A stretch of DNA of 46,798 bases from Salinisphaera sp. (GTDB taxonomy: Bacteria > Pseudomonadota > Gammaproteobacteria > Nevskiales > Salinisphaeraceae): contig JAQIBT010000138.1 in NCBI GenBank assembly GCA_027858915.1, forward strand, positions 1-46,798, read 5' to 3'. This document shows, in pieces, positions 1-46,798 of this stretch. The position numbers and the translations under genes are program-made. The notes below the pieces were generated by a model. It searched no databases, was not told where the DNA came from, and worked only from the letters and a program-made list of their open reading frames with translations. Within the stretch, counting starts at the first letter, position 1, and each line of letters opens with the position of its first letter.

Positions 1-336
1 CGCTACTACCAACGGCGCGGGTTGATCGAGCAACCGCCCAAACCGTCTTCTGGCTACCGCCGCTATCCGCGCGCGACCATGGAGCGCATTCGTTTCATCA
101 AGCGCGCGCAGGGCCTGGGGTTCAGCCTTGACGAAATCCGCGTGTTGCTGACATTGGGCGACGGCCATTGCGATGATGTACGTCGCGTGGCCGAACACCA
201 ACGCGCCCTGGTGGCGGCCCGTATCGCTGATCTGGCCGCGATGCAGGACACGCTGGATGGGCTGATCGATCGCTGCCAGAACGCGCATCCGCCCGGCCAT
301 TGCCCGCTGATCGAGACCCTGTCCTACCGCGACTAG
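1..336 (+). CDS. merR: MerR mercury-responsive regulator, 5' end outside window
   Basis: The frame is open from base 1 and starts inside the winged-helix DNA-binding domain (IRYYQRRGLIEQPPKP-like segment), so about 20-25 N-terminal residues are missing. MerR binds the mer promoter as a dimer and, with Hg(II), untwists it to activate transcription. The three mercury-binding cysteines are visible: one in GHCDD, and a pair nine residues apart in RCQNAHPPGHC, the spacing of the Tn501 protein. The gene points the same way as merT, whereas in Tn21/Tn501 it is divergent. Its TAG stop lies in the left terminal repeat of the MITE-like element. Family assignment is secure; activity is inferred. Confidence 0.93.
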   Translation, partial: RYYQRRGLIEQPPKPSSGYRRYPRATMERIRFIKRAQGLGFSLDEIRVLLTLGDGHCDDVRRVAEHQRALVAARIADLAAMQDTLDGLIDRCQNAHPPGHCPLIETLSYRD

Positions 337-605
337 GGCCTGTTGCCGCTTCCCGCGGCACCGCGTTGCATCCCCAAATCGGGCCAGCCAAGGCGCAGTG
401 CGCCGGCCTTGATCATTCCAAGGTCAAGCGCTGCAACGCCGGATGGCGCGATTTGGGACCGCAACCCTTCGGGACGACGGTCATTTTGCCGCAATCCGGC
501 GTTATCGCTCGCTACTGTAGACCCACTACACCACGCTCGCGATGCCTTGGCTTGCGACAAAATGACCGTCGGCGCGGCGTCGCGGGAAGCGGCAACAGGC
601 CCTAG
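333..605. mobile_element. MITE-like element, 273 bp, perfect 25-bp terminal inverted repeats
   Basis: The arms 333-357 (starting CTAGGGCCTGTTGCCGC) and 581-605 are perfect reverse complements over 25 bp. Nested inside are further inverted repeats, for example 475-488 with 558-571 (14 bp, perfect) and 374-382 with 450-458. There is no plausible coding sequence. If the outer CTAG is a target duplication, the element proper is 337-601. It sits between merR and the mer promoter and supplies the last base of the merR stop codon. No matching transposase is in the window. It could instead be a large REP-type element. Confidence 0.75.
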
Positions 606-623
606 AATAATCCGCCCAACCCC

Positions 624-655
624 TTGACACGGTACCTGGGTACCGCGCTTAAGCT
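624..655 (+). promoter_or_regulatory. mer promoter/operator with MerR dyad
   Basis: The -35 box TTGACA is at 624-629. A perfect 7-bp dyad with a 2-bp centre, CGGTACC-TG-GGTACCG, is at 630-645. A -10-like TTAAGC (649-654) follows a 19-bp spacer; TAAGCT at 650-655 would give 20 bp. The over-long spacer filled by a dyad is the hallmark of MerR-activated promoters. It lies 40 bp upstream of merT. Confidence 0.85.
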
Positions 656-694
656 GTGCTCCGTCAGGTCATAGAACCCGCACGGAGCCATGCC

Positions 695-1056
695 ATGAAC
701 GATTCCACTACCGCGACTGATCGCACCGGTTGGGCCCAGATCGGCGCCGTCTGGCGGCGGTGGGCGCGTCGCTGTGTTGCGTGGCGCCGGTGTTGTTCAT
801 CTCGATCGGTATCGGCGGTGCCTGGATGAGTTCGCTCACCGCACTGGAACCCTATCGACCGATCTTCGTGGCTATCACGGTGGCCCTGCTGATTTTCGCC
901 GGCTGGCGGCTGTATCGCCGCAGGCCGAACTGCGAGCCCGACGCAGCGTGTGCCCGACCCGCGGTCAAGCGTCGTCAGCGCCTGATCTTCTGGCTGACTG
1001 TCATACCCGTGCTGGCACTGCTCACCTTTCCCTGGTACGTGCCGGCGTTTCTCTAA
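695..1056 (+). pseudogene. merT: MerT mercuric ion transporter, frameshifted near codon 19
   Basis: MerT is an inner-membrane protein that carries Hg(II) from the periplasm to MerA. From ATG 695 the frame reads MNDSTTATDRTGWAQIGAV and then leaves the MerT frame at about 750. The next frame continues with LAAVGASLCCVAPV, ending ...WYVPAFL. One missing base (GTCTGG for GTCCTGG) joins the two into an ordinary MerT of about 120 residues. The first-helix Cys pair (CC) and a second pair-bearing loop (NCEPDAAC) are present, with three hydrophobic segments. A TTG at 730 could start the second frame but would lose half of helix 1. This is either a real mutation or a sequencing error. Confidence 0.85.
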
Positions 1057-1069
1057 GGAGTAAGACGAC

Positions 1070-1282
1070 ATGAACCGCAACAATAAGCTGCTTGGTGCCG
1101 GCATCGTCGGCACCGTCATCGCGGCGCTGTGCTGTTTCACGCCGGTACTGGTAATCCTGTTCGGCGTCGTCGGTCTGTCGGCGCTGGTCGGCTATCTCGA
1201 CTATGTGCTGCTGCCGGCCCTGGTCTTTTTTCTCGGCCTGGCTGTCTATGCCGTTTATCGCCGCGAGAAAACAGACTGCTAA
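1070..1282 (+). CDS. merF: MerF mercuric ion transporter
   Basis: This 70-residue inner-membrane protein has two hydrophobic helices and matches the MerF family closely (LCCFTPVLVILFGVVGLSAL, then GYLDYVLLPAL). MerF moves Hg(II) across the membrane using a Cys pair in helix 1 (CC, residues 22-23) and a cysteine near the C terminus; here Cys is the last residue. AAGGAG lies 8 bases before the ATG, and the gene starts 13 bases after merT. If merT is truly broken, MerF and the MerC-like protein at 3013 could be the working importers. Confidence 0.93.
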   Translation: MNRNNKLLGAGIVGTVIAALCCFTPVLVILFGVVGLSALVGYLDYVLLPALVFFLGLAVYAVYRREKTDC

Positions 1283-1307
1283 ATAAACCATTGTTCGAGA
1301 TCAATAA

Positions 1308-2969
<1,662 letters not shown>

Positions 2970-3012
2970 GACTTTTCGTCTTTGTCATCAGTCTGTTTGA
3001 AGAGGTATGACC

Positions 3013-3465
3013 ATGAGTTTTTCACGTCAATCGCCCGGCCTGGTCGGTTCACTGTTCGTCAGCGCCTGTTGTCTGGGCGCCGGCCCGATACTTGCCGCAC
3101 TGGCCGCGACGCTGGGCTTCAGCGCGTTCCACTCGATCCTTAACATCTACGTGTTTGCGCCACTAATGACGTTGTCCGTACTCTGGACGGCATGGAATCT
3201 GGGCGTGCAGGGTCGCGCATTGACGGGGGCAGCGCATCGCTATCGACCGTTCTGGGTCGGATTGGTAGGTGGGTCATTGGCCTGGGTGGGCGTCTTACTG
3301 CCGCATGTTGTCATGGGCACACGTACCGCAGGTACGGCTCTGATCATTATTGGCATGCCGTTGTTGATCGGGGCATCCGTGTGGAGTGTGATCGATCAAC
3401 GCCGCCGATCTTCCAAGACCGGTGCGGCACGTTCGATCCGAACCCCTGATGTGCATAGGTCGTGA
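3013..3465 (+). CDS. MerC-like mercury transport membrane protein
   Basis: The 150 residues carry four predicted hydrophobic segments. The N-terminal helix has a Cys pair (SACCLG), and the last helix plus tail (LLIGASVWSVIDQRRR) resembles the end of MerC (LMIGVSIWDF). MerC-type proteins import Hg(II). The start at 3013 is preferred to an ATG at 3007 because AGAGGT at 3001-3006 is too close to the latter. The gene sits 43 bases after merA in the same direction. Family membership is likely; the exact MerC/MerT-like subclass is uncertain. Confidence 0.72.
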   Translation: MSFSRQSPGLVGSLFVSACCLGAGPILAALAATLGFSAFHSILNIYVFAPLMTLSVLWTAWNLGVQGRALTGAAHRYRPFWVGLVGGSLAWVGVLLPHVVMGTRTAGTALIIIGMPLLIGASVWSVIDQRRRSSKTGAARSIRTPDVHRS

Positions 3466-3521
3466 TAGTCGATACCCACAGGTGCGCCCACTCACTCTTC
3501 CTTCTTTAACAGGCCGGCAAT

Positions 3522-4874
3522 ATGACTCAATCATTCGATCTCATCGTCATCGGCGTCGGCATGGCGGCGGTCAGCGCGGCCCATAAATGTGCCGCCGCGG
3601 GTTGGTCCGTGGCGGTCGTGGATGAATTGCCCTACGGCGGCACCTGTGCCTTGCGCGGCTGCGATCCCAAGAAAATTCTGCGGCGTGGCGCGGAGATTAT
3701 CGATGCCGCGCAATTGATGCAGGGTAAGGGCATCGAAGCACAGGGCTTGAAAATAAACTGGTCCGATCTGGTCGCACACAAGCGTAGTTTTACCGACAAG
3801 ATGCCGGATACCATCGAGAATGGGCTGGAGAAGAACGGCATCACGACGCTTCATGGGCCCGCCCGGTTCGTGGCTGATAATACAATCGAGATCGAGGGTG
3901 CACGCTTCCAAAGCCGCTACTTCCTGGTAGCGACCGGCGCCATACCACGCCCCATCGACATTCCCGGCGGTGAGTACCTGATCGACAACGCCCAGTTCAT
4001 GGCGCTCGAAGCGCTACCGGCACAGCTGCTGTTCGTAGGCGGCGGCTATATTTCCTTCGAATTCGCGCATATGGCGGTGCGGGCGGGCAGCCACGTCACG
4101 ATCATCGATCGCGGCGACCAACCCCTCAAAGCGTTCGACCCTGATCTGGTGGAACAACTGGTGGCACGTAGTGTCGCGGCAGGCATCGATTTCCAACCTG
4201 CTACGACACTGAAATCGATTGAGGAAACCGCCGATGGATTCGTGGTTGTCGGCGATGAGAATGGCAATGTGAAGCAATGGACCGTGGGCCGAGTCGTGCA
4301 TGGCGCCGGCCGCGCGCCGGCTATCGACGCGCTCGATCTACCGGCTGCGCACATCGATGCGGATCGGCACGGCGTGGTGGTCAACGAATATTTGCAAAGC
4401 ATTTCCAACCCTACGGTCTATGCCGCGGGTGACGCGGCCGATACGATCGGCCCACCGTTGACGCCAGTCGCTGTTTTCGAGGGTAAAGTCGCCGCCTCCA
4501 ATATGCTCAAGGGCAACCATACAACCCCGGACTATCGCGGCGTGCCCAGTGTAGTGTTCACCATCCCGGCACTGGGGCGCGTGGGCATGCTTGAATCAGA
4601 GGCCAGGGACGCAGGCCATGATGTACGCGTTAAGTTCACCGATACCAGCGGCTGGTTTTCCAATCGGCGTATCGGCGAACAGCATGCGGCGGTCAAGATT
4701 GTGGTCGACAACACGAGCGATGAAATCCTGGGCGCGCATTTGTTTGGTCCCGAGTATGCAGAACTGATCAATATTTTCGCGCTCGCGATCAAGCTACGTC
4801 TGAAGGTTTCGGATTTGAAAACGATGGTGCCCGCCTATCCGACGGTGGGTTCGGACTTGGGCGCTATGCTTTGA
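3522..4874 (+). CDS. MerA/glutathione-reductase-like FAD-dependent oxidoreductase
   Basis: A 450-residue class I pyridine-nucleotide-disulfide oxidoreductase. It has an FAD fold (VIGVG), the redox disulfide GGTCALRGCDPKK (Cys42, Cys47), an NAD(P)H fold (VGGGYIS near residue 171) and a C-terminal dimerisation domain. It lacks both the N-terminal HMA domain and the C-terminal Cys pair of MerA, so Hg(II) reduction is not assured. It may reduce a low-molecular-weight disulfide or help keep thiols reduced during mercury stress. It ends the mer operon, 56 bases after the MerC-like gene. Its coding is visibly less GC-rich than merA, suggesting a separate origin. Confidence 0.85.
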   Translation: MTQSFDLIVIGVGMAAVSAAHKCAAAGWSVAVVDELPYGGTCALRGCDPKKILRRGAEIIDAAQLMQGKGIEAQGLKINWSDLVAHKRSFTDKMPDTIENGLEKNGITTLHGPARFVADNTIEIEGARFQSRYFLVATGAIPRPIDIPGGEYLIDNAQFMALEALPAQLLFVGGGYISFEFAHMAVRAGSHVTIIDRGDQPLKAFDPDLVEQLVARSVAAGIDFQPATTLKSIEETADGFVVVGDENGNVKQWTVGRVVHGAGRAPAIDALDLPAAHIDADRHGVVVNEYLQSISNPTVYAAGDAADTIGPPLTPVAVFEGKVAASNMLKGNHTTPDYRGVPSVVFTIPALGRVGMLESEARDAGHDVRVKFTDTSGWFSNRRIGEQHAAVKIVVDNTSDEILGAHLFGPEYAELINIFALAIKLRLKVSDLKTMVPAYPTVGSDLGAML

Positions 4875-4885
4875 ATCTGGCGGCG

Positions 4886-5154
4886 AAAAAAATTGTTTGA
4901 TCCTGCGATGAAGAACGCCGGCACGGCGGAGGCGTTCGCCGGCTGCTGAGCCATCGTGAACAGCCGTGGCGAGGGTTCCAGCCCCAGGATGTTGCGTACA
5001 CCGTCCAGGTAGAAGGGCAGATTGAGACCCGAGCCGATGCCGATTTCCAGCACATGGCCATGCGGACCACCCGCTTGCGATAAGGAACCAAGTGCTGACT
5101 ACGCATCGCCAGATGGCACAGTCTCGGCAAAATGACTTCGTTGTAGAAACTCAT
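4886..5154 (-). pseudogene. Remnant of a class I SAM-dependent methyltransferase
   Basis: The start (MSFYNEVILPRL, ATG at 5154) and the SAM-binding motif I (VLEIGIGSGLNLPFYL) of a small methyltransferase are both present but in different frames, joined near 5060. Homology stops at about 4890, after LFTMAQQP...AVPAFF, so roughly two thirds of a normal 200-residue protein is gone. It runs convergent to the flavoprotein gene. A frameshift plus 3' truncation makes this a clear pseudogene. Confidence 0.8.
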
Positions 5155-5242
5155 GCGCCCTCAGCGATACGGTCCTTTATCCGCAAGTCATTGGTCCATT
5201 AGCCTCGACCCGGATAGTCCTGAGAAACAACGGATTGAGCGT

Positions 5243-6379
5243 TCAGCGCGCACTGCTTTCCGGTCGCTGCAAAAGCTGCAACAGAGGCGCGCGCAGGATC
5301 GGTACCGCGAGTACGATCAGCAACAGCCCGCAGATCAGGGCCAGCCATTCAGGCACCAAGTCACGACTGGCATGCAACTGGGCGACCACATTGATGTCCA
5401 GCCGGCCAACGATCGCGTCGGTCAGCCAGCCGAAAGCTAATGCGCACCCGCTGATGCCCGACAGATAAACCGCCACATAGCGTGCACCGAATTCCTTATA
5501 TAACGCGCCGACCGTGCCGATGTTGGTCGCTGGACCCGCCAGCAGAAAAACCAGGACGGCGCCCGGCGATACGCCGGCCAACAGCATGGCGGCCGCGATC
5601 GGCGTGGATTCGGTAGCACAGACATAGAGTGGCACACCGACCACCAGCATCGCGAGCATGGCGGGCCATCCGCTCCCGTACTGCGCCAACGCCGACGGCG
5701 GGACGAAGGTGATAGTAATGCCGGCGACCACTAGGCCGACTACCAGCCAGAGGCTAAAGTCGTCCAGAATGTCAGTTATCGCGTAATGCAAGCCCTCGGC
5801 GGTCCGCCGCCACGGACTGCGTGGCTTGTCGGATGCGCTCGCGGACGAGGTCGAGCAGCAACCCGTGTCGCATCCTATAGTGGATTTGACCTGTTCCTCC
5901 TCGCCGCCTCCGCACGAACTGCCGCAACAGCTATTGCCTTCAACCCCCGGTGAGCGCCGGACAGGGGTTGCCGGTGCCAGGCCCGATAACATACCGGTGA
6001 TGATGCCACTGGCCACGGCGGCGACCGGTCGCAGCACGGTAAAGAAGGGTCCCAATAGCGCATAGGACGCCCCGACTGAATCGGCGCCGGTCTCGGGGGT
6101 GGCGATCAGAAACGCCGTCGTCGAGGCGCGCGACGCCCCGGCCCGGTGCAGGCCAAAGGCGGCTGGGATGACCCCACAGGAACATAGCGGCAGCGGCGCG
6201 CCGATAAAGGCCGCCTTGGTCGTCGGCCACAGGCCCTTGCCGCCTAGCGCGGCGGCCATGCGGCGTTCCGGAATCCACGCCTTGAGCAAGCCTGCGATGG
6301 CCAATCCCAGCAACAGCCACGGCGCGGCTTCCAGAAACAGCGTCCAGGTGTGGCCGACCATGTGTGCGATCAATGGCAT
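5243..6379 (-). CDS. SO_0444-family / ArsP-like metal efflux permease
   Basis: A polytopic membrane protein of 378 residues with two homologous hydrophobic halves, typical of DUF318/UPF0718 permeases; the SO_0444 branch is linked to Cu/Zn efflux. The first half holds the conserved PLPLCSCGVIPAA segment and the second LYVCATESTPIAA and LLAGPATNIGT. The central cytoplasmic loop (about residues 150-180) is rich in Cys, Gly and acidic residues (CCGSSCGGGEEE, CDTGCC), suggesting metal binding. It starts 10 bases after the ArsR/CadC-like gene at 6390-6806 and is presumably controlled by it. The ion transported cannot be told from sequence. Confidence 0.85.
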   Translation of the reverse strand: MPLIAHMVGHTWTLFLEAAPWLLLGLAIAGLLKAWIPERRMAAALGGKGLWPTTKAAFIGAPLPLCSCGVIPAAFGLHRAGASRASTTAFLIATPETGADSVGASYALLGPFFTVLRPVAAVASGIITGMLSGLAPATPVRRSPGVEGNSCCGSSCGGGEEEQVKSTIGCDTGCCSTSSASASDKPRSPWRRTAEGLHYAITDILDDFSLWLVVGLVVAGITITFVPPSALAQYGSGWPAMLAMLVVGVPLYVCATESTPIAAAMLLAGVSPGAVLVFLLAGPATNIGTVGALYKEFGARYVAVYLSGISGCALAFGWLTDAIVGRLDINVVAQLHASRDLVPEWLALICGLLLIVLAVPILRAPLLQLLQRPESSAR

Positions 6380-6389
6380 GCCAGGCCCC

Positions 6390-6806
6390 TCACGCGCTCT
6401 GTTTACTTGTTACCGCTACGGGCATCGCCAGGGCCGCCAGCTCAGCGTCCAGGTGCGCAAACGGCGCATCGTCGCGCAGACGGTAATAGACCATCTTCCC
6501 GTCGTTGCGCATGGCCACCCAACCCTGGCCACGAAGCTGCCTGAGTTGCTGTGAGGTGGCGGCCACACTCAGCTCCAGCAAGTGCGCTATATCGCACACA
6601 CACAGTTCCGACTCACGCAGCGCATGCAGGATCGTCAGCCGTTTCACGCTGCCCAGGGTTTTGAACAGCTCCGCGGAAGCGGCCAGTCCCGGCTCATCCG
6701 TTTGCAGCGATTGTCTGATGCGCTGGACGGCCTCTGGGTGGAAGCAGCGAACCTTACAGACCTCGGGGTCGGACGATGCGTTTTGGGAGAGATTTTTAAG
6801 TTCCAT
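6390..6806 (-). CDS. ArsR/SmtB-family metal sensor, CadC-like site
   Basis: This 138-residue winged-helix repressor first binds its operator and is released by metal. It carries the alpha-3 motif ELCVCDIAHLL and an N-terminal pair EVCKVRC, so it has the four-Cys alpha3N layout of CadC (Cd/Pb/Zn) rather than the plain alpha-3 arsenic site. The recognition helix region is SVAATSQQLRQL. It is the first gene of a two-gene operon with the permease. AT-rich palindromic sequence overlaps its start codon, consistent with autorepression. The metal is inferred. Confidence 0.88.
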   Translation of the reverse strand: MELKNLSQNASSDPEVCKVRCFHPEAVQRIRQSLQTDEPGLAASAELFKTLGSVKRLTILHALRESELCVCDIAHLLELSVAATSQQLRQLRGQGWVAMRNDGKMVYYRLRDDAPFAHLDAELAALAMPVAVTSKQSA

Positions 6807-6843
6807 ATTTTCGAATATAACAAAATGTATTGCGAAAATATAT
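6805..6843 (-). promoter_or_regulatory. Probable ArsR/SmtB operator and promoter region
   Basis: ATATTTTCGAATAT at 6805-6818 has 5-bp arms around a 4-bp centre and overlaps the ATG of the CadC-like gene. A related AT-rich half-site (GCGAAAATATATGC) lies just beyond at about 6832-6845. Both are in a strikingly AT-rich island within GC-rich DNA, as expected for SmtB-type operators. Confidence 0.5.
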
Positions 6844-6985
6844 GCTGTGGAGGCTTGGATATCTATCGGGTAGCTACCATCGCCCTGTGCCGGATCGATA
6901 GGCAGAATTGTTTTTCCCGCGACGATCTATCGGGGTCTATTTTGGCTGGGTGCAAGGATAGGTGAAGCGCCTTGAGATCATCGAT

Positions 6986-8293
6986 CTACGTTGAGATGAG
7001 CGGCAACCAGATCGCCAGTGCAATCAAGGTTGCCAGCAATACCGGTGGCGTCAGCATAAGTCCGACCTTCATATACTGACCCCAACCGATCCGGTAGCCC
7101 TTACCGGCCAGCACGTGCAGCCACAGTAGCGTCGCCAGGCTGCCGATCGGCGTGAATTTAGGACCCAAGTCGTTGCCGATGACGTTGGCATACACCATCA
7201 GTTGGTGCGTCAACTCAGGCACATGCGCCTGTTTGATTGCCAAGGCACCCACGAGCGTCGAGGGCATGTTGTTCATGATGGAAGCGACGAGCGCAGCGAG
7301 AAAGCCCGTGCCCAGCGTGGCGACGAACACGCTTTGTCGCCCCAGCCAATTGAGCACCGTTGCACCGTAATCCGTCAGTCCGGCTTGCCCCAGGCCGTAG
7401 ACCACGAGGTACATGCCAATTGAGAACAGCACGATCTGCCAGGGCGCGTTACGAAGGACCGGACCAAGCGGGATGACAGCGCCGTCGCCACCGCGCCACC
7501 AGCGGCCGGCAATGGCCATGAGAACGATTGCCCCGGCTCCGGTCACCAGGCAAAACGGCACATGCCACGGCGCCAGGACGAAATAAGCCACAAGCAGCAC
7601 GGTGAGCACGGGTAGCGCCGCACGAAACACGTAAGGATCAACGATTGCGCTGGCCGGCGGGTCGAGTGCGGCCAGCGGATAACGTGAAGGAATACGCCGC
7701 CCAAAAGCCAGCCAGAGTACGCCCAGCGTCGCGGCGATCGAGACCAGATCGACGGGCACCATGACCGCGGCGTATCGGCTGAACGACACATCGAAGAAAT
7801 TCGCGCTGACGATATTGACCAGATTGGAGATCACCAGCGGCAGACTCGCCGTATCGGCAATGAAGCCGGTGGCGATGATGAAAGCCAGCGCCGCCGAGGC
7901 GGAGAACTCCAGCCGCAGCAAGATCGCGATGACGATAGGCGTGAGCAACAGCGCCGCGCCGTCATTGGCGAAGAATGCGGCGATCACGGCCCCCAGCAGC
8001 ACGATCAACGGAAACAGCAGATGTCCGCGCCCGTTGCCCCAGCGCGCGATATGCAGTGCCGCCCACGAGAAAAAGCCGGCCTCATCGAGGATCAGTGAAA
8101 TGATGATGAGTGCAACGAAGGTGAACGTCGCATCCCAGACGATATCCCAGACGACGCCCACATCGGCCCAGTGCACCACGCCCGTGGCTAGCGCAACGGC
8201 CGCGCCGCCCAGCGCGCTCCAGCCGATGCCCAGGTTTCTCGGTTGCCAGATGACGAGCACGAGCGTGACGATGAAGATGGCGAGCGCCAACAT
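6986..8293 (-). CDS. arsB: ArsB arsenite efflux transporter
   Basis: ArsB exports As(III) and Sb(III) across the inner membrane. The protein has 435 residues, the usual ArsB length, and about 12 hydrophobic segments. It shows the family hallmarks [15 protein letters not shown] and [16 protein letters not shown], and [18 protein letters not shown] near the end. The frame stays open upstream to 8758, but ATG 8293 is preferred because GGAG lies 8-11 bases before it and the family starts with this hydrophobic helix. It is the last gene of the ars operon, 29 bases after arsH. Confidence 0.94.
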
Positions 8294-8322
8294 GGAAAGA
8301 GCTCCGAAAATACCTAGAGGGT

Positions 8323-9051
8323 TTAGTGCGCGACCTGGTTGACGCGCCGGGACGTTTCTTCGGCGCTTTCGACGCGCTCGGAGTAGCTGCGGGTCAGATA
8401 GTCGCTTCCGTCGCGCATCAGCCAGGTGAACTTCACGAGTTCTTCGCACCCATCGACGACCCGTCGATACAGCGGCGAATCCTGCATGCGGCCGTCCTCG
8501 TCGAACTCGCCGAATGCTTTCGGCACGGAGGACTGATTGGGAATCGTGACCATGCGCATCCAGCGGCCCAAAATCCGGAGTTGATTGACCGCATTGAAGC
8601 TCTGGCTGCCGCCCGAGACTTCCATGACCGCCAGGGTCTTGCCCTGGGTGGGCCGAACCCCACCCAAAGACAGCGGAATCCAGTCGATCTGAGTCTTCAT
8701 GATGCCGGTCATCGCACCGTGGCGTTCCGGGCTGACCCACACCATGCCTTCCGACCACATCGCGAGTTCCCGCAACGCCTGAACGTGCGGGTGATCCGGC
8801 TCGGCGGCGTCGGGCAGAGGCAGACCCGAAGGGTCGAATAGTCGCACCTCACAGCCGAACCACCGTAGTAGGCGAGCGGCTTCCTCGGCGACAGAACGCG
8901 AATAGGGCCGCGACCGAAGCGAGCGGTAAAGAATCAGAATCCGCGGCGCATGCCGCGAAGTGTTGGGGCCGGCCAATGCATCGATATCAATCGGCTGTAG
9001 CGACTCCGGATCGATGCCGGGCAGATCGTGAAAATCTACGCGATGCGTCAT
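8323..9051 (-). CDS. arsH: ArsH NADPH-dependent FMN reductase
   Basis: ArsH is a flavodoxin-like enzyme that oxidises trivalent organoarsenicals and reduces other substrates with NADPH. The 242 residues include the FMN phosphate-binding segment [11 protein letters not shown] and the ArsH signature [20 protein letters not shown], with [19 protein letters not shown] further on. Its first 4 bases overlap arsC (ATGA type), implying translational coupling. Confidence 0.95.
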
Positions 9052-9461
9052 CGGCGGTCCTTCGAATACGTCACGACTTCGCCGTCTTCTTTGGTGAAGG
9101 TTTCGACCGGGGCGGCCAGCAAGTCCAGAACCCGTTCAGAGGGCCGACACAAACGCACGCCCTGGTCGGTCACCACGATCGGTCGATTGATCAGAATGGG
9201 GTGCGCCAGCATGGCGTCGATCAGTTGGTCATCATTCAAAGCTGGATCATCAAGACCCAGCTCGTCGTAAGGCGTGCCCTTGCGCCGCAACAGATCGCGC
9301 GGCGATATCGCCATCTCGGCAAGCAGCGCGATCAGGCGCTCACGCGACGGTGGATTCTTCAAATACTCAATGATCTCCGGCGTTTCGCCGGACGCTTCCA
9401 TCATGGCCAGCGTATTGCGCGACGTGCCGCATTCGGGGTTGTGGTAGATCAAAGGTTGCAT
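9048..9461 (-). CDS. arsC: Glutaredoxin-coupled arsenate reductase ArsC
   Basis: Reduces As(V) to As(III) using glutathione and glutaredoxin. The 137-residue thioredoxin-fold protein carries the active-site segment [13 protein letters not shown] (Cys11) and the conserved [10 protein letters not shown] with the arginine that stabilises arsenate. It matches the R773 plasmid type, so the operon encodes two unrelated classes of arsenate reductase (see 9565-9987). A 103-base gap separates it from the upstream gene. Confidence 0.95.
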
Positions 9462-9564
9462 GAGAGTTCGTCTCCAGTTGGGTCGCCACTCGTAGCGGCT
9501 GCGTGGGGCATTCCGTGGGGTGTCAGCGTTCCAGTCAGCCGCATCCCAAGGTGGCGCTTACTTA

Positions 9565-9987
9565 TCAGTTCAGTGGGGTCGCCGGCTCGTTGAGCAGTTG
9601 TTCCACGTAAACACGCATGGCGTCTCGGGTGGCGGCAAACGCGTTCTCGATTTCCTGCGCGTCGCCACCCGCGCGGGCCGGATCTTCGAACGGCCAGTGG
9701 ATTTTTCGAGTGCCTGGCGGCAGTACAGGACAGTGTTCGTCGACATGGCCGCAGACCGTCACCACCACATCGGCCCATGCGACATCCGCGTCGTCGAGAA
9801 TAGACGACGGCTGGTTCGAGATATCGATACCGACGGCCTGCATGGTCGTAACGGCGTTGGTGTTCAGGCCGTGGGCTTCGAGACCGGCCGAGCGCACGGA
9901 TATGCGGTCATCGCCGAGGTGTCGGGTCCACCCTTCGGCGATTTGCGAACGGCAGCTGTTGCCGGTACAGACATAGAGAACATTCAT
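9565..9987 (-). CDS. Arsenate reductase, low-molecular-weight phosphatase type
   Basis: A 140-residue enzyme of the pI258 class. It has the phosphatase loop CTGNSCR (Cys8 to Arg14, CX5R) and a second redox pair, C-x6-C, in TVCGHVDEHCP, followed by WPFEDPA. In this class As(V) is reduced through a three-cysteine relay that ends at thioredoxin. The gene lies 18 bases after arsR in the same transcript. Confidence 0.92.
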   Translation of the reverse strand: MNVLYVCTGNSCRSQIAEGWTRHLGDDRISVRSAGLEAHGLNTNAVTTMQAVGIDISNQPSSILDDADVAWADVVVTVCGHVDEHCPVLPPGTRKIHWPFEDPARAGGDAQEIENAFAATRDAMRVYVEQLLNEPATPLN

Positions 9988-10005
9988 CGAAACGTCCTTG
10001 GCCCA

Positions 10006-10398
10006 TCAATTGGCGCAGTGTTCGCCGGGGCGGTCCGGCATGGTCGCCAGTTGCATCGCGTCATCGGCGAAGGGCGACGACTCGACGTTTGCCGCGACCG
10101 TCGTCTGAATCACTTGTCGCGCCCAGGCGGGCAGGTTCTTGGCGATGCGGTAGTGCACCCAGATACGCTCGCGTCGATCATCCACGACGCCGGCATCGCG
10201 CAGCAGTTTCAGGTGACGCGAAATTTTCGGTTGAGACAGGTCGAGCGCGTGCACCAGTTCACAGACACACAGTTCCTCGTGTGTGGCAATCAGCACGAGG
10301 CAGCGCAGGCGCGTGCTGTCCGCCAATGCCTGGAAGAAATCGTCGGGCCGGAGCGGTGGGGTATCGGGTTCGATAGGTGGAGCCGGTGCACCGCTCAT
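10006..10398 (-). CDS. arsR: ArsR arsenic-responsive repressor
   Basis: A winged-helix repressor of about 130 residues from ATG 10398 (MSGAPAPP). The alpha-3 arsenic site is ELCVCELVHALDLSQPKISRHL, with the recognition helix directly after. A Cys near the C terminus (EHCAN) may add a ligand. The frame is open to 10527, but that stretch corresponds to the C-terminal end of a decayed phosphatase-type arsC, so it is not part of ArsR. It regulates the operon from an operator near 10753-10790. Confidence 0.92.
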   Translation of the reverse strand: MSGAPAPPIEPDTPPLRPDDFFQALADSTRLRCLVLIATHEELCVCELVHALDLSQPKISRHLKLLRDAGVVDDRRERIWVHYRIAKNLPAWARQVIQTTVAANVESSPFADDAMQLATMPDRPGEHCAN

Positions 10399-10739
10399 GC
10401 CCTGGGCTCCGAGCTGGCATCCGGCGTGCCGGTCGATGACATCAGCGTCTCGTTGCAGGGTGAGTCGATCGTGCGAGGCGATCGGCAGGCTCATGAACAG
10501 TTGTACCCGGCGACTGATGTCATGCAATGCATCGGATACAGCTTATCGGTAGGGATCGAAAGTGATTCGAGCAGAACCAGCGTTTGCGGATGGACCGCAT
10601 CGGCCGGATCACTTCCAGCGCTGTAAGCGCGAAGGCCACTGGCCGGCATCGAGTTCACCAGTGCCTCACCAAAGATACTGCGAGCGCTGTTGTGCTGACA
10701 CAGGAACAGCACGTTATAGGAGCGTTTGTCGGCACGCAT
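10399..10739 (-). pseudogene. Internally deleted phosphatase-type arsC
   Basis: ATG 10739 opens a frame with the phosphatase loop LCQHNSARS and RAYSAGSDP, ending as sense at about TDKLY (10545). In a different frame, 10525-10400 encodes SRRVQLFMSLPIASHDRLTLQRD, which matches the C-terminal helix of about 170-residue ArsC proteins. The middle of the gene, including the rest of the catalytic domain, is missing and the two ends are out of frame. It is the first gene after the ars promoter, so its mRNA serves mainly as a leader for arsR. Confidence 0.82.
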
Positions 10740-10747
10740 AAATATGG

Positions 10748-11002
10748 TTATTCGTATATTCTAAAAATAGTATATACGGGGAAACGTATATTGCAACGGT
10801 GCGCATTCAAAATAAGTAGGGTGTCCGGCTGTCGGCACTCGAGTTCGAACGCGATTAGACCGAGGTGATCGGCGCCGGCGACCAAGGCCTCGAAGGTGTT
10901 GGGTCGCTGGCGCCGACAAAATTCATAGCACGCGATGTCGTCGGCGCTTTTCAACCCGGCGATGACATCCGGCATCGGACTGTGTTCGTCGACCATCGAC
11001 AC
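10748..11002 (-). CDS. Small ORF of unknown function, probably 3'-truncated
   Basis: Not recognised. GTG 11002 overlaps the TAG stop of the zinc-ribbon gene by one base; ATG 10996 is the alternative start. The reading MVDEHSPMPDVIAGLKSADD looks like ordinary protein for about 60 residues. The last 20 codons then run through the AT-rich ars promoter (ending FRIYE), so the original 3' end was probably lost when the ars operon was inserted. Cysteines occur at ACYEFC and LEC. Confidence 0.4.
   Translation of the reverse strand: MSMVDEHSPMPDVIAGLKSADDIACYEFCRRQRPNTFEALVAGADHLGLIAFELECRQPDTLLILNAHRCNIRFPVYTIFRIYE
10753..10793 (-). promoter_or_regulatory. ars promoter/operator region
   Basis: CGTATAT (10753-10759) and ATATACG (10772-10778) are perfect inverted arms 12 bp apart. 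A further CGTATAT lies at 10785-10791. The AT-rich block sits immediately upstream of the truncated arsC start (10739), where an ArsR site and the operon promoter are expected. Confidence 0.6.
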
Positions 11003-11205
11003 TAGATCCCCAGTTCCTCGCGCCAGTCGTTCGCAAGCTCGGGGTCATACTCGGCGAGTGCATTCAGTTGGGCCTCGATGTCGATGCCCGCGGTGATTTC
11101 CTGATAACCACAGGCGGGGCAGATCCAGATCTCGCCGTCGACGAGATCCAGGCGATTAACCGGAGTCGTATCGCATTCGGGGCAGGGCGCATCGACTTTG
11201 ACCAT
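11002..11205 (-). CDS. Small zinc-ribbon protein
   Basis: Sixty-seven residues from ATG 11205, which has a strong GGGAGG 8 bases upstream. Two Cys pairs (CPEC near residue 8 and CPAC near residue 37) form a rubredoxin-like zinc ribbon; the C-terminal half is acidic and helical (EAQLNALAEYDPELANDW). It lies 34 bases after dsbG and is stop/start coupled to the next ORF. No specific function can be assigned. Confidence 0.65.
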   Translation of the reverse strand: MVKVDAPCPECDTTPVNRLDLVDGEIWICPACGYQEITAGIDIEAQLNALAEYDPELANDWREELGI

Positions 11206-11239
11206 ATTGAACCTCCCAGTGTGGGATCCCAGAGGCAGC

Positions 11240-12049
11240 TTAATCGTGGGCGTATTGTTCAAGCCAGCCCCGCGGCGGCATGCCTTGGTGCGCCTTGAGA
11301 TCTCCGTTCCGATCCGAATACACGACGGTCGGCGTCCCACGGCTGCCGAGCGTGAACATGGCCTGCCGGTTCTGGTCGAGCACGTCTCCGAGCGTGGGGT
11401 TCGGCTTGCCAATCGCTACGCCACCCTGCTCGTTGGCGACGTCGAAGTTGGCCTCGTTCTTCGCCATGGCCGCACTCGGATTCTTGGCTTCGAGAATGGT
11501 CGCGGCCCTGCCGACACTGCTCGGTCCGAGTAGACCGACCATGATCCAATGCAGCTGCAGCATGCCCGTTTTCACCAGCGGCTTTGCCCGTTGGTAGAGC
11601 TTGTGGCAGTAAATGCAGTTTGGATCCGCGAACACATACAGCGTCGGCGCATCCTTTGGTCCTTCCGTCACCATGCGATCGGCGTCGAGCGAATGGATGA
11701 CTTTGCCGACGTCGGGTCTCGGCTTGTACTTCCGCGCGTACTGCTTGGACAGATTGTGCCCTTGTGGATCGTAGAGCGGCCCCAGCATCAGATAGCCGTC
11801 TTCGCTATAGACGAGGGTCTGGTAGCCGCCGTGCTTCACGAGATAGCCCGTCAGGCCGTTCTTGTCGGTGGGAAATTGCTTCACGACCTGCATCTTGCCG
11901 GCATCGACCATGTCCTGAAGCACTTTCGGATAATGCGTATCGGATGTCGGGGCTGACCAAGCCGGCGACGCGGTGGTGATCGCCAGGCCAAAGGCGAGGG
12001 CGAGGCCTTGAGCGATCGGGGCGAGATCGGTGACGTTGCGTCGTTTCAT
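11240..12049 (-). CDS. dsbG: DsbG/DsbC-like periplasmic thiol:disulfide protein
   Basis: The 269 residues begin with a signal peptide (MKRRNV... to ASPAWSA). A DsbC/G-type dimerisation domain and then a thioredoxin domain with the active site FADPNCIYCHKL (C-I-Y-C) follow. RGTPTVVY contains the cis-proline loop. ATG 12049 is preferred over 12085 since it places the basic n-region at the start. Such genes are common on ICEs, where they probably help fold Cys-rich transfer proteins (TraU- and TraH-like proteins are encoded further right). Confidence 0.88.
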   Translation of the reverse strand: MKRRNVTDLAPIAQGLALAFGLAITTASPAWSAPTSDTHYPKVLQDMVDAGKMQVVKQFPTDKNGLTGYLVKHGGYQTLVYSEDGYLMLGPLYDPQGHNLSKQYARKYKPRPDVGKVIHSLDADRMVTEGPKDAPTLYVFADPNCIYCHKLYQRAKPLVKTGMLQLHWIMVGLLGPSSVGRAATILEAKNPSAAMAKNEANFDVANEQGGVAIGKPNPTLGDVLDQNRQAMFTLGSRGTPTVVYSDRNGDLKAHQGMPPRGWLEQYAHD

Positions 12050-12116
12050 TGCGGGCTCTTGTCTCTGGAAAGGGTGCAGCCGCACTGGCAGCGTGCCGCT
12101 GTGATCGGATCTCGAT

Positions 12117-12635
12117 CTATTCGACTAGACGCACGCCCTTGGCGCGACGCATAGCCTCAACGCGATCGCGGATCGTATTGCGAACCGTCTCGTGGTCCTT
12201 GATTGCCCGGAGCGTCAGGCTGTCAGCGGTGCGGTCGGTCGAGAGCACTTCGACATTCCCGCGACCGCAGAGACGATAAAGAAGCGGCGCCGTGGGATTC
12301 GTATCTTCGACACGATAGAGTTCGACCTCCTCGCCGCGGCGCGTCAGGATCCCCCAGGTTTTGCGCAGACGCTCATTCGTGAGCTCATAGCGGATGCTCT
12401 GCACCGACCAGACGTAAAAGCCGGCGATCGCTACGGGTACCAGGGCGACACCAGCCCAATGCCAGGGGACGTAGACGCCGGGAATGCCGGCGACGATTGC
12501 GGCGATCAGATAGACGTGTAGGTTGACGACCTGACCCGGGCCCGCCGACCAGATAATCTGTTCATCCTCGGCTGTGCCAGGGGCTGCTTTACGGCCGGCC
12601 GGGATATGGGTGCCATCGTCGCTTGAATCGTTCAT
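12117..12635 (-). CDS. PH-domain (DUF304) membrane protein
   Basis: From ATG 12635 (MNDSSDDG) the protein has 172 residues: a hydrophilic start, two close transmembrane helices (about residues 38-80), then a bacterial PH domain (RYELTNERLRKTWGILTRRGEEVELYRVED). No good ribosome-binding site is seen before 12635; the frame stays open upstream only through the remnants of the cupin-like pseudogene. It ends 67 bases before dsbG. The role is unknown, though similar genes accompany dsbG on mobile elements. Confidence 0.7.
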   Translation of the reverse strand: MNDSSDDGTHIPAGRKAAPGTAEDEQIIWSAGPGQVVNLHVYLIAAIVAGIPGVYVPWHWAGVALVPVAIAGFYVWSVQSIRYELTNERLRKTWGILTRRGEEVELYRVEDTNPTAPLLYRLCGRGNVEVLSTDRTADSLTLRAIKDHETVRNTIRDRVEAMRRAKGVRLVE

Positions 12636-12693
12636 CGACTGTGCCAGGGGAAGTGACGGCACTAATCTGCTGGGATAGCCGCGTTGCGACAAC

Positions 12694-12718
12694 AAAAAAT
12701 CCCGACACGACCGTGCGG
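12694..12718 (-). terminator. Possible terminator
   Basis: On the minus strand CCGCACG-GT-CGTGTCGG forms a short stem followed by GATTTTTTG. It lies just past the end of the degraded cupin-like gene and before the PH-domain gene. Confidence 0.4.
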
Positions 12719-12739
12719 AATTATTCGTAAGCGATCGTT

Positions 12740-13164
12740 CGCAGTCTCGTGTGCGGCCGCTGCCATTTGATGCGGTGAACTCGCGCCAATGATGCCAGCC
12801 GCGGGCGCAGTGGAATCCCCATTCACGCCGCTTGCGGCCGGTCACGAACAGCGTGGTCGCGGGCCGCTGCTCAAGTGATTCGATGCGGTGGGGCCGCGAC
12901 ATTGCGACGTATGACGATCTCGCCCGCACGGCGCCGGCGGGTGATCGTTGCGCCGGCCGGTTCCGAGGCGTCGGCCGGCAGATGTTCCAGGTATTGGTTC
13001 TCGAGAATGAGGGTCATCCAGGACTAAGGGTGACCGCGTAAGGCCCGATCATCGTCACTCGACAGCAATTGATGCACGAACACGTTACGCTTGCCGCCGT
13101 CGACGCGCGGGTTCTCGCCGACGAACTTCGGGCGACAAGTCGAGCCACCGTTGACCGTGGCGAA
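12740..13164 (-). pseudogene. Degraded cupin-like protein gene (phage/ICE hypothetical family)
   Basis: Three pieces line up with a family of small cupin-like proteins seen in phages and ICEs. They are KRNVFVHQLLSSDDDRALRGHP, then (after an in-frame TAG exactly where HPW is usual) SWMTLILENQYLEHLP, and finally HRIESLEQ... to WGFHCARGWHHWREF and a GR..CE end. A second lesion near 12880 shifts frame: one extra C in GGCCCCAC would restore A-P-H-R-I-E. It thus carries a nonsense codon and a frameshift. The family is recognised from memory of the WGFHC-x2-GW-x-HWR-[DE]F motif; its biochemical role is unknown to me. Confidence 0.6.
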
Positions 13165-13484
13165 TCACTTACCAGCGTTAAGGCCCGTGGGCGTTCTCGA
13201 TCAGAAAATCGCTGGACTTGGCCTCGCAGCGCCAGTCGCGTGCCCAGGCCAGTAAACTGCGTCGCAACACATAGGGTAGCCGCATGGGGTGTTTCATTGC
13301 CTCAAGTGTCACATGCAATCCGTGCGGCCTCGACACGACAGGCAATACAAAATCCAACGACACCGTGTCGGAATTTGGCTTGGCGGTGGCGCGGCGATGG
13401 TCAGAAACCGACCAGCACCCAGCCGAGTCGCGACCTGTCAGCGATTGCGCGGTCGTAATCCGAGGTTTTACACAGCGAATGTGA
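13165..13484. other. Stretch without a convincing gene
   Basis: A minus-strand frame from about 13297 to 13178 (MKHPMRLPYVLRRSLLAWARD...) looks protein-like for 39 residues but has no recognisable homology. It may be the 5' part of the neighbouring cupin-like pseudogene in another frame. Nothing else is supported here. Confidence 0.4.
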
Positions 13485-13513
13485 GGAAAAAGGAAGGCCC
13501 CTCGAAAGGGGCC
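13485..13513 (-). terminator. Rho-independent terminator of the leader-repeat gene block
   Basis: On the minus strand GGCCCCTTTCGAGGGGCC (13513-13496) is a 6-bp GC stem with a 6-base loop, followed by TTCCTTTTT. It lies 10 bases after the stop of the DUF6927-like gene, closing the 13.5-16.3 kb minus-strand block. Confidence 0.8.
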
Positions 13514-13523
13514 TGGATGTGGA

Positions 13524-14039
13524 TCAGACTGCTGGTTTGATCGACGCGATGCACCGGCGTGGAATCCGCCAGTGTGAACCGTCGTCGGCGCGACCAATCA
13601 GCGGCTTCTTGGAGGCCAGCGTCACCGTGTGCGGCACACAGCCCTCGGTGAGCGTGACCTGGTCGCCGATAGATGCCGCGGTCACCGTGCGCTTGAGGCG
13701 TTGTTTGTCGGCATGACGCCGGCGAACACGCGCTCGCCACGGTGCAGCGAACTCACTGTCGGGCACCGGCGCCTCGTCGAGATAGGACGCCGGGCACGAG
13801 AGCTCGGCCGGCCCCATCGACTCGGTAACGGGTTTGTAGCCCCAACCGTAACCGGGATCGCGCACCATCAGATATGCAACGATGAATCTACCAAACTCAG
13901 GGTATTTCAGGTTTTCCTGAATGGTCCAGAGCACGTTTCCCCGCACGCATTTTCGATGCGTGCGAAGGTTCGGGTCGCCTTCGGTGACGTGTTTAATGAG
14001 TTCGGTCTTCGTCTGGCCTTTTGTGATTAACCATCCCAT
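13524..14039 (-). CDS. DUF6927-like ICE accessory protein
   Basis: 171 residues with a start typical of this family (MGWLITKGQTKTELIKHV) and the blocks RGNVLWTI, GYGWGYKPVTESMGPAELSCPASYLD. The function is unknown; such genes sit beside radC-like and anti-restriction genes on conjugative elements. It is the last gene of the block and has leader copy 1 (14040-14161) directly before it, with AGGAGC 6 bases before the ATG. The start is clear because the leader family always ends at this position. The name is from memory of the family pattern. Confidence 0.7.
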   Translation of the reverse strand: MGWLITKGQTKTELIKHVTEGDPNLRTHRKCVRGNVLWTIQENLKYPEFGRFIVAYLMVRDPGYGWGYKPVTESMGPAELSCPASYLDEAPVPDSEFAAPWRARVRRRHADKQRLKRTVTAASIGDQVTLTEGCVPHTVTLASKKPLIGRADDGSHWRIPRRCIASIKPAV

Positions 14040-14161
14040 GGTGCTGCTCCTGTAAAAAAGGGGAACACCGGAGCCCGTCAGGGATACTGTGTTCCCCCGC
14101 GGGTGGATGAAGACAGCTGAAACTGTCCGATATGGCGTATGAAACGCCCGGTGGATGCGGT
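14040..14161 (-). repeat. Structured leader repeat, copy 1
   Basis: In minus-strand (transcript) order: a hairpin with arms at 14123-14127 and 14112-14116 (GACAG/CTGTC), CCACCC, then a stem pairing 14089-14097 with 14060-14068 (GGGGAACAC/GTGTTCCCC, 9 bp), TTTTTT, and AGGAG before the ATG. The proximal alternative stem is weak in this copy (GGGA/TCCC). See the finding on all five copies. Confidence 0.8.
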
Positions 14162-14614
14162 CTATATCAGTCCGCGCTCAGCCATCGACGTCGTGCTTTC
14201 ACCCACAATGAGATGATCCAGCACGCGAATGTCGAACAGGGCCAAAGCCTCTGTGAGCCGACGCGTGATGTCACGATCAGCCCTGCTCGGCTCGGCCACG
14301 CCCGACGGATGGTTGTGGTAGAAGATAACGCCGGCAGCGTTGTTTATCAGGCACTCCTTGGCGACTTCCCGCGGATAAACCGCGGAGCCGTCGATAGTGC
14401 CGCGGAACAGGTCCTGTTTGCCGAGAACCCGGTTCCGATTGTCGAGAAAGATCACGCCGAAGATCTCGTGCTCGAGGCCGGCAAGTTGTAGGCGTAAATA
14501 GTTACGCGTGGCGGCCGGATCAGTCAGTACGTCACGATCGGTGATACCGCGCTCGATGATCTCGATGGCCTGCTGGATGATGCCGGATTCTTCCGGCGTG
14601 ATGGATAGCAGCAT
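14162..14614 (-). CDS. radC: RadC-like JAB-domain protein
   Basis: 150 residues spanning the JAB/MPN metalloprotease-like domain (PF04002). It has the JAMM motif YHNHPSG-x3-PSRAD and the preceding E in LEHEIFGVIFLDNRN. RadC-like proteins are frequent on plasmids and ICEs. Despite the old name, a repair role is unproven, and the domain may act as a peptidase or in DNA processing on entry. The helix-hairpin-helix domain of chromosomal RadC is absent. AAGGAG lies 6 bases before the ATG, within leader copy 2. Confidence 0.9.
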   Translation of the reverse strand: MLLSITPEESGIIQQAIEIIERGITDRDVLTDPAATRNYLRLQLAGLEHEIFGVIFLDNRNRVLGKQDLFRGTIDGSAVYPREVAKECLINNAAGVIFYHNHPSGVAEPSRADRDITRRLTEALALFDIRVLDHLIVGESTTSMAERGLI

Positions 14615-14721
14615 GGTTTTGCTCCTTAAAAAAGGGGCACACGCCGCACCCTGCGGGGCGATGCGTGCCCCGCAGTGGGTCGAAAATACTCGCCTGGAAA
14701 CGAGCGGTTAATGGATGAGAC
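14615..14721 (-). repeat. Structured leader repeat, copy 2
   Basis: Small hairpin arms are 14701-14704 and 14689-14692 (CTCG/CGAG). The shared arm around 14665-14674 pairs either with 14652-14658 (TGCGGGG/CCCCGCA, 7 bp) or with 14634-14640 (GGGGCAC/GTGCCCC, 7 bp). The second choice is followed by TTTTTTAAGGAG and the ATG. It is the cleanest example of the two competing stems. Confidence 0.8.
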
Positions 14722-15165
14722 TCAATCGATGGCCGCGAAAATAGCCGGGCCTTCGGCATGGTCGCCGGCATAATCTCGCAGCCGATCGAACATATCCTTG
14801 TGCCTCGACCTGCGTGTCTTCCAGACCAACGCATTGAGCGCGTAAAGCGTCGCGACGATACCGGCGGCATCGGGCGACATCTGTCCGTTGTAGAAGTTGC
14901 CGCTGCAGCGGATCCGGATCGTCTCGCAATCGAGCTCGGGGGCCATGTAGAAGCCGCCGTTGCTCAATTCGTAAAACGTCCAATAGCCGCCGTCGTAATC
15001 CGCGGCCAGCTCTTGCATCCAGTTAAAGACCAGGGTTTCGCCGACCCGCATGTCGTGGCCGAAAAACCGTGGCAGAAAGTGCATGCGCTGATCCTCGGGT
15101 ACGGCAGTCGCGGTGGTAAGAATGGATTGACCCGTGACCGAGTCGTCATCGATTGCATGGTTCAT
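14722..15165 (-). CDS. ArdB/KlcA-type anti-restriction protein
   Basis: From ATG 15165 (MNHAIDDD) the protein has 147 residues and matches the ArdB/KlcA family: LPRFFGHDMRVGE, FNWMQELAADYDGGYW and FYELSNGGFYMAPE. These proteins protect incoming DNA from type I restriction without mimicking DNA. The start at 15165 is fixed by the leader repeat (CCAAGGAGCATCACC before the ATG); an upstream start at 15198 would lie inside it. The place next to radC suits a set of genes expressed early after transfer. Confidence 0.9.
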   Translation of the reverse strand: MNHAIDDDSVTGQSILTTATAVPEDQRMHFLPRFFGHDMRVGETLVFNWMQELAADYDGGYWTFYELSNGGFYMAPELDCETIRIRCSGNFYNGQMSPDAAGIVATLYALNALVWKTRRSRHKDMFDRLRDYAGDHAEGPAIFAAID

Positions 15166-15263
15166 GGTGATGCTCCTTGGAAAAGGGGCAGATACCACGC
15201 CGCACGGGGTGGAACTGCCCTGTGGTGGGTGAAAGAAAGGCCCCGCGTCAGCGGGCGTCGTGG
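15166..15263 (-). repeat. Structured leader repeat, copy 3
   Basis: Small hairpin: CCCGC (15242-15246), loop, GCGGG (15251-15255). The shared arm at 15215-15224 can pair with the CACGGGG block (about 15203-15209) or with 15186-15191 (GGGCAG/CTGCCC). The latter stem leads into TTTTCCAAGGAG and the ATG of the anti-restriction gene. Confidence 0.78.
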
Positions 15264-15701
15264 TTAAAAAACCAGAACGGGCGGCAGATCGAAATCCCGA
15301 GCAATGAACTCGAGGCCATCGAGCATCTCGGCCTGGAACACGTCGAGCGAACGCCAGGGTCTGTGGCTCGCGTCCATTGCATGAAAATCATGCTTGTTCT
15401 GGACTGCGGCCAAGAACGCGGCGTCCTCGCGCGTGAGCCGATCCACGTTGAACACGTGCCTCAGCACGTCCGGACGACAGACGAATAACGTCGTAACGTC
15501 CATGGTGGCCACCTATGGGTCATCCAGCAGGTAGTCGTTGTCGAACAGGCCAATCGCACAAGGGCGATCAATAGCAAACGGATCGCCCGCAATCCTCTGG
15601 TGATAGCAGACACGGCCGTCGATGACGCCCGGTGGCCGCCCAGCGACCACGAAATGCTCGTAGACGTTATGCAGGATCGATTCATAGTCGAGGGTTCACA
15701 T
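15264..15701 (-). pseudogene. Paralogue A of an unknown ICE protein, two in-frame stops
   Basis: The leader places the start at ATG 15701, but codon 2 is TGA (15698-15696). The frame then reads TLDYESILHNVYEHFVVAGR... through CAIGLFDNDYLLDDP, meets TAG at 15515-15513, and continues without a shift as VATMDVTTLFV... to PPVLVF (stop 15264). It aligns across its length with paralogue B (ILDRVYAHFIVNRRPAG, CAIGIFDTEGRLDREP). The function is unknown. Two stops in one frame suggest decay, though the open part from 15512 (82 codons) could still be translated from GTG. Confidence 0.75.
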
Positions 15702-15802
15702 GGTTCGCTCCTATACAAAAGGAAGGGGCAAACCACGCCCCTGCGGGCGCTGTAATGCCTCGCAGTGGGAAGGAAGTTCTCGCGTGAGCGAGTGGCTATA
15801 AA
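15702..15802 (-). repeat. Structured leader repeat, copy 4
   Basis: Small hairpin: CTCGC (15779-15783), GTGA loop, GCGAG (15788-15792). The shared arm at 15756-15765 pairs proximally through CTGCG/CGCAG, or distally with GGGGCA at 15725-15730 (one mismatch). TTCCTTTTGTATAGGAG then leads to ATG 15701, which is followed at once by TGA. Confidence 0.75.
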
Positions 15803-16278
15803 TCAGCCGGCGCCGAGATCACTCGGTGAACACGGCGAAACGAGATCTTGTTCGCCGGCAAAACGATCAAGCCGGTGCGCCAATTCCTCGATGAAGAACG
15901 TGTCAAAGGGGCGATCCGACCGCGCCGCGTTCTTCACACCAGGTCGTGCTCGTCCTGAACACCGGCCAGAAAGCCAATATCAGAGATTGTGAGCTCGGAC
16001 TGGCCGAAGACATCGCAAAGTGCGTCGAGAGCTTGATCGTAGAGATCGGAAACCGCCAGGGTGACCAGCGGTTCGCGATCGAGTCGTCCTTCGGTGTCGA
16101 AAATGCCGATCGCACACGATACAGGGCGACCATCGTCATCGTGGCTGTGATAGATACAGCTGGCTTCGCCACTCAGACGCCCAGCGGGGAGACGCCCAGC
16201 GGGGCGTCGATTAACGATGAAATGGGCGTAAACTCGGTCAAGAATCCACTGGCGATCCAGTGGTTCGGTATCAGACAT
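15803..16278 (-). pseudogene. Paralogue B of the same unknown ICE protein, late frameshift
   Basis: ATG 16278 starts MSDTEPLDRQWILDRVYAHF and the frame runs for 114 codons to DEHDLV, then TGA. The homology to paralogue A continues in the next frame (KNAARSDRPFDTFF...) to a stop at 15803, so one base appears missing near 15940 (GTGTG for GTGGTG). A 15-bp unit is duplicated in frame at about 16176-16205 (RLPAG repeated), relative to paralogue A. The translated 114 residues may still be a stable protein. No known family recognised. Confidence 0.72.
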
Positions 16279-16380
16279 GGTGTTTCTCCTACGAAAATGG
16301 GAAACACCAAGCCCGCACGGGGGAATGATATTCCCCGATGGGTGGATACAGATCGCCGCAGCGATGAGTTGCGAAGGATG
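16279..16380 (-). repeat. Structured leader repeat, copy 5
   Basis: Small hairpin: ATCGC (16352-16356), CGCA loop, GCGAT (16361-16365). The arm TTCCC (16331-16335) can pair closely with GGGAA in 16321-16326 (ATT/AAT extended, up to 8 bp) or distally with 16299-16303. ATTTTCGTAGGAG then precedes ATG 16278. It is the promoter-proximal copy of the block. Confidence 0.78.
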
Positions 16381-16532
16381 GATCGAGCCTGAAGGCGCCT
16401 CTGCTCACGATCCGAAGAGGCTTCAAGGGCCGCTTTATACCCAGCGGTAGGGTTCGCAGCTATAGATTGACTAAAAGCATGCTGCCGTGTCAACGGCTGT
16501 GCATCTTTCCGCGGCGCTGTCGAAGCGTTCAA

Positions 16533-16577
16533 ACATCGATCGTACGATGTGCCATACTAATACGACGTAAAAACGTC
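16533..16577 (+). promoter_or_regulatory. Inverted repeats upstream of the Xre/RES pair
   Basis: ACATCG-ATCGTA-CGATGT (16533-16550) and GACGT-AAAA-ACGTC (16564-16577) are both perfect inverted repeats in the 60 bases before the antitoxin ATG. This is where an autoregulatory toxin-antitoxin operator would be expected. Confidence 0.55.
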
Positions 16578-16593
16578 TTTATAGAGGGGCGTT

Positions 16594-16974
16594 ATGTCCG
16601 AAACACGACAGCTTGCGCATTCGGCGCTCTACGAACGGGTCATCCAGGATGACCGCGTGCTTTCGAGCATTCTGGCCGAGGCGCTGCATGTGACCAAGGC
16701 CGAACTGGCCTCCTCGCTGGGCCTGCCGGCCGAAACGCTGCGAAAGCGTGAGCGCGAGCAAAGCCGGCCAACACAGCGGCGCATGCGCGATGTGGTCGAG
16801 ATCCTGAACCGCGTGAGCCGTTGGACCGGCTCGGATATGCAGGCCTATGCCTGGTACCGCAGCGAACCGTTGCCATCGTTCGGTGGCCGGACGGCCTCGG
16901 ACCTGGTCGCTGCCGGCCTCGCTGATGCGGTCAAGACCCACCTGTCGCGAGTCGCTGTGGGTGGCTTTGCTTAG
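16594..16974 (+). CDS. Xre/ParS/MbcA-type antitoxin
   Basis: A 126-residue antitoxin of the DUF2384 class. It has an N-terminal helix-turn-helix region (LHVTKAELASSLGLPAETLRKRE) that would bind the inverted repeats upstream, and a C-terminal toxin-binding part ending SRVAVGGFA. GAGGGGC precedes the ATG. It is the standard partner of RES toxins and overlaps the toxin start by one base (TAGTG). Confidence 0.9.
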   Translation: MSETRQLAHSALYERVIQDDRVLSSILAEALHVTKAELASSLGLPAETLRKREREQSRPTQRRMRDVVEILNRVSRWTGSDMQAYAWYRSEPLPSFGGRTASDLVAAGLADAVKTHLSRVAVGGFA

Positions 16975-17504
16975 TGCTGCCGCTGTATCGGCACCAGGGA
17001 CTGGCCTATCGCGCACACGATCCCAAGTGGGCCTTCGATCCGGCCTCCGGTGAGGGCGCGGCATTGTATGGCGGTCGGTTCAACAAGCCGGGCACACCAG
17101 CGCTCTACACTGCGACCTCGATCATGGGCGCGATCACCGAAGCCGCCCAAGGCATGGTGATGCGATTGCGCCCGCTCACGATCATGAGTTACGAAGTCGA
17201 TCACGAATCGGTGCTGGATCTGTCGACGCAAGCCGCCTGTGACGCCGCCGACGTTGATTGGACGCAGGTAACCTGCGATTGGGCGTATTTGAACGCCGTC
17301 GGTGAAATGCCGCCCAGCTGGACCCTATCTGAAACGTTGCAACGCCACGGCGTTGGCGCGATCCGCGTGAAGAGCTTCGCGGTCGGCGCACGGGATGATG
17401 ACACCAATCTGGTGTTCTGGGTCTGGGGCGATCAGCCTCCGTCGCAAGTTACCGTCATCGATGACAGGGCTCAGCTACCACGGGACCAACGCTCTTGGCC
17501 TTGA
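16974..17504 (+). CDS. RES-domain NAD+-degrading toxin
   Basis: A 176-residue RES-domain protein starting at GTG 16974, overlapping the antitoxin stop. RES toxins are ADP-ribosyltransferase-fold enzymes that hydrolyse NAD+ in the cell. The RES signature is visible: YGGRFNKPGTPALYTA (Arg), the Glu of ITEAAQG, and the C-terminal region with the conserved Ser. The pair probably stabilises the ICE. The gene is intact by length. Confidence 0.9.
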   Translation: MLPLYRHQGLAYRAHDPKWAFDPASGEGAALYGGRFNKPGTPALYTATSIMGAITEAAQGMVMRLRPLTIMSYEVDHESVLDLSTQAACDAADVDWTQVTCDWAYLNAVGEMPPSWTLSETLQRHGVGAIRVKSFAVGARDDDTNLVFWVWGDQPPSQVTVIDDRAQLPRDQRSWP

Positions 17505-17632
17505 TCGAAAATGCAGCCGCTATTCATGAATGACGAGATCAAGGGCTGATAACAAGTCGTCCGAACTCATGATCAATCCGCCCGCGCTAAGTGCTGCTTT
17601 CGACGCAGCGGCTGGGTGTCAGGACTTTGCTT

Positions 17633-17664
17633 GCCGAACGCCGGCGGTGTGCCGACCGTTCGGC
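17633..17664. repeat. 8-bp perfect inverted repeat in intergenic DNA
   Basis: GCCGAACG (17633-17640) and CGTTCGGC (17657-17664) flank a 16-base loop in the 227-bp gap before the membrane-protein gene. It may be an operator or an RNA hairpin; nothing decides between them. Confidence 0.45.
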
Positions 17665-17731
17665 GCGGCTTGTCTGGATTCAGTATTGGCGCTACGCTTT
17701 TCTGCGGATAAATCTAACAAGGAGACGCGTC

Positions 17732-18262
17732 ATGAAGGTCTCGAACGCACACAACGCCCCGAACATCGGCGGCCGCAAATACGGCTGGCTGCGTCTGCTC
17801 GTCGCAGGCAGCATTGTCTGGTCGGTATTTGGCTGGTTCACCGCCGGCCTGGATCCCAATTATGCCGGCGGCGGGCTGATTGGCGCTGTGGGCGGATACA
17901 GCAACTGGCTCGGTCTCGGCGTCACGCTGATGGCGGCCGGCCTGATCATCCTGGCGCTTTACCGCGCTGGCGGCCGGCGTCGGGCATTGATCGGCGGGCC
18001 ATTCGTGCTCGGCGCCGCGATTGCGATCGCCACGTCCATGAACTGGAGCGCGCTGTTTCAGATTCCGCTGGTTTTTGCTGGTGTTTTGGCAGTGGCGTTT
18101 TGTATGCGAGGAGGCGGCCGCCATTCAGCCCGTAGCAACGTAGTACCAATGGGCCGCTCTGAAGATGGCGATGGCTGGAGATATGGATATGACGGCTACG
18201 GATACTATCTTCAGAACATGCGGTATATGACTGCGACTTCAATGGACGACGATGACAGTTAG
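17732..18262 (+). CDS. Small membrane protein of unknown function
   Basis: From ATG 17732 (MKVSNAHN), with AAGGAG 8 bases upstream, the protein has 176 residues. Four hydrophobic segments (about residues 19-36, 58-74, 84-98, 103-120) are followed by a hydrophilic tail with GYDGYGYYLQNMRYM and a final acidic DDDDS. The frame extends upstream to 17591 but without a ribosome-binding site. Not recognised. It is convergent with the traG-like gene, 27 bases away. Confidence 0.65.
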   Translation: MKVSNAHNAPNIGGRKYGWLRLLVAGSIVWSVFGWFTAGLDPNYAGGGLIGAVGGYSNWLGLGVTLMAAGLIILALYRAGGRRRALIGGPFVLGAAIAIATSMNWSALFQIPLVFAGVLAVAFCMRGGGRHSARSNVVPMGRSEDGDGWRYGYDGYGYYLQNMRYMTATSMDDDDS

Positions 18263-18285
18263 ATGCGCTGCAAAACGCATTTTGT
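18263..18285 (+). terminator. Weak terminator-like hairpin between convergent genes
   Basis: ATGCG (18263-18267) and CGCAT (18276-18280) form a 5-bp stem followed by TTTGTTT. It could end the plus-strand transcript before the convergent conjugation operon. Confidence 0.35.
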
Positions 18286-18289
18286 TTCA

Positions 18290-19798
18290 TCAAATCACTT
18301 TGTTTTGTACTCCTTCGCCGCCACGTTTACCAGCAGCTTGAGCTTCCCCGACTCCGCCACCTATAGCTTTTCCTAAACCTCCTCCCACCGAAAACCCGGC
18401 CCAACCCAGCATCGCCAGCCACAGCGTCGGCAGAACAATCAGCAACGCAGCCTGCACCAGGCCCATGACGCCCTGGTCATAGGCGTTACTGATGCCGCTC
18501 ATCCAGACCAGTTGCGTGGCAGTGCTGTGGTAGATCATGCCGACCAGGTGATTCTGTAGCCAGCGGGCCAGCGTGAACCAGAACGTCATTGTGACCAGCC
18601 CGAAGTAGGCAAACGACAACAGCCCGATCACCTTGAAGCTATAGCCCGAGATCACGATCAGAAACGGCATGGCCATCACCAGTGCCATCAGCACCAGGTA
18701 CTGCACCATGGGCAGGGCACGCGACATCACATTGGACATGCCATAGGCCGGCACGGAACCCATGGCGGTCCCGAAAAAGCCGGTGACGTCGCCGAGCACG
18801 CGCTGAAAAAAATTGCCGTTGGATCCACCGGAGACGGCCTGGCCGCTGTTGCCCAGCGGATTGCCGTGCTGGGTCGAGACCAGATCCCGGATCGCGTAGT
18901 CGTCAGCGCTGGCAGAACCCGGGATCCAGGAGTGGAAGGTATTCCACCAGCTGGGGCTGATCTGGGCGTGCAGCCGCGAGCGCAGTCCCACATTCGAGGC
19001 CTGCCACCATTGCTTGCAGCTCGGATATCCGCCGAGACTGGGCGGCGTACTGTGACCCTGATCGCGCCGCTGATTCCAAGGAAAGCCCTGGACCGGGCGA
19101 TTGGCTTGAAAGGTATCGTAATAGCCCGGCGTATTCATGAAATACGTGGAACCGATCCAGTCGGTATCCTGGGCTTGCTGCGCGCTCACGGTCGATGAAT
19201 TCTGTAGCAGTTTCGCCCGCGCCTGGCCGTAGCACCAGTTCTGAAAATCCGAGACCTGGTTGCGCAGGGTCGGGTCCTGGATCGAGGTCAGGTTCAGCTG
19301 GGTGCGCATATACGTATAGTCGGTCTGACACGGCAGGGCCGCGAGCGCGACGTTGGTCAGGCCGGTCGATACCGCGTGCACCATCGCCCACCAGACCGGC
19401 AGGTTGGCCGTGCGGCCACCCAGCGCTGACCCGGCGTTCTGGCTCTGGCCACCCGAGGCCACCCGCACGCCGCACTGATCCAGATGCTGTTGATCGATGC
19501 TCACCGGCGCGAAGCTGACTTGCATGATCGGTGCGACCGCGAAGATATAGGCGATGATCATGGCGTAGAAACTGGCTTCGAGGCGATTAAGCGCCAGCAG
19601 GCCCTTGTTGCCTTCATCCTCGCCATCGCGACGGACCTCGAACCAGACGCCGATTATCGCCACCACGAAAGGCAGCGCCGCGATGCCGCTGTGATTGAGC
19701 GCCGACCAGATCTGATCGTTGACGATCCAGCCAAGCATCAGCACGACGTTTTCCATGAAATCGAAGACGTTGAGATCGATGCTGGTAATGGTGTGCAT
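18290..19798 (-). CDS. TraG-N-like conjugative mating-pair protein
   Basis: A 502-residue inner-membrane protein of the ICE TraG N-terminal family (PF07916). The N-terminal helices (residues 15-100) and a cluster of C-terminal helices (about 335-480) flank a periplasmic domain with Cys and Trp residues (CYGQARAKLLQN, PSCKQWWQASN). It probably takes part in mating-pair stabilisation and pilus assembly. It is the last gene of the transfer operon. The C-terminal tail is Gly-rich and basic, shorter than in F TraG, which has an extra entry-exclusion domain. Confidence 0.85.
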   Translation of the reverse strand: MHTITSIDLNVFDFMENVVLMLGWIVNDQIWSALNHSGIAALPFVVAIIGVWFEVRRDGEDEGNKGLLALNRLEASFYAMIIAYIFAVAPIMQVSFAPVSIDQQHLDQCGVRVASGGQSQNAGSALGGRTANLPVWWAMVHAVSTGLTNVALAALPCQTDYTYMRTQLNLTSIQDPTLRNQVSDFQNWCYGQARAKLLQNSSTVSAQQAQDTDWIGSTYFMNTPGYYDTFQANRPVQGFPWNQRRDQGHSTPPSLGGYPSCKQWWQASNVGLRSRLHAQISPSWWNTFHSWIPGSASADDYAIRDLVSTQHGNPLGNSGQAVSGGSNGNFFQRVLGDVTGFFGTAMGSVPAYGMSNVMSRALPMVQYLVLMALVMAMPFLIVISGYSFKVIGLLSFAYFGLVTMTFWFTLARWLQNHLVGMIYHSTATQLVWMSGISNAYDQGVMGLVQAALLIVLPTLWLAMLGWAGFSVGGGLGKAIGGGVGEAQAAGKRGGEGVQNKVI

Positions 19799-19810
19799 GG
19801 CCGGATGCCG

Positions 19811-20191
19811 TCAGCCCGAGAAAAAAGCGATTTCGCCGGGCAGGTTGGTCGCCTCGATGAAGATGATCGCGACCACCATCATGCGTTCGGCCCGGATCAG
19901 GCGCGCATACGCGGCCTGACCGCCGTCGGGGCGGTCGCGCTGCGCGGCACGCAGCCGCGGTCGCCAGCGCGTGATGTATAAAAGCCCACCGCCGCCAAAC
20001 AGTAATGCCCGCCAGACCATGAAACCGGGTGTAGCCGATTGCACCCAGTGATGGAAGGCAGCCGGGCCGCCGGCGATCGACATGCCGATCGACGTCGCCA
20101 CCAGGCCGAACACGATCACCGCGATCCAGGCCGCGATGAACAGGCTGCCCACACCCCAGCGGCGGCGTGATAGCGGCCCTCGGCTACTCAC
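19811..20191 (-). CDS. ICE transfer-region membrane protein, unknown role
   Basis: 126 residues starting at GTG 20191, which overlaps the stop of the TIGR03755 gene (GTGA). It has three hydrophobic segments (about residues 15-37, 58-73, 100-115). The reading frame continues upstream but only as antisense-like Arg/Gly-rich sequence. A gene of this size sits between the TraH-like and TraG-like genes in related ICEs, so it is likely part of the apparatus. Confidence 0.7.
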   Translation of the reverse strand: MSSRGPLSRRRWGVGSLFIAAWIAVIVFGLVATSIGMSIAGGPAAFHHWVQSATPGFMVWRALLFGGGGLLYITRWRPRLRAAQRDRPDGGQAAYARLIRAERMMVVAIIFIEATNLPGEIAFFSG

Positions 20192-21621
20192 GGCAGCGGA
20201 TTCCGGCTGTTCAGCTCGGTGGTGCCGGGCTGGGTGTGCGATGCCTGGTTGGCATCCGAGCGCGCCTGTTGCCGAATCAGGGACACTTGGGCCGCGTTGT
20301 GGGCCAGATCGCGGCGGACGTCCATCTCGGTCCGCAGGCCGTTGATGCCGCGATCCAGCTGGGTCAGTTCGCCGTTGATCGCCTGCTGGCCCTGGCTGTT
20401 GCCGGCGATACCGGGATCGCTCGCTCCGGCTAGCATGACGCGGCGCGCCCAGATCGCCTGGGTGAGCGTGCGCGATAGGGCCATCTCGCCGGCCAGGCGG
20501 TGGGTCAGCAACGCCCCCTTCGGATCGTTGGCCAGCGCCTTGATGACGCCGGCCGAGATCGACAGCCCCGGACCGCCCGACACGGCACGCAGGTTGGCCG
20601 CGGTGACCGGCTGGCTGCCGTCGACCATCGCGGTGAGCTTCTGCTGAATCTGTTTTTGTTCCTGGGCGAGCGCACGCATAAGCCCGGTGCCGGCCTGGCT
20701 CTGCATCTTGTCGCAGCCCGCACAGGTCCGGATACTGCGGTTGCCAATCACGGTCGTGATCCATTGCGCAGCCGTGGTAGGCGAGCCCCATACGGTGCAC
20801 ATGCCGCCGTCGCAGCCCGGGCCCAACGGCGCGCCGGATCCGGCACCCGAACCGGATCCCGCGCCTGGCCAACTCCCGGCACCGCCCGGAATCGAGCCCC
20901 AGCCACCCCCGCCGCCGGCGACCGGGGCGGTACTGTTGGGATTGCTGCGGCCCAACAACAGGTTGTAGCCGGCGATCGCGGTGTCGTGGGTCACCTGGAT
21001 CGGCGCCTGTCCAGCGCCGCCACGTTTCTGACCGCCGACCCAGGTGACGCCGTTGTTGCCGCCGCTCGTCTCGACTGTGTGCTGGGCGGCGACCGCATCC
21101 GGATTGATGGCCGCCTGCTGTTCCCAGTTCTCGGATTCGGCCTGCTGGCGCCAGCTACCGGACGTCAGAACGCCGGCCGCACGCCGGGCCATGGCCTGGC
21201 ACGAGGTCTTGGCGCGATTGAAATTCAGTTTGCCCTGCAACACGCCGTTGGTCAGCAGATCGTATAGACCGGGGGCGGCGCGCTGGATGATCATGGCCGG
21301 CAAGGCGCCCACCGCGGCTGTGGCGTTCTGGATGACCGAACCCATGAGGTTATGGAAGCCGTTGGTGACACCGTTGAGCTGATTGGCGACGGAAACCTGT
21401 GGATTCAGGCCGCTGCAGGCCGAGCCCTGATTCCAGCGGATACCCAGGCCCAGGTTGCCGGGTTGGTGGCCGGCACCGGCCGATACGCTGACCGGCGAAC
21501 CCCCGCCCAGCTGGTAGTAGAGATTGTTACTGGCGGCGTGGGCAGCCCAGGGCGCAATCGCCAGACAGGTAGCGATCGCGAGCAGGGCACGGCAAAACGA
21601 CAGGCGAACAGACCGACTCAT
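20188..21621 (-). CDS. PFL_4711-family ICE protein, TraH-like
   Basis: A 477-residue exported protein (signal peptide ending near AAHAASNN) of the TIGR03755/PFL_4711 family, with the conserved YYQLGGG start and LGIRWNQGSACSGLNP. Family members resemble F-plasmid TraH and act in pilus assembly at the cell envelope. A Gly/Pro-rich linker lies near residues 225-255. Internal Cys residues (ACSGLNP, TSCQAMA, CDGGMC, CAGC) suggest disulfides, which fits the DsbG gene of the element. Confidence 0.85.
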   Translation of the reverse strand: MSRSVRLSFCRALLAIATCLAIAPWAAHAASNNLYYQLGGGSPVSVSAGAGHQPGNLGLGIRWNQGSACSGLNPQVSVANQLNGVTNGFHNLMGSVIQNATAAVGALPAMIIQRAAPGLYDLLTNGVLQGKLNFNRAKTSCQAMARRAAGVLTSGSWRQQAESENWEQQAAINPDAVAAQHTVETSGGNNGVTWVGGQKRGGAGQAPIQVTHDTAIAGYNLLLGRSNPNSTAPVAGGGGGWGSIPGGAGSWPGAGSGSGAGSGAPLGPGCDGGMCTVWGSPTTAAQWITTVIGNRSIRTCAGCDKMQSQAGTGLMRALAQEQKQIQQKLTAMVDGSQPVTAANLRAVSGGPGLSISAGVIKALANDPKGALLTHRLAGEMALSRTLTQAIWARRVMLAGASDPGIAGNSQGQQAINGELTQLDRGINGLRTEMDVRRDLAHNAAQVSLIRQQARSDANQASHTQPGTTELNSRNPLP

Positions 21622-21633
21622 GCGTATCCTCCG

Positions 21634-21853
21634 TTAGTGATAGCCCTGCTGGGCATCGGCGAATGTCCAGTGGTCCTGGCCGTTACGCTGATACAGCACA
21701 GTCATCTTGATCGGCTGGTTCTGGATGAACCGGGCCTGCTTGAGCAGTCCCCACTCGTTGCCGCCGGAAATGATGTTCGAGTGCATCCGATCCTTGAGCT
21801 TGGCCTCGGACGGCCCGGGCGCGGACGCCGTAGACTGTCGGTTGGGTAGTCAT
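21634..21853 (-). pseudogene. Small ICE gene, apparently frameshifted near its start
   Basis: A frame ending at 21634 encodes PSEAKLKDRMHSNIISGG, GLLKQARFIQ and DHWTFADAQQGYH, which reads as genuine protein, and lies snugly between two transfer genes. In that frame the only ATG is internal (21786, about 50 residues). The ATG at 21853, with GGAGAAC before it, is out of frame by one base. Inserting one base after it would give a 73-residue product starting M-T-L-P-N-R. It may be a sequencing indel or a real lesion. The family is unrecognised. Confidence 0.5.
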
Positions 21854-21875
21854 GGGGTTCTCCGTTGATCAGGCA

Positions 21876-22829
21876 TCAGCCCGGCGTGTCGTAGATGAGC
21901 ATCTGGCCGCGGCGTTTGCAGCAGGAATACGGCCGCCACAGCGTCCAGACATAGGCCTGATCGGCGGGAATATCGCCCTGAAAGGAGGCCAGCGGTCCGC
22001 GATCCGGAAACACATGGCAGGACTGGCTCTGGTCGGGCTGCAGACGTTGCCACTCATGCGTCGAGGCATCGCCTTCCCGGGCTGCGCCGGGCGGCCACCA
22101 GCCGGGCTGGGCCTGTGCGACCAGCGGTAGATAGACATGTGGCTGACCGCTGCGGGTGACGATATCGGCCACGCGCTCTGCAATAACCGCCGAGGCCTTG
22201 TAGTCGTTGGCCTGCGTCACAAAACCCTCGCGTGGGTAGACATGACCCCAGTGATCGCCGGGCTGGCCGATCGTGCGTGCGCCCGGAATCAGGGATTCCG
22301 GATAGGCCGACTCCGGGATGCCGCTTCGCCAGGCCAGCGGATCATCGACCGACAAGTAGTAGGGCTTGAACGGGGTGGCCGCGGAATGACAGGTGAAGCC
22401 CACGCTGGAAAGCAGGGCAAAACCGGCCGCGGCGGGATCGCCGATGGCATCGGCGTTCTTGAACCGCAGATTGGAATGATGACGGCTGGCATCGCGTTTG
22501 GCGCGGTTGCCGGCCTCCTGGGACAAGCCGTTGGGCGGCGCCAGCGGCGCGACCACCGGCCAGGGATTGTGCCCGGTCCGGTGATACACCGAGACCACCA
22601 GATCCGGCATGTAATGCTTGACCTTGACGCTGGTTTGGGTCGTACAACCCAACGGCGTGCAGGTCAGCCAGACGCATACGCCGATGACCTGGTAGTGCAG
22701 GCATTGGGTCGAAGCGGACGACGCCACGATCTGGGGTGTCGTGATGGCGCGGGCCGGGCGCGACAATAGTGTGCCGGCCAGCAGCAACACGGCCGCGATC
22801 ATGGATGTGCGCACGAAACGCGCCTTCAT
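21876..22829 (-). CDS. PFL_4710-family ICE protein, TraU-like
   Basis: A 317-residue exported protein with a signal peptide (to about residue 28) of the TIGR03756/PFL_4710 family, similar to TraU of F-type systems, which is needed for DNA transfer. It is Cys-rich: STQCLHYQVIGVCVWLTCTPLGC near the start and YSCCKRRGQMLIY near the end. Its start overlaps the next upstream gene by 4 bases (ATGA). TraU-like proteins need disulfide formation, again linking it to DsbG. Confidence 0.87.
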   Translation of the reverse strand: MKARFVRTSMIAAVLLLAGTLLSRPARAITTPQIVASSASTQCLHYQVIGVCVWLTCTPLGCTTQTSVKVKHYMPDLVVSVYHRTGHNPWPVVAPLAPPNGLSQEAGNRAKRDASRHHSNLRFKNADAIGDPAAAGFALLSSVGFTCHSAATPFKPYYLSVDDPLAWRSGIPESAYPESLIPGARTIGQPGDHWGHVYPREGFVTQANDYKASAVIAERVADIVTRSGQPHVYLPLVAQAQPGWWPPGAAREGDASTHEWQRLQPDQSQSCHVFPDRGPLASFQGDIPADQAYVWTLWRPYSCCKRRGQMLIYDTPG

Positions 22830-23260
22830 GGCGTAGCCGCCGTATGGCGCGCCCGACGGATCGTGGCGAGCGCGGTCGCGACGTCCGGCTGGCCGTAGAC
22901 TACATATTGGCCGTCGACCACCACCGCCGGCACCTTCGCCACGCCCAGCTGCCAGGCCCGCACCAGGCCACGATAGTCGGGCCCGTACCGGGCCTTGAAT
23001 GACTTGAGGCGCCGACGAACGATCGCGGCCGCGGCTTTGGGATCGGCCGGCAGGCCTTGTGACAGGCGCTGGTCCAGGCGCGCCGGCGCGTCAAGCTCGA
23101 CTACCGTCGCATCCGCTGGCACCTGCGTGACCGGCAGGCCGGCGAGGGTGAAGACCTCGACCTGGGCAAGCGCGATCGACGGCAGTGCGGCCAGAGCGAT
23201 CAGTGCGATTGAGGCAATGGCGATCAGCGCCGGCCGTGGGTTGGACGTCGACCGTCTCAT
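22826..23260 (-). CDS. PFL_4709-family ICE protein, thioredoxin-like fold
   Basis: ATG 23260 overlaps the VirB4-like stop (ATGA). The 144 residues have a signal peptide ending ALAQ, then VEVFTLAGLPVTQVP and a C-terminal AKVPAVVVDGQYVVYGQPDV, as in TIGR03757. The fold resembles TrbC of F-type systems. No CxxC motif is present, so it is unlikely to be an active oxidoreductase. Confidence 0.82.
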   Translation of the reverse strand: MRRSTSNPRPALIAIASIALIALAALPSIALAQVEVFTLAGLPVTQVPADATVVELDAPARLDQRLSQGLPADPKAAAAIVRRRLKSFKARYGPDYRGLVRAWQLGVAKVPAVVVDGQYVVYGQPDVATALATIRRARHTAATP

Positions 23261-26211
23261 GCCCGTGCCTTCTCGATGGGGTGGCCGGATTCTCGCGCGC
23301 CGTGCGCGAGCGGCGCCGACGACGGGTCGTCTCCGGCGACCGGCTTCATGCCGCGCGCGGCGTCCATCTCGGTCGCGATATGCAATGCCGCATCGAGTTC
23401 GCTGCACCCCAGTTCGTCCATGAGGCGCTTGCGTGCGGCTTTTTCCTCGCCCTCGGTTCCGGCCAGTGCCAGATATCGACTGGGCGGCACGATACGAAAC
23501 AACGCCTCGATCCGATCGGCCAGTACGACGCCTTCGGTGTACTGATGCTGGGCCTTGGTCGCCGAGGCCAGCAGTTTCTTTTGATCGTCGGTGAGCGTCT
23601 TGAAGCGCGCCAGCTGCTCGATCTCGTCGGGCGGTGCGACCAGCACGATGTACCACTCGATCATGTTCAGCAGGCGCGTGGCCGTATCCGGAAAATCCTC
23701 CAGGTTCTGGGTCGCCAGCCAGATCCAGTAGGACAATTTGCGGCCCATCTTGCCGGCCTTGACCAGATAGGGAGACAGCAGTGGGTTGACGGTGACCACG
23801 TGACACTCGTCGATCACCTGAATGATCGGGCGTCCCGAATACTGATCGCGCTCGGCCAGCCCGATGATGATGTGGGTCAGACTGATCACCGACAGCGCCA
23901 ACTGGGCCTCGTAGCCGTCGCGGGCATAGTGGGCCAGATCGACCACGGTCACGTCACACTCCGGCCAGGCGGTCCCCTCGCGGTTGAAAACCTGGCCGTC
24001 GAAGCCGTCGCAAAACAGGCCCATGGCCTCCGCCATGTTATGGGCTTTTTCCCGACGCGAAGCCGGCATGTCGTCGTGCGTGGACAGCGCCAGCAACGCG
24101 TCGCGCACATCCTCGGCCAGGCACTGCCGGTGCGCCGCCGCTGCGGTGCGGGCCGCGGCATAGATCGCATCGCGCACCAGGCGGCGATCGGCACGCCGGA
24201 AATTGTGTTCTTCCTCGACCTCGCCGCCGGTGATCATCAGCCGCGCGGTGATCTCCATTTCGCCCAGCAGATCACGTTCGCCGTCGCCGTCGTCGTCATC
24301 GGCGTCGTCCTCGATATCCAGCGGCGCCGGATCGTCGGAATGCAGCGCGTCGTCGCGATCATAGGCATAGCGAGCCTGGCGTTCGCACGGATCCAGCAGA
24401 CGATGCGCTTCGGCAAACAGGGGCAGCGGCGGGGCAGCGCCGGGCGCCAGCCGCACCCGATTCACCGACAATCCGTGGCGTTCGAGATCTTCAGCCAACA
24501 GGCCAAAGCTGTTGCCGACCTCGATGATGAATAGTCGGGGTTTACGCAGGGCCATGACCTGGGAAATGATCCCGTTCAGGGTCGCCGACTTGCCGGCGCC
24601 CGTCGGCCCGAAGATAAACATATGGCCGTTCTTGGTGCGATCCTCGAGACTCAGCGGATCGAAAGAGAACGTGCCGCCGCCGCGGTTGAAAAACGACAGG
24701 CCGGGATGCTGGGTCCCACGCGAGCGGCCGAAGAACGGGGTCAGATTCGCCAGATGCTGGACGTAGGCCAGCCGCGTGTACCAGCCTTGCTTGTCCTTGT
24801 CCGGATCGAATGCCATCGGCAGCCAGCGCAGATAGGTGTTGAGCGGCGCGATCTCGTCGGCGGCATTGACCGGCTTGAGCTTGGCCTGTTGCAGCTGGGT
24901 CGTCAGGCCGAGCGTGCGCCGGCGCAGATCGAGCGCGTCGTTGCCCCGCACGTAGAAGGTCAACGCGGTCTTGTACAGCTTGTGCTGGTGGGCCAGCATC
25001 TCGCGTGCGATATTGCAATCCTTGCGTACCTGGGTGGCATGGACGGAATCGCCGTGTGCCTTGTTGCGCAACGTGTTGATATGGTCTTCCAGGGGCTCCT
25101 GGGGCACGGCGACGAGGGTCATCGCCATGATCACGTCTTCGGGTAGCCGGTCCATGACAGCGTTATAGGCTTTGCCACCGGCGCGCGGCATCTCGCCGGT
25201 CACATGACCCACGTCCGGCGCGCGGCGCAGCTCCTCGACCGCGATCGCGCGATGCGGCAGGCCGTCGAAGTACCACAGGCCTGACGCCACATCCCCGACC
25301 GGGCAGTGATGAATCAGATCCTCGCCCAGATCGTAGTGGGCGAGTTGTCCGATCGCTTCGTCGCCGGGATAGGCCACCCGGTCATAGAACGCCTGCGGAT
25401 TGTCGGGATCGGTGGCCGGTGCCGGGTTGAACCAGCGCAACAGCCAGCGATGAAACGCCGCGCCGTCCATGCGTTCGAGCCGCAGGCCCGTTCCGGCCAG
25501 GGCTTCGGCCAGGCGCTCGTACAACTGGTTGGCCTCATCGGCCGAGCCCACGCCATCGGCATCGGAGCCCAGCCAGCGATACAGCACCAGGCGCGTGCGC
25601 CGGGTCTGGCCGCGCCAGCGGGTCTGGGTGACCTGCTGGTCATGGAACAGCCCGCCGGGCCGGGCGAGCGTGCGCAGGTGGGCGGCCATGCCGTCCAGCC
25701 AGGCGCGCGTAAATGTCGTCTCGCGCAGGCCCTCGGCGGCGTAGTCATCAAGCGCCTGGATGTCTTCGGCCGGATCGGTGTCGTCGCGGGCATAGATCTG
25801 GACCACCCAGGGGTGGTGATCGTATTCCGGTTCCATGGCGTCCTGGAACGCCGCCTCGATCTGATCGCGGATATCCGCCAGCGCCTCCTGTGACCGCCCC
25901 TCGGTGGGTACGGGCCAGACTTCGGCGGCCAGACCGACCGAGACGCCGTCCTCGAGCAAGAAACAGCCCGAGTCGGCCAGATACTCGACCCACGGCAGAT
26001 AACGCGAAAACGACGGGCCGCGCTTGTAGCTCGCCTTGATCTCGCGGTTGGTGGGCGGTCGCCCTCGAGGCTGGCCGCGTGCGCCCGGCACTAGCGAGGC
26101 GGCCGCCGAGGGCGGCGACGGGTTGCTGTCCGGCGTGGGCGTAGACGGTTTCGCGCTCGAGCCGGGCACTAGCCGATAGAGCGGGCCGAGCAGGGTGTCG
26201 ATCGCACTCAT
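23257..26211 (-). CDS. VirB4/TraC-like conjugation ATPase, PFL_4706 family
   Basis: A 984-residue ATPase of TIGR03744 that powers assembly of the type IV secretion channel and pilus at the inner membrane. Walker A (FGPTGAGKSATLNG) lies near residues 533-545 and Walker B (IIQVIDECHVV) near 795. An acidic insert (DDADDDDGDGERD) lies near residue 640. The N-terminal half carries the domain that binds the VirB3-like partner. The start overlaps the lipoprotein gene by 4 bases. Confidence 0.93.
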   Translation of the reverse strand: MSAIDTLLGPLYRLVPGSSAKPSTPTPDSNPSPPSAAASLVPGARGQPRGRPPTNREIKASYKRGPSFSRYLPWVEYLADSGCFLLEDGVSVGLAAEVWPVPTEGRSQEALADIRDQIEAAFQDAMEPEYDHHPWVVQIYARDDTDPAEDIQALDDYAAEGLRETTFTRAWLDGMAAHLRTLARPGGLFHDQQVTQTRWRGQTRRTRLVLYRWLGSDADGVGSADEANQLYERLAEALAGTGLRLERMDGAAFHRWLLRWFNPAPATDPDNPQAFYDRVAYPGDEAIGQLAHYDLGEDLIHHCPVGDVASGLWYFDGLPHRAIAVEELRRAPDVGHVTGEMPRAGGKAYNAVMDRLPEDVIMAMTLVAVPQEPLEDHINTLRNKAHGDSVHATQVRKDCNIAREMLAHQHKLYKTALTFYVRGNDALDLRRRTLGLTTQLQQAKLKPVNAADEIAPLNTYLRWLPMAFDPDKDKQGWYTRLAYVQHLANLTPFFGRSRGTQHPGLSFFNRGGGTFSFDPLSLEDRTKNGHMFIFGPTGAGKSATLNGIISQVMALRKPRLFIIEVGNSFGLLAEDLERHGLSVNRVRLAPGAAPPLPLFAEAHRLLDPCERQARYAYDRDDALHSDDPAPLDIEDDADDDDGDGERDLLGEMEITARLMITGGEVEEEHNFRRADRRLVRDAIYAAARTAAAAHRQCLAEDVRDALLALSTHDDMPASRREKAHNMAEAMGLFCDGFDGQVFNREGTAWPECDVTVVDLAHYARDGYEAQLALSVISLTHIIIGLAERDQYSGRPIIQVIDECHVVTVNPLLSPYLVKAGKMGRKLSYWIWLATQNLEDFPDTATRLLNMIEWYIVLVAPPDEIEQLARFKTLTDDQKKLLASATKAQHQYTEGVVLADRIEALFRIVPPSRYLALAGTEGEEKAARKRLMDELGCSELDAALHIATEMDAARGMKPVAGDDPSSAPLAHGARESGHPIEKARA

Positions 26212-26729
26212 GGCGTCGTCCCGGGCGCGGTGCGCGTGGCCCGGGGCCGCTCGCCCGGCTGCGCGTAGTGCGGACGCTCATACATCGGAAAAACCGTGGT
26301 ATAGCCCGGAATCGGCACCTGTTCGACCGACCCGCCGGTCAGATGGGCAAAGACATACAGCGCCATGTCCAGATTGGGCAGGCGCGGAAATTGTGTCTCG
26401 ACGGCCTTGGCGGCGTGGCGGGTATACCCGGCGCGGATGGCGGCCGCACTCGGCGCGGGCGTGATCGGCCGGCGCAGCGCAGCACGCGCCTCGGACAGCC
26501 GCGACGTCCGAGATTCGCCTTGATGCGATCCACTGCCACCGGCGCCGGGTGCGGTCGCCGAGTGCCAGATGCTGGACATGGTCACACGCGGCTGGGTAGG
26601 CAGCAGCTGCTTTTCCGAGGTCGCGCAGCCGGTCAGCCCTGGCATGGCCATCGCCAGGACGAGCCCGGCAGCCAGGCCGCGCGGCGCGGCGCTAATCCAG
26701 GCTTTGCGAGCGCGTGTTTGCGACATCAT
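26208..26729 (-). CDS. Conjugative transfer lipoprotein, TIGR03751 family
   Basis: 173 residues with a lipobox MPGLTGCATSEK (Cys about 35). The conserved C-terminal block LPNLDMALYVFAHL...VPIPGYTTVFPMYERPHYAQPGE identifies the family. It is presumably an outer-membrane lipoprotein of the secretion core (VirB7-like position). The start lies inside the end of the TraB-like gene. Confidence 0.88.
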   Translation of the reverse strand: MMSQTRARKAWISAAPRGLAAGLVLAMAMPGLTGCATSEKQLLPTQPRVTMSSIWHSATAPGAGGSGSHQGESRTSRLSEARAALRRPITPAPSAAAIRAGYTRHAAKAVETQFPRLPNLDMALYVFAHLTGGSVEQVPIPGYTTVFPMYERPHYAQPGERPRATRTAPGTTP

Positions 26730-28152
26730 GCACCTTCCGTCCGTTGGGGTCGTAGTCGATATCCAGGGTCTTGTCGATATTCACGGCCACCGGGTGACCG
26801 GGCGGCACGTAGATGGCATCGAAGGTCTGGCCGAACCGTTTCTCGACCCATTTGCGTACTTCGGAGATCCCCTGGGTCGCCGCTTGGCCGGCGATGTACT
26901 TGCCAATGTTGCCGGTCACGCCTTGCGTGGCGCCGAAGCCGCTGACGCGGGTCGTGGTCTGGCCGCCGGACACGGCGTTGGCGGCACCGGCACCGGCCGA
27001 GAGCAATAGATCCGTCAGGATGAATGAGCGCGCATTGGTCTTGCGCGTGCCGGCCACACAGGGCACGCCCTGCGGATTCGAGATGTAGCCGATGTCCTGA
27101 TTCTTCTGATTATTGTTGTCGCTCTTTCCGGGCTTCTTCGACTTGGGCACGGTCACGACCCGGCCATCCTGGAAGATGAAGGTGATCGACTTGACCGTGC
27201 CGCGCACGCACGACAGCGTCCAGTCGCCGGTCGCCACCCCGGAGACGATCGCCCCCTGCACCTCGGGCACTTCGATGCCATTGGCGGTCAGATCGTCGGG
27301 GCCGATGACGACCTTGAACGGATAGGGATCCTCGACGGCGCCGTTGATCGGCACCCGCCCGAGCAAGGCGGTCATCGCGACCGAGCCGGTCAGCGTGGCA
27401 TTCTTTGGCACTGTATAGACCGGAACGGCCGCGGCCAACTCGCTCGCGCCGGTGACGGTCTGGCGAAGGTGACTGGATGCGGTGGCCACGGTCTGCTCAC
27501 CGGTGCTAAACGCGCTGGAAAACGCCGACGTGTCACCGTCACCGCTCGATGGCTGGCCTTGACCGGTCCCGCCTGGACTGGCGTGTGTGCCCAGCGGATT
27601 GACCCAGGTCACGGCCTGACCTTTCGCGCCGGCGGGCGTTTTATTGTTTTTCAGGCCCAGACCGACCGGCACCCGGCCATTGTTGGCCTGGCCGCCGTTG
27701 TTCCCGTTGACGCTGAGGCTGGCGCGCAGCTCGGCCATCCGGCGATTGATCTTGTCCACCAGCGACTGCCGATTTTGTGTGTCCTGTTGCTGTTGGATCG
27801 ACATCGCGCTTTTGATCTGCGCTTTGACGTTCTGGTTCTTTGTCGCCAGGCGGTGATTTTGTTCGCGTAGCTTGGCCGATTCCTTCTGACTGTCGGCTAG
27901 CTGCTTGTTCATCCGATGCATCTGTGCCACCAGGGTGGCCACCGAGTTCTCGGGCGTGTCGGCGCCCAGGCCGAGGGCCTTCATTTCGGCCGGTGTAAGC
28001 TGGTTTGCCGGTTGGGCTTTGGCCTGATTCGCGGCGGCCTGTTGATCCGACGTGCCACCGCCGTTGTGACAGGCGCGCAGCGCGATGACGCCGGCGACCA
28101 ACACTGCCAGCGGTACGCCGTATTTGAGTACGCTATTGGCTTCAATGCGCAT
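26692..28152 (-). CDS. TraB/VirB10-like ICE protein, PFL_4705 family
   Basis: 486 residues from ATG 28152 (MRIEANSV). A single N-terminal membrane helix (about 12-28), a coiled coil (about 75-155, with many Gln/Lys/Leu), then a beta-rich C-terminal domain (VPVYTVPKNATLTGSVAMTA, ISNPQGVPCVAGT). This is the TIGR03752 layout of TraB/VirB10, which spans both membranes and gates the channel. The start overlaps the upstream gene by 11 bases. Confidence 0.88.
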   Translation of the reverse strand: MRIEANSVLKYGVPLAVLVAGVIALRACHNGGGTSDQQAAANQAKAQPANQLTPAEMKALGLGADTPENSVATLVAQMHRMNKQLADSQKESAKLREQNHRLATKNQNVKAQIKSAMSIQQQQDTQNRQSLVDKINRRMAELRASLSVNGNNGGQANNGRVPVGLGLKNNKTPAGAKGQAVTWVNPLGTHASPGGTGQGQPSSGDGDTSAFSSAFSTGEQTVATASSHLRQTVTGASELAAAVPVYTVPKNATLTGSVAMTALLGRVPINGAVEDPYPFKVVIGPDDLTANGIEVPEVQGAIVSGVATGDWTLSCVRGTVKSITFIFQDGRVVTVPKSKKPGKSDNNNQKNQDIGYISNPQGVPCVAGTRKTNARSFILTDLLLSAGAGAANAVSGGQTTTRVSGFGATQGVTGNIGKYIAGQAATQGISEVRKWVEKRFGQTFDAIYVPPGHPVAVNIDKTLDIDYDPNGRKVHDVANTRSQSLD

Positions 28153-29038
28153 CGTCGGCCTCACGCGCGGTGGCTTGATCGCCGTAGGGTCCGGTCAGGG
28201 CATCCGCGAGATCGCCGTCGCGGGTGACCGCAAACAAGGTTGTGGTGTCGGTCAGGCTGCCCGCCGGGCCGATGGTCGACTGCATGAACGACGCCGCGTA
28301 GAAGTGGCCTTCCAGCGCGCGCGGATCGAGGGTGAAGGCCCGACGCGGATCCTGATTGGTGATCTGCAGCGCGGTCACAATGAACGATCCGCCGCGCCAG
28401 GCGGCAAGCGGGGTAACAATGACCGGCAAGGTCGGCAACAGGCCGGGCAGCGGGTGTTGGGTTGCCAGTGCGACCCGCCGGACGCCGGGTGCGCCGCTGA
28501 CCAGGCGCTCGGGCGCATACAGGGCCTGGGCCGCATGCCGAACCAGGCGGACCGCGGTCGGTGCGGACTGGGCGGACTGGGCGGACTGGGCGGACGGCGC
28601 GAAGGCCGCCGGCGGGATGTTCGCATGGGCCGGTGCGGCGTCGGATCCGGATCCCGCGTTGTTTGTGTCGCTGGCACCCTGTACGACCTTGACCGTTTCG
28701 TGCGACGCGTGGGGCTTGGCGGTCAGATCGAGCAGGATCATGCGGCCGGTGGCGATGTCCTGGACCTGCACGCGCTGGGTGACAAACGCCTTGTGCGCTT
28801 CGAAATAGACGGCGCCCCCCGTCGATTGCACGCGCAGTTGCTCGGGATCGGCGATTGCCGACGGCAGACCGACCCGCACGTCGTCGCCGAATACGACGAT
28901 GCGTTCAGTGCCCACCGGCAGGTTGACCTGAATGGGCGTGCGCTTCCAGTGCCGGATCTGGGTCGCATCGGCGCCGGTCGCGGCCAGCAGGACAAGGCCG
29001 GCGAGGCCGCACGCGAGCGGTCGAGTCCAGAGATTCAC
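28142..29038 (-). CDS. TraK/VirB9-like ICE protein, PFL_4704 family
   Basis: A 298-residue exported protein of TIGR03749. It has a signal peptide to about GADAT and an N-terminal beta domain (IQVNLPVGTERIVVFGDDVRVG) like TraK, and a C-terminal domain (ALQITNQDPRRAFTLDPRALEGHFYAASF). It should sit in the outer-membrane core with the TraB-like protein and the lipoprotein. A linker carries a (Ser-Ala-Gln)x3 repeat from a 9-bp tandem repeat at 28564-28594. ATGA overlap with the upstream gene. Confidence 0.88.
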   Translation of the reverse strand: MNLWTRPLACGLAGLVLLAATGADATQIRHWKRTPIQVNLPVGTERIVVFGDDVRVGLPSAIADPEQLRVQSTGGAVYFEAHKAFVTQRVQVQDIATGRMILLDLTAKPHASHETVKVVQGASDTNNAGSGSDAAPAHANIPPAAFAPSAQSAQSAQSAPTAVRLVRHAAQALYAPERLVSGAPGVRRVALATQHPLPGLLPTLPVIVTPLAAWRGGSFIVTALQITNQDPRRAFTLDPRALEGHFYAASFMQSTIGPAGSLTDTTTLFAVTRDGDLADALTGPYGDQATAREADDAH

Positions 29039-29739
29039 GAGTCGTTCTCGGTGGATTGGAATAGCGTGTCATCGCGGCCGCCGGCACGGCTGTCCTTGCG
29101 GATTTCCGATTTGTCCGATGACGGCACGGTCAACTGCACGGGCGGACTGGCAAAGCAGTCGAGCTGCAAGCCCCAGGGGTTGCGCTGCGGATCGACATCG
29201 GCGCGCACCACGCGCAGGTGGTAGCGGATGAACAGCTGGCGGACGCGAGTGGCATCCAGGTATTCGTTGATCTCGAGATTGAGCCTAACCACCCAGTTGT
29301 TGCGATCCAGGATCGTCACATCCTTGGGCTGATAGCCGCGACCGGGAATCTCGTACATGCCGCGCACGCGGTCCTTGAGCTCGTTGCGGTCCTTGCGCGC
29401 CTTGTAGTCGGTCTTGAGAAACCGCTGACAGTGCGGCGTGAGGTAAGGGGCATACTCGACAATGTTGTTCTGGTAGTTCGTCAACCCGTTCGACGGCCAG
29501 CGGTTGACCTCCTGCCAGATATAAAAAGCAAAGGAATAGACCGAGGCAGGGGGCACCACCCACCACTTACGGGTGGATCCGCTGCGCAGGTCGGGCGGGT
29601 TATAGATGGTCAGATGGCGCGGCGCGTTCTGCCAGCCATACCAGAGTCCGCCGCAGGCGATGGCCAGGATCAGGATGATCCCGCGCAGGCTCCAGATATG
29701 CGAATCGCGACTGGCTAGGGCATGACGGAAACGACTCAT
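29035..29739 (-). CDS. TraE/VirB8-like ICE protein, PFL_4703 family
   Basis: From ATG 29739, which overlaps the stop of the upstream gene (ATGA), the 234 residues have one N-terminal membrane helix (about 18-36) and a periplasmic domain (ASVYSFAFYIWQEVNRWP, QRFLKTDYKARKDRNELKDR). This is the TIGR03746/DUF2895 family, in the position of the inner-membrane scaffold VirB8. Confidence 0.88.
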   Translation of the reverse strand: MSRFRHALASRDSHIWSLRGIILILAIACGGLWYGWQNAPRHLTIYNPPDLRSGSTRKWWVVPPASVYSFAFYIWQEVNRWPSNGLTNYQNNIVEYAPYLTPHCQRFLKTDYKARKDRNELKDRVRGMYEIPGRGYQPKDVTILDRNNWVVRLNLEINEYLDATRVRQLFIRYHLRVVRADVDPQRNPWGLQLDCFASPPVQLTVPSSDKSEIRKDSRAGGRDDTLFQSTENDS

Positions 29740-30113
29740 GCGCGATCTCCCGAGCGCCGACGCCGGTCGCGGCCCGGTCGATAAACGGCCGTGTTCACGA
29801 TCAGCTGCCCGCGATTGATACCGCGAACCGCTGCCTCCCATTGCAGCCGGCGATACAGCCAGGTTTCGGGCCGACCGCGGCGCAGCCGGCGCATGAGCCC
29901 GCCGCCATACCAGACGGCCAGCCCCGCGCCGGCAAACATGCAGGTCGGCACCATGGCAAACGCGATGAAGTAGAAGCCGATCAGGCCCGGCGGCAGCCCC
30001 AGCAGGAAGCCGGAGACCGCCATCAGGCCCAGTTCACGACCGGTCATGCCCCGAAAAACGATCGGGGCCGCGTTCAGCCGCGTCGGCACGAACTGGATCG
30101 TTGAATCCGCCAC
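29736..30113 (-). CDS. ICE membrane protein, TIGR03750/DUF3487, TraL/VirB3-like position
   Basis: 125 residues: N-terminal FVPTRLNAAPIVFRGMTGREL, two adjacent membrane helices (about 28-48 and 50-72), and a basic C-terminal region with WLYRRLQW. Such proteins probably dock the VirB4-like ATPase. It lies 10 bases after the TIGR03745 gene. The C-terminal tail is Arg-rich (RDRRRRSGDRA). Confidence 0.86.
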   Translation of the reverse strand: MADSTIQFVPTRLNAAPIVFRGMTGRELGLMAVSGFLLGLPPGLIGFYFIAFAMVPTCMFAGAGLAVWYGGGLMRRLRRGRPETWLYRRLQWEAAVRGINRGQLIVNTAVYRPGRDRRRRSGDRA

Positions 30114-30123
30114 GATCGGTCGG

Positions 30124-30510
30124 TTACAGGATGGTAGCGGCCTGGTTGGCCAACCAGACCACGGCCACGATCAGGACCACGCCGACGATCAGGGTGACCG
30201 CGAAATCGCCCCATTCACCGCGTTGACGTGCTTCGTTGAACTTGCCGAGGGCGCCGCCGCCGACTACCAGGAACGCGGCCGTGGCGAGCGTCAGGCCGAC
30301 CAGGATGCCGGCCATAGCGAGATAGCCTTGCAACGTACCCATCAGGCCGGTGCCGCCGGTGCCCGCGCTGGGCGCGCTCACCGTGGGCAGGGCGGCAAGG
30401 GCCGCCTGCGGCACACAACCCGCCGCGAGCAGGACGGCCGCGCCGCATCGGGCGACAAGCCAACCGGTCCGGGACCGGGGAAGGTTTCGAGGCAGTTCGG
30501 AGGGATGCAT
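30124..30510 (-). CDS. ICE membrane protein, TIGR03745/DUF2976 (pilin-like)
   Basis: From ATG 30510 (MHPSELPR) the 128 residues hold a signal-like first helix with a Cys (AAGCVPQAALA), then GYLAMAGILVGLTLATAAFLVV and a second helix at the C terminus. A small two-helix exported protein at this place in the operon is likely the VirB2/TraA-type pilin or a relative. An upstream ATG at 30546 lies without a good ribosome-binding site. Confidence 0.82.
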   Translation of the reverse strand: MHPSELPRNLPRSRTGWLVARCGAAVLLAAGCVPQAALAALPTVSAPSAGTGGTGLMGTLQGYLAMAGILVGLTLATAAFLVVGGGALGKFNEARQRGEWGDFAVTLIVGVVLIVAVVWLANQAATIL

Positions 30511-30538
30511 CAGTGGCTCCTGTGGGTGGATGATGGGC

Positions 30539-30766
30539 TCAACCAAGAAAAATCCAGAACATCAGGACCGCCAGCAGGGCGATCCGAATGATCGCGCCCT
30601 GGAACACCGGCCCCCTGACCCGGCCGCCGGCCCAGCCGCGCCAGGTCGACAGCCAGGCCCAGCCGGCCCAGAGCAGCACGATCGTGGTGCCGACGCCGGC
30701 GACCAGCGTGGCGAGGCTGCCCATCGCCAGGCCGGAGCCGCCGGCGAACGCCGCACTCGGGTTCAT
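30539..30766 (-). CDS. ICE membrane protein, TIGR03758/DUF3262
   Basis: 75 residues from ATG 30766, overlapping the RAQPRD-family stop (ATGA). Two membrane helices (about 17-38 and 55-74) enclose WAWLSTWRGWAGGRV. It is a conserved small member of PFL_4700-type transfer regions; its exact role is unknown. Confidence 0.82.
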   Translation of the reverse strand: MNPSAAFAGGSGLAMGSLATLVAGVGTTIVLLWAGWAWLSTWRGWAGGRVRGPVFQGAIIRIALLAVLMFWIFLG

Positions 30767-31116
30767 TGGCTGGCCGGCGCGCCATGCGTGGCGTAGTGGC
30801 CGGCCAGCGGCGCCAGATGGCGCGGTGCCAGTCGCGGCGGCGAGAGATAGGTGGTGATGCCGGCGCGGATCGTGTCGACGTCGGCGCGCAGGCGCGCCAC
30901 GTCGAGCCGGACGTGTCCTGGCGGCTCGTTGGCCTGACGCGCCGTCAGTCGGTCGATGACCTGATCGACGCGCGCCAGCTGGGAGTTGATCAGTGCCAGA
31001 TCTTCGCGCTGGATCGGAGCGCGTGTTTGGGCGGCGAGCGCGGCCGATGCGCATCCGATCCAGGCCAGGACGCCGATGAGGGTGCCGATGACGACGGCCT
31101 GTTTCAGTGACGGCAT
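30763..31116 (-). CDS. RAQPRD-family ICE exported protein
   Basis: 117 residues from ATG 31116, with a signal peptide (to SAALA) and a helical body (LALINSQLARVDQVIDRLTARQ) matching the RAQPRD family (TIGR01690). The C-terminal signature region reads APRHLAPLAGHYATHG, a divergent form of the usual RAQPRDPRPL-type end. GTG 31128 is an alternative start. It follows a 163-bp gap that contains a perfect inverted repeat, and may have its own control. Confidence 0.78.
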   Translation of the reverse strand: MPSLKQAVVIGTLIGVLAWIGCASAALAAQTRAPIQREDLALINSQLARVDQVIDRLTARQANEPPGHVRLDVARLRADVDTIRAGITTYLSPPRLAPRHLAPLAGHYATHGAPASQ

Positions 31117-31199
31117 CTTCAATTTCACGGATGTCCAGCCTCGTGTGCTTGGCATGAAAGCGTTGCGTTCATCCTTGCAAACGGCTTGCGCGTCGTGCG

Positions 31200-31232
31200 G
31201 ATAAATTCCGCGCGCCGGCGTCGGAATTTATC
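31200..31232. repeat. Perfect 11-bp inverted repeat inside the transfer operon
   Basis: GATAAATTCCG (31200-31210) and CGGAATTTATC (31222-31232) are separated by 11 bases. It lies in the largest coding gap between traD-side and pilus-side genes, 84 bases upstream of the RAQPRD-family start. As RNA it would form a strong hairpin; as DNA it could be an operator. Confidence 0.65.
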
Positions 31233-31279
31233 GAGGCGTGGCGTGTGTGATGGGAGCCGGGCGCCCGGCGCCGGATCGA

Positions 31280-31984
31280 TCACAGGTATTTCTTGAAGGA
31301 ACCGATCGTGACCGAGAGCATCAGGCCAAACAGTGCGGCACAGGGCACGAGAAACGCATCGGGATAGATTGAAAACGGCAGGCTCAGATAGATCAGCCAG
31401 CCGGCGACGAACACCGGTCCGGTCAGGCGCTTGGCGTGATGATAGACAAATGCCGATTCTCGACCGGCGCCGAAACGGCGCAGATCGCGGCGGACCAGGC
31501 CATCGACCGTGCCCACAAACGCCGCCATGCCGAACAAGGGCAGGGTCAGGATCAGGATGACAACGCGCACCAGCACGATCAGCGAGACATCGACCGCGGC
31601 CTGGCCGTAGGTGGCCAGCGCACCGGCCAGCCCGTCGTTGTGGGCGTTGGCGCTGAGCCAGGCCGCGGCACCCGTGACCCCGAACACATAGTGGTAGGCC
31701 AGGCCCAGACACCACTGGGCGGTCTCGACCGGCTGGTTGAAGATCAGGGAGCGGGTGTACTGCGTGTCGATCCAGCCGATCGCCGAGGCGAGATCCGCCC
31801 GCGCATGGGCCGCACCGGGCAGGCTCCACCACTGGAAATAGATGCCGGCCCATTCGATGACGATCGAGCTCAGGATCGATAACACCAGCACGCCGGCGAT
31901 CCGGAACGGCAGGCCGACGGCCCAGCCCAACCAGGTCGGCGGCTTTTTCGGCGGCGGGGCTTTTTCGACCGGACGGCGCGCCAT
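31280..31984 (-). CDS. ICE membrane protein, PFL_4697 family
   Basis: 234 residues of the TIGR03747 family: a Pro/Lys-rich start (RPVEKAPPPKKPP), then four to five membrane helices, with DTQYTRSLIFNQPVE in a periplasmic loop and DGLVRRDLRRFGAGRESAFVYHHAKR in a cytoplasmic one. It is always next to traD and may couple TraD to the channel. It starts two bases before the traD stop codon ends. Confidence 0.86.
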   Translation of the reverse strand: MARRPVEKAPPPKKPPTWLGWAVGLPFRIAGVLVLSILSSIVIEWAGIYFQWWSLPGAAHARADLASAIGWIDTQYTRSLIFNQPVETAQWCLGLAYHYVFGVTGAAAWLSANAHNDGLAGALATYGQAAVDVSLIVLVRVVILILTLPLFGMAAFVGTVDGLVRRDLRRFGAGRESAFVYHHAKRLTGPVFVAGWLIYLSLPFSIYPDAFLVPCAALFGLMLSVTIGSFKKYL

Positions 31985-31986
31985 GC

Positions 31987-34209
31987 TTAGTCGTCGGCCA
32001 CGGCGCTGTCGTGCAGATCGTCACCAGCCCAGCCGCTGACTGTCGAGCTCGGCGTGGGCAGCTGCGGCAGGCCGCTGTTGATCGGGCGCGGTGTCTCGGC
32101 CTGTGTAGCTGCCACCGGCGCGGGCGCCGGCGGCGCCCCATCGATCGAGACCGGTGGCGGCGCGACCGACGTCCACCAGTGATCGGAGGTGTGATAGCGC
32201 TCGCGCATGTGCTCAGCGATCTCGCTGATATCGCCCGGCATCTCGGCGGCGTCTTCGGGTTTGGGCAGCGGCATACGGATCTTGTGCAGTTGACCGCCCT
32301 CGAGCAGAGCAAATGCCTGACCCTTGGGCAGGGACACGACGTCGGCGGCCTCGATCATGGGCACCTGGACGGTGGAGACGCGATCGCCGCCCGACGAGGA
32401 AAAATCGGTGTCGGTGTCGACGTCGGAGTTATCCGACGACATCGAGACCAGCATGCGTTGATGCACCATGACCTTGCGCAGTTGGCGGGTCAGCAGCTCG
32501 GCCGTGGATTCCTCGCGCACGCGCAACATGATGATGTTGTTGAAATTGCCGATCACCTGGCGTGACTTCGCGGCGTTGCCCAGACGTGCCTCGATATCGG
32601 ACAGGGTCTGGGTGTAGGCAGTGACCTGGATACCGGCGCCGCCGCCCTTGTTGATCAGCGGAATGAACTCGTCCCCAATCAGTTCATTGAACTCGTCGCA
32701 GTGCAGGTTGATTGGCCGCTTCTGGTTCAACTTCGGGCCGGGCAGGCCGTCGTCGACGCCGCGCTTGTAGATTTCGCCGGCCACGGAAACCAGGTCCGCA
32801 AACATGGAATTGCCGACCGCCTGCGCGACCTCGAAGTCCGATAGCGCGTCCAAGCCAACGTAGACAATGCCTTGCTGACGAATGACCTGCATCCAGTCGA
32901 AGATCGGGCGCTCGTCGTCGATGTTCTGATAGTCCGGCGATAAAAGCTCGGCGGTCTGGCCAGTGGTGAGTTTTTCCAGCAGCGGCAGTAGCGAGGCCAC
33001 GATCTTGTCGAAATAGGTCTTGTCGTAGCGCACGGCGGATCGAAGGCCGGCCAATACGGGGTCACCGATCTTGTTGCGCTGCAGATACATCTCGATCGCG
33101 ACCACGCGATTGTCCCGGCCTTGCATGTTGCGCGGGATGGTCTTCGGGTTGAGCGCGTTCTCGATCTTGATGATCTGCGGCCAGGCGTTGTCATCGTGAC
33201 CGGGTAGGGCGTGTTGCGCGTACTCGATCATCAGCTCGTCGATCGAGACCACGTCGGCGAGGATCTGCTCGTAGCTCGGCCGCTGACCGAGCGCATGCCG
33301 GGCACGGGCCACGATATTGACGAACCGCCAGGCGAACTCCCGGAACGCCGCACTGTTGCCTTCCCCGGACAGCTGTCCGGACAGGCGCGTGGCAACCTCG
33401 GAGATGCGGCTGAAGCGCCCGACCGCGTTGTAGCGTGCGCTCAGCTCTGGATAACCCAGATGAAACACGCGAAACACATCGCCGCGGCCAGCGCGCTCGG
33501 CTTCGACGTACATGCGCATCATCAGATCGGCATCGCCCTTGGGGTCGATGACGATGGTGATATCGCCGCGCCGGATATCCTGGGTCACCAACACCTCGGC
33601 CAGGCGAGTCTTGCCGACACGCGTCGTGCCCTGGACCAGGGTATGCGCGACGCGCTCGGCCAGCGGCAGGTAGATATCCGTCTCGCGCCATTCGACGGCG
33701 TGCAGCGTCGGATCGCCGCCGACCGGGGGGCGCGGGCGCACCGGATTGATCGGTGAGTCCCAGCGCAGTGCATCCACCAGCCAGGGCATATGCCAGCGCT
33801 CCAGGGGGGCTTCGAGAGCGCGCGCGGCGCGAAACAACCGGCCCGGGCGCAGAGACGGCTGGGCCTCGGGCTGCTGCGCCTCGTACAGCCGGCGCGTATG
33901 CTGAACCTGCCAGCGAAAACCCTTGCCCAGCCACAGCGAGCGATGACTGACCGGGATCTGGCGGCTTGCCATGGCAAAGCGTGGCAGGCGCTTCATGTTG
34001 CGGCGATAGCGCAATACCCGCCAGGCCTGGTTTGACCGCATGAGGCCGAACGCGATAAACGCCCCGGCCATGCCGTAGCCGATACTCGGTGCCAGCGCCA
34101 GCATCCAGGGCGCCGTGACACAGACCACCGCACAGGCCGCGCACGCGGCCACCGTATAAACCTCGACGGCCGGCCGCAGCAGGGACTCGATCGGATGGCC
34201 GGTGGCCAT
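31987..34209 (-). CDS. traD: TraD/VirD4-type coupling protein
   Basis: 740 residues from ATG 34209 (MATGHPIESLL). Two N-terminal membrane helices (about 25-60), Walker A (QGTTRVGKTRLAEV, near residue 194) and later NLHCDEFNELIGDEF (Walker B region), as in TIGR03743 SXT-type TraD. It is the ATPase that brings the relaxase-DNA complex to the mating channel. The frame is open to 34299, but that part overlaps the neighbouring gene. Confidence 0.93.
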   Translation of the reverse strand: MATGHPIESLLRPAVEVYTVAACAACAVVCVTAPWMLALAPSIGYGMAGAFIAFGLMRSNQAWRVLRYRRNMKRLPRFAMASRQIPVSHRSLWLGKGFRWQVQHTRRLYEAQQPEAQPSLRPGRLFRAARALEAPLERWHMPWLVDALRWDSPINPVRPRPPVGGDPTLHAVEWRETDIYLPLAERVAHTLVQGTTRVGKTRLAEVLVTQDIRRGDITIVIDPKGDADLMMRMYVEAERAGRGDVFRVFHLGYPELSARYNAVGRFSRISEVATRLSGQLSGEGNSAAFREFAWRFVNIVARARHALGQRPSYEQILADVVSIDELMIEYAQHALPGHDDNAWPQIIKIENALNPKTIPRNMQGRDNRVVAIEMYLQRNKIGDPVLAGLRSAVRYDKTYFDKIVASLLPLLEKLTTGQTAELLSPDYQNIDDERPIFDWMQVIRQQGIVYVGLDALSDFEVAQAVGNSMFADLVSVAGEIYKRGVDDGLPGPKLNQKRPINLHCDEFNELIGDEFIPLINKGGGAGIQVTAYTQTLSDIEARLGNAAKSRQVIGNFNNIIMLRVREESTAELLTRQLRKVMVHQRMLVSMSSDNSDVDTDTDFSSSGGDRVSTVQVPMIEAADVVSLPKGQAFALLEGGQLHKIRMPLPKPEDAAEMPGDISEIAEHMRERYHTSDHWWTSVAPPPVSIDGAPPAPAPVAATQAETPRPINSGLPQLPTPSSTVSGWAGDDLHDSAVADD

Positions 34210-34243
34210 TACGCGCGATCCCGGCAAAAAACCGGTGGCCGAC

Positions 34244-34867
34244 TCATGCGCGCGCCGAGACCTGCTGGGCCTTGCGGAACAGCACCACCGCTTTGGCAAT
34301 GGGCTTGAGCCATTGCTCGCGATCGAGGGCTACGATCAGCGCGTTGTAGTGATTCTCGCCCTGATACCGATAGCAGTCGTCGCCGTTGAATCGTGCCCCC
34401 TGGCGACAGGAGGTTGCCAGGGCATGCGTAAGATCGCCGTGATCGGTGAGGTGATCTTCGAGGTGATCGAGCAGGGCGAAGATGTTGCGATCGATGAGTT
34501 CGGTCAGGCCGAGTGAGCCGGGCGTATTGTCCGGATCGAATTCGAAATGCCCGGGTTGCGCCATGCGCGCGCCCAAGCGCACGAGCTGCGCCCAGGCATC
34601 CGGCGGCAAATTTTGCTCGGCGTAGAGCAACGTCAAGATATGCAGGCTGTCCAGATCATAGTCCTCGACGCAGTAGTCGTCCTTGTAGATCGCGCTCTCC
34701 GTGCGATCCGAGAAGCCGAGCGACTGATTGGCCATATCCCACAGACGAAACACGCGCGCCACGAAGATCAGGCGACCATCGCGATCGTCTACCAGCGAAC
34801 GCGAAAGCCGCGGCGGCATCAGTTCGTCGAAAGCCGATTCGGGTAGCTTGAAGGCGTGGTGCGGCAT
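34244..34867 (-). CDS. Conserved-looking ICE protein of unknown function
   Basis: 207 residues, soluble, with no signal peptide or membrane helix; acidic with several Asp-rich stretches (YKDDYCVEDYDLDSL, HLEDHLTDHGDLTHAL). I do not recognise the family. It sits between the TIGR03765 and traD genes. The ATG at 34867 has an ordinary spacing. Its cytoplasmic nature sets it apart from its exported neighbours, so it could be an accessory regulator or chaperone. Confidence 0.65.
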   Translation of the reverse strand: MPHHAFKLPESAFDELMPPRLSRSLVDDRDGRLIFVARVFRLWDMANQSLGFSDRTESAIYKDDYCVEDYDLDSLHILTLLYAEQNLPPDAWAQLVRLGARMAQPGHFEFDPDNTPGSLGLTELIDRNIFALLDHLEDHLTDHGDLTHALATSCRQGARFNGDDCYRYQGENHYNALIVALDREQWLKPIAKAVVLFRKAQQVSARA

Positions 34868-34948
34868 GGCAGGGGGTCCGTTGTGCTTGCGTGGGTAAGG
34901 ACAGAGGTCTTCAGGATTGAGTGGATTGTTCCAGCGCCAGGGCCTGTG

Positions 34949-35479
34949 TCATTGCTGGAGTCCGCGCGGTGTAATGAGCACCGGGTAATGGGCAAGTCCC
35001 AGGCGTTTTGCGATGTCATCGCCGGTCACCGGCCGCAGGATCAGGCCGTCGCCGAGCGCCCGCAGATGCCTGAGCTGGGCGGCTGTATTCACTTTCACCA
35101 CCAGACCCACGGCGTGCAGCTGGCGCAGCCGCGGCCCGCGCTGTTGCAGCCAGCGCTGCGACAGGTCGCCGTCGCCGATCAAGAAAAACGGCGTGGTCGC
35201 CGGCGGCAGGTGGATGGCGCGGGACGCCACGCGTCCTGGTGTCAGTCGCTTCGAATGCACCGGCAGCATATCGGCCTCGGTCACGGGCCGATGCGCACTC
35301 GCTTCGGCCTGCGCGTGATACCCGTTCTGCTCGCTGACGTCGGCGTCTTTGATCGCGACGTAGTAAGGCGTGGCCGACTGGCCACCGTCATCGGCGACCA
35401 CCGTCAGCTTCGCCTGAGCCGTGCCGGCGATGGCCAGCGCGAGCGAAAGCGTCAGCGCGACGCCCTTAATCCAGGCCAT
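34949..35479 (-). CDS. ICE exported protein, PFL_4695 family
   Basis: 176 residues with a signal peptide ending TAQA and the TIGR03765 blocks LTPGRVASRAI, TPFFLIGDGDLSQRWLQQR, HAVGLVVKVNT and GLAHYPVLITPRGL. It is a standard member of this ICE group; the molecular role is unknown. The start overlaps the transglycosylase gene by 14 bases. Confidence 0.85.
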   Translation of the reverse strand: MAWIKGVALTLSLALAIAGTAQAKLTVVADDGGQSATPYYVAIKDADVSEQNGYHAQAEASAHRPVTEADMLPVHSKRLTPGRVASRAIHLPPATTPFFLIGDGDLSQRWLQQRGPRLRQLHAVGLVVKVNTAAQLRHLRALGDGLILRPVTGDDIAKRLGLAHYPVLITPRGLQQ

Positions 35480-36221
35480 GCGGATCCTCCGCCTGGGGAT
35501 TGATCCAGGTCACCTGCTGCGCGCGCACGTGCGTTGTGTGCGAACGCGCGCCGGCAGCTGACGCCATCGCGCCATGGGGCGGCGTACTGGCGCCGGTCGA
35601 CGAGTGCTCGTCGGTCGCCAGACGCACGCCGGCATCGACCTGACGCAGTTGGACCTTGAACGCCCGCCGGTAACGCGCCGCGGGCGCGCCGCCGGCCGGG
35701 TGGTGATAGCAGCCGGCCGCGGCGATCCAACTGCCCGAATGATGCAAATGACAGCGGGCCAGTACGGCGGCGGCGGCGTCGAGATTGGCGTAGGGGTCGA
35801 GCGCGGCACACGGCCGGGCAAAGCGGCCACCCGGGCCAAACAGGCCCTGCTGCCAGTGCACATTGAGCTGACCCAATCCGACGTCGACAATCGGTGTCCG
35901 GTTCAGTGCGGCGTGCAGTGCGCTGCACGCCGCGGCGCGGCTGACATAGCGCACGCCGCGGCCGTCGATATCCAGTGTCCACGGCCAGGGGCGGCGCCCG
36001 TAGGCCAGAGGCGCAGCCGATTCGGTCAGCGACAGGGCATAGAGCATCGCGGGCGGCACGCCGTGCGTATTCGCCGCGCTCCGATAGGCGGGCGGTACCG
36101 GCTGGACCGGCGGTCGATTCTGGGCATCAGCCAGCGCTGCAACACACACCAGCAGCCACAGGAGGTAGCGCCACCGCGGTCGCCGGTTCAACGCCTGGCA
36201 GAGACTCAACACCACCACCAC
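35466..36221 (-). CDS. Lytic transglycosylase of the transfer region
   Basis: About 251 residues starting at one of a run of GTG codons (36221-36212), directly after the TIGR03759 stop. A signal sequence is followed by an SLT domain: the catalytic Glu of MLYALSLTESA, VGLGQLNVHWQ and ARCHLHHSGSWIAAAGCYHHPAG. It would open peptidoglycan for the secretion channel. A longer frame to 36452 overlaps the neighbouring gene and is rejected. Confidence 0.85.
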   Translation of the reverse strand: MVVVLSLCQALNRRPRWRYLLWLLVCVAALADAQNRPPVQPVPPAYRSAANTHGVPPAMLYALSLTESAAPLAYGRRPWPWTLDIDGRGVRYVSRAAACSALHAALNRTPIVDVGLGQLNVHWQQGLFGPGGRFARPCAALDPYANLDAAAAVLARCHLHHSGSWIAAAGCYHHPAGGAPAARYRRAFKVQLRQVDAGVRLATDEHSSTGASTPPHGAMASAAGARSHTTHVRAQQVTWINPQAEDPHGLD

Positions 36222-36223
36222 GA

Positions 36224-36970
36224 CTAGCGCGTGATGACCTGGGGCAAGGTCTGCCCCTGGAGCGCCTTTACCGTCTCGCCCGGCGCATGGTTGAGCGTAA
36301 TCTCGCCGTCTTGTACCGACTTCGGCTTGATGCCCACGCGCTGCGCCCAGGCGCGGATCGCCTGATCGTTGCCGGCCGCATCGACCACGAAGATATCCAT
36401 CGGTGTATTCGAAGCGGCCAGATCCTTGACCGTCGAAACACAGGCCGGGCACCCGTGGGCGTCCACGAATACGGCCCTGCGTTGACGATCCAGGCCCAGC
36501 TGCTCGGCATCCCGCCGACTCGCGGCCAATGCCTGGGTGATATGCGCCGTCTGGATCGGCTTCTCGTTCGGGTAGAGCTGCTTCCAGGCCGCGTCATAAG
36601 CCTTCTGGAAGGCCAGCACACGCTGTATGCGCTCATGTTCCAGGCGTGCCAGTTTGCGCGCGTAGCGCGCACGCCCGGCATCGCTGCGTGCCCGAATGCC
36701 CAGTTCCGTGATGGGATCCAGCTTCTGCGATCGATAACCGTCGATGCCGCGCAATAGCTTCTTGTATCGATCCCACTCGTTGACCGACAGATGCCACTGG
36801 CGGGCCTGGGCAATCGCGGTCTGTTGCACCTGCGTCGATTGGTTCTGGGTGGTTCGATGCTGGGTCGATCGTGTGTCCTGTGCCCAGGCCGGCAGCGCCA
36901 GGCTCAACAGGAACAGCATCGCCGTCAGGCTGGCCTGAAGCTGTGATTGTGGGCGACAACGCACGCTCAA
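36224..36970 (-). CDS. ICE exported protein, PFL_4693 family
   Basis: 248 residues with a signal peptide (to PAWAQ) and TIGR03759 features: WDRYKKLLRGIDG, LDPITELGIRARSDA and ERIQRVLAFQKAYDAAWKQLYP. A C-terminal thioredoxin-like region has HGCPACVSTVKDL (C-P-A-C), suggesting redox activity in the periplasm. ATGA overlap with the lipoprotein gene. Confidence 0.86.
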   Translation of the reverse strand: MSVRCRPQSQLQASLTAMLFLLSLALPAWAQDTRSTQHRTTQNQSTQVQQTAIAQARQWHLSVNEWDRYKKLLRGIDGYRSQKLDPITELGIRARSDAGRARYARKLARLEHERIQRVLAFQKAYDAAWKQLYPNEKPIQTAHITQALAASRRDAEQLGLDRQRRAVFVDAHGCPACVSTVKDLAASNTPMDIFVVDAAGNDQAIRAWAQRVGIKPKSVQDGEITLNHAPGETVKALQGQTLPQVITR

Positions 36971-38166
36971 CGATCCGCTGGCAGCGCGACCGAAACGGCC
37001 TGGCCGCCGGCGGCAAAGATCACGGTGCCTCGGTCTTCATGAATGCCGGTCAGCTGCCAACCGGCAAAGTGCTGGCGCGGCGATAGCCAGGTGATCTGGC
37101 CCGAATGGATGGCGCCTTCTGGGGCCACGCCCAGATACTGATGCGCGCCGCGCTGTTCCACGCCGACGATCTCGAACGGTGTCGATAACACGGGCGGGGT
37201 CTTCGCCTGGGATGGTGCGTGTCCCGCCGGGGCGTGATGCGTGTGATCGGCCGCGTGTCGATGGCTGTGGCGGGCCCGACGGGGCTTCACGGCTGCGATT
37301 CGCAACGGCAGTCCGGTCTTGGCATGGACCGTCTTCTGGCGGTGCTCTGCCAGCGGACAGGTGCCATAGCGACCGACGTAAAGCCGACTGGACGTCACAA
37401 ACCAGTCGTGCAGCGCGGCTTTCTTGACCGCTGCCCGGGCCTGGTCCAGTCCCGTGCTTTGACTCTGCTGAAAAAAGACGTCGAACTGATCGGTCGCGGT
37501 GTGTGGTGGGCAATGGGCCGGCGGTTGTTGCTTCGGTATCGCGCCGCCCGTTTCCGCCTGGGTCGACTGGCCGGGGACCTCACCAGCCGACGGGTCAGAA
37601 CTCTGTGCGTCTACTTTACGAACGACATCGGCCGGATCGCCGCCGTGCGCGTCCGCCGCGGCTGGCGTCGCCGCGGCGGTCTGGCTCTTATCCGATGATT
37701 TACCGGGATCAGCCGATGTCGAAGACGTCGGATGCCGATTATCGGACGGCGGCGCACTGCCTTGCGCATCGGCAGGCGCCGGATGGGCCGTCTTCGACGT
37801 GGCGTCCGACTGCGCGGTCAATTTCTTGAACGCCGACGGCGGCGGCAGGCGGCGCAGGCGTGTACGCAGTCGGTCGACGGTCTGTTCCAACTGGTCGATA
37901 CGCTTTGCCTGCTGGGCGAAACGCTGATCGGCTTGCCTTTGCTGTTTCCGCAGTGCCTGGCGCAGCGACTTGATCTGATCGGCCAGAGACGGCTGCGGTG
38001 GCTGCGCCTGGTCGAGCGGCAAAGGCGGCGCGTTGTCAGCGCTCGCCGCATCGGTGCCCGCGCTCTGGGCGGCCGATGCGGACTGCGAATCGCCACAGCC
38101 GCTGACCGGCAACGCCGCGGCGGCAATCAACAATGCGATCGGAAGATATCGGTTATGCACGGGCAT
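36967..38166 (-). CDS. Coiled-coil lipoprotein of the transfer region
   Basis: 399 residues. A lipobox LPVSGCGDS (Cys about 24) is followed by a low-complexity Ala/Ser/Gln linker, a coiled coil (about 60-105, LRQALRKQQRQADQRFAQQ), a long disordered region rich in Ser/Pro/Asp, and a C-terminal beta domain (IHSGQITWLSPRQHFAGWQ, GTVIFAAGGQAVSVALP) that resembles pilus-system PilP-like domains. I know no firm family name. It overlaps pilL by 14 bases and TIGR03759 by 4, so it is part of the operon. Confidence 0.68.
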   Translation of the reverse strand: MPVHNRYLPIALLIAAAALPVSGCGDSQSASAAQSAGTDAASADNAPPLPLDQAQPPQPSLADQIKSLRQALRKQQRQADQRFAQQAKRIDQLEQTVDRLRTRLRRLPPPSAFKKLTAQSDATSKTAHPAPADAQGSAPPSDNRHPTSSTSADPGKSSDKSQTAAATPAAADAHGGDPADVVRKVDAQSSDPSAGEVPGQSTQAETGGAIPKQQPPAHCPPHTATDQFDVFFQQSQSTGLDQARAAVKKAALHDWFVTSSRLYVGRYGTCPLAEHRQKTVHAKTGLPLRIAAVKPRRARHSHRHAADHTHHAPAGHAPSQAKTPPVLSTPFEIVGVEQRGAHQYLGVAPEGAIHSGQITWLSPRQHFAGWQLTGIHEDRGTVIFAAGGQAVSVALPADR

Positions 38167-38770
38167 CTCCCGTGCTGGTGGCCTCGGAGGAATCAGCGCC
38201 GGTGGCAGCGTCCTGACGTGGCGCGAAACACACTCTGCGGTCGGTGAAATCGACGTTCAGCCGCCACGCCGGGCCGGCCAGCACCTGTAGCGCCGTGCCC
38301 AATGTGGTGGGCCCGAGCTGACGGTGGACCGCGGGCAACGGCTGCGCAAACAACGTACGCCCGCTCTCGCTGTCCTGTGCGCAAAGACTCAGGCCCGTGT
38401 GCTGAAGGACGTTCTCGAGCCCGCCGGCGACCGAGATGTTCATCGATTGCGGCAGATCGATGGTGACCGTCTGTGCCAGCAGATTTCGTTGCCCGGCCGC
38501 CGGCGTCATCGTGACGAGCTGATAGCGACCGGTACGCAGTACCTGCGTGGGCGTCTTCTTGCTGCCAGGCGCGTAGATATCCGGTTCGACCGACTGACGA
38601 TCGGCGGGCAATGCGAACGATGAAGAAGCCGACTGTGCCGTGGTTCGATCCGAGGGATGGGGGATGACACCGGATCGGGGGGTGGCACAGCCGGCTAAAA
38701 TCAGCGCCAGTCCACCCGCTAGAGCGGTCTGGCGCGCTGTCTGCGCGAGTTCAACAAAAGTGCAGTCCAT
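38153..38770 (-). CDS. pilL: PilL-like ICE lipoprotein, TIGR03748
   Basis: 205 residues with a lipobox LILAGCATP (Cys28), then TGRYQLVTMTP and PLPAVHRQLGPTTLGTALQVLAGPAW, the PilL N-terminal domain signature of ICEs. It probably forms part of an outer-membrane structure for the conjugative pilus. It is the first transfer gene after topB, separated by 133 bases where a promoter could lie. Confidence 0.87.
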   Translation of the reverse strand: MDCTFVELAQTARQTALAGGLALILAGCATPRSGVIPHPSDRTTAQSASSSFALPADRQSVEPDIYAPGSKKTPTQVLRTGRYQLVTMTPAAGQRNLLAQTVTIDLPQSMNISVAGGLENVLQHTGLSLCAQDSESGRTLFAQPLPAVHRQLGPTTLGTALQVLAGPAWRLNVDFTDRRVCFAPRQDAATGADSSEATSTGDARA

Positions 38771-38903
38771 CCGTTGCGTGCCTCACTCGTGATTCCACGG
38801 TCAAGGTGAGACAGGCACTGTCGCCCTACAACAGAAAATGCCGACGAGCGCGCGTGGAATTTTTCACGCAGACGCGGTTAAGAGCGGGTCATCTGGCTGC
38901 GGC

Positions 38904-40892
38904 CTACTTGCCCCAGCCCTTGCCGCCGATCTGCACCGTGGCCGTGCAGTCGGGATACCCGGTACATCCCCAGAACGGGCCGTGCTGGCTCGTGCGTTTG
39001 CGCATGGGCTTGCCACAGTCGGGACAGGACTTGGCCGGCTTGGGCGCCGGCAGACCGGACAGATTCAGGCCGTTGGAGCGCACCTGGTCGAGCGCGGCCG
39101 TGACCCAGCGTGTCTGTCGTCCAACGAAATCATCCAGGCTCATTCGACCCGAACTGATGTCGTCCAGGGCCTGTTCCCACAGGGCGGTCGTGTCCGGGTT
39201 GGTGATCGCTGCCGGCAGCACCGCGATCAGCGCACATCCGGCTTCGGTCGCGACCAGCGTCTTCTTTTTCTTGGCCAGAAAACCACGATCGATCAATGTC
39301 TTGATGATGCCGGCGCGGGTGGCTTCGGTGCCCAGCCCGGCGGTGTCTTTCATGATCTTTTTCAGCCGTTCATCGGTGACCCGTGACGCGACGTTTTTCA
39401 TCGCCGCAATCAGCGTGCCCGCGGTGTAATGCGCCGGCGGGCGGGTCTGCTTGGCCCGGATCTCGGTGGCGGTAACCGGGCAGGGATCGCCCTCGTTCAC
39501 CTTGGGCAGACTTGCGTTGTCGCCGGATTGTCTACTGTCAGTGGCGTCCTCGTCACGCTCGAGTGCTTTCCAGCCGTCGACAATGACCACCTTGCCAGTG
39601 GCCCGGAACGCCGCGTCCGCGATGTCGATCGCCAGGACTGTCTTGTCGGCTTCGTGATCGGGATAGAACTGCGCCAGATACCGCGTGCAAATCATCGCAT
39701 AGAGACGCCGCTCGGCTGCACCCATTCGCGCCATGCCGCAAGGCTTGCCGGTCGGAATGATGGCGTGGTGCGCCGTGATCCTAGCGTCGTTCCAAGCCTT
39801 GGACTGGCGCGATCGGTCGGCGGCGTCGACGGCGGCCACGAAACCCGGATCCGATCGGGCGATGGTATCGAGGACCGCATCGGCCTCGCCGAGCATGCTG
39901 GTCGGCAGATAGCGGCAGTCGGTTCGTGGGTAGGTCACCGCCTTGTGCGTCTCGTAAAGCGACTGGACCGTGTCCAGGACGGCCTGTGCTCCCATATCCC
40001 CCGCCCGACTGGCGTCCTGTTGCAGCGTGCCGAGATCATAGGGCAAGGGCGGCGCGACGCGCTCACGCGTCGTCATGGCGGCAGTAATCCGTGCGGTGGA
40101 GCCGTCGATCTGCTGCGCCACGCGCCGAGCCGTATGTTCGTCGAGACAGCGGCCCTTGTCGTCAGTGACGTTCGCCGGCGGTTGCCACTGTGCATCGAAC
40201 CGATCGCCGGCTTCGGTGGCCAGCGGTGCAACCAGATCCCAATAGGGGACCGGCTTGAACGATTCGATCTCGTGATCACGGTCGACGACGAGCCGCAGGG
40301 TCGGTGTCTGGACTCGCCCGACCGGCAACAGGCGGTCATAGCCTTGGGTGCGCGCGACCACGGTATAGGCGCGCGTCAGGTTCATGCCGACCAGCCAGTC
40401 CGCGCGGGCGCGACCCAGGCCGGCGTGATAGAGCGGTTCGGTCTCAATACCGGGTTTCAAATTATCGAGCGCTTGCCGGATGCTGACGTCGTCGAGCGCC
40501 GACAACCACAGCCGCGAGATCTGCCCCTGATACCGGCAACGGTCCAGAATCTCGCGGGCGATGGTTTCGCCTTCGCGATCGGCATCGGTGGAGACGACGA
40601 CATGCCAGGCTTTACCAACTAGTTGCGTGATCGCCTTGTACTGCGCCTTGACCTTCGGGCGGACATCGAGCCGCCATTGGTCCGGAATGATGGGCAGAGT
40701 CTCCAAGGTCCATTTCTTGTATTCCTCGCCATAGCGATCGGGCGACGCCATCTCGAGCAGGTGGCCGAAGCACCACGTCACCGTCACGTCGCTGCCGGAC
40801 AGGTAGTGCTTGGTCTTGTTCGTCGCGCCGAGGATTCGGGCGATATCGCGCGCCTGAGACGGCTTTTCGCAGAGATAGACGATGCCAGCCAT
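38904..40892 (-). CDS. topB: DNA topoisomerase III (TopB)
   Basis: 662 residues, type IA. The Toprim domain is at the start (VYLCEKPSQARDIARI, STDADREGETIARE). GRVQTPTLRLVVDRD and the active-site Tyr in TYPRTDCRYLP (about residue 320) follow, with a C-terminal zinc ribbon (CPDCGKPMRKR, GPFWGCTGYPDC). ICE-borne TopB relaxes and decatenates single-stranded intermediates during transfer. The usual upstream neighbour ssb is not here; the CBASS region lies there instead. Confidence 0.95.
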   Translation of the reverse strand: MAGIVYLCEKPSQARDIARILGATNKTKHYLSGSDVTVTWCFGHLLEMASPDRYGEEYKKWTLETLPIIPDQWRLDVRPKVKAQYKAITQLVGKAWHVVVSTDADREGETIAREILDRCRYQGQISRLWLSALDDVSIRQALDNLKPGIETEPLYHAGLGRARADWLVGMNLTRAYTVVARTQGYDRLLPVGRVQTPTLRLVVDRDHEIESFKPVPYWDLVAPLATEAGDRFDAQWQPPANVTDDKGRCLDEHTARRVAQQIDGSTARITAAMTTRERVAPPLPYDLGTLQQDASRAGDMGAQAVLDTVQSLYETHKAVTYPRTDCRYLPTSMLGEADAVLDTIARSDPGFVAAVDAADRSRQSKAWNDARITAHHAIIPTGKPCGMARMGAAERRLYAMICTRYLAQFYPDHEADKTVLAIDIADAAFRATGKVVIVDGWKALERDEDATDSRQSGDNASLPKVNEGDPCPVTATEIRAKQTRPPAHYTAGTLIAAMKNVASRVTDERLKKIMKDTAGLGTEATRAGIIKTLIDRGFLAKKKKTLVATEAGCALIAVLPAAITNPDTTALWEQALDDISSGRMSLDDFVGRQTRWVTAALDQVRSNGLNLSGLPAPKPAKSCPDCGKPMRKRTSQHGPFWGCTGYPDCTATVQIGGKGWGK

Positions 40893-41629
40893 GGCTCTGC
40901 CCGGTGTGGGTTACGCCGACAGAATTGCAGGTGGGGCGTCCCTATAGCGGAAAAATAAAAGCGTCCGATAGTCCAATTTCACGAGCAACAATACGAAGAA
41001 CAGAGGAAGCGATGATGTAGCGTCACATTCGCGATAAGAGACAGCGCGGTACGCACAAGATCGCGACGTTAAGAAAGGATGCAGACGACCGTGTCCTTCG
41101 TATCGTCAAGGTGGGTACACTGTGGCCACCTGCACGCTGGAGGTGCCGCTGCGATATCCCAATAGATATCGGCGACATCGTGCACGCCGTCACTCGAACA
41201 CTGACGTGCGTTAAAGTAATTCTGCCAGTCGAAGACGTGATCCGCGCTTAGGCGGCAAGTGTTGCGTTCAAGCCCACGCTGCAACTTCTGCTGTCGGCCC
41301 AGGCTGTGTGAAAACGCAAAACAGGGCTGTTTTAGAGGGTCCTTTGACCCTTGCCCACCATGAGATCGTTGCTTAGACGCGCGCACAGAGGGTCGGTTTC
41401 CGGCTAAGGCGGGATCGAGATGAGTTTTCACACAGCTTGGGCCATAAGCGGACCTTGAATCAAGCACTTGGTTAGCTCGCTTAAGCTCTAGATTCGGACG
41501 CTATTAAAAATCGGGGAATGGGCGGATGTTCGGGGGTCAAAGTTGAACGGCCGCGATTGGGCACTAAGCGCGGAGCGCAGCCCGCGGACCCGAGGGCGGC
41601 ATGCCTGGATGTATCACTTTGATACGCAG
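40893..41629. other. Gap between topB and CBASS with a gene fragment
   Basis: The minus strand from about 41295 to 41069 reads SADHVFDWQNYFNARQC...VADIYWDIAAAPP...TKDTVVCILS, then stops. It looks like the C-terminal end of a real protein, not recognised, cut off by the MITE-like element at 41296. No other gene is supported. The region is visibly less GC-rich than the transfer operon. Confidence 0.4.
41296..41443. mobile_element. Second MITE-like element, 148 bp
   Basis: GGCCCAGGCTGTGTGAAAAC (41296-41315) is matched by its reverse complement at 41424-41443, 19 of 20 bases. The core has no coding potential. TGTGTGAAAAC-type ends are common in insertion sequences; the parent transposase is not identified here, and the transposase at 45543 cannot be linked since its own ends are not in view. 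It seems to interrupt an unknown gene. Confidence 0.65.
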
Positions 41630-42097
41630 CTACTCCACAGGCGCAAGCACCGAACCTCGACCTAATCTCGGCATCAATTCGGCATATAGGGATTTTCGCC
41701 CGATGATGACAGCGAGCATTGGTCGCTTGTCCCGACGCTTCGCCGATAAGCGGTTCCATTCCGATCTATCGAGACCAGAAGGATGAGGATGGTCTTCCGG
41801 ATGGGTGTGCCATTCACCCAGATAGCGAACGGTTCCCTGACTCGCCGTCCATCGAGCCAGGGCAATGGCTTCGTGGCCAAATGGCATCCGCTCGAACAGG
41901 TAGCGGAATCGCTTGTCGCATACCGTGGGAACCGTTGCTTGCTCAATGAGCATATGGGTTCCATGAACCGAGCCGAGCAGAAGCCCACCAGCTTCGCAGT
42001 CAACATCCCGAACTTGAACATGTTGATTGAATGTCTCCAGCGAGGAGTCCGAAAAATGCAGCAGCGTCCTCCTGTCGTCAGTGGCCCAGGCACTCAT
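41630..42097 (-). CDS. cap3: Cap3 JAB/MPN deconjugating peptidase of CBASS
   Basis: 155 residues from ATG 42097, which overlaps the cap2 stop (ATGA); upstream ATGs at 42106 and 42115 are possible. The zinc-binding JAMM motif is complete: Glu in CEAGGLLLG and EWHTHPEDHPHPSGLDRSEW. Cap3 cleaves Cap2-made conjugates from the CD-NTase and so regulates the system. It is the last gene of the operon. Confidence 0.92.
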   Translation of the reverse strand: MSAWATDDRRTLLHFSDSSLETFNQHVQVRDVDCEAGGLLLGSVHGTHMLIEQATVPTVCDKRFRYLFERMPFGHEAIALARWTASQGTVRYLGEWHTHPEDHPHPSGLDRSEWNRLSAKRRDKRPMLAVIIGRKSLYAELMPRLGRGSVLAPVE

Positions 42098-43725
42098 GAA
42101 CTGCATACAGGACATTCCGGGTCCCGCAGCGGGTCGCAGTCGGGTGTGGCAGGTTGCTGAGCGCGGTCGATCAGCCGCGTTCGCAACGCAGGGGAATAGA
42201 CGCCGTTGACCCAGTCAAGCGTCATCTCCGCGCCCAGGCTGGCAGCGTGCACGGACACCGAAGCGGAGAATGGTACGTACAAACCCTCGCATCCATGCCC
42301 CGCCAAGATGGCAGGAAGAGGGTCAAGGGTGGAACGGAGTTCACCTCTCCTGTTGCTATGCCAAAGACATCGAAAGCACGCACCAGATGCATTCGTTCTC
42401 AGGAGCGCGCGGATAGCCGTTCCTGGTCCCTCGATCCAGACCGAAAGCATGGGCATCGGAGGTGGATAGTGGTCGCATAGCCAATGCCCGAGGGATTCTT
42501 CTCCGGTGGCATCTATAATTAGGTCTAGCTCCCCCAGTTGAGCCTGCCGAACATCCACGGGGAGAGCACGAATCTCGGCGCCTGGGGCCAAGCGCTTGAG
42601 TTCTTTCGCCATGGCCTCGGCTTTGTTCGACAACAGGTCCGGGAACCCTAGGCGATGACGACCGATGTTTTGCGGGAGAAGAAGGTCGAAATCCACCAAC
42701 GTGAGTTTCCCGTCGCATGTCCCCGCTCCAGCTTTGACCAGCATGTCCGAAAGATATCCACCGATCGTGCCACATCCCACGACGGCCAAGTTCTTACCTG
42801 CAAGCGTTTTTGATTTGGGTATGTTCCGCTGGGCAAGGTACCGGTCGTCAATTCTGACGACCGAGACGGGCATCGCCTTCAACCCGTAGGTTAAATCCCT
42901 GCGATCTGCGAGCTTGTTCTTTTGGACGGGGCGTTGGCGGTCATAGAGAGCCGCAAAGCCATATGTTATTAACGGAGACTCGATGACGATCAGAACGCCG
43001 TTGGCCTTCTTCTTTTCCCCTTCCTTGATACGTTCGTGAATCTTGCGACGACACCGAGAGTCCAGGGTGCTTTGCCAAGTCAAGATATCCCCAACTGTTT
43101 CAGGAGGCCAATGGCTGGTCAGAGGCCGTGGTTGAGCGCTTGTCTTTACCCGGTAAGTCAGCATCGTTTGATCGGTGGCTTGGTAACCGAGCGACTTCAG
43201 CTTCTCAGCTGTTCGATCAACGTTGTCGGTGATGAACCACAAAGGGCTTCCGTTGATCTGCGCGACTATGCAGTTCTGTCGCCCTAGGTCTTCGCCCTGC
43301 ATGTCCACGAAGCAAAGCAAGCCATTCCAATAGGCAAAGAACTCTTCCGCAAGGTTTTCAATCATCTCCCCCTTTACAATCTGCCCGAGCAGGACGGCCG
43401 CGCGTTGCAGGCATGCCAGCGACTGTCCAATAGGGTCGTAGATGTCCAGAACGACCGTACCCTTGCCGAGATAGCAAAGTTCACCACCGGCACCAAGATG
43501 AGGAACCGCTGCGGGTAGCTCAGGAGAAATTTCCAGCAGCCGGATGCGAGGCAAGTCGAAGAACGTAGGGTCGAGCTCAACTTCGCATGGACAGCCCTTG
43601 TCCGCTTGGGGTGGGGTCAACCGTCCATGCAATCTAAACCAACCGTCATCCGCCTTGCCAACAAACTCGAAACCTTGCTGCTTGAAGGCTTCAATCATAT
43701 CTTCGATCGTTGCGCCGCTGCTCAT
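42094..43725 (-). CDS. cap2: Cap2 E2-E1 fusion of type II CBASS
   Basis: 543 residues. The N-terminal E2-like domain has its Cys in [15 protein letters not shown] (about residue 84). The C-terminal E1/ThiF domain has the nucleotide-binding [30 protein letters not shown], and a catalytic Cys in [10 protein letters not shown]. Cap2 attaches the C-terminal Gly of the CD-NTase to a target by a ubiquitin-like mechanism, which primes second-messenger synthesis. The start overlaps the CD-NTase stop by 4 bases. All active residues seen are intact. Confidence 0.94.
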
Positions 43726-44864
43726 CCAGCCTTCGTTCGTCCGATAAGTTCGCTCGGACCAGTCGTTGCTGGAACTGCAGCAATGGTAGCGGCGACGGAT
43801 ACCACCTTGACCCGATTCGGTTCGTTCGGAAAGCGAGGGCCGAATTCACCCTGCATCCAAATGCAGGCATGTGAGGGGTTACCGGCGCGGGTGGCTCCAA
43901 GAAGCACTTTCTCAAGTTCTTCAAACGCTTTTGCCGCGTTTTCGACACCCGCCTTACCAAGTCGCTCCGTGAGCGACTCAGATTCCTCTACGGGGTTATT
44001 CACGTCTGCCCGTAGCCGAGCTGGTAATGCCGCGACGACATCCAGCAGCGCGAGGTCGTCGCGCCGATCTCGCTTCTCAAAAAGAGGAGCAGCGGCGGCC
44101 ATCAGCAAGATCGAAGCAGGCCCCCCGCTGGACCACTTCCAATCACGAAACGCCTTCAAGTAACGAATCACGCGGCGCAACTGCTCCCCCTTGGCCTCCA
44201 CCTCACCCAAAAACCATTCCTTCACGGGCCTAGGATCAGAGGACATCCAATTGCATTCACGATGAGCCAGGAGCACCTTGTCAGCGGGCAGCGCCGTCCA
44301 AGCGTCCTGCTCCGCCATGTTCACTGCTTCCATCAGCGAGTCGTAGCCATATCGCTCCATCGAAGCCTTGGCAAGAGTGACAAATTCCTCGTTGGGAATG
44401 GCGTACAGAGGAATATCAATGTGGGCATCCGTGGCAATGACGATGCGGATGCACGTCGGTTTATCGGTGATGAGCTTCCACCGCTTTTCCTCAGCCAGCG
44501 GCTTCAAGGCTTCTTCTGCAGCGGTAAAGAACACCGTCGCCGCGATGCTGGGGCGCTTCGTTTGCGAAACGAAACTCAACGGCAGATAGCATCCGTCATC
44601 GACATCCGCCTGTTGAGGGTGTTGTGCTGGAGAATTCAGCGTCTTGTATGCCCACGACCCTTGAGTGAAAAAGCGCGGCTGCGGTACGTTTTCCGTATAC
44701 CCGCTTGCCCTCAGCACGCCGGGAAGACCCGTGCGCAGGCAATCTCTGACATCCGTGCGTGCGCTGGCGATCCAGGCGCGTTGTTCAGGCGTCAGGTCCA
44801 GCCTGTCATGCATGCAGGATTCGTCGTCAACGGTGGTAAAGAAAAGCGGGCTCAAGTTCAGCAT
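43722..44864 (-). CDS. dncV: DncV-like CD-NTase (cGAMP synthase) of CBASS
   Basis: 380 residues from ATG 44864. It aligns by eye with Vibrio cholerae Dnc[16 protein letters not shown], the catalytic [20 protein letters not shown] (third Asp) and [11 protein letters not shown]. DncV-type enzymes make 3',3'-cGAMP on phage infection to activate the CapV phospholipase. The C terminus ends in Gly (IGRTKAG), as Cap2 requires. The ATG is at the very end of capV and also in frame with an upstream open stretch to 44960, which is rejected as it lies in capV. Confidence 0.93.
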
Positions 44865-45549
44865 GCGGCCTCCGGAACATTCTTGTTGGGGCCGTGATAG
44901 AAGATGGGGCGCCGGCCTGGTGCGCTCGAAACGGTTGGAAAAGAGGATCGCCAAGCGCACGCTGCGCCGCGTGGCTGCCGCGATCCTTGAGCGTATTCGT
45001 GGAGCCTATGGAAACCCGATCCAGCGCCTTCACGTCCTTGCTCTGATCAGGAGTCGCCTTGTCGTCGATCTGGAAGTAATCGTTTCCCAGCGACTGCTGC
45101 AGCATGTAGTCCACCGACGACTCCTGTGCTGAGATCACGAGGTCGAAGAGTCCCCCGCGCCACTTACCGAATCCGCGATCAAGGCTGGCGCCGCCACGAA
45201 CGGTCGCACCGATCGTCATCGTGCCTATGGCGAGGACCCGAACCTGCGCACCCTGTTTTGGCGCGAGGAACGTCCTGACTTCGTGCAACCCGAACAGGCC
45301 AGGGGCGTTGCCCACCAATCCCCCATCTGCGAAGACACCGCGGTCGTTGCGTGCCAGAGGAAAGTAGACTGGCGCGGCGGCGGTAGCCAACGCAACATCG
45401 ACGATCCTCATGCGGTGATCCAACTCAACGGAAGGATCGTGAGGCGTTTTGAAAAACTGCCCGCGACCTGTCGAGTAGTTAACTGCAGGCACTAGAATAC
45501 GGTGCTTCAGGTCGCCGATCGTGGTCCCTTGGAAGCGCTCGGTCAGGAC
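44827..45549 (-). pseudogene. capV: CapV patatin phospholipase, 5' part lost, 3' frameshift
   Basis: CapV degrades membrane phospholipids when cGAMP binds. What remains begins at TERFQGTTIGDLKHR next to the transposase end and includes GQFFKTPHDPSVELDHRM, VALATAAAPVYFPLARN and the catalytic Asp in ADGGLVGNAPG. The roughly 100-130 N-terminal residues with the nucleophile GxSxG are absent. Near 44905 one C seems lost from CCCC: restoring it gives [21 protein letters not shown] with a stop at 44858, overlapping the CD-NTase start. The uncorrected frame runs to 44827. The effector should be inactive. Confidence 0.85.
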
Positions 45550-46724
45550 TTCTCGCAGTCCCGCTCGTCGATCGGTCCGTCAAAATCGGTTTGAACCGGC
45601 GGCTCTTCGATGCGTTTCATCAGCGGTGGATTGTGGTGTTCGCGTGCATCCGAGATAAACGGCACGATGTCGTTCGCGGCCACCGCTTCGACGTTGTCTG
45701 CACTGTAATACCCGGCATCGGCTAACAGCGCGATCGGCCGACCGATCGTCTCGCTCTGGTCACTCAGTTGCGCCAGGGTGGGATCGAGCTCGTGTTGATC
45801 GTTGCTCTGCTGGGTCACGTGACCACTGACAATCAAACCGGTATCGACGTCGACGCTGGCCTGGGCGTTGTAGCTTTGCTCAAAGCCGCCGCCGGACGTC
45901 GGCATGATGCGGGACTCGCTATCGGTCAGGTTGACCTGATCCTTGTCTCGTGGACCTGTCGTGGGCGGCGACGGCGGTTTGCCGCCCGGCTTGCGGCCGG
46001 TCTGCCGGGCTTTTTCGGCACGGCGCTCGAGCTTGGCTTCGTACTCGGCCTGAGCCTGCGCATCGCGTTCGTCCGCGCGCGCCTGAAGAGTGGCCTTGGC
46101 GGTGGCAATCGCGGCCAGCCGATCCTGACGGCGCTGAATCTCGGCTGGAATATCCAGCGCCTGGGGCAGCGGCGTATTGTCAGCGGCTTCGGCCAAGCGC
46201 ATCAGTTCTTCGACTTCTTCGCGCAGCTGCGCTTCCAGCGCCTGGGCATGTGCCCAGCTCAATGCCTTGTGTTTGCTGGCATTGGCCTTGATCTTGGTGC
46301 CGTCCAGACTGACTGTGCCCAGCTGGAGCGTGCCCATCTCGTGGGCAATCACCAGTATTTCCACAAACAGGTCTTCCAACTCGGATAAAAAGCGTTGGCG
46401 AAACGCGCTGATGCTGTCGTGATCTGGATACTGATTGGCACAGATAAAGCGCATGGCCACGCTGTCGTAGCTGGCGGCTTCTAGCTTGCGGCTGGAAAAC
46501 GTGCCCGTCGCGTAGCCGTAAAACAGCAGAGATACGAGCATCGCCGGATGCCATGCGGCCGACCCGCCTCGACCGCCATAGGCCCTCGTCAATGGACTTA
46601 GGTCCAGTTGATCGACAATATCGACCACGAACCGCGCCAGGTGATCGTCGGCCAGATAATCCTGCACCGTCGGCGGAAACAGATGCGGGGTATCACGGTT
46701 GATCGGTCGGAATCTATCGGCCAT
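45543..46724 (-). pseudogene. IS1182-family transposase, C terminus lost
   Basis: 393 residues starting FRPINRDTPHLFPPTVQDYL, with the DUF772 region (HPAMLVSLLFYGYATG), GTVSLDGTKIKANASKHKALSW, DKDQVNLTDSESRIMP and LADAGYYSADNV. Family members are about 450-490 residues and continue past HHPPLMKR to a conserved LRKQTVEPVFG...; here the sequence ends DERDCEKS and joins capV. The last 80-100 residues, with the final catalytic Glu, and the adjoining IS end are missing. Presumed inactive. Confidence 0.85.
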
Positions 46725-46798
46725 GAGAACCTCGAAATCCGGCGGGCTGCAGCTCTGTTATTTTATCAGGATCGCGATCGGTTGAGTCCGACAGACTC
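46725..46798. other. Upstream end of the IS element
   Basis: 74 bases upstream of the transposase ATG, with a run of A/T (TTATTTTATC at about 46758-46767) that may hold a promoter. The terminal repeat of the IS is not recognisable within the window. Confidence 0.3.

Follow-up and report, generated by a model that had tools for sequence, protein, structure and literature searches.

The window analysed here, a stretch of 46,798 nucleotides of Salinisphaera sp. DNA, contains five copies of a structured leader of about 70 nt, each made up of four arms and each with its 3' end at the start codon of a gene. The features, all on the minus strand, are listed in the order of transcription, with R1 and R2 denoting the two covariance models used.

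16397-16493, minus: candidate array start region, with TTGACA at 16493-16488, a CTATA-like box at 16466-16461 and two small conserved hairpins
16276-16346, minus: leader 5, first in transcription (54.1 bits with R1, 64.3 bits with R2); arm 1 (GGGG plus loop) 16336-16324, arm 2 16323-16312, arm 3 16308-16299, linker 16298-16290, arm 4 (GGAG...ATG) 16289-16276
15934-16278, minus: ORF of 114 aa behind leader 5, without a Pfam family
15699-15771, minus: leader 4; 1:2 + 3:4 pairing retained, 1:3 pairing weak
15163-15231, minus: leader 3; arm 1 15221-15210, arm 2 15209-15201, arm 3 15196-15185, linker 15184-15177, arm 4 15176-15163
14722-15165, minus: antirestriction protein, KlcA-like, PF03230 (E 5.9e-28), behind leader 3
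14612-14681, minus: leader 2; arm 1 14671-14659, arm 2 14658-14648, arm 3 14643-14634, linker 14633-14626, arm 4 14625-14612
14162-14614, minus: RadC-like JAB-domain protein (E 1.4e-42), behind leader 2
14037-14107, minus: leader 1; arm 1 14097-14084, arm 2 14083-14074, arm 3 14069-14060, linker 14059-14051, arm 4 14050-14037
13524-14039, minus: DUF6927 protein (E 4.8e-12), behind leader 1

The initial annotation had recognized the five minus-strand copies and their common layout (a CCC box, a GGGG arm, a proximal partner, a distal partner, a linker, GGAG and the ATG), and both stand, as do its gene labels DUF6927, RadC and antirestriction (Pfam Antirestrict); the ORFs behind copies 4 and 5 have no Pfam match. 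These five leaders are the only matches in the window with either model (R1 to E 1; R2 to E 0.03). The gene behind leader 4 is broken, its ATG being followed by TGA as codon 2, and the ORF behind leader 5 may be shortened, since the S. japonica ORF in the equivalent place (stretch L046:5224-5691) encodes 155 residues rather than 114. The candidate array start region aligns across five related elements and may act as a promoter; the spacing between TTGACA and the CTATA-like box exceeds that of a standard sigma-70 promoter, and the region is absent from the output of our sigma-70 scan.

Arms and alternative pairings

Arm 1 can pair with either arm 2 or arm 3, and arm 3 is also complementary to arm 4, which contains the ribosome-binding site and the start. 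Because arms 1 and 3 each have two partners, the 1:2 + 3:4 and 1:3 folds are mutually exclusive, and we predict that the former hides the ribosome site (OFF) and the latter leaves it free (ON). The alternative 7-bp partners in copy 2 lie where the initial annotation had placed them (proximal 14658-14652, distal 14640-14634), and its view of two competing stems as a conserved switch-like element is supported by the further copies and the covariation described below. It overlooked the third pairing, of the distal arm (arm 3) with the Shine-Dalgarno and start region, and this is the pairing that makes the device translational. Two of its details are revised: the proximal stem of copy 1 is not weak (-16.6 vs -17.0 kcal/mol), and copy 4, which was credited with the same two-way choice, has a weak 1:3 pairing (-10.1) that is predicted not to form.

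When 12 leaders are trimmed close to the box, all 12 have 1:2 + 3:4 as their minimum-energy fold; with 13 nt of upstream sequence added, copy 1 has 1:3 as its minimum-energy fold and the Shine-Dalgarno pairs with the upstream letters. Single copies from the window fold only moderately better than their shuffles (z -1.7 to -3.9). Metabolite riboswitches are marked by conserved unpaired letters of an aptamer; in the leader, conservation, judged by eye, lies mainly in the arms, the GGAG, the ATG and a 5' A/C-CCC box, and few unpaired letters are conserved.

The leader beyond the window

Model R1 was built from 11 leaders, four from the window and seven from stretch L006, and it recovered copy 4, which had been excluded from the building set, at E 1.5e-5, together with leaders in other families at E <1e-5; covariance model E-values are rough. 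Model R2 yields 185 copies in 43 stretches, providing the further copies that had been sought, although nearly all of the stretches were chosen because they held matches and the copy counts are no measure of prevalence. The best 150 of the 185 matches constitute our alignment (A9), from which two were left out of the arm tests as unusable (n=148); the leaders represent non-independent lineages. A start codon (ATG or GTG) forms the 3' end in 148 of these best 150 matches, and in annotated records 24 of 26 matches stop exactly at the annotated start. Match lengths are mostly 58-100 nt, with two of about 150 nt that have a long linker. Distance to the stop codon of the upstream gene varies (10-90% range 12-298 nt by a crude ORF measure), and we have set aside coupling to that stop.

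No Rfam 15 family has a gathering-score match in the window, and at E up to 10 the region 13900-16500 contains two sub-threshold matches only; in nine related stretches the matches are confined to one intron and to radC RNAs, which lie beside leaders and in one case overlap a leader. A literature search over titles and abstract openings, in which subscription papers are mostly uncovered, returned no description of the leader among the matches listed, and so lends weak support to its absence from the literature.

Genes behind the leaders include the STY4534/DUF3577, RadC, ArdC, KlcA, RecT and SSB families, and many are of unknown function. A census of 132 of the 143 downstream ORFs (ten longer than 450 aa and one overlapping ORF were omitted) shows STY4534/DUF3577 to be the commonest family (15/132, from tables that list the first 25 of 40 Pfam families and the first 25 of 58 NCBIfam families); one SSB gene and three RecT genes are also headed by the leader. 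The presence of antirestriction, RadC and DNA-handling families agrees with the earlier suggestion that the downstream genes suit establishment after transfer. A MOB_H relaxase gene is present in 20 of 28 leader genomes, and in 16 of those 20 it is on the same strand as a leader and no more than 100 kb away. It fits better as an element marker than VirB4 TIGR03744 alone, which occurs in six of 17 leader genomes (class sample) and in 24 of 369 overall.

The initial annotation had also raised the possibility of a terminator-type attenuator, in which 1:3 and the following U residues would form an intrinsic terminator and 1:2 the antiterminator. The U run immediately follows arm 3 in leaders 1, 2 and 3, and follows it after one A in leader 5, and there are eight terminator-like sites in 13500-16700 vs 2.9 in shuffles, with two of them within leaders 2 and 4. 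However, a run of at least four U's is present at that place in only 53 of 148 leaders, so the tract is not conserved as a general device would imply, and the hairpin directly abuts the ribosome site and leaves 3:4 pairing unexplained. We consider attenuation of transcription very improbable.

Covariation of three helices

RNAalifold on a raw MAFFT alignment reports six pairs only; the arms are misaligned by MAFFT, and alignment was therefore done by arms. For 1:2 and 3:4, 89.0% of alignment cells are paired, compared with 50-57% in slid versions, and two-sided changes are present in 16 of 19 pairs (349 such cells vs 112 when shuffled), although these counts lean towards both helices because the alignment was fitted to, and the matches picked by, the 1:2 + 3:4 model. 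The 1:3 pairing is absent from the covariance model, and at fixed alignment register its support is modest: 70.9% of cells are paired vs 66.2% in shuffles, and neither the pair types (24 vs 24.2) nor the two-sided pairs (6 vs 6.7) rise above shuffles.

A partner-permutation test using 130 leaders of less than 90% identity and 2000 permutations reveals covariation in all three helices. Own partners pair more stably than permuted ones for 1:2 (-15.3 vs -11.7 kcal/mol, z -18.7), 3:4 (-13.4 vs -9.8 kcal/mol, z -18.1) and 1:3 (-14.0 vs -9.7 kcal/mol, z -20.4), with 0/2000 permutations reaching the observed value in each case, and at 70% identity (n=30) the z values are -10.5, -8.8 and -10.0 respectively. 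Control arm pairs give z values of -0.4 (1:4), -1.2 (2:3), -2.2 (box arm:3) and -4.2 (2:4), the last two also being below zero. The arms, their covariation, their placement on start codons and the set of genes that they precede can thus be read from the sequences themselves.

The permutation results bear on a simpler account, constitutive damping, in which 1:2 and 3:4 are static hairpins that hold translation down and 1:3 arises only because arms 1 and 4 resemble each other. The modest 1:3 support at fixed register is in its favor, as are the far greater stability of the OFF fold than of 1:3 alone and the gonococcal parA leader, which acts as a repressor and for which no alternative fold was found (PMC8716806). 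But the covariation of 1:3 is as strong as that of the other two helices, and it persists among leaders with identical arm 4, where 136 of 186 comparisons, with four ties, show better pairing of arm 1 with the arm 3 of its own leader; the converse test, with the same arm 1 start and own arm 4, gives only 32 of 58. Moreover, arm 3 pairs better with arm 1 than with arm 4 in 82 of 148 leaders, and we regard static damping as unlikely.

A single-stranded-DNA promoter or origin (Frpo/ssi-like) on the transferred strand, the other device entertained initially, would accommodate a hairpin-rich segment ahead of antirestriction genes and the same-strand MOB_H relaxase noted above. Against this, there are no consensus sigma-70 sites in 13500-16700 (1.3 in shuffles), and arm 4 consists of the Shine-Dalgarno and AUG, so that its pairing is meaningful in mRNA only. 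Sense-strand G-U cells also outnumber A-C cells in 3:4 (110 to 56) and 1:3 (182 to 78), although this excess is absent in 1:2 (54 to 59). We find this reading extremely unlikely.

Predicted folding

Isolated leaders are predicted to be OFF-dominant in 137 of 148 cases and 1:3-dominant in nine, and the Shine-Dalgarno has a paired probability of 0.82, a moderate excess over the 0.65 at 521 other GGAG-ATG sites. When leaders are folded at growing lengths, 1:2 is predicted in 148/148, then 1:3 in 124/148, and then 1:2 again in 139/148; the full order of 1:2, 1:3 and 1:2 + 3:4 is followed by 115 of 148 leaders vs 30 of 148 swapped controls, and by 93 when 30 nt of upstream context is included. The OFF fold exceeds 1:3 alone in stability by about 18 kcal/mol, and the ON state would therefore need either an agent or a kinetic window. 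For truncated RNA, it is on average 3.8 kcal/mol costlier to hold arm 2 open (the 1:3 state) than to hold arm 3 open (the 1:2 state), and because 1:3 is favored in only 23 of 148 leaders with an arm so held, its lead in the growing-length series is probably due to an inner hairpin in which arm 2 takes part.

Discussion

We propose that each leader is probably a cis-acting translational RNA switch, and that the switches gate establishment-type genes together, with 1:2 + 3:4 as OFF and 1:3 as ON; this assignment of states and the order of folding are predictions only. The stable 1:2 + 3:4 fold would cover the Shine-Dalgarno, and often the AUG too, and pairing of arm 1 with arm 3 instead would release arm 4. 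During synthesis 1:2 would form first and be displaced by 1:3 once arm 3 is made, and the ribosome site would then emerge unpaired and open to capture by a ribosome or factor; mRNA left uncaptured would refold to OFF. A competing protein, an RNA or ribosome occupancy are candidate triggers. As the device recurs ahead of every gene in a probable single transcript, the gene set could be gated jointly, and we infer a single transcript with expression at transfer.

T4 gp32 and RegA control mRNAs by binding to them, and the leader RNA could similarly be bound by a repressor that the element encodes and that recognizes RNA or ssDNA; this repressor, perhaps STY4534/DUF3577, would be titrated off by single-stranded DNA. 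The prevalence of STY4534/DUF3577 behind leaders, along with the SSB and RecT genes found there, is consistent with this. However, DUF3577 has no convincing match among PDB sequences (best E 0.17), the conserved unpaired letters of a putative binding site are few, and the window contains no clear DUF3577 (best tblastn E 0.089), although the same genome has a DUF3577 gene behind a leader on contig C104 (stretch L037). No DUF3577 relatives are found in viral contigs. As a separate explanation we judge a titrated repressor unlikely, but such a protein is equally a possible trigger for the translational switch.

More tentatively, the leaders could form an undescribed RNA family that defines the regulon for establishment in conjugative elements of the MOB_H type, both within Gammaproteobacteria and outside the class. 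The switch would then be coupled to transcription and pass through three stages (1:2, 1:3, 1:2 + 3:4), permitting translation only from new mRNA unless a factor holds it open, and the gonococcal parA and traH switches would be outlying members. Conjugative elements must time the production of antirestriction and DNA-repair proteins; ssDNA promoters and repressors are known devices for this, as are the EGeRS1 sequences, whose action is unexplained. If our proposal is correct, a common translational switch at each gene is a further solution to this problem, and the leader would allow the establishment gene set to be read from sequence alone. It also provides a defined RNA with which to seek the trigger, and perhaps the trigger of both gonococcal switches too, and is carried by two studied elements, pKLC102 (bases 1-100000 of 103532 examined) and ICEhin1056 (1-50000 of 59393).

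Comparison with known systems

Translational attenuators of the erm/cat type also have four arms and hide the ribosome site by 1:2 + 3:4 pairing, but their inducing fold is 2:3 and depends on a ribosome stalled on a leader peptide, whereas the alternative here is 1:3. The radC RNA motif (RF01754) is proteobacterial and is located ahead of radC and DNA-related genes; it differs from the leader in its 149-nt consensus (40 bits) and has no match in the window. We note that radC RNA, found in one of 274 genomes, lies just upstream of the leader at four of four copies in one genome and overlaps one of them (stretches L072 and L136). The STAXI motif (RF01728), with tandem pseudoknots near ssb, topoisomerase, antirestriction and integrase genes (PMC2864571), is similar in its gene neighborhood but likewise has no match in the window.

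In pLS20-family Bacillus plasmids, several establishment operons, including antirestriction, share a structured upstream region, EGeRS1/EGeRS2; EGeRS1 is multi-branched and blocks read-through, whereas a strong promoter and the regulator Reg characterize the p576 type (available text of PMC8708921). The common structured region ahead of several establishment genes in one element is similar to the arrangement here, but EGeRS1 is 420-751 bp long, whereas the leader is about 70 nt and abuts each start codon, gene by gene.

The closest precedent, compared by description only and as far as the available text of PMC8716806 extends, is found on the gonococcal genetic island, in its traH and parA RNA switches, where the second of two stem-loops covers the Shine-Dalgarno and start and control of translation has been demonstrated. 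A Neisseria genome was sought by a DNA-uptake word, with one or two stray matches in 32 of 185 genomes, none of them Neisseria-like, and the sequences searched yielded none from the island. At traH, a single alternative stem-loop frees the Shine-Dalgarno and start (PMC8716806, citing Ramsey 2015) and arises if the first stem cannot use its upstream leg; we take this to mean that the inner legs pair. Removal of the inner legs from the parA leader increases lacZ expression more than 10-fold in E. coli; in gonococci the increase is about 400-fold, for which the legend gives p = 0.14, and Western blots agree with these results. Weakening of the first parA stem abolishes expression, with no alternative fold found (PMC8716806). 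The leader resembles these switches in its two stem-loops, the second over the Shine-Dalgarno and start (here from predicted folds and covariation), and in its location on a mobile element with a relaxase (TraI in the island). The gonococcal switches differ in being two single cases at transfer and partition genes, with no regulon-wide array described in the available text, and, unlike traH as we understand it, where the inner legs pair, it is the outermost arm 1 that pairs with arm 3 in the leader.

Anatomy and predicted folds of the leader

All five minus-strand leader copies described in the initial annotation are present in the window, and the family now extends far past it. The features are as follows, each leader being a covariance-model match.

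14037-14107, minus strand: leader 1; DUF6927 downstream
14612-14681, minus strand: leader 2; RadC downstream
15163-15231, minus strand: leader 3; antirestriction protein downstream
15699-15771, minus strand: leader 4; broken gene downstream
15513-15701, minus strand: broken gene of leader 4; codon 2 is a stop, with another in-frame stop
16276-16346, minus strand: leader 5; uncharacterised 114-aa protein downstream
16397-16493, minus strand: block ahead of leader 5, conserved in an alignment of five elements; two hairpins

Each leader has four arms. Arm 1 consists of GGGG and some nine further letters (e.g. GGGGAACACC), and arm 2 of CCCC with a mirror image of the box; arms 3 and 4 resemble GGTGTTCCCC and GGAGCAACACCATG, respectively. 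Because arm 1 mimics arm 4, both are possible partners for arm 3, and arms 2 and 3 are rival partners of arm 1. The predicted OFF fold, 1:2 with 3:4, is the minimum-energy fold of all 12 leaders folded (five from the window and seven from Salinisphaera japonica), and with longer upstream sequence it recurs in the window copies except copy 1, which takes the 1:3 fold with its Shine-Dalgarno sequence paired to upstream letters. In 148 of the 150 matches aligned (the best 150 of 185), arm 4 coincides with the ribosome site and start codon. The switch proposed in the initial annotation is borne out in kind and wrong in level: control is predicted to be translational and not transcriptional, with a run of at least four U residues following arm 3 in only 53 of 148 leaders.

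Covariation of the three helices

The strongest of the tests re-deals arms among leaders and needs no alignment of pairs. Helices 1:2, 3:4, and 1:3 each form far better with their own partners than with re-dealt ones, and the covariation proposed earlier as a check is found in all three. Helix 1:3, which is absent from the covariance model, ranks first of the three at 90% and at 80% identity, and second at 70%. The control arm pairs gave z values at 90% identity of -0.4 (1:4), -1.2 (2:3), -2.2 (box arm:3), and -4.2 (2:4), and because the last is not nil, shared composition may lie behind part of the signal. When only leaders sharing one arm 4 are compared, the native arm 3 pairs better in 136 of the 186 ordered comparisons, with four ties; the converse test, of the own arm 4 among leaders with the same arm 1 start, is weak (32/58). 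Pair counts in the alignment give very strong support for 1:2 and 3:4 and moderate support for 1:3, for which two of five measures are not above shuffles.

Folding order and a proposed mechanism

The order of the two folds is predicted from equilibrium folding of 148 leaders at growing lengths, which reports thermodynamics at each length and not a kinetic simulation. RNA ending at arm 2 forms 1:2 in every leader (148/148), RNA ending at arm 3 forms 1:3, the predicted ON fold, in 124, and 117 have it just before GGAG; on reaching the AUG, 139 have 1:2. Full switchers number 115 of 148, versus 30 when the 5' block comes from another leader, and drop to 93 with 30 nt of upstream context. With upstream context, the switching order persists in three of the five window leaders (1, 2, and 5); the upstream letters change the fold of leader 3, and leader 4 remains 1:2. 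When arm 2 is held open, a more stringent test, only 23 of 148 leaders favour 1:3. We propose that the leader acts as a translational switch whose open state would have to be captured while the RNA is being made or shortly afterwards, or else kept open by a factor. The sequences show the arms, how they covary, where they sit, and which genes follow; the OFF and ON folds and the order in which they form are predictions, and the single transcript, the trigger, and the timing are inferred. At leader 4, 1:2 and 3:4 are retained and 1:3 is weak, which fits a need of working genes for 1:3, albeit in a single case. By eye, its broken gene resembles the leader 5 gene as a paralogue, and the S. japonica stretch has no counterpart between the corresponding genes.

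A single transcript starting upstream of leader 5 is likely because the preceding stop codon lies 54, 40, and 32 nt before leaders 1, 2, and 3 and a promoter scan of 13500-16700 gave no promoter-like site. The block upstream of leader 5 has TTGACA and CTATA-like words, conserved in five elements, at a long spacing, and one of its hairpins stays paired, by eye, despite changes (GCCTC/GAGGC, GTCTTG/CAAGGC). Small hairpins with short T-rich tails lie between stop codon and next leader in the window (15242-15255) and, by eye, in the S. japonica gaps; terminators, processing signals, or stability signals are possible.

Distribution and genes

Seven consecutive leaders precede partly shared genes in S. 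japonica and in a MAG labelled Lysobacterales. The covariance search suggested at the outset found further copies in other elements. The first model, R1, was trained on 11 leaders (four of the window's five and seven of S. japonica) and matched 6 of 17 genomes in the family sample and, at E <=0.01, 17 of 369 genomes and 15 of 271 genera in the class sample, the own genome counted in both. The second, R2, was trained on 82 matches, one of which (opposite strand of stretch L071) is probably spurious, and at E <=0.001 it matched 13 of 398 genomes in the phylum sample, one outside the class; the three samples partly overlap. R2 gives 185 matches (E <=0.03) across 43 stretches, almost all of which were retrieved because they contained matches. 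The leader is apparently a new RNA family; cis translational switches as a kind are already known.

Among 132 downstream proteins scanned, the commonest are DUF3577/STY4534 (15), RadC (8), and the ArdC N-domain (7), followed by DUF6927 (4) and by RecT, Antirestrict, DUF6094 methyltransferase, and DUF6573 (3 each); singles include SSB, YqaJ, and DUF932, and many have no listed family. The antirestriction, RecT, SSB, and methyltransferase functions suit establishment, the time at which they would act. By eye, the 15 STY4534/DUF3577 proteins look like OB-fold, SSB-like proteins; a PDB sequence search with them gave no convincing match.

Elements carrying the leader

The window, from a 4.3-Mb genome, is an integrative conjugative element or a piece of one, since it has transfer genes (TraD TIGR03754, VirB4 TIGR03744, and TIGR03752, 03755, and 03757). 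We take this set to mark the MPF_G type, which is consistent with the typing of pKLC102 and ICEhin1056. A CBASS-like defence operon lies near topoisomerase III (41630-45492, minus strand), with phospholipase effector, nucleotide cyclase, E1-E2 (Cap2), and JAB (Cap3) members, all strongly matched by PADLOC.

Named carriers have 26 matches (E <=0.5): ten in pKLC102, four in pUM505, six in ICEhin1056, one in a Shewanella baltica plasmid, and five in a Burkholderia glumae plasmid. Compared by eye, 24 finish precisely on an annotated start, which in one case is that of an RGI-predicted feature and not of a CDS; of the other two, one lacks an annotated gene and the other is out by 5 nt. All ten pKLC102 matches fall within 40.8-48.8 kb, with none in 50-100 kb, and precede STY4534, a helicase, and genes annotated hypothetical. 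Those of ICEhin1056 precede STY4534, DUF3560, radC, two unknowns, and a zincin-like protein that we read as ArdC-like. A short leader-preceded ORF of pUM505 (98503-98679; 23504-23680 of stretch L092) is labelled OXA-573 by RGI; its place in the array suggests that the label is wrong and that it is an element gene.

The relaxase family PF07514, a marker of MOB_H, occurs in 20 of 28 leader genomes versus none of 14 control genomes. Relaxase and leader share a contig in 18 of the 20, and in 16 one strand carries both, with the nearest leader 2-100 kb away. The other two are G277 and G719, where the distances are 284 and 674 kb and the strands are opposite, the G719 pieces at that place being broken. 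VirB4 TIGR03744 is found in 24 of 369 genomes overall, including 6 of the 17 leader genomes among them.

Comparison with known systems

The radC RNA motif (RF01754) lies just upstream of a leader at four of four copies in one genome (stretches L136-L139, also L072; R2, E 7.5e-7 to 0.0068), once overlapping it and once with a long linker, and because of this position it may be an upstream companion module of the switch. Among the published systems found, the nearest are the traH and parA switches of the gonococcal island, which follow the same logic and are experimentally repressive (PMC8716806). For parA, that study found no alternative fold and a loss of expression when the first stem was weakened (PMC8716806). 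Its primer nc093F1 reads like the leader's linker plus arm 4, which is a lead only. EGeRS1 of pLS20 is, among the systems found, the closest example of a single structured sequence common to establishment operons (PMC8708921).
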